NCBI GenBank assembly: GCA_949295505.1
Contig: CASFLH010000046.1
Span: 1 to 44,363, forward strand
DNA length: 44,363 nt
Direction: 5' to 3'
Source of the DNA: an uncultured Spirochaetales bacterium
GTDB lineage: Bacteria; Spirochaetota; Spirochaetia; Sphaerochaetales; Sphaerochaetaceae
Shown here: positions 1 through 44,363 of the stretch, piece after piece
How positions within the stretch are numbered: the first letter of the stretch is position 1
Layout of the letters: each line of letters starts with the position of its first letter
Position numbers and translations under genes: made by a program
The notes under the pieces: model-generated
What the model was told of the DNA's origin: nothing
The model's input: the letters and a program-made list of their open reading frames with translations, nothing else
Databases searched by the model: none

Positions 1-359
1 ATTCTCTTCAGTTCTCTCCGTCGCTCGCTACGAACTCGGCTTCCTTTTCTTCTCTGCCTCGTAGTTCGTTTTGAATTGACAGAAGCCTACAAGCTTCTAT
101 TCTCTCTCTTTCCCTTCGCTCATGATCCAAAAAGCTCCCGGTCTTCCGGGTTGCCTGTCCAATCTAGCACCTCTCGCGCCCTCTGTCAAGCCTTCCCCGG
201 CCTCCCGGCCTTCTTTTCTGCGCCTTCTCAGGCACCGAGGCTGTATTCTGCACGTTTCCCCTATCCTTGTAAACCCCTTTCTGCGCTTTTTCCGCATCTT
301 TTTCTCTTCGCCCAGCGCATCTCCTTGCTCTCCTTTGACTTAATGTGTGAAAAATTTTT
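1..359. other. pyrimidine-rich stretch without a recognisable gene
   Basis: The plus strand is strongly C/T-rich. Short open frames exist on both strands, but they give low-complexity Arg/Lys/Glu- or Ser/Pro-rich peptides without a convincing ribosome binding site. I see no tRNA and no strong terminator. A weak inverted repeat (ACGAACT near 30, AGTTCGT near 63) is the only structure. It lies downstream of the minus-strand operon and may be its 3' untranslated end. Confidence 0.4.
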
Positions 360-2024
360 TCATGCATCACGATTCCACTTCGAAACGAGGAAATCAACAT
401 CACTTGCCAGCCTTATAATCGCATCATGAAGCTTCCTAGCCTTCTTCTCATTTGTCAGATCGATGCCGGCTGAGGCCCGCTCCATTCTGCTCACAATCCC
501 TTCAAGCTCATTCCTGCTCTTCTCAAGCGTTGCAAAGGAGGAGCGAAGGTCCTGTGCTGTCTTCGCCTTCAGTGCCGTATCATCCTGAAGTGGAATGGCA
601 TCTAAGAGAAGGTCAAAGCGCTCATACAGCTTCGGCGCATAGGCATGGAAGCCATATTCATTCTTGAGCTTTGATGCGAAATACTGGGATACATTATCCT
701 CGCCATGAACCACGAAGACAGCTTCCGGCTTGCGTTCATATGCTCCGATCCATTTTTCCAAACCCTTCTGATCCGCATGCCCCGATGTGCCTTCCAGAAC
801 CTCTATCCTTGCATTGACTGCAATCTGCTCACCGAAAAGCGTCACATGGTCAGTGCCATCAACAAGAGATCGGCCGAGCGTTCCTTCTGCCTGGTATCCC
901 ACAAAGAGAATGGTGGACTCGCTCCGCCAAAGGTTGTGCTTGAGATGGTGTCTGATTCTTCCCGCCTCGCACATGCCGGATGATGATATGATAACGGCGC
1001 TTTCCTTCCTGTCGTTCAGCGCCTTGGAATCCTCAACGTCAGTGATTGTCACAAGGGATGGGAACAGAATCGGATTGATTCCGCGCTTTATCATCTCACG
1101 GGCCTCATCATCAAAATAGTCATCTCTGAGACATGATGAGAATACATTGGTGGCCTTTACCGAAAGGGGGCTGTCGACAAACACAGGAATCTGGTAATCA
1201 AGGAGTTTCTTGTCCATGATTATCCTATACAGATAGAGAATCTCCTGCGTCCTCCCGACGGCAAATGACGGTATGACAAGATTGCCGCCTCGGCGGAAAG
1301 TGTCATCCGTGATGGCCGCAAGCTTCCTGGCCCTCTCAAGGAGCATCTCACTTTCATCCACATCAGGAACACCGTGCAGCCTGTCCCCGTATGTCGATTC
1401 CATAACAACGAAATCCGCCTGATGAAAATACTCCGGATCGCGGATCATCGGCTGATCGATATTCCCTATATCGCCGGAGAAGACAATCGTACGCTCTCCT
1501 CCCGGGACAGAAAGGTGGATCCGGGCAGAGGCTGAGCCCAGGAGATGCCCCGCATCGCAGAGCTCAAACCACATTGACGGGGAAAGCTCCACCTTCTCTC
1601 CGTACGCTACGGGACGGAAGAGCGCAAGAGCCGCTGCTACATCCTCAGCGTTATATAACGGCTCAACAGGCATCTCCCCGTGTCTCTTTCTCTTGCGGTT
1701 CTTCCATTCAGCCTCGCTTTCCTGGATATGTGCGGAATCCTCAAGCATGATCGAGCAGAGATCAGCCGTCGCTGCCGTGGAGAAAATCGGGCCCTGGTAT
1801 CCCATCTTTGCCAGGAGAGGAAGTCTTCCGGAATGATCTATATGCGCATGCGTGAGCAATACCGCATCCACCATCGTAGGGGAAAAAGGAAGATCCTCGC
1901 CCATCTTCTTCTCGTCGCTTCCCTGTGGAAGCCCGAGATCAACAAGAAGGGAAAACCCTTCATGCTCAAGAAGAAACGAGGATCCTGTGACAGTGCGCGC
2001 AGCACCGAAGAATGTAAGCTCCAT
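360..2024 (-). CDS. MBL-fold/beta-CASP RNA metallo-hydrolase-like protein
   Basis: Predicted zinc-dependent RNA-processing hydrolase (metallo-beta-lactamase plus beta-CASP domains) of the YsaB/CPSF-73-like family, 554 residues, cytoplasmic. The N-terminus has the usual FFGAARTVTGS opening, then the metal motif THAHIDH near residue 60, GHLLGSA, SGDIG and the C-terminal SGHAD and VHGE motifs. About 100 extra C-terminal residues are charged and probably helical. An ATG four codons upstream is open, but the GGAGG five bases before the ATG at 2024 favours this start and gives the family's normal N-terminus. It is the last gene of the minus-strand ATPase operon, about 50 bases after the EIIA-like gene. 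The exact substrate cannot be read from sequence. Confidence 0.85.
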   Translation of the reverse strand: MELTFFGAARTVTGSSFLLEHEGFSLLVDLGLPQGSDEKKMGEDLPFSPTMVDAVLLTHAHIDHSGRLPLLAKMGYQGPIFSTAATADLCSIMLEDSAHIQESEAEWKNRKRKRHGEMPVEPLYNAEDVAAALALFRPVAYGEKVELSPSMWFELCDAGHLLGSASARIHLSVPGGERTIVFSGDIGNIDQPMIRDPEYFHQADFVVMESTYGDRLHGVPDVDESEMLLERARKLAAITDDTFRRGGNLVIPSFAVGRTQEILYLYRIIMDKKLLDYQIPVFVDSPLSVKATNVFSSCLRDDYFDDEAREMIKRGINPILFPSLVTITDVEDSKALNDRKESAVIISSSGMCEAGRIRHHLKHNLWRSESTILFVGYQAEGTLGRSLVDGTDHVTLFGEQIAVNARIEVLEGTSGHADQKGLEKWIGAYERKPEAVFVVHGEDNVSQYFASKLKNEYGFHAYAPKLYERFDLLLDAIPLQDDTALKAKTAQDLRSSFATLEKSRNELEGIVSRMERASAGIDLTNEKKARKLHDAIIRLASDVDFLVSKWNRDA

Positions 2025-2076
2025 CTGTGCCTCCATCTGCTATTTTAGCATCCGAGAGGAAGATGAAGTGTGTTTT

Positions 2077-2523
2077 TCAGTCGAAGAAAAGCTGATAAAC
2101 GTCTTCTCTGGTCTTTGCGGAGGAAAGCATCCTCGTGAAAAGCGTGGAGGAGCAGATCTTCGCGATTGAAGAGAGAATCTGTATATGATCGGCGGGATTC
2201 TCCTCAGGAGCAAGAACGAGGAAGAAAATCGTACTTGGCTTCTCACCACCGAAATCTATCGGCAGCCTTGACACGCCAATCATCACAGCGGCCTTCTTCA
2301 GCCCTTTTATCTTCGCGTGCGGGATTGCTATGCCATTCTCCATCGCAGTCGAGCCAAGGCTCTCGCGATCCATGATGAGCGATACGATGGAATCCTCCTC
2401 CGCGGGAGACAGACCATTATGTGAGGCATACAGTGAGACAAGCTCCTCGATAGCCTCCCTGCTGTTTTTTGCCGTCATCGGCACCTTGATGAGATCTTTA
2501 TCAATTGCTTCGAGAAAAGCCAT
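2077..2523 (-). CDS. PTS EIIA (fructose/nitrogen-type) domain protein
   Basis: A single-domain phosphotransferase EIIA of the fructose/mannitol/PtsN type, 148 residues. The phospho-acceptor is His69 in the motif GIAIPHAKI, preceded by a typical helix (REAIEELVSLY). No EIIB or EIIC is nearby, so a regulatory role like that of PtsN is more likely than sugar transport; this is inference. The start at 2523 has GAGGAGG upstream. An 18-codon longer frame would run into the preceding gene and is not needed. Its ATG follows the stop of the universal stress gene by one base, so the two are probably translationally coupled. Confidence 0.85.
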   Translation of the reverse strand: MAFLEAIDKDLIKVPMTAKNSREAIEELVSLYASHNGLSPAEEDSIVSLIMDRESLGSTAMENGIAIPHAKIKGLKKAAVMIGVSRLPIDFGGEKPSTIFFLVLAPEENPADHIQILSSIAKICSSTLFTRMLSSAKTREDVYQLFFD

Positions 2524-2524
2524 G

Positions 2525-3016
2525 TCACACCTCCTCAAACTGCTGCCAGATACTCTCGTCTGTATCGCGGACAACAACGACCGGGCAAGGAGAAGTCCTG
2601 AGCATCCTGTCGTTCTCGCTCGTCAGCTCATCACGCCTTGAGCGTATCGCATTGACCGATCCGAGCACAAGCAGGTCAATACCATTGTTCTTGATATACG
2701 AGACAATCTCCTTATGCGGAGACCCTTCTATGGCTGCTGTCGTGATCGCGACATCCTTGGAAGCTGCAAGACGCTCGGCGTGCCTGATATGGCGTCCGGC
2801 ATCTTTTTTGAGATCATCAAGGAATTCTGTCTTTTCCTTATCCACGAAGATCCTTGAACGCACGAGATCGCTCAGAGCCTTCGTGTTCACGACATATACA
2901 GCATGAAGGCTTGCCTTGCTGGAAGCAGCAAGAAGGATGGCATACATCGCTGCAGTCATTGACCCCTCGCTTCCATCCAGATAGACGAGAATACTCTTGT
3001 ATGGAGCCTTGCTCAT
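2525..3016 (-). CDS. universal stress protein (UspA family)
   Basis: Rossmann-like UspA-family protein, 163 residues. It opens with YKSILVYLDGSEGS and has the C-terminal nucleotide-loop region LLVLGSVNAIRSRR followed by SPCPVVVVRDTD. In ATP-binding members the loop is G-2x-G-9x-G(S/T); here it is altered (GSVNAIRSRRDELTSENDR), so ATP binding is uncertain. The ATG overlaps the stop of the ATPase D gene (ATGA at 3013-3016), with AAGGAGGG upstream, so it is co-translated with the ATPase operon. The placement suggests a stress or energy-state regulator tied to the ATPase, which is inference. Confidence 0.88.
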   Translation of the reverse strand: MSKAPYKSILVYLDGSEGSMTAAMYAILLAASSKASLHAVYVVNTKALSDLVRSRIFVDKEKTEFLDDLKKDAGRHIRHAERLAASKDVAITTAAIEGSPHKEIVSYIKNNGIDLLVLGSVNAIRSRRDELTSENDRMLRTSPCPVVVVRDTDESIWQQFEEV

Positions 3017-3645
3017 CCTCTACTACCCTCCTTTTCCATTCTGTTCTTGACGGTCTTCATCTGAATCATACTCTCCCTCTCAGCCTCCTCAATGCGCCCT
3101 GTAAGATAGCGCACCGTAGCCTCCCTGTCAGGAATAACAAGCTTCTCCAGCGAATTGACCTTCCTTATCGTCTTCCTCACTTCCCTTGCCAGACGCATGA
3201 TGGAGACCTTGAGCTCAGACATCTGCCCCATCAGGGACAACGCCTCCCGGTAACGGCTGACAGCAACCTCTGCGAGCATACTCGTCCCCTCGGGAGAGAA
3301 GAACGGACCCGCGCCTGCGAATTCAGTCGTTACCTTCGGGAGCTCAACGCCCATGACCTTCCGCGATCCCAGGGAAATCGATGATGTGATATTCACAGCC
3401 CCCGCAAGGTTCGCAACCTTCAACCGTCCCATGTGCATGATGGCATCCTCGAGCGCGGAAGATGCCTCGCTGAGAGCCTTCTCCACCCTGTTCTGGTAGT
3501 CAACAGCCTGGTCAACAAGGGTCAGGAGCTCTGACACAAGAATCGATCTCTTCTGGTCAAGCAGATCATAACCGGTCCTTGAAAACGAGAGTTCATCCTT
3601 GATCCTCATCAGATTGCTTCTGGTAGGCGCTATGTTCGTGTTCAT
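3013..3645 (-). CDS. atpD: V/A-type ATPase subunit D (central stalk)
   Basis: Central rotor-shaft subunit D of the A/V-type ATPase, 210 residues. The start APTRSNLMRIKDEL and the following long coiled-coil helix are family hallmarks (residues about 1-75 and again 135-205). The middle segment holds GVELPKV, close to the conserved region that contacts the A3B3 head. The ATG at 3645 follows the subunit B stop by a few bases with AAGG upstream. An 11-codon longer frame exists but lacks the standard N-terminus. It lies after A and B as in archaeal and Thermus-type operons. Confidence 0.93.
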   Translation of the reverse strand: MNTNIAPTRSNLMRIKDELSFSRTGYDLLDQKRSILVSELLTLVDQAVDYQNRVEKALSEASSALEDAIMHMGRLKVANLAGAVNITSSISLGSRKVMGVELPKVTTEFAGAGPFFSPEGTSMLAEVAVSRYREALSLMGQMSELKVSIMRLAREVRKTIRKVNSLEKLVIPDREATVRYLTGRIEEAERESMIQMKTVKNRMEKEGSRG

Positions 3646-3649
3646 CGCA

Positions 3650-5068
3650 TCAGCCCTTATAATGCTCCTCGATCTCATCGTCAGTCAGGCGCTGCAGCTC
3701 CTCTGCGGGGAGGATGGAGAGTGCCTGCCATCCGAGGTCGAGAGTCTCCTCTATCGATCGGTCCTCATCAAAGCGCTGTCCAACGAACTTCTTCTCGAAG
3801 AAATCGCCGAACTCCATATACTTGTGATCAAGCTCTGTCAGCTCCTCCTCGCCAATGACGGAGGCAAGGTTCCTGACCTCCTGCACATGGGAGTATGAAG
3901 CGAACAGCTGGTTCGAAAGATGCGGATGATCTGCACGCGTCATTCCGTCCCCGATACCATCCTTCATCAGACGTGAAAGGGACGAAAGACAGTTGATAGG
4001 TGGATAGATACCGCGCCCATGCATATCGCGATCGAAGACGATCTGACCTTCCGTGATATATCCGGTGAGGTCAGGGATCGGATGACTTATATCATCATTC
4101 GGCATCGTCAGGATCGGCAGCTGCGTGATGGAGCCGCTCTTCCCCTGGATTTTCCCGGAGCGCTCATAAATCTCCGCGAGATTCGAATAGAGATATCCCG
4201 GATAACCCTTCCTTGACGGAATCTCTCCGCGCTGTGTGGAAATCTCCCTCAGCGATTCGCAGTAGTTCGTCATATCCGTCATGATGACAAGCACCTGCTT
4301 ACCCTTGTCAAACGCAAGGTGCTCAGCAAGCGTGAGCGCTGTACGCGGCGTGATCGTCCTCTCCAGTGATGGATCATCTGCAAGGGAGAGGAACATGGCA
4401 ACGTTATCCAGAACGCCCGTCTCCTCGAAAGAGTCAATGAAGTATTTAGCGACATCGTATTTGACACCCATGGCGGCAAAGACAATGGCGAAATCACTCT
4501 TGCCGCCACGGACCTTTGCCTGGCGAACAATCTGAGCCGCAAGCTGGTTATGCTCCATGCCGTTGCCGGAGAAGATCGGCAGCTTCTGGCCCTGGATGAG
4601 CGTCATCATGCCGTCAATCACCGAAATGCCTGTCTGGATGAAGTCGCGCGGATACTCGCGCGCTGTAGGATTCATCGGAACACCATTGACATCTCTCTCA
4701 TCTTCAGATGCCGGCACCGCAGCGCCATCCCGGCTCTTGCCAAGCCCGTTCATGACGCGTCCCAGCATCTTCTCCGACACGCCAAGCGTCAGAGGCTCAC
4801 CGAGAAAATGCATCTTCGTGTCTGGCAGGTTGAGGCCGTCGGTTCCTTCGAAGCACTGCACACAGACAGCGTCATCGGATGTATCGAGGACCTGACCGGA
4901 ACGGACGCTTCCATCCGGTGCGATGATCTCAACAAGCTCATTGTATCCTACCGGATGGGTATGCCTCATATATACAAGCGGCCCGTCGATGCGGGATGCG
5001 CCTGAATACTCCCTTCCGGAAAGAAGGGATCTATCGGTTTCCTTCAGAAGGGTTTCACTGTTCATCAT
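3650..5068 (-). CDS. atpB: V/A-type ATPase subunit B (regulatory head subunit)
   Basis: Non-catalytic nucleotide-binding subunit B of the A3B3 head, 472 residues. The P-loop is replaced by [14 protein letters not shown], as normal for B. Conserved blocks include [35 protein letters not shown] and [18 protein letters not shown]. The gene overlaps the end of subunit A by 14 bases, indicating translational coupling. Two ATG codons are adjacent at the start (5068 and 5065), and either could be used. About 40 C-terminal residues after [18 protein letters not shown] are typical for the family. Confidence 0.96.
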
Positions 5069-6839
5069 ATATGCTCCCGAGCTGCATCATCGAGCGCTCG
5101 AGCTTAAGCTCAAGCTTGTCGATATCATCAGTATGATCATTGGAGACGCTGAAACGCATCTTCGTAATATCCTGCACGACCTGCAGGCGGCGGATCTTCA
5201 CAAGCGGAACGCCCTTCTGGATAGCCTCCGATCCAAGCTCATAGTAGCGAAGTATTATCGCCAGCATCTTCGTCTGCTTGTCTATCGAGCAGTAGCGATC
5301 GATTTCATCAAACGCATTCTGCTGGAGGAAAGCGGTCTTGAAGAGCGCGCATACCTCGAGAATGAAGTTCTGCGAGTCCGGAAGAGCATCGGGACCGACA
5401 AGCTTGACAATCTGCTGCAGTCTCACTTCCTTCTGAAGGAGCTCCATGATCTTCTGCCTGTTCTCATACCACTTGCCCTGGCTCTGGCTATCCCACCAGC
5501 CCCGCACCTCATCCGTGTACTCTGAGTAGCTGTCAAGCCATGAGATCGCAGGATAATGCCTGGCTGATGCAAGAGAACGGTCCAGTCCCCAGAACGCGCG
5601 CACGAAGCGCTTCGTATGGGAAGTGACAGGCTCCGAGAAATCTCCGCCAGGAGGCGATACGGCACCGATTACGGAGACTGATCCCTCGCTGCCGCCAAGC
5701 GTCTTCATATGGCCAGCCCTCTCATAGAACTGAGCGATGCGCGTAGGAAGATATGCGGGGAAGCCTTCCTCTGCCGGCATCTCCTCCATTCTGCCGGAAA
5801 GCTCCCTCAGAGCCTCTGCCCAGCGCGATGTGGAATCAGCCATGATAGCGACATTGTAACCCATGTCGCGGTAATACTCCGCCATGGTGATTCCCGTATA
5901 AATGGAAGCCTCACGTGCAGATACAGGCATGTTGGATGTATTGGCGATGAGAATCGTGCGCTGCATGAGGGAAAGTCCTGTACGTGGATCCGTAAGATGA
6001 GGGAATTCACGGAGAACATCCGTCATCTCATTGCCTCGCTCCCCGCAGCCGATATACACGATGATATCAGCATCGCACCACTGAGCTATAGAGTGCTGTG
6101 TCATCGTCTTGCCTGTTCCGAATCCGCCGGGGATTGCGACAGTACCGCCTTTTGAAAGCGGGAAAAGCGTATCGATGACACGAAGTCCCGTGACCAGCGG
6201 CACGCGGAGATCTGCGTGATCGGCAATGGGGCGAGGAACCCTGATCGGCCAGTACTGCAGCATGGAGACAGATGTTGTCACACCCTTATCCGAAGAGACA
6301 AGCGCAATCTGATCAGAGACCTTATAGTCCCCTTCCGATACAATGCTGACAACGGTAAGGTCACCCTCAACCGTTGGCGGAATCATGACGCGGTGCTCCA
6401 CTCTCTCGGTTTCCTGCACCGTGCCGATTACTGAGCCTTTATGGATATGATCGCCCACGCTTACAGAAGGCACGAAGTGCCAGAGCTTATCATGATCGAC
6501 CGCTGAAGCGGCGATGCCCTTGCCGATAAAATCACCGGAGAGCTTCCTCAGTTCCTCAAGCGGACGCTGGATTCCATCATAAATGTTCCCGATCAGACCT
6601 GGAGCCAGCTCTGCAGAGAGGCTCATACCGGATCCATATATGTTATCCCCCGGCTTTATTCCGGTGGCATCCTCATATACCTGGATTGTTGCCTCGCCTT
6701 CCCGGAGTTTCACGATTTCCCCGACAATGCCGAGATCGCTGACATGGACCAGCTCCATCATCTGCGCATCCGTGATGCCGGATGCCGTGAGAACAGGCCC
6801 ATTGACACGCTTAACCTTACCTACTATTCTGCCTTGCAT
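5055..6839 (-). CDS. atpA: V/A-type ATPase catalytic subunit A
   Basis: Catalytic subunit A, 594 residues, the usual size. The Walker A motif GGFGTGKT sits near residue 237, followed by [16 protein letters not shown]. The Walker B region [19 protein letters not shown] and the A-specific non-homologous insert (about residues 115-190) are present. This subunit hydrolyses or makes ATP and drives rotation of D/F against the I/K membrane part. It overlaps subunit E upstream (start inside the E gene's end) and B downstream. All catalytic residues visible to me are intact. Confidence 0.97.
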
Positions 6840-7443
6840 TTTCTTCCTGAACTATCTTCCTGATGTCCCTTGAGTATCGTCTCATGCGGACATCAAGCTG
6901 GTTGTTGTAAGAGACTTTGCCATCCATACTGGAGAGCACTACCCCAGCGCCTGAAAGACGCTCCGTATCGAGCGTAAGCGATACAGATGCCCCGGTCTCC
7001 TTCCTGACAAGCTGTTCTGCCTCACGGAGCATGTCGACGGTGACAGGTGTCTTTTCCGAGAAAGAGACACGTGCCTCCTTCCTGTCAAGACCGATTGCGG
7101 CTTCTGCGATCCATGAGACAAGAACCGATGAGAAGGACGGTGACGCAATCTTCTCCTGAAGACGCTTGTCGACCTCTTCCATCACATCCTTGTAGACAGT
7201 ATCCAGGCCCTTGAGCTCTGAAAGCCTGTCTATGCCCCGCCTCGCGCTCTCTTCCCTCGCCTGGATCTGCTCCAGACGCACAGAGTAGCTGCGCTTTTCC
7301 ATCTCCGCTTCACGGACAGCTTTCTCCCGTGCCTCGGCGATGATGGCTTCCGCCTCTTTCTCAGAGGCAGCGATTGTCTCCTTCGCCCTTTCTTCCGCTT
7401 CCGAGAGTATACCCTGGATCAGCGGATTGTCATCTGCCATCAT
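6817..7443 (-). CDS. atpE: V/A-type ATPase subunit E (peripheral stalk)
   Basis: Peripheral-stalk subunit E, 208 residues. The N-terminal 75 residues are a charged coiled coil (AEERAKETIAASEKEAEAII), and the C-terminal domain contains the family segment ETGASVSLTLD followed by SGAGVVLSSMDGKVSYNNQLD. It pairs with the small G/H coiled-coil subunit encoded at the operon start. It overlaps F upstream by four bases and A downstream by 23 bases. Adjacent ATG codons at the start leave one residue of uncertainty. Confidence 0.9.
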   Translation of the reverse strand: MMADDNPLIQGILSEAEERAKETIAASEKEAEAIIAEAREKAVREAEMEKRSYSVRLEQIQAREESARRGIDRLSELKGLDTVYKDVMEEVDKRLQEKIASPSFSSVLVSWIAEAAIGLDRKEARVSFSEKTPVTVDMLREAEQLVRKETGASVSLTLDTERLSGAGVVLSSMDGKVSYNNQLDVRMRRYSRDIRKIVQEENARQNSR

Positions 7444-7739
7444 ATCGAAACTCCTATCGCTTCGTTAACGAGTTCCCTGAGATCAGTCCCGCCTTTGCTA
7501 CTGCGGGACGGAATCTCAACCACGAGAGGAAAACTCATCGTAAAAAGATACCTATCGACAGTCTCCCGGATAGCGGAGGCACATTCATCCGTAATGATGA
7601 TGACACCATGTTCCTTGTCCTCTGTCGCTTTGCTCCAGGCCGCCTTCACATCTTCTTCCGATGAGCAGGCAATCCCGGAAACACCGACGAGGGAGAAGCC
7701 AAGAACGGTATCCTCGTCCCCGATAACGAAGTATTCCAT
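7440..7739 (-). CDS. atpF: V/A-type ATPase subunit F
   Basis: Small CheY-like central-stalk subunit F, 99 residues. It starts EYFVIGDEDTVLGFSLVGV and contains the conserved HGVIIITDECA strand and the proline-containing FPLVVEIPSR segment. It sits on subunit D in the rotor and modulates coupling in related enzymes. It lies between K and E with one base from the K stop and a four-base overlap with E. This small subunit is absent from the reduced seven-gene operons of Treponema and Borrelia as I recall them, so its presence marks a fuller enzyme. Confidence 0.93.
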   Translation of the reverse strand: MEYFVIGDEDTVLGFSLVGVSGIACSSEEDVKAAWSKATEDKEHGVIIITDECASAIRETVDRYLFTMSFPLVVEIPSRSSKGGTDLRELVNEAIGVSI

Positions 7740-7740
7740 C

Positions 7741-8085
7741 TCAGATCTTTCCCAGGATCATCAGAGCCGTGATGAAGCCGAAGACAACGAGACCTTCTGC
7801 GAGAGCGATGAAGATAAGCGCGTTTGTGGCGATTTCCGGCTTTTCGGAGATAGCGCCCATAGCTGCAGATCCAACGTGGGAAATAGCCATTCCTGCACCG
7901 AGAGCACCGAAACCGAATGCAAGAGCAGCTGCGATGCAGACCCAGGCAAGATTGTAGTCAACAGCCTCCACGTCTTCTGCAGCGGCTGCGAGAGACGGTG
8001 TGAAGACAAATGCTGTAGCGACAAGCACTGCCACTGTGAGAACAAACGAAAGGTGAACCTTTCTCCTGAATGCGTATGCGGTCAT
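7741..8085 (-). CDS. atpK: V/A-type ATPase subunit K (membrane ring)
   Basis: Proteolipid ring subunit, 114 residues. An N-terminal signal-like hydrophobic segment (about residues 12-36, ending SLAAAAEDVEA) precedes one two-helix hairpin: LAWVCIAAALAFGFGALGAG and ALIFIALAEGLVVFGF. The ion-binding glutamate is in LAEGLVVFG. I see no Gln/Thr in the first helix at the place that marks sodium-binding rings, so proton coupling is a weak inference. The start at 8085 has GGAGGG upstream; a longer frame runs into subunit I and is rejected. The short, single-hairpin form resembles other bacterial and spirochaetal K subunits. Confidence 0.92.
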   Translation of the reverse strand: MTAYAFRRKVHLSFVLTVAVLVATAFVFTPSLAAAAEDVEAVDYNLAWVCIAAALAFGFGALGAGMAISHVGSAAMGAISEKPEIATNALIFIALAEGLVVFGFITALMILGKI

Positions 8086-8107
8086 ATCATGACCCTCCCT
8101 TAAATTC

Positions 8108-10090
8108 TCAGTCAGCCGAGGCTCTGCTTCTGAGTCCGACTGGCTCAAAAGCCATACCATGGCCGGTAAAATACTTAGTAAAGAACTCGTAATAGTTGAG
8201 ACGCAGCGACTGGATTCCCGCCGAGAGTCCCTCCAATACGATGACAAGCGCGTTTCCGAGGAGCATTATGAGTATCTGGGCAATGATGTTGCCGGGCATC
8301 TCGGCCATCTGATAGAAAGCCGACATAAGCGAAGCGTGCGCGATACCCAGACCAGCGACTCTCATGAATGAGAGCGTGTTCGAAAGCAGCCCGGAGAAGA
8401 TCTCAAGCACTTCCACAAGGAAATCCATTACGGTGTCGATGACAACGCGGCCAATGCTCTCCTTCTCGCCCTTCCTGGCCTTGAGGACTGCGCCAAGCGG
8501 CCCTTTGATCACAATCAGAGCCAGACATGACACAAGGACAGGCGCGAAGAATGGAGCTGACGGGAACGTGCTGTAGCCTGAAGCGACAAAGCCCCATGCG
8601 AACCAGATTCCCAGTGCGTACATGACACCGCCAACAATGCCGTTCTTGTCAAAAACAAGCTCAAAGAAGCGTTTCTTCCTGAAAAGGTTTATCCAGTTGA
8701 GTATCAGGCCAAGATAAATCACGACAATGCCGAATTTGATCGTTATGCCGAGAATGTCGTAGATATCCTGGATAAGACCATCTACAGGCTCTCCCTCCAC
8801 TACGGCATCAAACGGGAACCAGAGCGGAGGCAGCAGCTCGAAACCGAAGCAGGAGCCGAAGAGAAGTCCTCCGATCATCGAGGCCGGTCCAAGGAAGATG
8901 AGAAGCGAGCACAGATACCTTGAGATAAGCCCATCCTTCTTCGAAGGGTTCTTCTTATAGATCCAGCTGCCGATAAGACCTGCAAGAAGCAGGATGAATC
9001 CCTGCCCGAGATCCGCGAACATCAGCGCGAACATGCACAGGTATGCGACAGCCGTGAATGGTGTCGGGTTGATCGAGCCATACTCAGGGATGCTGTAATT
9101 GTTCACCATGCGCTCGAAAGGCTTCAGGATCTTAGGGCTTGTCATCTCCACAGGGACTTCCTCGCGCGGAACCTCGTCCGCATCCGTCCATTCGATGATG
9201 CAGCGTCCTGATGTCACACGGGAAAGAAGCGCAGAGATATCATCGGAGTACTCTGCGGGAACCCAACCGGAGAAAAGCGTCGTGTTGCGCGTATAGGAGA
9301 AATATGACTCAACATGCTCACAGAGCTCATGCACACGCACATTCGTCCATATGGCAATGAGATCTGAAGAGACCTTCCTGATTCTCTCCTTTGCTTCCTC
9401 AGAAAGCTTCTGCAGCTCGAGACGGAATGCCTCGGTCCTGGCCTTTGCTTCCCCGATTGCCTCGCTCATCGCGCTCTTCTGCGCCTCGCTGTCAGTGGAT
9501 TCCGTCCAGCCGAACTTGTCCATGACGTCCGTAACGCGCGCTGAATCGCGGCGCAGCGTGAGGGATATGAAAGGCTTGGAGGCGAAAAGGAAGACGCCCC
9601 CGATCTGATCCAGACGCTGAAGAAGATCATCGGATGAACCATGAGTCGTGACACCGACGCGGAGGTCGAGGTAATCATCCTTCTTCTCCGCACTGTAGCG
9701 GATAATCTCCTCAAGGGCGTTTATATCCTGGTTTATGACCTTCTGACGATCCCTTACTGTCTGAAGCGACAGAGAGAGCCTGTCGAGAGTCCTTCTGTAT
9801 GTCTCCATATCAAGTGGCGGCAAGCTTTCAAGCAGCCCGCTCTCAAGTTCCGGGATCTGTACCCCGCCTTCTTTCAGCAGCGTCTCCACTCTGATACGCA
9901 TATCCGTGAGGACCGCCTTGGAAACAGATGACGAGTGCTCTGAAAGCTTTGCCATCTTCTCTGCGGGGAGGGATCCTATATGAACGAACTCCATTACCCC
10001 CTTTTCCAGCAGAGCCTTAACGACGCTGTCCTTGTCACTCTCCATGACGACAGCCGTCAGCATCCTCATCTTATGAGTGAACATGCTCAT
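8108..10090 (-). CDS. atpI: V/A-type ATPase subunit I (membrane stator)
   Basis: Stator subunit I (a-subunit homologue), 660 residues. Residues 1-320 are a soluble, coiled-coil-rich arm. The rest holds seven to eight transmembrane helices, beginning near PTPFTAVAYLCMFALMFADLGQG. The conserved proton-path arginine is in the segment GIQSLRLNYYEFFTKYF close to the C-terminus. The gene starts in a four-base ATGA overlap with subunit C. It forms the half-channels with ring subunit K. Confidence 0.95.
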   Translation of the reverse strand: MSMFTHKMRMLTAVVMESDKDSVVKALLEKGVMEFVHIGSLPAEKMAKLSEHSSSVSKAVLTDMRIRVETLLKEGGVQIPELESGLLESLPPLDMETYRRTLDRLSLSLQTVRDRQKVINQDINALEEIIRYSAEKKDDYLDLRVGVTTHGSSDDLLQRLDQIGGVFLFASKPFISLTLRRDSARVTDVMDKFGWTESTDSEAQKSAMSEAIGEAKARTEAFRLELQKLSEEAKERIRKVSSDLIAIWTNVRVHELCEHVESYFSYTRNTTLFSGWVPAEYSDDISALLSRVTSGRCIIEWTDADEVPREEVPVEMTSPKILKPFERMVNNYSIPEYGSINPTPFTAVAYLCMFALMFADLGQGFILLLAGLIGSWIYKKNPSKKDGLISRYLCSLLIFLGPASMIGGLLFGSCFGFELLPPLWFPFDAVVEGEPVDGLIQDIYDILGITIKFGIVVIYLGLILNWINLFRKKRFFELVFDKNGIVGGVMYALGIWFAWGFVASGYSTFPSAPFFAPVLVSCLALIVIKGPLGAVLKARKGEKESIGRVVIDTVMDFLVEVLEIFSGLLSNTLSFMRVAGLGIAHASLMSAFYQMAEMPGNIIAQILIMLLGNALVIVLEGLSAGIQSLRLNYYEFFTKYFTGHGMAFEPVGLRSRASAD

Positions 10091-11184
10091 AATCCTAATC
10101 CCTCCCTGATCTTCTCCTCACTGCGGCCATAGTACTTCCCTGAAAGGATTGCACGGAGGATCCCATCCTCCTGCATGCAGAGGAAGAAGTAAGCGAGAAC
10201 GACCCCGATGCTGAACGGATCGCCCTGCAGAATCCTCCTGTATGCCTTCTTCCTCCTGTCTCCGAGATAAGCCTCGATGAGCACGATCTCTCTGTTGTTC
10301 TCCTCCACGGTCGTCAGATCATCAGCTGTACGCCTGATACTCGCGATCTCCTCCGAGATCTGCGGATAATGATGGCGCACAATCGAGGAAAGCACAGCCA
10401 TCGGATCATCCGATGAAAGCGCCCCCGTCCTCTCTGCTTCTTCCGCGATGTATCCCATGGGGATCATTACCTTCTTAAGTTCCTGCGGCTCCAGATGGTA
10501 GGAATAGCTGTAACGGGTAAGCATGAGGATATTCTTGAGATCCACATCCACGCTGTATATCGCCTCAGCTGTCTTCCTGTCCGTGCCGTCAAGCTTCCTT
10601 ATTCCCTCATCAAGATGCCTGAACCACATATGATCCAAAGCAATCTCCAGAGGGAAAAGCCCCTCGGAAGCAAGCTTCTCCATCGAAAAGGAATCGAGCA
10701 CCTCTTCATAAGGCGTACCACGGAACGCATGGACAAGCTCCTGATAAGTCACTGCGTTCACAGCACCGTCATAATCGATTCTGTGGACGATTACGCCTTT
10801 ATAGAGATAAGCCGACCTGTACGCGATGACATGATGACGGATCACATCCGAGTACCAGAGCCTGATCACGTTCTTGACGTTATCTACCTCAATCTTCTCA
10901 AGAAGAACGGAGACAAAGGCTGCAGGCAGGGACGGAAGATAGCCCTCCACCTCACGATAGAGCGCAATCTCATCCTCAAGCATCTGAAGCTCCACCTGCT
11001 GCAGGTCACCTGTGCTGCGATAGACTTCCAGGAGATCTGAATGGCGGCTGCCTTCAAGCTTTGCGAATGCTTCTGGCAGGGATGGCGATTTGATCATCTC
11101 ATCAAAGAGAGACATGTCATGCATGATGCCTATCCTTGCCCGCAGTTTCGCGTTGATGAAAGCGTAGTCAGAAACCCTGCTCAT
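10087..11184 (-). CDS. atpC: V/A-type ATPase subunit C (central stalk/ring adaptor)
   Basis: Subunit C/d homologue, 365 residues, the funnel that connects the D/F shaft to the K ring. Family features are the opening SDYAFINAKLRARIGIMH, the NVKNVIRLWYSDV segment near residue 100, and NILMLTRYSYSY in the third repeat. The fold is three repeated helical bundles. Both ends overlap neighbours in ATGA motifs (11181-11184 and 10087-10090), so G/H, C and I are tightly coupled. The C-terminus is slightly longer than in Thermus. Confidence 0.9.
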   Translation of the reverse strand: MSRVSDYAFINAKLRARIGIMHDMSLFDEMIKSPSLPEAFAKLEGSRHSDLLEVYRSTGDLQQVELQMLEDEIALYREVEGYLPSLPAAFVSVLLEKIEVDNVKNVIRLWYSDVIRHHVIAYRSAYLYKGVIVHRIDYDGAVNAVTYQELVHAFRGTPYEEVLDSFSMEKLASEGLFPLEIALDHMWFRHLDEGIRKLDGTDRKTAEAIYSVDVDLKNILMLTRYSYSYHLEPQELKKVMIPMGYIAEEAERTGALSSDDPMAVLSSIVRHHYPQISEEIASIRRTADDLTTVEENNREIVLIEAYLGDRRKKAYRRILQGDPFSIGVVLAYFFLCMQEDGILRAILSGKYYGRSEEKIREGLGL

Positions 11185-11510
11185 CTCTCCGAAAACTCCG
11201 TGGTGCAGATACGGCCAATAATCCTCGATGCGGCTCTTTCAAGCACCGCTGGATCAACTGTATTCTCCGCACCTTCTATTCTCTCTCTTTCCTCTTCGTA
11301 TTCCGCAAGATGCTTTGTAAGAAGCTCCTCTGCGCTCTCGACATCAGCCTTTCCGCGTTCCCGCACAGCCTCAACTGCCTCGGACACGATCCTCGCGGCT
11401 TCGTCATGCGCTTTGGAGATTATCTCCCTCGCCTGCTTCTCTGCATCCTCGATGATTTTCGCTGCCTTATCCTCTACTGAGAGGATATCATCAATAACTT
11501 CACTCTGCAT
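11181..11510 (-). CDS. V/A-type ATPase subunit G/H-like coiled coil, first gene of the operon
   Basis: A 109-residue protein that is almost entirely an alanine/glutamate-rich coiled coil (residues 10-85, for example KAAKIIEDAEKQAREIISKA). This matches the G/H partner of subunit E in the peripheral stalk by shape and operon position, though such coils carry little family-specific sequence. An open frame extends 55 codons further upstream, but that would overlap the tRNA-Pro gene on the other strand and the promoter at 11533-11561. The ATG at 11510 has GGAG nine bases upstream and is chosen. Confidence 0.82.
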   Translation of the reverse strand: MQSEVIDDILSVEDKAAKIIEDAEKQAREIISKAHDEAARIVSEAVEAVRERGKADVESAEELLTKHLAEYEEERERIEGAENTVDPAVLERAASRIIGRICTTEFSER

Positions 11511-11532
11511 CAATAGACGCTCCGTCTCCTGC

Positions 11533-11561
11533 ACTCTACAGCTTTTGCCGGAAAACGTCAA
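11533..11561 (-). promoter_or_regulatory. sigma-70-type promoter of the ATPase operon
   Basis: Read on the minus strand: TTGACG (11556-11561), 17-base spacer, TAGAGT (11533-11538). It lies about 25 bases upstream of the first ATPase ATG, leaving room for the visible GGAG. It faces the tRNA-Pro promoter. Confidence 0.65.
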
Positions 11562-11576
11562 AACTCTGCAGAGTTT
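11561..11576. promoter_or_regulatory. 16-bp perfect palindrome between divergent promoters
   Basis: AAACTCTGCAGAGTTT is a perfect palindrome. It touches the -35 elements of both the minus-strand ATPase promoter and the plus-strand tRNA promoter, so a protein bound here could affect both. No regulator is identified, and chance is possible for an isolated palindrome. Confidence 0.35.
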
Positions 11577-11603
11577 GACACAGGAGCGGTGATGTGTTAA
11601 TGT
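11575..11603 (+). promoter_or_regulatory. promoter of tRNA-Pro
   Basis: Consensus TTGACA (11575-11580), 17-base spacer, TAATGT (11598-11603). Transcription would start about 11610, a few bases before the tRNA 5' end at 11617. Confidence 0.65.
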
Positions 11604-11616
11604 ACCCGACGTACTT

Positions 11617-11690
11617 CGGGCAATAGCGCAGGGGTTTAGCGTACAAGTCTGGGGGACTTGGGGTCGGCGGTTCAAATCCGCCTTGCCCGA
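11617..11690 (+). tRNA. tRNA-Pro, anticodon GGG
   Basis: A complete 74-base cloverleaf. The acceptor stem CGGGCAA pairs with TTGCCCG and the discriminator is A. T8-A9 are followed by a D stem GCGC/GCGT, an anticodon stem CAAGT/ACTTG around the loop CTGGGGG, and a T stem GGCGG/CCGCC with loop TTCAAAT. Anticodon GGG reads proline CCC and CCU. The 3' CCA is not encoded (the genome has CGA). It is expressed alone, between its own promoter and a strong terminator. Confidence 0.95.
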
Positions 11691-11697
11691 CGAAGTA

Positions 11698-11730
11698 AGG
11701 CCTTGTTCCTTTGCGGAATGAGGCTTTTTT
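11698..11730 (+). terminator. rho-independent terminator of tRNA-Pro
   Basis: A 10-bp stem (11700-11709 with 11715-11724, including two G-U pairs) with loop TTTGC is followed by six T. It ends the tRNA transcript eight bases after the mature 3' end. Confidence 0.85.
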
Positions 11731-11748
11731 CATCTGAAGGAGGGTACA

Positions 11749-12255
11749 ATGGAAATCGTAATCGCAGGAAGCCCGAGAAAGGGAATGTATTCCGACAGGC
11801 TCGCTGAGGCGTATGCAGGGCTGACAGGAGCAGAGATCATCTATGCGCGCAGTGTCAGCGTCAATCCTTGCCATGGCTGTGGATGGTGCAGGAGCAAGGG
11901 AGAAGGCAGATGCGTGCAGAAGGACGATATGCCGGAAATCCTCGAGAAAGTCAGAAAAGCTGACCGTATAGCTATCTTCTCCCCCATTTACTGGTGGCAG
12001 CTTACAGCGCAGACAAAGCTCATCATCGACAGGCTCTATGCCATGAGCGAGGAGGACTGGAAGGGAAAGGCACTGACATTCGTTGTCAATGGAGCGGCGG
12101 AGGATGATGACAGGGAATTTGATATCCTCAGAGAGCAGTTTGCGGAGATGACAGGTTTCCTAGGGACCGGGTACCGCTTCCTCGGAGTCGGCACCACTGA
12201 TGACAAGGCTTTCGAAAATGCCTTGATGAAAGTCAAGGAACTTGCACTAAAATGA
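11749..12255 (+). CDS. flavodoxin-fold NAD(P)H-dependent FMN reductase family protein
   Basis: A 168-residue flavodoxin-like oxidoreductase of the NADPH-dependent FMN reductase/iron-sulfur flavoprotein type. The FMN phosphate loop is AGSPRKGMYSDRLAEAY at the N-terminus. PCHGCGWCRSKGEGRCVQKDDM resembles the cysteine motif of iron-sulfur flavoproteins. The flavin-contact segment FSPIYWWQLTAQTK is clear. AAGGAGGG precedes the ATG by the normal distance. It stands alone between the tRNA terminator and a bidirectional terminator. Substrate unknown; a role in electron transfer or quinone/FMN reduction is only family-level inference. Confidence 0.85.
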   Translation: MEIVIAGSPRKGMYSDRLAEAYAGLTGAEIIYARSVSVNPCHGCGWCRSKGEGRCVQKDDMPEILEKVRKADRIAIFSPIYWWQLTAQTKLIIDRLYAMSEEDWKGKALTFVVNGAAEDDDREFDILREQFAEMTGFLGTGYRFLGVGTTDDKAFENALMKVKELALK

Positions 12256-12312
12256 TAGTTTTACCAATTATTTGAATACTGGTTTTATATATTTCAAATA
12301 CGTTTAGAATAT

Positions 12313-12354
12313 AAAAGCTCCTGATTCCGGTATCAGCCAGTCTCAGGAGCTTTT
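12313..12354. terminator. bidirectional terminator between the FMN reductase gene and nrdD
   Basis: AAAAGCTCCTGA (12313-12324) pairs perfectly with TCAGGAGCTTTT (12343-12354), giving A/T tracts on both flanks. It fits both converging genes. The loop is long (18 bases). Confidence 0.8.
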
Positions 12355-12367
12355 CTCTATTTTTTTA

Positions 12368-14749
12368 TCAGACAGCGCTTTCGGCGAATGACCTTATCTG
12401 CGAGGCATTTGCGATAACTGTGGCAATACCATCGGTGAAGGATACAAGCGTCGGAGCCTGCTGGATGTTATACTGTCTGCAGAGCTCTGGATTCTCCTCC
12501 GCGTCGATGATCCGGTACTTCAGTCCGGCCTTGTCAAGCGCGGCCTTGGCGATGCGGCAGTTAGGACATGTCTTCGTTGTGAAGAGCAGCATCTCTCCAT
12601 CGTTGCCGACAACGGAATAGCACTCATCATCATGCTTCGGGCTCTGCGGGTTCAGCGGACCCTTGTGAGTGAGATGGGAGTGAGGCACGTCATAGGTCTT
12701 TCTTTCCTTGAACTCCTCAGCCTTGCCGACATTCCAGTTCTGTACAGGACGATAATATCCTGTAATCCTGGAGTACACCTCTGTCGGCCTGCCGCAATGC
12801 GGACACTTGTATACCTCCCCTGCGATATACCCATGATCCGAGCACACGGAGTATGTCGGGCTGAGCGTATAATACGGAAGCTCATAGTTCTCCGCGATTG
12901 TGCGCACGAGGCTCATAGCACTCTTCCAGTCAGGCATCTTCTCTCCGAGGAACGCGTGGAAAACCGTTCCGGATGTATAGAGCGTCTGCAGCCTGTCCTG
13001 AACATCGAGCGCGGAGAAGATGTCATCGGTGTATCCTACCGGGAGATGCGACGAGTTGGTGTAGTACGGCGCATTGTCATCAGCTGAGGCTGTGATGATA
13101 TCTGGGAACTGCTCGACATCATGCTTTGCAAGTCTGTAAGATGTCGACTCAGCCGGAGTGGCCTCAAGATTGTAAAGGTCGCCATACTGCTCCTGGTAAT
13201 CAGAGAGCCTCTCCCTCATGTGGTTGAGAACCTCTACAGCGAAATCCTGCGCTCTCTTGTCACCGAGATTGACACCCAGCCACGAAGCGTTGAGACATGC
13301 TTCGTTCATGCCGACAAGGCCGATTGTGGAGAAGTGGTTGTCAAAAGAGCCAAGGTATCTCTTCGTATACGGATAGAGTCCCTCATCAAGCAGCCTTGTG
13401 ATGACTGTCCTCTTCACCTTGAGCGACCTGGCAGAGATGTCCATGATCCTGTCGAGGCGCTTGTAGAAGTCATCCTTGTCCTTTGCCTGATATGCGATGC
13501 GCGGCAGGTTCACAGTGACGACGCCGACAGAACCCGTGCTCTCTCCTGAACCGAAGAAGCCACCGGATTTCTTCCTGAGCTCTCTCAGGTCAAGGCGGAG
13601 ACGGCAGCACATGGACCTGACATCATTCGGAGACATATCGGAATTGATATAGTTTGAGAAGTACGGAGTACCGTATTTCGCTGTCATCTCGAAAAGAAGC
13701 CTGTTGTTCTCATTGTCAGACCAGTCGAAATCCCTTGTGATTGAATATGTCGGGATCGGATACTGGAATCCCCTTCCCTCAGCATCGCCTTCGATCATGA
13801 TTTCGATGAAAGCCTTGTTGACCATATCCATCTCTTTCTGGCAGTCGCCATAGGTGAAATCCTGGTCCTTTCCGCCGACAATCGCAGGAACGTTCTTCAG
13901 GTCTGCCGGGCATACCCAGTCAAGCGTGATGTTCGAGAAAGGCGCCTGAGTGCCCCAGCGGGAAGGCGTGTTCACACCATAGACAAAGGACTCAATGGAC
14001 TTCTTGACCTCATCATATGAGAGGTTGTCCTTCTTAACGAACGGGGCAAGGTAGGTGTCAAATGAGCTGAAAGCCTGAGCGCCAGCCCACTCGTTCTGCA
14101 GGATGCCAAGGAAGTTGACCATCTGGTTGCAGAGCGTCGCAAGATGCGATGCGGGAGAAGATGTGATCTTGCCTGGAATGCCGCCAAGGCCTTCCTGTAT
14201 CAGCTGCTTGATGGACCAGCCGGCACAGTAGCCTGTAAGCATCGAAAGGTCATGGATGTGGATATCGCAGTTGCGATGAGCGTTCGCGATCTCATCATCA
14301 TAGATCTCGGAAAGCCAGTAATTGGCGGTGATAGCACCACTGTTTGAGAGGATAAGCCCTCCGACGGAATAAGTGACGGTGCTGTTCTCCTTCACTCTCC
14401 AGTCATTGAGATGGAGGTAGTTATCGACAATCTTCTTGTAATCAAGGACCGTCGACTTCATGTTCCTCATCTTCTCTCTCTGGCGGCGATAGAGGATGTA
14501 GCTCTTCGCAACATCACCGTAGCCAGCTTCGCCAAGAACCTTCTCCACCGAATCCTGGATATCCTCAACGCTGATTTTGCCATCCTCGACTTTCGATGCG
14601 AAATCCGCCGTAACCTTGAGCGAGATGAAATCAATGACATTGTCATCAAAAGGCTTCTCGATTGAATCGAAGGCCTTCTTGATCGCATTCGAGATCTTCT
14701 GGAGATCGAACGCCACGGTCTTTCCGTCTCTTTTGACTACCTGATACAC
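12368..14749 (-). CDS. nrdD: anaerobic (class III) ribonucleoside-triphosphate reductase with C-terminal glutaredoxin-like domain
   Basis: Makes deoxyribonucleotides in anaerobic growth using a glycyl radical; 793 residues. An N-terminal ATP-cone (YQVVKRDGKTVAFDLQKI, residues 1-95) is followed by the ten-stranded barrel. Cysteines CSDHG (C636) and CPHC (649-652) form the zinc region. The radical glycine is G664 in YSRITGYYRPV. From about residue 708 an extra domain of 86 residues follows, with CPNC at 728-731 and QQAPTLV, a glutaredoxin/thioredoxin fold. Most NrdD proteins end soon after the radical loop, so the fusion suggests that a built-in redoxin supplies reducing power in place of formate. 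That is inference. Two NrdR boxes and a promoter lie upstream. Confidence 0.95.
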   Translation of the reverse strand: MYQVVKRDGKTVAFDLQKISNAIKKAFDSIEKPFDDNVIDFISLKVTADFASKVEDGKISVEDIQDSVEKVLGEAGYGDVAKSYILYRRQREKMRNMKSTVLDYKKIVDNYLHLNDWRVKENSTVTYSVGGLILSNSGAITANYWLSEIYDDEIANAHRNCDIHIHDLSMLTGYCAGWSIKQLIQEGLGGIPGKITSSPASHLATLCNQMVNFLGILQNEWAGAQAFSSFDTYLAPFVKKDNLSYDEVKKSIESFVYGVNTPSRWGTQAPFSNITLDWVCPADLKNVPAIVGGKDQDFTYGDCQKEMDMVNKAFIEIMIEGDAEGRGFQYPIPTYSITRDFDWSDNENNRLLFEMTAKYGTPYFSNYINSDMSPNDVRSMCCRLRLDLRELRKKSGGFFGSGESTGSVGVVTVNLPRIAYQAKDKDDFYKRLDRIMDISARSLKVKRTVITRLLDEGLYPYTKRYLGSFDNHFSTIGLVGMNEACLNASWLGVNLGDKRAQDFAVEVLNHMRERLSDYQEQYGDLYNLEATPAESTSYRLAKHDVEQFPDIITASADDNAPYYTNSSHLPVGYTDDIFSALDVQDRLQTLYTSGTVFHAFLGEKMPDWKSAMSLVRTIAENYELPYYTLSPTYSVCSDHGYIAGEVYKCPHCGRPTEVYSRITGYYRPVQNWNVGKAEEFKERKTYDVPHSHLTHKGPLNPQSPKHDDECYSVVGNDGEMLLFTTKTCPNCRIAKAALDKAGLKYRIIDAEENPELCRQYNIQQAPTLVSFTDGIATVIANASQIRSFAESAV

Positions 14750-14812
14750 GTAAACTACCTCTGTTTAAGAACGGAATACCCGGACAAACCGGAATATTTT
14801 GCGTAAAAAATA

Positions 14813-14835
14813 TTTCAGATCGCGAGAATCTGAAA
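14813..14835 (-). other. hairpin with T-tract in the nrdD leader
   Basis: TTTCAGAT (14813-14820) pairs with ATCTGAAA (14828-14835). On the minus strand the hairpin is followed by ATATTTTTT. It lies inside the roughly 160-base untranslated leader of nrdD and could be a weak terminator or attenuator, or it could end read-through from nrdG. The stem is A/T-rich and short. Confidence 0.35.
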
Positions 14836-14915
14836 AACCATCTTCATGCATGGGATGCCAGCCGGGATCATTCTCTGCATGCAGAATACCTGTTCCAGGC
14901 TCTCATCGTTATGCA

Positions 14916-14944
14916 ATATTAGCATGGGATCATGAAAGATGCAA
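14916..14944 (-). promoter_or_regulatory. nrdD promoter
   Basis: Minus strand: TTGCAT (14939-14944), 17-base spacer, TAATAT (14916-14921). The NrdR boxes lie directly upstream of the -35. Confidence 0.5.
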
Positions 14945-14950
14945 CTAAAA

Positions 14951-14966
14951 CCACAACAGAAAGTGT
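14951..14966 (-). promoter_or_regulatory. NrdR box 2 (degenerate)
   Basis: CCACAACAGAAAGTGT matches 11 of 16 bases of the NrdR consensus ACACTATATATAGTGT. It starts exactly 31 bp from the better box at 14982; that three-turn spacing is the known signature of paired NrdR sites. Confidence 0.55.
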
Positions 14967-14981
14967 TATACAACTTTAATT

Positions 14982-14997
14982 GCACTATATATAGCGT
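14982..14997 (-). promoter_or_regulatory. NrdR box 1
   Basis: GCACTATATATAGCGT, two mismatches to the NrdR consensus. It lies three bases after the nrdG stop and upstream of the nrdD promoter. NrdR represses ribonucleotide reductase genes when dATP is sufficient. Confidence 0.8.
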
Positions 14998-14999
14998 AC

Positions 15000-15692
15000 T
15001 TAACGATCGCGTAATGATACATTTCCTATAGTTTTTCTTAGTATCCTTATATATCTTTCCATTTCCTCCTGAGAAGGAGCTGTGAAAATAGGATTGATGA
15101 TATCTCCTCTGTCACTATAGGTTTGCAGGAAATAATTGCGGCATCCGGCACACATCCTGCCGATTTCCTCAAAATCCTTGTCATTATGCAGCTCATGCAC
15201 AACCGTAGTGCGGAATTCATAAGGGACCCGGTCCTCCATGAGGAAGGAAATGCTCTCCTCTATCAGTGCGGTGTACAGGTGTTCTATGCCTGCGGTGGCT
15301 GCATAGGAGGTGAGGCTGTTCTTCACATCCATGGCGACATAATCGGCATAACCGCCTTCGACGGCTTTCCTGAGAACATCAGGACGGTAGCCATTGGTAT
15401 CAAGCTTCACGGCATATCCAAGATCCTTGATGCGCGCCATGTACTCAAGGAGATCCGCGTGCACTGTCGGCTCACCGCCTGTCATGACAACACCTTCCAG
15501 CATGCCTTTCCTTTTCCTCAGATACGAGAAGATCTCATCATCATCGATGGCAGGCTCGGAAGATGGATGCAGCACAAGCGATGCATTCTGGCAGAAAGGA
15601 CAGCGGAAATTGCAGGCTCCCGTGAAAAGTATCGCGGCAACCTTCCCAGGATAATCTACAAGCGTCATCTTCTGCAGACCATGGATTACCAT
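15000..15692 (-). CDS. nrdG: anaerobic ribonucleotide reductase-activating radical SAM protein
   Basis: Radical SAM activase of the NrdG2 type, 230 residues. It has the cluster motif CNFRCPFC near residues 26-33 and the typical opening GLQKMTLVDYPGKVAAILFTG. It cleaves S-adenosylmethionine to place the glycyl radical on NrdD. MTGGEPT and the later KLDTNGYRPDVLR segment are the other SAM-contact regions. GAGGAGG precedes the ATG at 15692; a 17-codon upstream extension would overlap the thioesterase gene and is rejected. It is the last gene of the topB-thioesterase-thioesterase-nrdG operon, with nrdD 250 bases downstream under its own promoter. Confidence 0.93.
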   Translation of the reverse strand: MVIHGLQKMTLVDYPGKVAAILFTGACNFRCPFCQNASLVLHPSSEPAIDDDEIFSYLRKRKGMLEGVVMTGGEPTVHADLLEYMARIKDLGYAVKLDTNGYRPDVLRKAVEGGYADYVAMDVKNSLTSYAATAGIEHLYTALIEESISFLMEDRVPYEFRTTVVHELHNDKDFEEIGRMCAGCRNYFLQTYSDRGDIINPIFTAPSQEEMERYIRILRKTIGNVSLRDR

Positions 15693-15729
15693 AAAACCTC
15701 CTCTCAGCAGCCGGCTTCCCGCCTGTTCT

Positions 15730-16140
15730 TTATTCTTCCTCAAATGCCCTGATTATGAAATCAGGGATAAGCGCAGGGCGCTTTGTTGCGGCAGAGACGA
15801 AAGCCAGTCCCACTCTGATATCAGCAAGCACCTCGCCTCCACGCATCACAGTCTGCCTTGCGGTGCATGAAAGCCGCCGCATCTCGGAAATTGATGTACG
15901 GACCGTAATCTCATCATCCAGATACCCCGGCTTCTGATACTCGATACTGATTGACCTGACAAGGATAAGGATGCCGTCATCCCCTTCTGCAAGCTCTGAC
16001 TGTGACTTATCCGGCACCATCTCTCGAAGCATCTCCGTTCTGGCGTGCTCTGCCCAGTCGATATAAGCGGCATGGTACGCGATCCCGCCGGCATCGGTGT
16101 CGGAGAAATAGACGCGTGTCTTATAAATGAACTCCTTCAT
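15730..16140 (-). CDS. acyl-CoA thioesterase, hotdog fold (YbgC/4HBT family), copy 2
   Basis: Hotdog-fold thioesterase, 136 residues, predicted to hydrolyse acyl-CoA thioesters in the cytoplasm. The active-site motif is RVYFSDTDAGGIAYHAAYIDWAEHARTEML, with the catalytic aspartate in DTDAGG. It is a clear tandem paralogue of the preceding gene: the first 45 residues are largely identical and the rest has diverged. It starts in an ATGA overlap with that paralogue (16137-16140). Confidence 0.87.
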   Translation of the reverse strand: MKEFIYKTRVYFSDTDAGGIAYHAAYIDWAEHARTEMLREMVPDKSQSELAEGDDGILILVRSISIEYQKPGYLDDEITVRTSISEMRRLSCTARQTVMRGGEVLADIRVGLAFVSAATKRPALIPDFIIRAFEEE

Positions 16141-16544
16141 ACACCCTCCCCCAGCGCCTTAAGGAACGCGTCTGGAACGGGAACAGGATGCTTTGTAGAC
16201 TTGTTTATGAAAGCTGCCTTGACTTTCAGGTCAGCCAATGTCTCCCCATCCCTTGTTATCTTCTGGCAGATAATGCATGAAAAACGCTGGATGCGCGAGA
16301 CAGACGTGATAATCTCAATCTCGTCATCAAGGTGCGCAGGCATCCTGTAGTGGATGTCGATTGATTTAATGACCGTAAGGAGCCCGTCATCAGAAAGCAC
16401 GGACTGTGGCAATTCTGGAACAGCTTCCCTCAGCATCTCCGTCCTGCCGTGTTCCGCCCAGTCGAAATAGCTTCGGTGGTAGGCTATCCCACCGGCATCG
16501 GTGTCGGAGAAATAAACCCTCGCACGCAATCTGAATTCCCTCAT
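16137..16544 (-). CDS. acyl-CoA thioesterase, hotdog fold (YbgC/4HBT family), copy 1
   Basis: Hotdog thioesterase of 135 residues with the motif RVYFSDTDAGGIAYHRSY and catalytic Asp in DTDAGG. It overlaps topB upstream (16541-16544) and its own tandem copy downstream, both in ATGA. The neighbouring copy keeps the active-site half but differs in the substrate-facing C-terminal half (for example IQRFSCIICQKI versus MRRLSCTARQTV). Different acyl specificities or a hetero-oligomer are possible; neither can be shown here. Confidence 0.87.
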   Translation of the reverse strand: MREFRLRARVYFSDTDAGGIAYHRSYFDWAEHGRTEMLREAVPELPQSVLSDDGLLTVIKSIDIHYRMPAHLDDEIEIITSVSRIQRFSCIICQKITRDGETLADLKVKAAFINKSTKHPVPVPDAFLKALGEGV

Positions 16545-18778
16545 TTTCGATTCTTCCTGTCCTTGTCCTTTGCCTGCCGCTCCTGCGAGATGCGGAAGAA
16601 GTCGGCCATGGTGCCTCCCCCGAAATCGCTGGAGGTATGGCGCTGAGGCTGCGGGCGGCGCTGGTCATCCATCGTCCTGTCCCTCTTATAAGCCTTCTTC
16701 GATTCCCTTACGACTACGGTCTTGGTCTCATAGACCGATTTCGGAACCCGCACGGAGCTTTTCTTATTGAGAACAACCTTCACCTTCTCACCAGGTATCT
16801 GCGATATCTTCTTGACAGCAGCAGCACCTGTATCGACCTTGACGCGGATCTCCTTCTCCTCATACTGGCAGGAAAGGCGCTGGCATATGTAGTGCACGGA
16901 GCCATCAGGATCACTGGCTTTCATCATCTCCGATCCGCAGAAAGGACACTTCTTCGAGTCCTTGAAGACTGGAGCGAAGACCTTGTCGCTGCGCTCGACT
17001 TCCTTTACGAGATCTGCAGCCATCTTCTTGATGTCACGGATGAAGAGCTCTGGATCCTCCTTGCCTTTCGCAATCTTCTCAAGCCGCCCTTCCCAGACAC
17101 CGGTAAGCTCCGGGGAGCGCAGGACTTCCGGAGCGAGACGCACGACCTCACGCCCCTTTGCAGTCGGCACGAAGTACTTGCCATCGCGCTCGACATATCT
17201 GTTCTGCACAAGCTTCTCAATCATGTCAGCCCTGGTGGCAGGTGTTCCGAGACCATTGCCGAGATTTGCCTTCAGCTTATCATCATCGACAAAGCGTCCG
17301 GCATGCTCCATTGCGGAAAGAAGCGTTGCATCGGTATATCTTTCCGGAGGTGTCGTGACATTCTTCCGGACCTTAACAGACGAGAGCGTGACCTCATCCC
17401 CTTCCTTCATCTGCGTGAGTATGAAGCTGTTCTCCGTATCCTCTGTGACAGCCGATGCGCTCTTGATGCCGGCACTCTCCGCAACCGAGCGGTATCCCTT
17501 GCGCGAAGGGATTGTCAGCCTTGTCCTGAAGGACCTGCCGTCCACATCGACAGTGCAGACCGTGGTCCTGTACTGATAATCCTCTCCAATCGCTTCCAGG
17601 AAGCGCAGAGCGATAAGCTGCCATAGCTTTGCCTCATCGGAAGAGAGTTTGTCGAGGTGGACTTTTTCCTCAGTCGGGATGATTGCATGGTGATCGGAGA
17701 CAAGGCTGTTGTTGACGAAGCGCGGATTATCCTTCCTGAATCCATTCATGAGATACTCGTCCGTCTGCCTGGAGAAGATCGTCTCCGAGAGGGCCCTGAT
17801 GCGATCAGGGAGCGTCGGCACGATGTCCTCCGTGATGTATCTGGAATCTGTGCGAGGATAGGTGACGATCTTATGCACCTCGTAAAGGCGCTGCAGTGTA
17901 TCGAGTGTCTCCTTTGCAGAGAATCCCAGCATGATGTTGGCATCGCGCTGCAGCTCTGTCAGGTCATATGCCTGTGGAACAGGCTCAGCCTTCTCTTCCG
18001 TTGTCATTGAGACAACGCGGCCTTTCCTGTCCTTCCACTCCTTCATCTCTTCAGCCACGGCATCATCGGTGAAACGGATGCTGTTTTCCTCCGGATAATA
18101 TGAAGCGCCGAAGAGGCCGAAATCAGCGCGGGCTGTATAGTAGTACTTACCCTCAAAAGCCTCTATCTCATCCTCCCTCTCCGTCATCAGCGCCAGCGTC
18201 GGTGTCTGCACGCGTCCGGATGAGAGCTTTGCGTCGTAATAGCATGTGAGAGCTCTTGTCACGTTCATGCCGACATACCAGTCTGCGGCAGCTCGGCACG
18301 ATGCAGCCTGATAGAGATTGTCATAATCAGAGGCAGGGTGAAGGTTCTGAAAGCCTTCCTTGATGGCCTTCTCTGTCTGGGAGGAGATCCAGAGCCGCTC
18401 CATCTTTCCCTCGTATCCAGCCATCTTCAGTATCCATCTGGCGACAAGCTCTCCCTCGCGGCCAGCATCGGTTGCGATGACAACAGATGATATATCGGGA
18501 CGATGAAGGAGGGAGTCGATCACCTCGAACTGCTCCTTTGACTCGTCAATGACAACCTGATCGAGATGTTCCGGAAGCATCGGGAGATCCCTGAGGGACC
18601 AGCGTTTCCAGCTCTCGGAGTAATGCTGGGGCTCCGCGAGCTCCACGAGGTGTCCAAGTGCCCAGGTAACGATATATTCAGAGCCATCGATGTAACCCTT
18701 TTCCTTTGAAAAGCATCCGAGGTTCCTTGCGATTTCACGCCCTACAGAGGGCTTCTCTGCTATGACAAGCTTCTTCAT
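16541..18778 (-). CDS. topB: DNA topoisomerase III (type IA)
   Basis: Type IA topoisomerase, 745 residues, relaxing or decatenating DNA through a 5'-phosphotyrosine. The Toprim domain begins KKLVIAEKPSVGREIARNLG and includes VIATDAGREGELVARWIL. The active-site region is VTYPRTDSRYI, with Tyr in TYPRTDS. The C-terminus carries a zinc-finger-like repeat (CPFCGSEMMKA, with ICQRLSC) and a basic tail. A 27-codon longer frame is open, but the ATG at 18778 gives the standard start; no strong Shine-Dalgarno is visible before it. It is the first gene of a four-gene operon and diverges from the MATE gene over 65 bases. Confidence 0.93.
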   Translation of the reverse strand: MKKLVIAEKPSVGREIARNLGCFSKEKGYIDGSEYIVTWALGHLVELAEPQHYSESWKRWSLRDLPMLPEHLDQVVIDESKEQFEVIDSLLHRPDISSVVIATDAGREGELVARWILKMAGYEGKMERLWISSQTEKAIKEGFQNLHPASDYDNLYQAASCRAAADWYVGMNVTRALTCYYDAKLSSGRVQTPTLALMTEREDEIEAFEGKYYYTARADFGLFGASYYPEENSIRFTDDAVAEEMKEWKDRKGRVVSMTTEEKAEPVPQAYDLTELQRDANIMLGFSAKETLDTLQRLYEVHKIVTYPRTDSRYITEDIVPTLPDRIRALSETIFSRQTDEYLMNGFRKDNPRFVNNSLVSDHHAIIPTEEKVHLDKLSSDEAKLWQLIALRFLEAIGEDYQYRTTVCTVDVDGRSFRTRLTIPSRKGYRSVAESAGIKSASAVTEDTENSFILTQMKEGDEVTLSSVKVRKNVTTPPERYTDATLLSAMEHAGRFVDDDKLKANLGNGLGTPATRADMIEKLVQNRYVERDGKYFVPTAKGREVVRLAPEVLRSPELTGVWEGRLEKIAKGKEDPELFIRDIKKMAADLVKEVERSDKVFAPVFKDSKKCPFCGSEMMKASDPDGSVHYICQRLSCQYEEKEIRVKVDTGAAAVKKISQIPGEKVKVVLNKKSSVRVPKSVYETKTVVVRESKKAYKRDRTMDDQRRPQPQRHTSSDFGGGTMADFFRISQERQAKDKDRKNRK

Positions 18779-18843
18779 ACTGCGGTGATGATAGCAGAAA
18801 GAACCCCCTTCAAAAAGAGCACTCATAGCGCTAGAGTAGCAAT

Positions 18844-20196
18844 ATGAGCGACAGTACACACGACCTTACGAAAGGCGGCATAGCGGGACCGATACTCACA
18901 TTCGCATTGCCGCTCATACTCGGCAATATGCTCCAGACGCTCTATAACGCCGCGGATTCGATAATAGTCGGGCGCTTTGTAGGCCCCGAAGCGCTTGCGG
19001 CGGTCGGATCGGCATACTCACTTATGACATTCCTCACATCGCTGATGATAGGTCTCTCGATGGGTGCGGGAATCGTCTTCTCATATCTTTTCGGGGAAGG
19101 GAACATGGCAAGGCTGAAGAAGGCTCTGGGTATATCATTCCTATCCATCGGAATCATATCCCTCCTGATAACAGCCCTAGCCATCATCTTCCAGGATCCG
19201 ATCATGCGCCTCATGCAGGTCCCGGATAACGTTTTCACCGACATGTCGGAATACCTCGGGGTGATCTTCCTGGGGATCCCTGCCCTTTTCCTCTACAACT
19301 TCTATGCGGCTGCAGAGAGGGCTGTGGGCAATTCAAGGACACCACTCCTCTTTATGGCGGTATCCGCCCTGCTTAACATCTTCCTCGATCTCTATTTCGT
19401 GATTGCCCTGGGCTGGGGCGTGTGGGGCGCGGCAGTTGCGACCATAATCTCCCAGTGGGCCGCGGGCATAGGCATCATGCTGCTCTCGGTGACACGGCAT
19501 CCCACACTGCGTTTTTCTCTCTCTGACATGATTCCGGAAAAAGGGCTTTTCAGGGAGCTGGTGTCACTTTCCGTGCTGACTTCGATGCAGCAGTCAATCA
19601 TGAATCTCGGGATTCTCTGCGTGCAGGGCATTGTCAACGGTTTCGGTGCAGGAGTCATGGCAGCATTTGCTGCAGGAGTCAAGATTGACAGCATCGCTTA
19701 TATGCCGCTGCAGGAATTCAGCAATGCATTCTCCACATTCGTCAGCCAGAACGGAGGCGCTGGCCGGGACGACAGGATAAAAGCCGGAATGAAGATGGCT
19801 TTCATTCTCTCTACTGTCTTCGGCCTTCTGATTTCCCTCATAGTCTTCCTCATTCCCGGCACGCTTATGAGCATTTTCATTGATCCCGGAGAGAGTGAGC
19901 TGATAGCCATCGGTACAGAATACCTGAGAATAGAAGGCTCATTCTATATTCTCATCGGTTACCTCTTCCTCTTCTATGGCATCTTCAGAGCGCTTAAAGC
20001 CCCCGCCATATCGCTGGTGCTGACAATCATAAGCCTTGGCCTCAGGGTACTCCTTGCGGCCCTCCTGTCCAGGCTGCCGATTGGAGAGACAGGCATATGG
20101 ATGAGCATCCCCATCGGCTGGGCGCTTGCTGACACGGCGGGTCTGCTGTTTCTCAAGTTCCGCAGAAAGAATGCAAACAGCAAGTCCCAACCTTGA
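18844..20196 (+). CDS. MATE family multidrug/cation exporter
   Basis: Inner-membrane exporter of the multidrug and toxic compound extrusion family, 450 residues with 12 predicted helices. Family features are the N-terminal FALPLILGNMLQTLYNAADSIIVGRFVG and the later FGAGVMAAFAAGVKIDSIAYMPLQEFSNAFSTFVSQNGGAG. It would use a sodium or proton gradient to expel organic cations or drugs; the substrate is not readable from sequence. It starts 65 bases from divergent topB and ends about 70 bases before the ferredoxin gene. Confidence 0.93.
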   Translation: MSDSTHDLTKGGIAGPILTFALPLILGNMLQTLYNAADSIIVGRFVGPEALAAVGSAYSLMTFLTSLMIGLSMGAGIVFSYLFGEGNMARLKKALGISFLSIGIISLLITALAIIFQDPIMRLMQVPDNVFTDMSEYLGVIFLGIPALFLYNFYAAAERAVGNSRTPLLFMAVSALLNIFLDLYFVIALGWGVWGAAVATIISQWAAGIGIMLLSVTRHPTLRFSLSDMIPEKGLFRELVSLSVLTSMQQSIMNLGILCVQGIVNGFGAGVMAAFAAGVKIDSIAYMPLQEFSNAFSTFVSQNGGAGRDDRIKAGMKMAFILSTVFGLLISLIVFLIPGTLMSIFIDPGESELIAIGTEYLRIEGSFYILIGYLFLFYGIFRALKAPAISLVLTIISLGLRVLLAALLSRLPIGETGIWMSIPIGWALADTAGLLFLKFRRKNANSKSQP

Positions 20197-20222
20197 CCGC
20201 TCATGCTGAATGGTTGTAGATT
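20193..20222 (+). promoter_or_regulatory. possible promoter of the ferredoxin gene
   Basis: TTGACC (20193-20198), 18-base spacer, TAGATT (20217-20222), followed by a leader that carries AAAGGAG before the ferredoxin ATG. It overlaps the end of the MATE gene. Confidence 0.35.
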
Positions 20223-20265
20223 ATCGGTATGACTAACAGCTGCAGAGCAGCGAAAGGAGTTTGGT

Positions 20266-20433
20266 ATGGCTTACAAGATCACTGATAGCTGTATAGCTTG
20301 CGGAACATGCGCAGGCGAGTGCCCAGTAGGAGCAATCTCTGAGGGAGATATCTACGTAATCGATGCTGATACATGCATCAGCTGCGGAACATGCGCAAGC
20401 GTCTGTCCGCAGGGCGCAATCGAAGAGGAGTGA
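20266..20433 (+). CDS. small 2[4Fe-4S] ferredoxin
   Basis: A 55-residue clostridial-type ferredoxin, a low-potential electron carrier in the cytoplasm. Two nearly symmetric cluster motifs, [12 protein letters not shown] and [12 protein letters not shown], each provide three cysteines plus one for the other cluster. AAAGGAG stands ten bases before the ATG. The gene is monocistronic, with its own terminator at 20453. Likely partners are pyruvate:ferredoxin oxidoreductase, hydrogenase or Rnf-type enzymes elsewhere in the genome; this is inference from family. Confidence 0.95.
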
Positions 20434-20452
20434 GATAATCACGCTTCAGACC

Positions 20453-20478
20453 AAGGCCGTCGATGACGGCCTTTTCTT
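20453..20478 (+). terminator. terminator after the ferredoxin gene
   Basis: AAGGCCGTC and GACGGCCTT form a perfect 9-bp stem with a three-base loop, followed by TTCTT. Confidence 0.85.
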
Positions 20479-20479
20479 A

Positions 20480-20508
20480 TTCTCAGAAGACAAAAGAAAC
20501 GATAGAAT
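20480..20508 (+). promoter_or_regulatory. possible xseA promoter giving a very short leader
   Basis: TTCTCA (20480-20485), 17-base spacer, TAGAAT (20503-20508). The start site would fall at about the xseA ATG (20515), implying a nearly leaderless mRNA. No Shine-Dalgarno is visible there, which is consistent. Confidence 0.35.
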
Positions 20509-20514
20509 ACGCTC

Positions 20515-21906
20515 ATGGAAGCTTATGATCTCCTCGGCAGGACACTTTCAGTCACTGAAGCCAATGGGCTTATTCATGATACGGTCGAGGAACTCTTCTA
20601 CGAACTGAGCATCGAGGGTGAGATATCTGGATTCAGGCCTGCGTCTTCAGGCCACTGGTACTTCACGCTCAAGGATAGCGGCGCCGCAATCGACTCCGCC
20701 GTATTTCGTTCCGCGCAGCCTCAGATGGTAATGCCTGAAAACGGTGATCTTGTCATTGCAAAAGGCTCTCTCTCCTATTACACGAAAACCGGAAGGCTGA
20801 CTTTCGTCATCAGGGAGATGAAGAAGAAAGGCGACGGCACGCTGATGGAGATGATCGAGAAGAGGAAGGCGTATTACCGCTCTCTTGGATACTTTGATGA
20901 GGACAGGAAAAAGCCGATTCCAGAGGAAATCGAGAAGCTTGGAATCGTCACAAGCGCTTCAGGGGCAGCCATCCGCGATATCCTAAATGTCACGAAGCGC
21001 CGCGCACCTTCCCTGGATATCATCATATTCCCGACAGCCGTGCAGGGAGACGGGGCTGCTGCGAACATAGCCATGCGCATCAGGCAGGCAAACCTCTTCG
21101 GGGCCTGCAGTGTCCTCATCGTCGGCCGCGGTGGCGGCAGCGCAGAGGATCTCGCCGCTTTCTCGGAACCGGAAGTGATCGAAGCGATCCATGCGTCGGA
21201 CATCCCAGTGATATCAGCAGTCGGGCATGAGATAGACTGGCCAATATCTGACTATGTGGCAGACAGGAGAGCCCCTACTCCCTCCGCCGCTGCGGAGATT
21301 GTCACTGAGACGATATTCAGGCGGAGGGAAAGACTCGACAAGGCGATGATGATCTCATCTTCCTTAATCAGGGAGAGACTCTCCGGGTACTCATCACGCC
21401 TTGAGCGATGCCGTCATGCGCTTGCTGGAATGGAGAGTCGTATCCTGCGCTGCAAGAGCCAGATTCCCTCCACCGATGATCTCAGAAGACTTCTCATGCT
21501 GCGGGTACGGAACGCGGAGACAAGGCTATATTACGCTGAGGACGGGCTGAATGACATAATCGCAGAACGCATCAGGAAAAATGAAAAAGCACTGATGGAA
21601 TACAGGGAAGCGCTGAAAACTGCGCTCAGCGGCAGATTCGCCGCCGCCGCGGCTTCTTTCTCCGGGACAAGGAAGGAGCTGAATGAAGCGATGCGCCTCA
21701 GCATCAGAGAAAGGAAGGCTTCTCTCGACACACTCATAAGAGAGACTGAAGCACTCTCCCCTCTCGCGGTTCTCTCCAGAGGATACTCAGTGACGACAGA
21801 TGCGGATGGAAGGATAATCAGAAGCCGGGGCGATGCCACTCCCGGCCAGGAGATAGTGACAAGACTGATGGATGGCGAGCTGCGATCCATCGTGAAGGAA
21901 GGATGA
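20515..21906 (+). CDS. xseA: exodeoxyribonuclease VII large subunit
   Basis: Large subunit of exonuclease VII, 463 residues, which degrades single-stranded DNA from both ends. An N-terminal OB-fold (LFYELSIEGEISGFRPASSGHWYFTLKD) is followed by the catalytic domain with TSASGAAIRDI, VGRGGGSAEDLAAF, SAVGHEIDW and DRRAPTPSAAAE. A long coiled coil (residues about 265-430) binds XseB. It is the first gene of xseA-xseB-purU. It lacks an obvious ribosome binding site. Confidence 0.96.
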   Translation: MEAYDLLGRTLSVTEANGLIHDTVEELFYELSIEGEISGFRPASSGHWYFTLKDSGAAIDSAVFRSAQPQMVMPENGDLVIAKGSLSYYTKTGRLTFVIREMKKKGDGTLMEMIEKRKAYYRSLGYFDEDRKKPIPEEIEKLGIVTSASGAAIRDILNVTKRRAPSLDIIIFPTAVQGDGAAANIAMRIRQANLFGACSVLIVGRGGGSAEDLAAFSEPEVIEAIHASDIPVISAVGHEIDWPISDYVADRRAPTPSAAAEIVTETIFRRRERLDKAMMISSSLIRERLSGYSSRLERCRHALAGMESRILRCKSQIPSTDDLRRLLMLRVRNAETRLYYAEDGLNDIIAERIRKNEKALMEYREALKTALSGRFAAAAASFSGTRKELNEAMRLSIRERKASLDTLIRETEALSPLAVLSRGYSVTTDADGRIIRSRGDATPGQEIVTRLMDGELRSIVKEG

Positions 21907-21907
21907 T

Positions 21908-22132
21908 ATGAGCTTTGAGAGCGACCTTAAGAGGATGGAGGAGATCACGGATCTCCTGAAGAAGGAAGACACGGGACTTGAGGAGTCCATCAAGCTGTAT
22001 GAGGAAGCGACTGCACTGGGAAAGAAGCTTACGAAGACGCTTACTGAGATCCAGCGCAAAGTCGAGGAAGTCACCTCGGAGGAGGAGACGGAGCTTGAGA
22101 CAAAGGAAATCGAAGAGGAGGACCCGTTTTGA
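21908..22132 (+). CDS. xseB: exodeoxyribonuclease VII small subunit
   Basis: 74 residues, the normal size. It has the family pattern SFESDLKRMEEITDLLKKEDTGLEESIKLYEEA as a two-helix hairpin, then an acidic tail. Several copies coat the XseA coiled coil. It starts one base after the xseA stop region and its stop overlaps the TTG start of purU. Confidence 0.93.
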   Translation: MSFESDLKRMEEITDLLKKEDTGLEESIKLYEEATALGKKLTKTLTEIQRKVEEVTSEEETELETKEIEEEDPF

Positions 22133-22986
22133 TTAAAGCCATCTTTCTCATCCAGAGCCCTGACAGCAAGGGAATTCTCGCTTCTGTCACGAATTTCTTC
22201 TCAAAAAGGGATTTCAACATCCTTCACTGCCAGCAGCATACAGACAGCTATGAGAAACGCTTTTTCATGCGCATCGAGCTTGATGCGAGCGATATGAAAA
22301 CGACAAGGAAGGATCTCGAAGATGAGTTCGGGGAGCTTGCAGCCAGGCTTGGACTTGAATGGTCATGCCACTGGTCGGATTACAGGATGCGCGTCGCCAT
22401 CCTTGTCTCCAAGACGGGGCACTGTCTTTATGACCTCATATCGCGCCAGCTTGAGGGAGAGCTGAATGCTGAGATTCCACTCATCATCTCCAATCATCCG
22501 GACATGGAGAAGGCCGCGAACCAGTTCCGTATTCCCTATTACTATTTCCCGATGACGGAAGGAAAGGAGAAGCAGGAGGAGAAAGTGAGGAATCTTCTCA
22601 AGCGCTTTGATATCGATCTTGTTGTCCTTGCGCGGTACATGCAGATTCTCTCCCCTGAATTCATCGATGAATGGCGTGGAAGGATCATCAACATACACCA
22701 TGCGTTCCTGCCCGCATTCCAGGGCGCCAATCCATATCTGAGGGCATATGAGCGCGGAGTGAAGATGATAGGAGCCACGGCGCATTATGCTTCGGAGGAT
22801 CTCGACCAGGGACCGATCATCGAGCAAGATGTCATCAGGGTCAATCATGAGCTGACACCGAATGGCTTGAGGGAAGTCGGCAAGGATTCAGAGAAGCGCA
22901 CGCTCGCTGCCGCAGTGAAGGCACACCTTGAGCATCGCGTGATCATCTACAAGAACAGAACGATAGTATTCTCGGTGGAGCGCTAG
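22129..22986 (+). CDS. purU: formyltetrahydrofolate deformylase, TTG start
   Basis: Hydrolyses 10-formyltetrahydrofolate to formate and tetrahydrofolate, 285 residues. An N-terminal ACT domain (LIQSPDSKGILASVTNFFSK) is followed by a formyltransferase domain with the catalytic set: Asn/His in NIHHAFLPAFQG and Asp in ASEDLDQGPIIEQD. The start codon is TTG at 22129 in a TTGA overlap with the xseB stop, with GAGGAGG upstream, and no in-frame ATG gives the full ACT domain. Released formate could feed purine synthesis through PurT. The stop overlaps the convergent pseudouridine synthase stop in CTAG. Confidence 0.93.
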   Translation: MIKAIFLIQSPDSKGILASVTNFFSKRDFNILHCQQHTDSYEKRFFMRIELDASDMKTTRKDLEDEFGELAARLGLEWSCHWSDYRMRVAILVSKTGHCLYDLISRQLEGELNAEIPLIISNHPDMEKAANQFRIPYYYFPMTEGKEKQEEKVRNLLKRFDIDLVVLARYMQILSPEFIDEWRGRIINIHHAFLPAFQGANPYLRAYERGVKMIGATAHYASEDLDQGPIIEQDVIRVNHELTPNGLREVGKDSEKRTLAAAVKAHLEHRVIIYKNRTIVFSVER

Positions 22987-23660
22987 GCTGTTATCGTGAG
23001 CTTGCGGCCGGAGCACGGCTCGATGTAGCTGATGGACACAGCCTCAAGCCCGAAATCCTCTGAGTACTCACCACCATACTGCGTGTCGCCTTTTATCGGA
23101 TAACCCGCCCATGCGAGATGAGCCCTTATCTGATGGCGGAAGCCTCTGGTGATGGTGCATCTGAGGTTGCTCTCATCCTCGACCTCCACCATCGTCGTAT
23201 AGATACGGCCCTCCATGAAGCGCTTGTTGGACACAACAGGACGCACGCTCTTCCCTCCGGGACCAAACGACCTGAAATATGATGTAATGAGTGTGCTGCC
23301 TTCAAATGGATCAAGATATGGATACGGCTCAAAACCCTCTTCCAGAAAGCGGCCACGCGTCACGGCAGCACGGTATTCCTTCTGGATCATATCCTTCTTC
23401 TGCTGCTGCATCAGCGCGTCATATGCCTTCTGGTTCCGGGCAACCAGGACGATGCCCTTTGTCATGTTGTCCAGACGATGGATGACACCGCCTTCCCACT
23501 CATTGACACCGTGGCAGCAGCGTATCTCAGGATAGTACGCCGCTGCTATCGAAAGCAGCGTGCGCCCATCAATCGTGGTCCTGAGCGGCACTGTCGGGAT
23601 ACCGCTTTCCTTCCAGTAGACAAGGGTGTCAGGACCTTCGAATAAGAGTTTAGTTGTCAC
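22983..23660 (-). CDS. RluA-family RNA pseudouridine synthase
   Basis: Pseudouridine synthase of the RluA/RsuA superfamily, about 225 residues, without an S4 RNA-binding domain. The catalytic aspartate is in GGVIHRLDNMTKGIVLVARN (Asp64 counting from GTG). RGFRHQIRAHLAWAGYPIKGD is the conserved C-terminal motif. The likely start is GTG at 23660, overlapping the stop of the Bax-inhibitor gene. A TTG at 23672 is also open but sits directly on the GAGG sequence. The RNA target (23S rRNA or tRNA) cannot be told. Confidence 0.87.
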   Translation of the reverse strand: MTTKLLFEGPDTLVYWKESGIPTVPLRTTIDGRTLLSIAAAYYPEIRCCHGVNEWEGGVIHRLDNMTKGIVLVARNQKAYDALMQQQKKDMIQKEYRAAVTRGRFLEEGFEPYPYLDPFEGSTLITSYFRSFGPGGKSVRPVVSNKRFMEGRIYTTMVEVEDESNLRCTITRGFRHQIRAHLAWAGYPIKGDTQYGGEYSEDFGLEAVSISYIEPCSGRKLTITA

Positions 23661-24357
23661 TGCGGCCAACAATCCTCACAAGGTAGAGGAAGATGTTGAT
23701 GAAATCAAGATAGAGATCAAGAGCACCCAGGATGCCGATCTTCGTGAGCTCCTCATTCGTCATATCGGCACCATACTGCGCATTCATGTCAGCAATACGC
23801 TGGGAATCCCAGGCTGTAAGCCCTGTAAAGAGAATGACGCCGATGATCGAGACGATGAAATTCAGGCCGGATGACACAAAGAAGAGGTTCAGAAGCGATG
23901 CGATGATGAGTCCGAAAAGGCCCATTGTGAGATAGCCGCCCCAGCTCTTGAGGCTCTTCTTGGTCACGGCACCATATACTGCTCCTCCGACGAACACAGA
24001 AAGCGCGGAGACGAATGCGATAGCGATCGAGGTTCCTGTGTATGCAAGGAAAATCGACGAGAGCGTGACACCCGTCAGAGCGGAGTATCCAAGGAAGAGG
24101 CCGATAGCGGTACCGGTCCTGAGCGTCTCGACACGACCAGAGAGCATGATCACAAGCACGATCTGTGCGACAAAGACACCGATTGTCACAAGCGGATTGA
24201 GAAGCACGAATCTCATCAGCGTAATGGACTGTGAGACTGCAAACGAAATGCCCGCGGTGACAGCAAGACCTAGTATCATCCAGAGATAGACGTTCTTCAT
24301 CAGGGCATTTTCCCTGAGCTTCACATCCCTCAGTACAATTGCTTTCTTTTCATTCAT
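23650..24357 (-). CDS. Bax inhibitor-1 family membrane protein
   Basis: Seven-helix inner-membrane protein of the BI-1/YccA/YetJ family, 235 residues. The C-terminal signature is VIGVILFTGLTAWDSQRIADM followed by GILGALDLYLDFINIFLYLVRIVG, with the two aspartates used as the pH/calcium gate in YetJ-like proteins. AAGGAG precedes the ATG. It overlaps the pseudouridine synthase gene, so both are one transcript, and it diverges from the peroxiredoxin gene. The physiological role in bacteria (calcium leak, membrane protein quality control) is not settled. Confidence 0.92.
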   Translation of the reverse strand: MNEKKAIVLRDVKLRENALMKNVYLWMILGLAVTAGISFAVSQSITLMRFVLLNPLVTIGVFVAQIVLVIMLSGRVETLRTGTAIGLFLGYSALTGVTLSSIFLAYTGTSIAIAFVSALSVFVGGAVYGAVTKKSLKSWGGYLTMGLFGLIIASLLNLFFVSSGLNFIVSIIGVILFTGLTAWDSQRIADMNAQYGADMTNEELTKIGILGALDLYLDFINIFLYLVRIVGRSDN

Positions 24358-24452
24358 AGAACAAATAAGCTCCTTTTACAGCCATAATATACCCTATTAC
24401 TCCGCCAATAGGCAAATGCGAGGGACAATCTCCATCGAGAATACAGATTTGA

Positions 24453-24465
24453 GTGTATAATACAC
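24453..24465 (+). promoter_or_regulatory. palindromic -10 region upstream of the peroxiredoxin gene
   Basis: GTGTATAATACAC is a 13-base palindrome containing a perfect TATAAT (24456-24461), a few bases before the GAGGAGG of the peroxiredoxin gene. I see no good -35. A regulator bound here would block transcription. The implied start site falls very near the Shine-Dalgarno, which weakens the promoter reading. Confidence 0.3.
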
Positions 24466-24478
24466 GAGGAGGAAAACA

Positions 24479-24949
24479 ATGCTTGAAACAGGAACAAAAG
24501 CCCCTGATTTCACGCTTCCATCAGAAACAGGCGATCCAGTCTCGCTATCTTCCCTCAAAGGGCAGCGGGTGGTCCTGTATTTCTATCCGAAGGACAATAC
24601 TCCCGGATGCACGAAGGAGGCATGCTCTCTCCGCGATTCGATAGAAGATCTCAAGGTCCGCAATGCCACCGTCATCGGCATCAGCCCTGACAGTCCCGAG
24701 TCGCACAGGAAGTTCAAGGAGAAACATTCACTGCCTTTCCATCTTCTCTCAGACCCTGAGCACAAGACAATGGAGATGTATGGGGCATACGGGGAGAAGA
24801 TGCTCTACGGGAAGAAGACCATCGGCGTCATCCGCACGACATACATCATCGAAGAGGATGGAACAATCGGGAAGGTCTTCAGGAAAGTCAGCACAGCCAC
24901 ACACGGGGAGGATGTGAGGAAAGCGCTTGAAGAGCGGCAGAGGGGCTGA
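24479..24949 (+). CDS. bcp: thioredoxin-dependent thiol peroxidase (Bcp/PrxQ peroxiredoxin)
   Basis: Peroxiredoxin of the Bcp/PrxQ class, 156 residues, reducing hydrogen peroxide and organic peroxides with thioredoxin. The peroxidatic Cys44 and resolving Cys49 are in DNTPGCTKEACSLRD. The arginine-containing IGVIRTTYIIEEDG closes the active site. The opening TGTKAPDFTLPSETGDPVSL is typical. GAGGAGG precedes the ATG. It is monocistronic and converges on the GH43 gene with seven bases between stops. An oxidative defence protein fits the anaerobic enzymes nearby. Confidence 0.95.
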   Translation: MLETGTKAPDFTLPSETGDPVSLSSLKGQRVVLYFYPKDNTPGCTKEACSLRDSIEDLKVRNATVIGISPDSPESHRKFKEKHSLPFHLLSDPEHKTMEMYGAYGEKMLYGKKTIGVIRTTYIIEEDGTIGKVFRKVSTATHGEDVRKALEERQRG

Positions 24950-24956
24950 CCCTCTG

Positions 24957-26468
24957 TCACTTTACGCGGAAGTAATCGAAATCCGCATAGCCGTCACTCA
25001 CATTATTATCCTTGTTCGCAGCCCACAGTACAGACTTTGCGCCTGTCCAGGTCGCCGCCTCCAGAGGGAATATGTGATTGATTGTCTTATATTCAGCTCC
25101 GTCCGCAGAGTACGAGAGGAAGTAATTGCGGTCCTTTCTCAGATTGATCCGGAGATACGCCTTTCCAGACGCAGTATCATCGGCAAAGAGAAGCTCTTCC
25201 TCTGCAAATCCTTCATACATCGGCTGCAGGACTCTCCCCGAATAGACGCGGAAGCTGTATTTCCCCGCTTCATGATACAGACCAATGTAACCATACCTGT
25301 GACCAATCATGCCAATACCGGCGAAATCGCCATCAGCCCTGCCATCAAGCTCAAGGCATACATCGACCGTGAAGGAATCGCCCAGGGGTATCTGGGTAAG
25401 CGCATTCGGCGCATACCAGAGATAATTCTCCCTTTTCTCATTTCTCTTGCAATACATTCTAAGAAAGCCTTTCCTTGCTGAGAGCGAATAATTTGTCTTG
25501 TCAGGATTCGCCTGCCATTGCCACTGCAGAGAGAGGGCCTCCCCATCAAACTCATCGGAAGACTGCAGAGAGTACTGCGGTGCATCCTTCACTGGTTCTT
25601 CCCATTGATGCACGGGCTCCCCTATTCCATCTCCATCCCTGTCCATGCCTATGACAGGCCAAGCCTCATCTGTAAGCCGCATCGGCTGCAGATGTATGAT
25701 CCTGCCAAGCTCGCCGACATCCTGGAAATGGAGGAACCAGTCCCTACCATCCGGCGCGTTCACCCATCCGCCCTGATGAGCGCCAACGATTGAGGAACAT
25801 CCCTGATGCATGACGGGCCTGTATTCATATGGTCCATGGATGCTGCGGCTGCGGATACATGCCTGCCAGCCTTTCTTTACGCCTCCTGCTGGAAAAAGAA
25901 TGTAATAATAGCCCTTTCGTTTGTAAATCTTTAGACCTTCACAGGTATCTGCAATTAAGTCTCCGGAGAAGATGACTGAATACTCTCCTATGGTCTTAGT
26001 GCATTCAGCATCGATCTCAATGAGCGCCAGCCTGTTTCTTATGCCAGCACGTGAACCTGCGAACGCGAAGACCATGTACGTCCTGCCGTCATCATCCCAG
26101 AGAGGACAGGGATCAATCCATCCTCTGGCATGCGTCAGCATGTTAAGTTTAAAACTCCCTCTTATATCCTTTGAGCGTGCGATCTTTATTCCCTCGTCGA
26201 CAAGGGGAATGAAGATGAAGAACTCTCCATTGTGGTATCTGATCGCAGGAGCCCAGGTGCCAGAGCCATGTGATGGCACATTGTACTTCTCAAACGGCAG
26301 ACTTCTCACCGCATAGTTGATAAGCTCCCAGTGCACGAGATCCTTCGAGTGAAGAATCGGAACACCAGGAAGGTACGTGAACGAAGATGAGACAAAATAG
26401 AAATCATCACCGACCCTAACCGGGTCCGGATCGGAGTAATCACCGAAAATAACAGGATTTGTGTACAT
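24957..26468 (-). CDS. glycoside hydrolase family 43 (beta-xylosidase/alpha-L-arabinofuranosidase type)
   Basis: Five-bladed beta-propeller GH43 enzyme, 503 residues, with a C-terminal beta-sandwich as in GH43 beta-xylosidases. The catalytic base Asp is in NPVIFGDYSDPDPVRVGDDF. HSKDLVHWELI, the transition-state Asp in GWIDPCPLWDDDGRTYMVFA and the acid Glu in TCEGLKIYKRKGYYYILFPAGG follow. The C-terminal part (about residues 310-503) has the DUF1349-like pattern. No signal peptide, so it acts on imported oligosaccharides in the cytoplasm. The ATG at 26468 has GGAGGG upstream; the longer frame reads through the 23-bp repeats and is rejected. Separated from the GH127 operon by the DUF4143 gene but functionally linked to it. 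Confidence 0.9.
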   Translation of the reverse strand: MYTNPVIFGDYSDPDPVRVGDDFYFVSSSFTYLPGVPILHSKDLVHWELINYAVRSLPFEKYNVPSHGSGTWAPAIRYHNGEFFIFIPLVDEGIKIARSKDIRGSFKLNMLTHARGWIDPCPLWDDDGRTYMVFAFAGSRAGIRNRLALIEIDAECTKTIGEYSVIFSGDLIADTCEGLKIYKRKGYYYILFPAGGVKKGWQACIRSRSIHGPYEYRPVMHQGCSSIVGAHQGGWVNAPDGRDWFLHFQDVGELGRIIHLQPMRLTDEAWPVIGMDRDGDGIGEPVHQWEEPVKDAPQYSLQSSDEFDGEALSLQWQWQANPDKTNYSLSARKGFLRMYCKRNEKRENYLWYAPNALTQIPLGDSFTVDVCLELDGRADGDFAGIGMIGHRYGYIGLYHEAGKYSFRVYSGRVLQPMYEGFAEEELLFADDTASGKAYLRINLRKDRNYFLSYSADGAEYKTINHIFPLEAATWTGAKSVLWAANKDNNVSDGYADFDYFRVK

Positions 26469-26547
26469 TACAGCCCTCCGAAGCAATCGTAGCAGAAACG
26501 ACATATGGAATGAATACAGATCATTTCCTGATGTCTCACAAGTGGAA

Positions 26548-26639
26548 ATCTGCAAAACACGGAGCGAAACTTCTGCAAAACACGGAGTCAAATTTCTGCA
26601 AAATACGGAGTCAAACCTCTGCAAAACAAGAAGTCACTT
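26548..26639. repeat. four tandem 23-bp repeats
   Basis: The core TCTGCAAAACACGGAG recurs with its first T at 26549, 26572, 26595 and 26618, an exact 23-base period. Copies 1-3 are almost identical; copy 4 ends in a diverged half (AACAAGAAGTCA). The array lies between divergent GH43 and the DUF4143 gene, ending 15 bases before the latter's ATG. Two turns of helix per unit suit protein-binding iterons; slipped-strand repeat variation is the other reading. Confidence 0.9.
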
Positions 26640-26654
26640 GACTTTCTCATTATA

Positions 26655-27941
26655 ATGAAAGAAAATATCAACATGGATAGATACCTTCCACGAATTGCAG
26701 ACAAAGTCCTGGCTTTCAAACTGAAAACAAAAGGTGCAATCCTTGTCGAAGGACCCAAATGGTGCGGGAAATCGACAACATGCCTCAGACAGGCCAAATC
26801 TGTTATTTTCATGCAGGATACAGAGACAAGGGAACAGAACATTGCACTTGCGTATACTTCTGCCTCAACCTTGCTTGATAAGACTCCCCCATTACTGATT
26901 GATGAATGGCAGGAGGCCCCCGTGCTGTGGGACGCGGTCAGGAATGAGGTCGACAAACGGAACATTTTCGGGCAATTTCTTCTTACAGGTTCCGTCTCCC
27001 CCCTCAACGAAAGTGCGAAAAAGGAAATACATCATTCAGGTATTGGCCGCATCACGACAATGACAATGAAGCCAATGTCACTGTATGAATCTGAAGACTC
27101 GGACGGAACTGTATCCCTGAAAGCTCTATTCAATGGAGAGAGCGCTGCAGCCGTATCTGACAGGACACTTCAGGACTATGCCTACTATCTGTGTCGTGGT
27201 GGCTGGCCAAAGGCAATAGGCCTCGAACCTGAGGCTGCGCTGGAGCAGGCATTCGATTATTACGACCAGCTTGTAAGAACGGATTTCGCAAACGCTGTCA
27301 GCGGTGATTACTCCCAGGAAACCCTTCAGCGCCTCATGCGTTCCTATGCAAGACACCTTAGTACTTCCGCAACAAAGGCTCTCATACGCAAGGACCTTGG
27401 TTCTGAAAGCTTCTCGGATAAAACCTTCGACAGATATTACGAAGCACTGAAAAAGCTTTTCGTCATCGAGGATATCCCCGCATGGAATCCTAATATCAGG
27501 TCAAAGGCAAGGATTCAGACTACCCCTACCCGTCAATTCTGTGATCCATCAATTGCAACTGCAGCCCTTGGCCTCAGTCCGCAGGACCTGATTGATGATC
27601 TAAAGACATTCGGCCTCTTCTTCGAATCCATGTGTGACAGGGATCTCAGCGTTTACGCCTCCTCCCTGAACGGCAGGCTATATCACTATCGAGACAGCAA
27701 TGGGCTTGAGACAGATGCCGTCTTGCACCTGCGAAGTGGACAGTATGGCCTCATAGAAGTCAAACTGGGAAGACAGAGCGATATTGATTCCGCAGCAGAG
27801 CATCTGATTGCTCTATCCCGGAATATTGACACAAGCTATATGAAAGAACCCTCATTCATGATGGTCATCACTGCCAAGAATGCAGCATACACAAGACCGG
27901 ACGGAGTACATGTGGTTCCGCTTGCCTGTCTGAAGCCATGA
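26655..27941 (+). CDS. AAA-type ATPase with DUF4143 domain
   Basis: A 428-residue ATP-binding protein of the AAA/DUF4143 family common in gut anaerobes and spirochaetes. Walker A is EGPKWCGKSTT near residue 40, Walker B PLLIDEWQEAP near 85, and a sensor-like QFLLTGSVSP follows. The second half has the DUF4143 winged-helix plus restriction-endonuclease-like fold, with ETDAVLHLRSGQYGLIEVKLG near residue 355. That E-V-K pattern looks like a PD-(D/E)XK core. The ATG at 26655 overlaps a TATAAT; the next in-frame ATG (26673) is a possible start. Function is unproven. It interrupts the glycan locus, suggesting insertion as an accessory gene. Confidence 0.9.
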   Translation: MKENINMDRYLPRIADKVLAFKLKTKGAILVEGPKWCGKSTTCLRQAKSVIFMQDTETREQNIALAYTSASTLLDKTPPLLIDEWQEAPVLWDAVRNEVDKRNIFGQFLLTGSVSPLNESAKKEIHHSGIGRITTMTMKPMSLYESEDSDGTVSLKALFNGESAAAVSDRTLQDYAYYLCRGGWPKAIGLEPEAALEQAFDYYDQLVRTDFANAVSGDYSQETLQRLMRSYARHLSTSATKALIRKDLGSESFSDKTFDRYYEALKKLFVIEDIPAWNPNIRSKARIQTTPTRQFCDPSIATAALGLSPQDLIDDLKTFGLFFESMCDRDLSVYASSLNGRLYHYRDSNGLETDAVLHLRSGQYGLIEVKLGRQSDIDSAAEHLIALSRNIDTSYMKEPSFMMVITAKNAAYTRPDGVHVVPLACLKP

Positions 27942-27988
27942 TACTTTGGCAAAGCCGCGCCCTCCATTGCAGGAAGCGCGGACATTGT

Positions 27989-30313
27989 TCACCTTGTATT
28001 GCACTCAACTGCCTTGCAAAAATCCACAGATGAGAAATCCGTAGTGCCGTAGAGATCCTTAAGCGCCCAGTATGCTTTTCCCGCAACGGCAGGAATCCAT
28101 GCAAAACATGTCTTGTTTCCCTCGCCTTTGAGCCTGTTCCCGAATCCGGTATCCCCACTGAACATGGGGTCATCGACGGCATACCAGCTGAGAAGGTATC
28201 CTTCTTCCTGCAAACCGTAATGAGCATAGCCCCAGTCGCACTCAGGCAAGGAGACAGTCTGGTTGCAGCCAAGCCAGTACAGCTTCGCGATATCAAAAAG
28301 GTCCTCATCTCCAGAAAGCGCGGCGATACGCGAAAGCTCCGCAACGCCCATCAGCTGGAATGGGTGCGTATAGCCAGCACCGCAGGTGTCGCAGGCTCCA
28401 AGGCCTATGCTGGACAGGCCATAGCGCCTGAGCGTGCTCCCCTCAGGCAGAGGGATATCCCACAGACATACCCAGGAAGCGTAGATACGGGCCGCCTTGA
28501 CTGCTCCATCAAGGAACAGTTTGTCATGTGTCTCATCATAAAGCGACAGCATGCCGAACATTGGATAGAGAATGCTTTCATTGTCTATCAGCTCACCCTT
28601 GGAATAGATACTGTCGTGAACGCCTCCGTTGAATTTCATGTCAACGACTATGTTCTTATATACCCAGTTCCCTGTAAGTACAGCGGCGTCGATAAACCGC
28701 TTGTCGTCGGTAAGATGATAGAGATCGACAAGAAGCGGTATGCATGTTCCAGCAGATGATGACTGCTCATACTGCGTGGGACCAAACCAGAAACGCGGTT
28801 CCGTGAGCGGGGAGCCATCGAGTGCGTATGCACGGTAATACGAACCATCAGGGCGCTGTGCTTTCAAGAGGAACTCACCATATGAGAGAATCGCCTTGAG
28901 CCATGAAGGATGGTCATTGCCCTGTTCCTTCTCATAAAGGTAAACCTTCACAAGTGCGCTGACATCCTCGTTCATGCATCTCAGGTACGCGCCTTTAACT
29001 TTCGAAAGCGCCTCGATGACAGGTCTGCGGTACTCATAAAGAGGTCCCATCAGACTCTCGAGTTCCTCACCTTCAGCATAAGCGAGCGGAAGAAGAAGGC
29101 CGGTCCACCAGAAGTCAACTTTCTTCTCGTCAGTGTTGTAGAGGTTATAGAACATGCCGGACTCAGGGATATGGATGACATTGACAAAGAAATCAGCGAT
29201 GCGCCGCCCTCTGCGGATGTACTCAGGAATATCATTCTCATAGCCATAGCGCATGACACAGTAGGCGTTCAATAGGTTCTGGCCCGTGAATCCATACTGG
29301 ATGATATTCTCAAGCTGCACACCATCCTGCGGATGACAGTTCATGACATATCCAGCAGGCTCATTCTCATCCTCTTCCCTGCTCTTCTCCACATAATACC
29401 TGTTCAACGCTTCCAGCCTGTATCGGAATATCTCATCAGGTGATTCGGCAAGTTCTCTTGCCTTTATTTCCTTACCGCTGTGAAGAGCGCTGCGGATGCT
29501 GTACCAGAGCGCATCATGGAAGTCATCATGCTTCTCAAATAGATAGGAATATGAGAATTCCAGCTCATCACCTTCATCCAGGGGCCAGAAAGCTCCGAAC
29601 GGTACGGTCTTGAGGATGTACAGCCCGATAGTTGCCTCTCCCTCATAGAACGGATAGCACCCCTCTGCCTCAAACACGCCTTCATCATCGCTCCAAACCC
29701 CGATGCTGCCGATGTCAGTCTTCTGCATGAAAGATGAGCTGCCACTCTTCCTTTCAGGAAGGGAATCATAAGATGGGAACGGAGTGCGGCGCATGATCAT
29801 GCTACGATGGCTTTCTGGATCATAGACCAGGAACTGCGGATAATTCAGCCTGTCTTCCCTGTAGAGAAGTCTCTGTGTCTTGAAGAAATCCTCAAAGCCG
29901 TCCCCATCGATATCATTCTTGTCGAAAAGCTCTGGCGGCGCGAAGAAATTGCAGTTCTGGAAGCGTAGAGCGCTCTCTGGGAGGAACCGGGCTTTTGTCC
30001 TGATTCTCACCCCTGTTCCATCCTGTCCTTTCAGGATCCTGACATTGCGCCTGAGAGAAACCGAGCCACCTTCTGCGGAATATCTGTCAGAGACTTCCAG
30101 AGCGCTGTCATTGAAAGAAATCATGGCTTTGCACAGCAGCGCGCCATCCTCTTTTTCCACGGAGGAATAAGCTGCTGTAACTGTCGTGATACGATCTTCG
30201 CCGCTCTCCCAGAATTCCGCTGCGGCGGAAGCGGGGAACGAAAGCAGCACTATCGCTCCTTCATAAACGGCGATACGGCCTGAATTCCTGTCGTAATCAA
30301 TTGAATAGCTCAT
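27989..30313 (-). CDS. predicted (alpha/alpha)6-type carbohydrate-active protein, family not recognised
   Basis: 774 residues without a signal peptide. I cannot place it in a named glycoside hydrolase family. The first roughly 290 residues look like a beta-sandwich (alternating strands, APPELFDKNDIDGDGFEDFF resembling a calcium-binding loop). The rest has repeated helical pairs typical of an (alpha/alpha)6 barrel, with aromatic/acidic patches such as VDFWWTGLLLPLAYAEGEE, TEPRFWFGPTQYEQSSSAGT and FNGGVHDSIYS. It is the last gene of the lacI-GH127-transporter operon, four bases after the permease stop. Hydrolase or epimerase activity on an arabinose- or uronate-containing oligosaccharide is inferred from position only. 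Confidence 0.8.
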   Translation of the reverse strand: MSYSIDYDRNSGRIAVYEGAIVLLSFPASAAAEFWESGEDRITTVTAAYSSVEKEDGALLCKAMISFNDSALEVSDRYSAEGGSVSLRRNVRILKGQDGTGVRIRTKARFLPESALRFQNCNFFAPPELFDKNDIDGDGFEDFFKTQRLLYREDRLNYPQFLVYDPESHRSMIMRRTPFPSYDSLPERKSGSSSFMQKTDIGSIGVWSDDEGVFEAEGCYPFYEGEATIGLYILKTVPFGAFWPLDEGDELEFSYSYLFEKHDDFHDALWYSIRSALHSGKEIKARELAESPDEIFRYRLEALNRYYVEKSREEDENEPAGYVMNCHPQDGVQLENIIQYGFTGQNLLNAYCVMRYGYENDIPEYIRRGRRIADFFVNVIHIPESGMFYNLYNTDEKKVDFWWTGLLLPLAYAEGEELESLMGPLYEYRRPVIEALSKVKGAYLRCMNEDVSALVKVYLYEKEQGNDHPSWLKAILSYGEFLLKAQRPDGSYYRAYALDGSPLTEPRFWFGPTQYEQSSSAGTCIPLLVDLYHLTDDKRFIDAAVLTGNWVYKNIVVDMKFNGGVHDSIYSKGELIDNESILYPMFGMLSLYDETHDKLFLDGAVKAARIYASWVCLWDIPLPEGSTLRRYGLSSIGLGACDTCGAGYTHPFQLMGVAELSRIAALSGDEDLFDIAKLYWLGCNQTVSLPECDWGYAHYGLQEEGYLLSWYAVDDPMFSGDTGFGNRLKGEGNKTCFAWIPAVAGKAYWALKDLYGTTDFSSVDFCKAVECNTR

Positions 30314-30316
30314 ATA

Positions 30317-31153
30317 TCATCCTTTGACCGCACCTGCGGTAAGACCTTTGACCAGACCCTTCTGGAAAAGGAGGGTAAGAAGGACAGCCGGCAATATGAA
30401 CATCATTCCTGAAGCCGACATACGGCCCCAGAATGTCTGGAATGATGTGACATTCCCCGCGATTCCAACGGTGAGAGGCTGCGCGTTCCTCGATGTCAGA
30501 GAGAGCGCGAACATGAACTCGTTCCATGCATAGAGGAATGCCAGCATCGCGGAAACACCGATTGAGGACTTGCAAAGAGGTGTGACAATCCTTGAGAGCG
30601 TACCGAATGGTCCGAGTCCATCAATGGAAGCAGCCTCCTCTATCTCCAGGGGAACTGTCTGGAAGAAGTTCTTGAGAATCCAGATCACGAGTGTCATCTG
30701 GAATGGGATATACACTATTATCAGCGCAGTGCGCGTGTCACTCATGCGCATAGATGAAAGCAGAAGGAAGTACGGGACTACCATTACAATCTGCGGGACC
30801 ATCCTGACAGCCGTCACAAGGCTGAACACAACCCTTCTGTTGCGCTTTTTCGCATATCTGGCGAAACCATATGCCGAGGGAGTGCCTGCAAGCAGCGCGA
30901 TCGCTGTGCTTGTTATCGAAATAACAAGGCTGTTCGCCAGCTGATGCAGAAATGAGCTCTGGAACAGCACCTCCGTGTAATGCTTGAGCGTGAACGGATC
31001 GGGAATCCACTCAGGAGGAATCGCGAACATCTGTACATCCGTCTTGAATGAAGTCATCAGGATCCAGAATATCGGAAAGACAACGATTGCCGTGATTATC
31101 AGGAGATAGATATAAATGCACGTTACTGCGATTGGATTTCTTTTCCTTGCCAT
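30317..31153 (-). CDS. CUT1 sugar ABC transporter permease (MalG type)
   Basis: Inner-membrane permease with six helices, 278 residues. The EAA loop reads EIEEAASIDGLGPFGTLSRI near residue 190, which docks to the ATPase. The N-terminal region (FPIFWILMTSFKTD, EWIPDPFTLKHYTEVLF) is typical of MalG-type subunits. Its ATG is two bases after the stop of the other permease gene. No ATP-binding subunit is encoded in the window, so a shared MsmK/UgpC-type ATPase elsewhere is expected. Confidence 0.95.
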   Translation of the reverse strand: MARKRNPIAVTCIYIYLLIITAIVVFPIFWILMTSFKTDVQMFAIPPEWIPDPFTLKHYTEVLFQSSFLHQLANSLVISITSTAIALLAGTPSAYGFARYAKKRNRRVVFSLVTAVRMVPQIVMVVPYFLLLSSMRMSDTRTALIIVYIPFQMTLVIWILKNFFQTVPLEIEEAASIDGLGPFGTLSRIVTPLCKSSIGVSAMLAFLYAWNEFMFALSLTSRNAQPLTVGIAGNVTSFQTFWGRMSASGMMFILPAVLLTLLFQKGLVKGLTAGAVKG

Positions 31154-31154
31154 A

Positions 31155-32042
31155 TCACACCTCCTCCGATGAAAGCACTTTGTTGAGCAGTGTGCTGACT
31201 GCCAGAATCACAAGCGTGATCACAAGCGATGCCGCCGCTCCCTCTCCGAAGCGCAGGAATACGAATATCTCCTTGTAGATATAAGTGCTCACGACTTCCG
31301 TAGATCCTCCAGGACCGCCGCCTGTAAGGATGTAGACAAGATCATAGACTCTCGCCGCATCTGTGATTCTTATCACCAGGATGATGAGAATCGTCGGCTT
31401 AAGCTGCGGAAGCACGACTTTCCAGAATGTCTGCCACTTGTTCGCGCCATCTATCTCCGCCGCTTCATTGAGATCAGGGGAGAGATTCGACATGCCGGAA
31501 AGAAGCACGAGAATCACGAATGGGGCTGCAAGCCAGATACTAGAGATGAGAACAGTCGAGAATGCCGTCACTGCCGATGTGAACCAGAGCGGTCCCTGGA
31601 TACCGACGAGGCCAAGAAGCCCGTTCACGACACCATACTGGTCGGCGAACATCCATCGCCACATAAGTCCGGCGACAACCGGAGCAATCATAAGAGGGAT
31701 AGAAAATATAAGGCGGAAAACCTTTGACCCTGGAAGCTCCTCATTAAGGAGAACTGCAGTCATCATTGACACCACAAGCTCTATGGATATCGTAAGCACC
31801 ACAAATACAACTGTGTGCAGAAGCGACGAATAGAAGTCCGGTGATGTAAGGACTTCCGCATAATTCCTTATGCCGTTAAGCTCAGGAGCTCCGTAGAGGA
31901 CACTCTCCCCGTCTGAAAAGCTTATGAGCAGCGAATAGGCAAACGGAATCAGGAACACGACAGCAAAGACAATAAGCGAAGGCCCTGTCAGTTTCCAGAA
32001 TGCTGTTCTCTGGTTCTTCTCGATCTGATTCACTGCTTTCAT
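31155..32042 (-). CDS. CUT1 sugar ABC transporter permease (MalF/UgpA type)
   Basis: Six-helix permease, 295 residues. It has the MalF/UgpA features KLTGPSLIVFAVVFLIPFAYSLLISF and the EAA loop DLNEAAEIDGANKWQTFWKVVLPQL. It forms the translocation path with the following MalG-type protein. TAGGAGGG precedes the ATG at 32042. A strong hairpin between this gene and the binding-protein gene probably lowers permease expression relative to the binding protein. Confidence 0.95.
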   Translation of the reverse strand: MKAVNQIEKNQRTAFWKLTGPSLIVFAVVFLIPFAYSLLISFSDGESVLYGAPELNGIRNYAEVLTSPDFYSSLLHTVVFVVLTISIELVVSMMTAVLLNEELPGSKVFRLIFSIPLMIAPVVAGLMWRWMFADQYGVVNGLLGLVGIQGPLWFTSAVTAFSTVLISSIWLAAPFVILVLLSGMSNLSPDLNEAAEIDGANKWQTFWKVVLPQLKPTILIILVIRITDAARVYDLVYILTGGGPGGSTEVVSTYIYKEIFVFLRFGEGAAASLVITLVILAVSTLLNKVLSSEEV

Positions 32043-32060
32043 TTCTATCCCTCCTATGAT

Positions 32061-32080
32061 TCCACCCGTTTCCGGGTGGA
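32061..32080 (-). other. intercistronic stem-loop after the binding-protein gene
   Basis: Minus strand TCCACCCG-GAAA-CGGGTGGA is a perfect 8-bp stem with a stable GAAA tetraloop. There is no T-tract, so it probably protects the upstream mRNA and sets a high binding protein to permease ratio, as malE-malF hairpins do. Confidence 0.75.
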
Positions 32081-32089
32081 GAAAATCAA

Positions 32090-33355
32090 TTACTCTACAA
32101 CTCTCTCAAGTGCCTCACGAGCCTCCTGGAGACCCTGGTCAACAGAAACCTGTCTGGACATGATCTTTGAAAGCACTGTCGCCATCTCATTCTGGATCGA
32201 AGGGAACACAGGAGATTCAGTGGCGTTGTGTCCGACATCAAGAGCATCTGACATCAGCAGGATTGCTTCCTTGTCCTTCTCAGGGATCGTCTCATCAGCT
32301 TTTACGATCTCGAAGGAACTCTTGCGAGGCACAGGCAGCAGGAGCTGGGTACCCATTCCGGCAAGATTCTCTGCGCTTGTAGCCCACTCGATGAAATCCC
32401 ATGCCGCTTCCTTGTTCCTTGAACTTGAGGAAATCGCGAAACCCCATGTCCATACTGCTGTGGCGTCATATTTTCCGGCCGGCTGACGAGCCAGTGCAAA
32501 ATCCTCTGAAACAAGAGACTGCTCAGGATCTCTTGCCATCGCATAGGCATATGGCCAGTTCTTGATCATCGCAACCTTACCCTGCATGAAGAGGTTGTGG
32601 GCATCTGCATTGTCATAGCCGATTGAACCAGGCATTACGCTTCCATCCTCATACATCATCGCAAGGAGGAACTCAAATACTTCCTTTGCCGCCTCTGAGT
32701 CAACAACGACATTGCCCTCATCGTCGACAAACTCAGCACCGTTCTGGAAATACCAGTCAACAAGGTGCGTGACAGGCTCTCCTGCCTGCTTTGCCTCGAT
32801 GATTGTGCCGTATACGCCTGTCTCAGGATTTGTCAGCTTAATCGCAGCTTCCCTGAATTCCTCCCATGTGGTCGGGACTTCAATACCAGCTTCCTCGAAA
32901 AGATCCGTACGATAATAAACGATAGGTGTATGGATGAAATAAGGAATTGAATAAAGCTTGCCCTGATAAGAAGAAGCCTCAATTGCAGATTCCACGAAAT
33001 CTGCCCTGTCCTCATCACTGATCATATCATCCAGAGGTTCAATCCATCCGCGGGATGCGAACTCAGAAATCCACGGCTGGTCAGCATTGTAGATATCGAT
33101 GGCACCGCTTCTGGAAATGGATTCCTGGACAAATCTCTCATGCATGTTGTCATGTGGCAGCTCGATGAATTCAAGCTCAACTCCAGTCTCTGCTGTGTAC
33201 TGGGGGCTTATCTCTTTGAAGTACATGAACTGTGGAGATCCCGCCTCACCAGCAATGACAAGCTTCGTTGTCTCTGCGGATTCTGTCTGTCCGGCGGCAA
33301 ACGCCATGGTCACCATAAGCACCAGCGCGATTGCGGTCATCATTGCTTTTCTCAT
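32090..33355 (-). CDS. ABC transporter sugar-binding protein (CUT1)
   Basis: Periplasmic extracellular solute-binding protein family 1, 421 residues. The signal peptide MRKAMMTAIALVLMVTMAFA has no lipobox cysteine and mature protein starts near AGQTESAE, a leader style common in Sphaerochaeta-like spirochaetes. The mature part shows TGVELEFIELPHDNMHERFV, YSIPYFIHTPIVYYRTDLFEEAGIEVPTTWEEF and MKNWPYAYA-like segments of the family. GAAGGAGG stands before the ATG at 33355; a 12-codon longer frame is rejected. Likely ligand is an arabino- or xylo-oligosaccharide judged from flanking GH127 and GH43. Confidence 0.93.
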   Translation of the reverse strand: MRKAMMTAIALVLMVTMAFAAGQTESAETTKLVIAGEAGSPQFMYFKEISPQYTAETGVELEFIELPHDNMHERFVQESISRSGAIDIYNADQPWISEFASRGWIEPLDDMISDEDRADFVESAIEASSYQGKLYSIPYFIHTPIVYYRTDLFEEAGIEVPTTWEEFREAAIKLTNPETGVYGTIIEAKQAGEPVTHLVDWYFQNGAEFVDDEGNVVVDSEAAKEVFEFLLAMMYEDGSVMPGSIGYDNADAHNLFMQGKVAMIKNWPYAYAMARDPEQSLVSEDFALARQPAGKYDATAVWTWGFAISSSSRNKEAAWDFIEWATSAENLAGMGTQLLLPVPRKSSFEIVKADETIPEKDKEAILLMSDALDVGHNATESPVFPSIQNEMATVLSKIMSRQVSVDQGLQEAREALERVVE

Positions 33356-33370
33356 ATTTTCCTCCTTCTC

Positions 33371-33385
33371 GCCAGCCAGGCTGGC
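33371..33385. other. palindromic hairpin between GH127 and binding-protein genes
   Basis: GCCAGCC-A-GGCTGGC is a 15-base palindrome just upstream of the Shine-Dalgarno of the binding-protein gene. It could fold as a GCCAG/CTGGC hairpin at the GH127 mRNA end. No T-tract, so not a plain terminator. Confidence 0.4.
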
Positions 33386-33397
33386 AGGCAATTTGTG

Positions 33398-35320
33398 CTA
33401 TTCCATTCTGCGCAGCCAAACGCGCATCTCTCCCTCTCCCCTGTTATTCCAGGTGCAATACGGAACGAGCTTCAGCTCCTTCTTCTCCTTTCCGTACTCA
33501 TGTGTGGAGTAAAGATCGTCACTATCCCAGATATCCTTCTCCGCTTCCGCAGAAAGACAGGTGAACCTCTCCGGGATGCCTTCTGCCGCTGCCTTTGAGA
33601 ATGCTGCATCGCTCCTGATGGACAGCGCAGCGAGTTCCGGTCCGTTATCCGCTTCCTCTGCGCAGTAGACGAAAGGACCATACTGCACAGCAGCTGAGCC
33701 GGCATCGGCGGCAACCCGTGGATTTGCGAAGACCAGGAAAGGCTCCATTGAGGACTGGACTTCAATCTCATCCTTGTCGTGGAGACCTGTGAATGAAAGA
33801 TATCCATCAGCTATCCGGGGCTCTATCTCATTCCCGTTCACGGTCGCTTTTATGAAATCGCACCATGAAGGGATCCTGACATGGAGCATGAAATCCCAGG
33901 ATGGGCTGCCGCAGACTGTCACCTTTATGTTTCCATTCGATGGATAATCTGTCTCCACGGAGAATGCAGCTTCATCACTGACCCTTACGCTGCCTGACAC
34001 ATAGAGCTGGATATAGAGATTCTTCCCGTCCGCAGCATAGGCATATGTGGTGATATCAGGGAGAGTCCTCGCGATGTTCGGAGGGCAGCACGCGACACCA
34101 AACCAGCGCTGACGCACTGTACGGACATGAGAGAATATCGGATTGCCTTTATCTATTGACGGGACTGTCATAAGCGGATTGACATAGAAGAACCGTTCTC
34201 CATCAAAGGAAATGCCGGAAAGAACCGTATTGTACAGCGCTCGCTCAATGACATCACCGAAGCGCGAGTCCGGGTGCGTTAGGAACATCTCCTCCGAGAA
34301 TCTCATCAAACCGATTGAGGCGCACGTCTCACAATAAGCTGAGTCATTCGGGAGATCATAGGCTGAAGAGAAGCTTTCTCCGATTGATGTGCTCCCGATT
34401 CCGCCAGTTACATACATTTTCTTTCCCGTCGTGTTCTCCCACAGCCTCTCCACTGCAGCCATCAGCTCTCTGTCACTGTTCTTTCCCGCAAGGCGCGCGG
34501 CCGCTGTATAGAAATACATTGCGCGCACAGCATGCCCGACAGCTTCCGTCTGATCATAAATCTGCTCATGAGACTGTGAATAAGTTCCCGCAAGGCGGCC
34601 TATCTCCGGGAATACTTCCCTGAATCCCGGCCGGCGGCTCTCCTCTTCGAAATAATTTGGTTTCGAGCCTCTTTTGAGTATGAAGTACCAGGCCTGGTCA
34701 AGATACTTGTCATTACCGGTGACTTCACTGAGCTTTATGAGGGCGAACTCGATTTCCTCATGTCCGGGATACCCTGGTATCTGCCCTTCCCCATCACCGA
34801 AAACCGAACAGATGAGGTCAGCAAGCCTGATGGCAATGTCGAGAAGCTTCCTTTTCCCAGTTGCATTGAAATAAGAAACAGCTGCTTCTATGAAATGACC
34901 TGCGCAGTACAGCTCATGGCAGTCACGTAGGTTCTTCCACCGCAGATCCTGATTTGAGATGATGAAATAGGTATCAAGGTATCCGTCACTCTGCTGGGCT
35001 TTACCGACAAGTTCTATTGCGCTGTCAGCAAGAGCCTCAAGCTCCTTATCCTCATGCATAGCAAGGTAATGCCCTACAGCATCAAGCCATTTCGCCAGAT
35101 CGGAATCCTGGAAGACAGCTCCATAGAACTCGCCCTTTTCAAGCCCTGCGGCTATCCTGAAGTTCCTGATACACCCACTCGGCTCTGCATCCGGCACCTC
35201 ATCATTCAGGAGTTTCCACTGATACGGCAGGACTTTCTTGCCGATCAGATCAATGTAATGGTTCCAGAAACTGCTTGTCACACGGCAGTCATGCTGCGAA
35301 ACAGGGTTAAGAGTAGACAT
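33398..35320 (-). CDS. GH127 beta-L-arabinofuranosidase-like glycoside hydrolase
   Basis: GH127 family, 640 residues, the HypBA1-type enzyme that releases L-arabinofuranose from arabino-oligosaccharides. All zinc-thiolate catalytic residues are visible: the acid/base Glu315 in GSTSIGESF, Glu331 and Cys333 in YCETCASIG, and Cys411-Cys412 in VACCPPNIAR. The nucleophile in HypBA1 is the first of that Cys pair. The (alpha/alpha)6 barrel is followed by two beta-sandwich domains. No signal peptide, so cytoplasmic. The ATG at 35320 has AAGGAG upstream, and a LacI-type operator lies directly in front. The 19-codon longer frame would read through the operator. Confidence 0.93.
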   Translation of the reverse strand: MSTLNPVSQHDCRVTSSFWNHYIDLIGKKVLPYQWKLLNDEVPDAEPSGCIRNFRIAAGLEKGEFYGAVFQDSDLAKWLDAVGHYLAMHEDKELEALADSAIELVGKAQQSDGYLDTYFIISNQDLRWKNLRDCHELYCAGHFIEAAVSYFNATGKRKLLDIAIRLADLICSVFGDGEGQIPGYPGHEEIEFALIKLSEVTGNDKYLDQAWYFILKRGSKPNYFEEESRRPGFREVFPEIGRLAGTYSQSHEQIYDQTEAVGHAVRAMYFYTAAARLAGKNSDRELMAAVERLWENTTGKKMYVTGGIGSTSIGESFSSAYDLPNDSAYCETCASIGLMRFSEEMFLTHPDSRFGDVIERALYNTVLSGISFDGERFFYVNPLMTVPSIDKGNPIFSHVRTVRQRWFGVACCPPNIARTLPDITTYAYAADGKNLYIQLYVSGSVRVSDEAAFSVETDYPSNGNIKVTVCGSPSWDFMLHVRIPSWCDFIKATVNGNEIEPRIADGYLSFTGLHDKDEIEVQSSMEPFLVFANPRVAADAGSAAVQYGPFVYCAEEADNGPELAALSIRSDAAFSKAAAEGIPERFTCLSAEAEKDIWDSDDLYSTHEYGKEKKELKLVPYCTWNNRGEGEMRVWLRRME

Positions 35321-35331
35321 TGATTTCTCCT

Positions 35332-35349
35332 TGATTAAACGTTTAAGCA
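35332..35349. promoter_or_regulatory. LacI-type operator upstream of GH127
   Basis: TGATTAAACGTTTAAGCA, an 18-bp near-perfect palindrome with one half-site mismatch. It matches the site in front of lacI (36407-36424) in the shared consensus TGCTTAAACGTTTAAGCA. The central CG with A/T flanks is the classic LacI/GalR layout. Confidence 0.8.
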
Positions 35350-35367
35350 TCGTCACGGAAATATTCA

Positions 35368-36396
35368 TCACAGGCACCTCACTGAATTTCTTTTAACAGG
35401 AGAGCAGCTGAGACGTATATTTTTCTCTTTGATATCGCCCTTCTGGCAGAGATCCAGAAGCATCGATACTGATTTCTGTCCTATTTCCTTCAACGGCAGA
35501 GCAACCGTTGTAAGGCGCGGGGAAATATAAGACGCAATTGCCCTGTCGTCAAATCCTATTACGGAGATATCTTCAGGAAGCTTCTTTCCCCTTTCCTTCA
35601 GTCCCTCTATCGCTCCGGCAGCCATCAGGTCATTCATGGCGATAAGCGCGGTGAACGAAGGATTTGTCTCGAGCATGCTGATGGCGATGCGCTTACCGTC
35701 ATCGAACTCCCAGTTCCCGTATTCCGTGTGGACGGACACATCCGGATGCGATGCGATGAAAGAAGACACGGCTGTCATTCTCCTGATTGATGGATTGGAG
35801 TTCTCCGGACCGGCTATTATCGCGATATCGCGATGGCCTTTCGAATAGAGATAATCCATCACCCACGCTGACGCCTCTTCATTGTCATAGCTCACGGAAT
35901 AGCTGTCCGCGTCCGATGAATAGCAGTATGCATAGACAAGAGGTTTCTCTATCGGCTCTATGATGCCTGAGACATCACGGTCATTCATCGCAAGATAGAT
36001 AATCCCGTTCACATGGAAATCAAGAAGGTAGCCTATACTTTCATTAACCTTATTCCTGAAGGAAACAAGATTCTCGTATCTGTTGTAAAGCTTGTCCATG
36101 AAATGAAGATCATAGAGAAGGACATTCAGATCATGCTTCTCCGCATACTCCGTGATTCCGCAAATGATGGCAGGGATGAAATCCGAGCTGATATCTTCCG
36201 CTATGAGCCCGATTGTGTTCGCTGAATTCGTCTTGAGCCCGATGGCCATTTTGTTGGGCTTGAAGCCTGTCTCCTCGATAATCGCATTCACGCGGCGTCT
36301 GGTGTCCTCAGAGACCCTACCTACCCCGTTTATCACATAGGATACGGTGGCTATCGAAACACCTGCGAGTTTTGCGATTTCCCGGATCGTTACCAT
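35368..36396 (-). CDS. LacI/GalR-family transcriptional regulator
   Basis: Sugar-responsive repressor, 342 residues. The N-terminal helix-turn-helix and hinge read TIREIAKLAGVSIATVSYVINGVGRVSEDTRRRV, followed by a periplasmic-binding-protein-like effector domain (NTIGLIAEDISSDFIPAIICG onward, ISVIGFDDRAIASYISPRLTTV). AGGAG precedes the ATG. It heads the glycan operon on the minus strand. An operator overlaps its own transcription start, so autoregulation is expected, and a second one precedes GH127. The likely inducer is an arabinose-containing sugar (inference). Confidence 0.95.
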   Translation of the reverse strand: MVTIREIAKLAGVSIATVSYVINGVGRVSEDTRRRVNAIIEETGFKPNKMAIGLKTNSANTIGLIAEDISSDFIPAIICGITEYAEKHDLNVLLYDLHFMDKLYNRYENLVSFRNKVNESIGYLLDFHVNGIIYLAMNDRDVSGIIEPIEKPLVYAYCYSSDADSYSVSYDNEEASAWVMDYLYSKGHRDIAIIAGPENSNPSIRRMTAVSSFIASHPDVSVHTEYGNWEFDDGKRIAISMLETNPSFTALIAMNDLMAAGAIEGLKERGKKLPEDISVIGFDDRAIASYISPRLTTVALPLKEIGQKSVSMLLDLCQKGDIKEKNIRLSCSPVKRNSVRCL

Positions 36397-36406
36397 CAGA
36401 TACTCC

Positions 36407-36424
36407 TGCTTATACGTTTAAGCA
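36407..36424. promoter_or_regulatory. LacI-type operator upstream of lacI
   Basis: TGCTTATACGTTTAAGCA, one half-site mismatch to the palindrome TGCTTAAACGTTTAAGCA. It sits immediately downstream of the -10 at 36430-36435, across the predicted start site, a position that blocks RNA polymerase. Confidence 0.85.
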
Positions 36425-36429
36425 ATTTC

Positions 36430-36458
36430 AGGTTAAAGCACATATTCATACTTGTCAA
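36430..36458 (-). promoter_or_regulatory. promoter of the lacI-GH127-transporter operon
   Basis: Minus strand: perfect TTGACA (36453-36458), 17-base spacer, TAACCT (36430-36435). The same TTGACA/TAACCT pair recurs, with a 19-base spacer containing the G tract, before the Ig-like lipoprotein gene. Confidence 0.6.
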
Positions 36459-36482
36459 ACAAAAGATTCAAAAAATATTTAT

Positions 36483-36561
36483 CCCTAGATTTGTGCTTCT
36501 TTTATGATAATATATCCCTAGAAAAGTGTAGTAAAATCATAAATGATGCCCTAGATTTGTG
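36483..36561 (+). repeat. three direct repeats with 33-bp period upstream of a lipoprotein gene
   Basis: CCCTAGATTTGTG at 36483-36495 and 36549-36561, and CCCTAGAAAAGTG at 36516-36528, spaced exactly 33 bases. The spacers are A/T-rich. The array lies just upstream of the small lipoprotein gene. Three-turn spacing places the motifs on one face of the helix, as for regulator binding; a decayed 33-bp tandem duplication is the alternative. Confidence 0.8.
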
Positions 36562-36578
36562 TCTTTTATTGAAAATAC

Positions 36579-36585
36579 GGGGGGG
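36579..36585 (+). repeat. G7 tract at the ribosome-binding position
   Basis: Seven G, four bases before the GTG start of the lipoprotein at 36590. No other Shine-Dalgarno exists. A G run can pair with the CCUCC of 16S rRNA with one G-U pair, so it may act as the ribosome binding site itself. Confidence 0.6.
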
Positions 36586-36589
36586 TCAC

Positions 36590-36985
36590 GTGAGAAAATT
36601 GCTTAAGTCTATACTCATTATTGCAGTTATATTATTGGCGATTCCGTCTTGCAATATAAAAATGCCATATCAGAATTCTGGAATAGTCGGAAACGTCGTA
36701 GAAAAAGACTATGAAGTTCTGGGACCGGTATCAATTTCTGGCAAACATCATAATGTCCTTGGAATAATCGGATGGGGAGGAATCGGATATAACGATCTCC
36801 TCGATAAAGCAAAAGAACTATATCCCGAAGCTGACGCAGTAATTAATATAATAGAGGATGTCAGCTCATTTAGTGTTGCTATATTCTATAACAACTTTGG
36901 AGTTGATATGTCTGGCCTCGCAATAAGGTATATTGATAATACAGAGGATTATTCAGTTAACTTCACTGTTAATACCTCCGAATAG
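36590..36985 (+). CDS. small lipoprotein, TRL-like, GTG start
   Basis: 131 residues. The signal peptide begins RKLLKSILIIAVILLAIPSC, ending in a spirochaete-style lipobox with the lipidated Cys at about residue 21. The mature part contains YEVLGPVSISG, WGGIGYNDLLDKAKELYPEADAVINI and a beta-rich end. The pattern of a repeated-strand domain with ADAVINI resembles TRL-like/YdgA-type small lipoproteins, at low confidence. GTG at 36590 is the only start that gives a clean signal peptide. GC content is clearly lower than in the metabolic genes. A G7 tract and 33-bp repeats precede it. Confidence 0.72.
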   Translation: MRKLLKSILIIAVILLAIPSCNIKMPYQNSGIVGNVVEKDYEVLGPVSISGKHHNVLGIIGWGGIGYNDLLDKAKELYPEADAVINIIEDVSSFSVAIFYNNFGVDMSGLAIRYIDNTEDYSVNFTVNTSE

Positions 36986-37036
36986 ATGTAATTAATTGGC
37001 TCTTCACGTTTTCTTAGGGGATTGAAATATCTTGAA

Positions 37037-37075
37037 GGGAAAGTCTCCTAGACCTGAGACTTCCCTCCCCTTTTC
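37037..37075. terminator. terminator between the small lipoprotein and UPF0210 genes
   Basis: GGGAAAGTCTC (37037-37047, one bulged A) pairs with GAGACTTCCC (37056-37065), followed by CTCCCCTTTTC. It serves the plus-strand gene and possibly the converging UPF0210 gene (AAAAGGGG on the other flank). Confidence 0.7.
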
Positions 37076-38438
37076 AGTTCTTGAAGCTATGCACAGGAGC
37101 CGGAATCCTGCCTCCGCGTGCTATGAAATCCTCGCATGAGAAGCTGTTGACCTTCATGATTGGAGCATAACCGAGAAGACCTCCGAATGTGGCAGTGTCC
37201 CCGACGCCCTTGCCGATTACAGGAATCAGACGCACAGCTGTCGTCTTCTGGTTTACCATGCCGATAGCCATCTCATCTGCGATGATTCCTGATATCGTGG
37301 AGGCTTTCGTGTCTCCAGGGATGGCAATCATATCAAGTCCCACGGAGCAGATGCAGGTCATTGCCTCAAGCTTCTCAATTGTAAGCGCACCTGCATTCAC
37401 CGCGTTGATCATACCCTGATCCTCGCTGACAGGAATAAATGATCCGCTCAGTCCTCCTACATAACTTGATGCCATCAGACCACCCTTCTTAACCTGGTCA
37501 TTGAGAAGCGCAAGAGCCGCTGTCGTTCCAGGGGCACCTGTTCTTTCGAGCCCCATCAGCTCAAGGATATCCGAGATGCTGTCCCCGATAGCTGGAGTCG
37601 GCGCAAGTGAGAGGTCCACGATTCCAAAAGGAATGCCGAGACGCTTTGAGGCTTCCTTGGCGACAAGCTGTCCAAGCCTCGTGATCTTGAATGCCGTGCG
37701 CTTCACAGTCTCTGCGAGAACCTCGAAATCCCTGCCCTTCACACCCTCAAGCGCATGCTTGATGACGCCAGGACCGCTGACACCGACATTGATGACAGCA
37801 TCTGTCTCTGTCACACCATGGAAAGCGCCAGCCATGAAAGGGTTGTCATCGGGCGCGTTGCAGAACACAACAAGCTTAGCGCATCCGATTGAGTCCCTGT
37901 CAGCTGTCTTCTCAGCCGTTGCCCTTATGATTCTTCCCATCAGAGCCACAGCATCCATGTTGATACCTGTCTTCGTTGATCCAAGAGCAACGGAGGAGCA
38001 GATACGCTCTGTCACGGAAAGCGCTTCAGGGATGGACTCTATGAGCATCTTCTCCGCAGCTGTCAGACCCTTTGCACAGAGCGCGGAATATCCACCAAGG
38101 AAATTGACTCCGACTTTTTCCGCAGCTTTATCAAGAGTCCTGGCAATCGTGACGAAATCATCAGGGGTACGGCAGGCAGAAGCACCGATGATTCCGATCG
38201 GTGTCACGGAGATTCGCTTGTTCACAACGGGAATAGCGAACTCACGCTCGATCTCATTGCCTGTCTTCACCAGATCCTCGGCGACAACCGTTATCTTCCT
38301 GTAGATATTCCTGCAAAGCGCATCCAGATCAGAGGAGATGCAGTCCAGAAGAGAGATACCGAGTGTGATTGTCCTCACATCAAGGTTCTCTTTCTCTATC
38401 ATCGTGTTTGTTTCGATTACTTCACTGATATTGATCAT
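37074..38438 (-). CDS. UPF0210 family protein (DUF711)
   Basis: Conserved UPF0210 protein, 454 residues, cytoplasmic, of unproven enzymatic role; family members adopt a PFL-like glycyl-enzyme-related fold. Conserved blocks include [11 protein letters not shown] near the N-terminus, [53 protein letters not shown] and [12 protein letters not shown]. It is nearly always paired with an ACT protein of the UPF0237 type, which is the case here. The ATG at 38438 follows the ACT stop by one base; the 27-codon longer frame overlaps the ACT gene and is rejected. Confidence 0.93.
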
Positions 38439-38439
38439 T

Positions 38440-38712
38440 TCAGATCCTCTGCATGCTGTCGAATATCTCTTCTCTCTGCAGCTTGATGATGCAGCCAATC
38501 CTCTTTCCAAGAGCCTCAAGCTCTTCTGAAAGCGTCAGGAACTCCTTGTTCGCACTATTGGCATCACAGATCATCATCATATTGAAAAAGCCATCAACGA
38601 TTGTCTGGCTGATATCAAGGATATTCACATTGCTCTCTGCCAGATATGCACAAACCTTGGCAATGATACCCACCTGATCCTTGCCGACAACAGTAATAAT
38701 CGATTTTCTCAT
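38440..38712 (-). CDS. ACT domain protein (UPF0237 family)
   Basis: 90 residues, essentially two ACT-like halves as in the amino acid-sensing GcvR-type regulators. It begins [25 protein letters not shown] and has [24 protein letters not shown] precedes the ATG at 38712. It is translationally coupled to the UPF0210 gene and probably regulates or senses for it. Which ligand binds is unknown. Confidence 0.92.
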
Positions 38713-38794
38713 AACGACTCCAACTCCGTATGATTCTACAGAAGAGAAAAGAAAAGATACAGCAGTCATATATATGCAACATTCTTTTTCTGTA

Positions 38795-38824
38795 TTGGAA
38801 GATTCTCAATTGACATCGTATAAC
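38795..38824 (+). promoter_or_regulatory. candidate promoter of the G11-tract lipoprotein
   Basis: TTGGAA (38795-38800), 18-base spacer, TATAAC (38819-38824). The start near 38831 would leave the AAGGAG at 38845-38850 intact before the ATG at 38857. A TTGACA at 38810-38815 also exists but has no well-spaced -10. Confidence 0.4.
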
Positions 38825-38856
38825 TTCTTTTCCAAGATAATCGCAAGGAGATACAA

Positions 38857-40457
38857 ATGAAAAAGATACTTAATTTCATTTCTTCAATTCCCCGGTCGGG
38901 GGGGGGGGTATAATACCTCTTTTGTTTCTCGTATCGATTCTTTCTATCTTTTCTGCTTGCAACAATCCTTATGATTATCCTTTATTTCCACCGGTAAATC
39001 ATGACAAAAACTGGACAGTAGTAATTATAAATACGCCTCTGGAATCTGGGAAATCTGAAGCATATACACTTAATCGTGCCTCTTCTTTCACATTGCCAAA
39101 TCAGATAGATTCAGATGAATACAAATTTGACAGATACATGACTGAAGATGGCGATTATTTGTTGCCCGGTGATATGATTGAGTACGAAGGCAATGATAAT
39201 GTTGTCATTTATGCAGAATGGCTTGATCTTATTTCATTCAGTTCAACAGAGAATCTCTCTGACATCATTGCTGAGGGAAAGAATGTTGCCATTGACTTCC
39301 CTGCCGGAGAATTCGGCAGCGGTGATACGATATCAGTTCTTCCGGGTCAGAGAATTTATCTGAATGGAGCAGATGGTTCCACTACCCTGAAAAGCTTCTT
39401 CACCCTCGCAGAAGAATCATCTCTCCGAATCGAGAATCTCAGCATGGAACCTGGAACAGAAGGGAATATAATTTCTTCCAGCACAGGTAATGTTGATATT
39501 GAGATTGATAATTCAAAGATGATTCCCACAGGAGATTCTTCTGGAATCATGATTGATATTCCCGACCCTGATACAACATCAGGAAACGCGAACATCTCAA
39601 TATCCGATACGGAAATCGTTCTTAGCCCTGCCACCAATTCGTATGGAGCTGCGAATTCATACGGGATGGCCCGCGGAATAAGCATTGGCCCTAAAGATTA
39701 CCGAGAATCCGGATCTCATGGCTATCTGGAATCTCTGAATCTTGATATAGACAATCTCACGATTTCAACAACAACTGAGCACTCTGCCATAGGTGTTTTT
39801 GTTTCCCGTGCCAACCAGTTTGATATAAACATCAAAGACTCCAGAATAGAGACAGGTAATATTCATTACCCAGTATTCATCAACCACTCTGGAAACAATG
39901 ATTCTGAGAGTTATATTGAAATCACAGATTCACACCTCGAAGGCTATGGAACGTTTTATATCGCAGGGGGGTCAAAAAAGGTACAGGCTGTTATCAACGA
40001 TTCAACACTGAAAGCAATCAATACCAATTTTGATAATGGATACAATGATTTTTCCGTGATTTCAATGCATGACAGTGAGAACAGTACAATCGAAGTAGAT
40101 AACAGCGATTTCATTTTCGGCAAAGCATCTTCAGATTCAGCTCACATGAAGGTTTTCTGCTTCCAGTATAACAAAGGGTGTTCAACGTTGAACGGTGGAA
40201 GCCAGTTTATCTTCAGGAATTGCGACTTGGATGATCAGGGAACATGGGAAGATGGAAAAGATTTCGGAGCCATCGATATTCTTGTGAATCCATCAGGAAA
40301 CAAAAACTCATATTCACTCGACGCTTATTCTTTAAATAGTCTTCTGGCAAATCTGCCAGGTAGCCATATTGGCACATGCATCGATGATAATTATTCCGTT
40401 GATGATAAAATCACTATCGACTGGAATGTCTACTATCTGACAACTGAAACTGAATAA
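38857..40457 (+). CDS. phase-variable surface lipoprotein with InlB-type repeat and beta-helix; frame broken by G11 tract
   Basis: Starts at ATG 38857 with AAGGAG upstream. As written, frame from this ATG ends at TAA 38911, just after an 11-G run (38898-38908). With 12 or 9 Gs the frame joins the long downstream frame (533 codons with 12) and makes a complete lipoprotein leader: MKKILNFISSIPRSGGGG, then a hydrophobic core IIPLLFLVSILSIFSA and the lipid-anchor Cys of SAC|NNP. Without the tract the downstream frame has only a TTG and half a leader. Mature protein: a Listeria-Bacteroides (InlB B-type) repeat (YKFDRYMTEDGDYLLPGDMI, ending IYAEW), then Asn/Asp/Ser/Ile-rich repeats of a right-handed beta-helix. 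Likely surface adhesin. Low GC. Confidence 0.85.
38898..38908 (+). repeat. poly-G(11) tract in signal-peptide codons
   Basis: Eleven consecutive G, within codons for the n-region of the lipoprotein leader. Only lengths divisible by three (9, 12) link ATG 38857 to the mature frame. 10 Gs reaches a stop at TGA after about 18 further codons and 11 Gs at TAA at once. Confidence 0.9.
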
Positions 40458-40463
40458 AGTACA

Positions 40464-40489
40464 GGGCTCGCCTTTAATCGGGCGAGCCC
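40464..40489. terminator. stem-loop terminator between convergent lipoprotein and HTH genes
   Basis: GGGCTCGCC (40464-40472) pairs with GGCGAGCCC (40481-40489), loop TTTAATCG. The same kind of stem (GGGCTCACC/GGTGAGCCC) ends the second HTH cassette at 43745. Poor T-tracts on both sides. Confidence 0.65.
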
Positions 40490-40546
40490 ATATTGAAGAA
40501 GCTGAACACTCTTCATCTATTCATTTCGCTTAACGAAGAACTTCTA

Positions 40547-40738
40547 TCAGCCCCGATCTGCCCAGGTGTTGTCACCAGAAGCGAATCTACGCTTATACTC
40601 ACGAACTGTATACACATTCAGCTCCGTAAGCTGAGCAGTCTTCTTGTATCCGTATCCCTGCTCAAAGAGCTTTAGGCATTCCTGCCGTTTCTCGTTTGGA
40701 ATCCTTTGCCTTTGGAGGGATGTGGCTCTTTTGTCCAT
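40547..40738 (-). CDS. small helix-turn-helix protein, cassette copy 1
   Basis: 63 residues, one homeodomain-like/transposase-type helix-turn-helix: KRQECLKLFEQGYGYKKTAQ followed by LTELNVYTVREYKRRFASG. It resembles the N-terminal HTH of IS-element OrfA and resolvase-like proteins but stands alone, with no catalytic domain. GGAGG is five bases before the ATG at 40738. It lies about 50 bases downstream of the Ig-like lipoprotein gene in the same direction, behind a hairpin. The copy at 43815 matches 51 of 52 core residues although about a dozen third-position bases differ, so the protein is under selection. Confidence 0.8.
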   Translation of the reverse strand: MDKRATSLQRQRIPNEKRQECLKLFEQGYGYKKTAQLTELNVYTVREYKRRFASGDNTWADRG

Positions 40739-40753
40739 ATCAGCCTCCAATCC

Positions 40754-40779
40754 CTGCCCTATCAGAATTGACAGGGCAG
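40754..40779 (-). other. intercistronic hairpin between the Ig-like lipoprotein and HTH genes
   Basis: CTGCCCTATCA (40754-40764) pairs with TGACAGGGCAG (40769-40779), 11 bp with one non-Watson-Crick pair and loop GAAT. No T-tract; it may attenuate or process read-through from the lipoprotein gene into the HTH gene. The second cassette has a hairpin at the same place. Confidence 0.7.
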
Positions 40780-40789
40780 AAGATAAACA

Positions 40790-43588
40790 TCAACCAACAT
40801 CAATAGTTACTTCAATCGGAGCTTCTGATGAGTGGCCGTTGCAAGTCCAGGAAATCTCTACTGCATACTCTTTTTCTGGAGTGCTCCATGTAGTGACAGA
40901 TTCACCATCAGTTACATTCGCAGCAGGGCATACATACTTGTAATCAATGATAGGCATCTGATCTATTGGTGTTGCACCCTCACCAAATGTACGACCAGAG
41001 AACCACGTCACCTTGAAACCAAAGTCATCATCGTCATATGTTGTACTCGGCTGACCTGTAATTGTATCAGAAGCAACAGTAATACTTACAGGATAGTCTT
41101 CAACAGGTTTAACCCATGCAATAAACCTATCCTGAGTCTTTCCATTGCAGCTCCATGCAAATACTACGTTCTCTCCGTCTGTATTTGTCGCCGTTGCAGG
41201 TTCCTTGAGTGTAAATTCAATCTCAGGTGCTTCATTATCAGCATATTCTGTACCAGAAGCCCATTCGACATCGAAATTGAACATATCAAGTGTATAAGGA
41301 GTTCCTGTGTATACTACCAGATCATCCTTAAGGGTTGCAGTAACAGTTTCCGGATAATCATAACCAATTACTGTAAACGGAACGAGATCATTTACAGTCT
41401 CGCCTGTTTCACCAACATAGGAAACCTTTGCATAGACCGTATTCTCACCAACAGCAACATTTGTAGTGACAAGCTCAAATCCGCTAATTGTGATTGGAGT
41501 ATCTGTGCCATGAGCCTTGTATCCGCTTACTGTATAATCTGCTGTATCAAGAGCTGTGTCCTTGAGGCTGTCATTATAATAGTAAATAGTTTCTTCAACA
41601 CCTTCTGCCGGAGTAATTACAAGCTCTTCTCCTGTCAGCTTATAATACGGAGTCCAAGCAGGAATTGTAAGATCTGGTGTAAGTCTTATCTTCTTAGGAC
41701 CATTTTCACCATCTACAATTGCATTGAATCCATATGTCTGTTCTGTAGCAGCAACAGTAATCTCATCAATCATTCCTGTTGTTCTATTGACAATGTTGTA
41801 CTCACCTTCCTCAAGCTCTGCGACGATACCGAGATCATTCACAGCATTGACTTTGACAGTTGCTGTCGCGTCAGCAAGAGGCTTACCATCTTTAGTTGCT
41901 GCTGAATATTCGACATCTACATCAAGGCTATCTGCGTATGCAGGAGCAAGTGTAAGCGGGAAGTAAGCTACAGATGCCTTACCAACAGCATAAGCATATG
42001 TTACCTTAACATAGATCTGATCAACATCACGGAGATCTACGCCATCAGTAAGCGGTGTCATTACATCGTCAGTAAGTGAATATGCGAATGTGATTCCAAA
42101 CTTGTCAAAATTACCATTTGGAGCCATTACAGCACCTTCACTTGGTCTGATGAGTACGGACTTCACACCTGTCGTGTATTCAGGAGCAGTTGTATACTGC
42201 TGGGCTGCAAGCGTGATTCCAGAAAGATCTGCAGACTCGATGACATATGTTGTCTCGACTGGTTCAATCTTTCCAAGTGCAATTCCCTGGGTTGCACTTA
42301 CTCCCTTGTAGACAGGATATACCACAAGATAAGTGCTACCTACTTTTACCGTGTCAGAATCGCCACCTGTTGTGGTTGTATATGTATCCGCAGCTGGAAT
42401 CTTTCCATCTGTGATTGGTGTTGATCCACTTACAGAACCAAAATTATTTTCCTTGTATGCATATACCCACTCAAGACCTTCATCTTCCGGTGCGATTCTG
42501 TCTTTATCGATATATGCTTTGAGCATGGAAGACATATCAGGAAGATCTGATCCAGCAACAAGAATAGGATCCTTGTATGTTCCACTCTTTACAACAGTTA
42601 TATTTGCATCATCAAGTGTAAGTTTTTCATTTACAAACACAGTAGATACGCCTGCAAACTCTGCAAGGATGCCAACACCACTTGCCTTATCCGTGCAGAG
42701 ATTATTGGATGTGAAAGCATAACCATCTTGATCAACCCATGTGAATGTCACATCGGAAGAATCAACAGAGTACTCCTCTTCACCAACAAATGCTGTTACC
42801 TTGAACTTGGAGGCATCAACTGCAGGAAGTTCTGTGCCGTAATCGAGCTTAGCAAGAGAATATTCAGTAATTTCATTCACAAATTCTACTTCAATCTTGG
42901 AAACAACTGCATCCTCAGGAAGCTTTGATGACTCTCCATCCCATGTAGCTGTGAAATTAAAGTCAGCATTTACAGCAACACCATTGAAATTACCAACAAG
43001 AGCTTTAACTGTAGCCTTTGCCTCAACAGAAGGATTCTCTTCAGTAAGATTCTTAACTGTTGCCGGATCAACAAGATATTCACCAGGAACAAGAACCATT
43101 GTCTTCTCAGCATTCTCACTGTCAAGGTATGTTGCTGTTACTGTAAGATCTGACTCTGGGATATCAATCGTAACGTTAGCCGAAACAGACTCAGCATGTC
43201 CTGGATATGACTCAGGTCCAGTTACTGCGATGCTCTTGATGTTGTAGACTTTAACAGCAGCTGTTGCACAGATATCAGAATCAGCAAAGTTCTTTCCGAG
43301 ATCTGCCTTGACGGTATCCCCAACATTTACCTTTCCAACTGCTCCCTTATCAGTATCCAGATAAACAGATACTGTCTCATCCGCAGCAACGATTCTTCCG
43401 TTATCATATGTGATAGTTACGGTGAATTTGCTCGGATCGAATGCCTGCCCTTCAAGAAAGTCGCCAGTCTGGTTGATTGTACCACCGACAACAAAGCTTG
43501 GAAGCGTAGGCGCATTATCGCATCCCACAAACATGGCAAGCGCCATGATTGCGACTATGCACGTAAAAAGAATAGACTTCTTTTTCAT
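40790..43588 (-). CDS. large lipoprotein with repeated Ig-like domains
   Basis: 932 residues. The signal peptide begins MKKKSILFTCIVAIMALAMF and runs to a lipobox VGC|DN with Cys23. The rest is a chain of about ten beta-sandwich domains of the bacterial Ig-like type, each with the pattern of strand, YDNGR or similar turn, ADLGKN, and closing V-x-V-x-Y (for example GGTINQTGDFLEGQAF, SIAVTGPESYPGHAESV, SVTIASD-like strands late on). Surface-exposed adhesin or stalk is likely; no enzyme domain seen. AGGAGG precedes the ATG. The G10 tract sits in the promoter spacer. Composition is low in GC and rich in Thr, Val, Asp. Confidence 0.88.
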   Translation of the reverse strand: MKKKSILFTCIVAIMALAMFVGCDNAPTLPSFVVGGTINQTGDFLEGQAFDPSKFTVTITYDNGRIVAADETVSVYLDTDKGAVGKVNVGDTVKADLGKNFADSDICATAAVKVYNIKSIAVTGPESYPGHAESVSANVTIDIPESDLTVTATYLDSENAEKTMVLVPGEYLVDPATVKNLTEENPSVEAKATVKALVGNFNGVAVNADFNFTATWDGESSKLPEDAVVSKIEVEFVNEITEYSLAKLDYGTELPAVDASKFKVTAFVGEEEYSVDSSDVTFTWVDQDGYAFTSNNLCTDKASGVGILAEFAGVSTVFVNEKLTLDDANITVVKSGTYKDPILVAGSDLPDMSSMLKAYIDKDRIAPEDEGLEWVYAYKENNFGSVSGSTPITDGKIPAADTYTTTTGGDSDTVKVGSTYLVVYPVYKGVSATQGIALGKIEPVETTYVIESADLSGITLAAQQYTTAPEYTTGVKSVLIRPSEGAVMAPNGNFDKFGITFAYSLTDDVMTPLTDGVDLRDVDQIYVKVTYAYAVGKASVAYFPLTLAPAYADSLDVDVEYSAATKDGKPLADATATVKVNAVNDLGIVAELEEGEYNIVNRTTGMIDEITVAATEQTYGFNAIVDGENGPKKIRLTPDLTIPAWTPYYKLTGEELVITPAEGVEETIYYYNDSLKDTALDTADYTVSGYKAHGTDTPITISGFELVTTNVAVGENTVYAKVSYVGETGETVNDLVPFTVIGYDYPETVTATLKDDLVVYTGTPYTLDMFNFDVEWASGTEYADNEAPEIEFTLKEPATATNTDGENVVFAWSCNGKTQDRFIAWVKPVEDYPVSITVASDTITGQPSTTYDDDDFGFKVTWFSGRTFGEGATPIDQMPIIDYKYVCPAANVTDGESVTTWSTPEKEYAVEISWTCNGHSSEAPIEVTIDVG

Positions 43589-43621
43589 CGTATTCTCTCT
43601 CCTCCTAGATTCTCTGCATCA

Positions 43622-43652
43622 AGGTTACCCCCCCCCCGTATAAAATTGTCAA
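43622..43652 (-). promoter_or_regulatory. promoter of the Ig-like lipoprotein with G10 in the spacer
   Basis: Minus strand: perfect TTGACA (43647-43652), then 19 bases of which ten are G, then TAACCT (43622-43627). Two fewer Gs would give the optimal 17-base spacing. The -10 hexamer is the same as in the lacI promoter, where spacing is 17. Confidence 0.6.
43628..43637 (-). repeat. poly-G(10) tract (C10 on the plus strand)
   Basis: Ten consecutive C on the plus strand, G on the coding strand, between the -35 and -10 of the Ig-like lipoprotein promoter and about 40 bases before its ATG. Confidence 0.9.
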
Positions 43653-43744
43653 GTGTTTATCACTTTACTTTTTGAATATTTACCACCGGGGTAAAACAAA
43701 ATCGACAGATTTGATATATTTTGAATATATTTTAGGATTGTAAA

Positions 43745-43769
43745 GGGCTCACCCGGAGAAGGTGAGCCC
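43745..43769 (-). terminator. stem-loop terminator after HTH cassette copy 2
   Basis: GGGCTCACC (43745-43753) pairs with GGTGAGCCC (43761-43769), loop CGGAGAA. On the minus strand it is followed by TTTACAATCC. Upstream of it on that strand a GAAGAG/CTCTTC hairpin is shared with copy 1. Confidence 0.7.
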
Positions 43770-43814
43770 ACTAGATAAACTTTGGAAGAGGTTGAACACT
43801 CTTCGTTACCTATT

Positions 43815-44033
43815 TCATCGAGCGAAGGCTTTTCCTCCACCCCGATCCGCCCAGGTGTTATCACCGGAGGCGAATCTCCGCTTATACTCACGAACCGTAT
43901 ATACATTCAGTTCCGTAAGCTGAGCAGTCTTCTTGTATCCGTATCCCTGCTCAAAGAGCTTCAGGCATTCCTGACGCTTCGCATTTGGAATCCTTGTTCT
44001 GCTGCCTCGGAGGGACGTGTTGTTTGTTTCCAT
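43815..44033 (-). CDS. small helix-turn-helix protein, cassette copy 2
   Basis: 72 residues with the same single HTH as copy 1 (KRQECLKLFEQGYGYKKTAQ, then VYTVREYKRRFASGDNTWAD), a different first ten residues, and a nine-residue C-terminal extension (GGKAFAR end) where copy 1 has a stop. AGGAGG lies before the ATG at 44033. It is about 50 bases downstream of the partial surface-protein gene, behind a hairpin, exactly as copy 1 follows the Ig-like lipoprotein. Sequence-specific DNA binding is probable; the target is unknown. Confidence 0.8.
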   Translation of the reverse strand: METNNTSLRGSRTRIPNAKRQECLKLFEQGYGYKKTAQLTELNVYTVREYKRRFASGDNTWADRGGGKAFAR

Positions 44034-44042
44034 AGCGTCCTC

Positions 44043-44080
44043 CTGATAATCTGGGTCCAGCAAAAGCCAGACCCAATCAG
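44043..44080 (-). other. intercistronic hairpin before HTH copy 2
   Basis: CTGAT (44043-44047) pairs with ATCAG (44076-44080), and GGGTC (44053-44057) with GACCC (44070-44074). It takes the same position as the hairpin at 40754 although the sequence differs. Confidence 0.55.
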
Positions 44081-44083
44081 ATA

Positions 44084-44363
44084 TTAGTTACCAAACTGAT
44101 ATGCGAAGTATGCAATCTTACCTGTTGTTACATCTGTATATGATCCGAAGATTGTATACGTATAAGCAGGATCAGCCGGCCAAGGTGTACTGAATGTACC
44201 AGAAGTCTTATTTCCCTCTGGAATCTGTCCTTCTTCTGTCAGATTAACCTTACCCTGCATATAACCAACAAGCTTGAGATTTGTGTCGTTACCATACGTT
44301 GTCACAGATGTCTTATCGATATCAAAGTCATCAAAATTATACTGGAAATTAGCAGTAAGCTTC
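44084..44363 (-). CDS. C-terminal end of a surface protein, continues beyond the window
   Basis: The last 92 codons of a minus-strand gene whose start is outside the window. The visible part is rich in Thr, Asp, Tyr and Asn, with beta-strand-like alternation (KLTANFQYNFDDFDIDKT, then YTYTIFGSYTDVTTGKIAYF) and no recognisable domain. Low GC and the downstream hairpin plus HTH gene match the Ig-like lipoprotein cassette, so this is probably another secreted or lipid-anchored surface protein. Upstream leader and any G tract cannot be seen. Confidence 0.7.
   Translation of the reverse strand, partial: KLTANFQYNFDDFDIDKTSVTTYGNDTNLKLVGYMQGKVNLTEEGQIPEGNKTSGTFSTPWPADPAYTYTIFGSYTDVTTGKIAYFAYQFGN

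Follow-up and report, generated by a model that had tools for sequence, protein, structure and literature searches.

Poly-G tracts in the promoter spacers of predicted surface lipoprotein genes as candidate phase-variation switches in an uncultured genus of spirochaetes

The window analysed here, a stretch of 44,363 nucleotides from an uncultured Spirochaetales bacterium, contains a promoter in which a run of ten Gs lies between the -35 and -10 hexamers. Comparison with related genomes makes it very probable that this promoter is subject to transcriptional phase variation as in porA and tp0126. Since the same arrangement recurs more than 200 times in the genus, these bacteria probably switch a whole arsenal of surface proteins randomly between on and off through the length of the G run.

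The poly-G promoter in the window

All elements of the promoter lie on the minus strand, where the sequence of 43588-43652 reads, from 5' to 3', TTGACA, ATTTTATAC, ten Gs, TAACCT, and then AGGAGG and ATG further downstream. These elements and the surrounding genes are as follows.

43647-43652, minus strand: -35 hexamer TTGACA, read from the sequence and used to anchor the 229 genus sites
Between TTGACA and the G tract, minus strand: nine-base fixed part ATTTTATAC, read from the sequence
43628-43637, minus strand: G10 tract in the promoter spacer, candidate slippage switch, read from the sequence
43622-43627, minus strand: -10 hexamer TAACCT (TAnnnT), abutting the tract, read from the sequence
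43601-43606, minus strand: Shine-Dalgarno sequence AGGAGG, read from the sequence
43588, minus strand: start codon ATG of the 932-aa lipoprotein, read from the sequence
40790-43588, minus strand: ORF of the 932-aa lipoprotein, leader MKKKSILFTCIVAIMALAMFVGC followed by DN, Ig-like domains probable, family A (translation; weak Ig-like model)
40547-40738, minus strand: gene of a small HTH_23-like protein, after the lipoprotein gene (Pfam score just under the gathering cutoff)
40464-40489, minus strand: hairpin resembling an intrinsic terminator, after the HTH gene (terminator scan)
43745-43769, minus strand: hairpin rich in G+C, after the preceding HTH gene and before the poly-G promoter (seen in the sequence; absent from the output of the terminator scan)
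43815-44033, minus strand: second of the two small HTH genes, closing the preceding gene pair
44084-44362, minus strand: 3' end of a further ORF before the second HTH copy, running off the contig

The preliminary description of this DNA, made from the letters alone, had placed TTGACA and TAACCT 19 bases apart with ten Gs between them, and this is exact: the spacer is the sum of the nine-base fixed part and the ten Gs. The promoter is missed by a simple promoter scan because such a scan admits only spacers of 16-18 bases. Long G tracts in the window are not a matter of chance, since seven overlapping matches to G8, located in two tracts, stand against 0.63 expected from dinucleotide shuffles. 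The -10 hexamer TAACCT is weak, which counts against reading the promoter as a switch.

The proposed mechanism starts from the position of the G10 tract, which lies in the spacer that links a perfect -35 hexamer to a -10 hexamer of the TAnnnT form. Slipped-strand mispairing would add or remove Gs and thereby change the distance between the two hexamers, and the changed distance would decide, cell by cell, whether the lipoprotein gene is transcribed at a high level, at a low level or not at all. Where an HTH gene is present, it would be set together with the lipoprotein gene by co-transcription.

Recurrence in the genome, the genus and beyond

In the source genome (1.76 Mb, 79.6% complete, 113 contigs), G tracts nine bases long or longer number 12, and six of these are preceded by TTGACA at a distance of 9-10 bases and followed immediately by TAnnnT. 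The upstream hexamer alone would be expected 0.04 times (P about 4e-12), and a reversed control pattern gave no match in this genome. The search was extended to 48 genomes of the genus with the pattern TTGACA, 7 to 14 bases, eight or more Gs and then a base other than G, the -10 element being left unconstrained. It returned 229 sites in 34 genomes, which carry from one to fourteen promoters each under this strict pattern, and no match in the 48 genomes when reversed. The remaining 14 genomes have no such site, and this counts against the switch.

With the -10 left free, TAnnnT adjoins the tract in 101 of the 108 distinct genus sites that were read. The start codon mostly lies 20-45 bases downstream of the tract, and a loose lipoprotein-signal pattern finds a lipobox in 97 of 101 readable downstream ORFs, as against 1/16 window genes lacking a poly-G tract. 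Judging by this lipobox, the predicted cargo of the poly-G promoters is surface lipoproteins.

The pattern is enriched across the class Spirochaetia. In a sample of 393 genomes of the phylum, TTGACA followed by 8 to 13 bases, G8 and TAnnnT was found in 64 genomes, nearly all of this class, with about 170 sites compared with one reversed match. Other spirochaetes (G392 and G403) also show the layout, on contigs of megabase length. The first of these, a genome of family f24 with a single contig no shorter than 2.8 Mb, has seven such promoters, with tracts of 12 Gs and longer and several -10 elements reading TATAAT. An uncontrolled scan of 85,000 genomes yielded at least 114 stretches in many phyla, mostly before signal-peptide genes. 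In the same scan, which had no matched control, TTGACA, a spacer, G8 and TAnnnT precede secreted proteins in Clostridia, Bacilli, Saccharibacteria, Coriobacteria and others, and many of the matching taxa are gut bacteria.

Tract length and working spacing

Tract lengths are assembly values, mostly from MAGs, and assemblies can get the length of a homopolymer wrong; this too weighs against the switch. With this proviso, the number of Gs ranges from 8 to 12 among the 156 genus sites listed. This number often varies among promoters of a single genome that share an identical fixed part (for example 11, 10 and 10, or 9 and 12), and in the source genome one identical fixed part carries 12 and 9 Gs. 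Tracts of eight and ten Gs are likewise found at loci of different MAGs whose upstream flanks share 93-95% identity and whose downstream flanks share 99-100%, the comparison in all these cases being between loci and MAGs and not between cells of one clone. Tracts below eight Gs stay rare when the pattern is lowered to five, so that long, slippage-prone tracts are what is retained. Taken at the level of comparison, the recurrence, the conserved hexamers, the differences in tract length between near-identical loci and the lipoprotein cargo strongly favor the earlier proposal of transcriptional phase variation through G number.

The commonest spacing is 19 bases (67 of the 156 listed sites) instead of the textbook value of 17, a further point against the switch. 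The length of the fixed part also bears on the tract: ten or more Gs are found at 21/39 sites with a nine-base fixed part and at 21/85 with a ten-base one (Fisher p = 0.002), while fixed parts of 7-8 bases mostly give spacings of 16-17. This clear mode at 19 and the partial offsetting of fixed-part length by G number are what would be expected if the tract were an element of fixed length, either rigid A-form-like DNA or the operator of a regulator, with no switching at all. Such a reading is nevertheless improbable, because it has to accommodate G8 to G12 across promoters with identical fixed parts and near-identical flanks, and because interrupted tracts, which would suit a structural role equally well, number 14 against 229 pure ones.

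For the slippage switch, the same 14 genus promoters, in which an A or a T breaks the tract, provide a natural readout of the working spacing. Their tracts are presumably frozen, as the break should prevent slippage, and the promoters are possibly phase-locked. Their spacing is exactly 19 in 10 of the 14 cases (p about 0.03 compared with pure tracts), and therefore a spacing of 17, which corresponds to G8 in the window, need not be the ON state. The preliminary description had pointed to G8 for its 17-base spacing, that of the lacI promoter with the same hexamers, a value taken from other bacteria; the interrupted tracts and the compensation between nine- and ten-base fixed parts point instead to about 19 in this clade. 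There is thus moderate evidence, moderate because related loci are not independent, that 19 may be near the active spacing for the common class of these promoters, and the G10 allele of the window may be ON.

The lipoprotein downstream

The 932-aa protein has a typical lipobox (MFVGC, followed by DN), and its earlier description as a large lipoprotein stands. The Ig-like part of that description is less firm: the protein has no Pfam domain at the gathering score, Ig-like ones included, and no PADLOC family. A relative in the genus reaches a score of 17.1 with Big_3, below the cutoff of 21.2, and a predicted structure of a block of the window protein (pLDDT 63-87, first 90 residues only) matches Ig folds weakly, among them that of Leptospira LigA (E 0.004). 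The weak model and the sub-threshold match are both in keeping with Ig-like domains.

The protein belongs to family A, which comprises five genes in the source genome, that of the window and four paralogs. Their first 50 residues are 78-89% identical (78-87% when the window gene is compared with the other four) and their bodies only 10-40% identical over most blocks, so the family appears, from these alignments, as a common leader set on diverse bodies. Two of the copies depart from the layout: one (C93:2281-2290) has G10 with TTGACA absent at the expected place, and another (C95:50223-50245) has only G7, followed by CTATTGT, a shifted TATTGT. These two copies are possibly degenerate or locked.

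A promoter and leader held in common before divergent bodies, together with contigs that often break at the HTH gene or at the promoter, would also fit a role of the poly-G tract as a mark of recombination, in which repeated cassettes (promoter, leader and HTH ends) swap lipoprotein bodies and effects on spacing are secondary. We consider this very unlikely as the main explanation, given that no rearranged pairs of loci were identified and that recombination alone does not explain why the tract should sit exactly between -35 and -10; cassette recombination could, however, act in addition to the switch. Finally, although every tract length derives from an assembly and many sites lie near contig ends, it is scarcely credible that the tracts are sequencing or assembly artefacts, or their length differences base-calling errors, when they stand 7-13 bases behind TTGACA, abut TAnnnT and precede lipoprotein genes in dozens of separate assemblies, megabase-long contigs included, with zero matches to the reversed pattern.

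The small HTH gene

The lipoprotein and HTH genes seem to constitute a larger unit, and the ORF cut by the contig end at 44084-44362 is, by inference, part of another one. Of the 75 complete genus loci, 39 have an HTH gene no more than a few hundred bases behind the lipoprotein gene; these are 37/62 loci with a fixed part of at least nine bases as against 2/13 others. Genomes with poly-G promoters possess HTH genes in 29 of 34 cases, those without in 1 of 14 (p = 5e-7, uncorrected for relatedness), and across the genus genomes the HTH copy number follows the number of poly-G promoters (rho 0.88). Among the 22 family genera compared, the gene is confined to this one, no copy being found in the other 21. 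Differences between HTH genes in ungapped matches are divided 26/20/54% among the three codon positions, a pattern such as a gene under purifying selection would leave. It is conceivable, if rather unlikely, that the HTH protein regulates the poly-G promoters, the slippage state of one locus influencing others. Should this be true, the surface-lipoprotein switches would form a network that is stochastic and yet wired.

Other homopolymer tracts in the source genome

A second long G tract in the window lies some distance from the promoter, within a coding region.

38898-38908, plus strand: G11 tract at the place where another lipoprotein ORF encodes its signal peptide (ATG at 38857, body frame 38874-40454)

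In this lipoprotein gene (38857-40457, plus strand), a tract of eleven Gs puts the body out of frame with the ATG, which makes the gene another candidate for phase variation, 5 kb away. Elsewhere in the genome, poly-C tracts, as read on the coding strand, are located within lipoprotein genes on contigs C14 and C70, and of two further tracts one is inside an ORF on C3 and the other lies ahead of a gene on C84. Since tracts are found inside coding regions as well as in promoters, translational and transcriptional switches seem to coexist.

Relation to known systems

In pathogens, poly-G promoter switching is known for single genes or small numbers of genes. In T. pallidum, poly-G tracts of variable length are found in the promoters of the surface-protein genes tprE/G/J and tprL, a likeness shared by the genus described here. 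The vlp genes of Mycoplasma hyorhinis are clustered, and we know of no HTH partner for the Vlp lipoproteins. The loci of the present genus are dispersed and their tracts are poly-G, whereas those of vlp are poly-A; the likeness lies in a family of lipoproteins whose promoters all contain a homopolymeric tract (PMC10502178).

The closest counterpart in a spirochaete is tp0126 of T. pallidum, a surface-protein gene in which a poly-G tract between -35 and -10 sets the spacing by its length, with best transcription at 17 (PMC7864442). It is one OmpW-like gene with a reported optimum of 17, while the genus has many lipoprotein genes per genome, a mode of 19 and often an HTH gene. In porA of Neisseria meningitidis, a poly-G tract of 9-11 likewise lies between -35 and -10, expression is graded (11G > 10G > 9G) and antibody selection is observed (PMC3639595); this is a single porin gene, unrelated in organism and cargo to the lipoproteins of spirochaetes. 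Of the comparators first proposed, tp0126 and porA are the right ones, their tracts being placed as in the window; tprL is stated to work differently from tp0126 (PMC7864442).

The principle of the switch is already known; what is new is the size of the repertoire, the lipoprotein-HTH unit and the taxon, and no paper on such promoters in gut spirochaetes was found in the literature searched. With 1-14 promoters per genome, a population would be a mosaic of surface-lipoprotein combinations, and this diversity could be of benefit against immunity, phages or a change of niche. As far as the genomes compared here indicate, the window promoter belongs to a repertoire that extends across the genus and in which an HTH gene is often encoded alongside. 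An uncultured, gut-type genus of spirochaetes thus appears to run its arsenal of surface lipoproteins, at up to 14 strict-pattern loci per genome, on a single type of switch.
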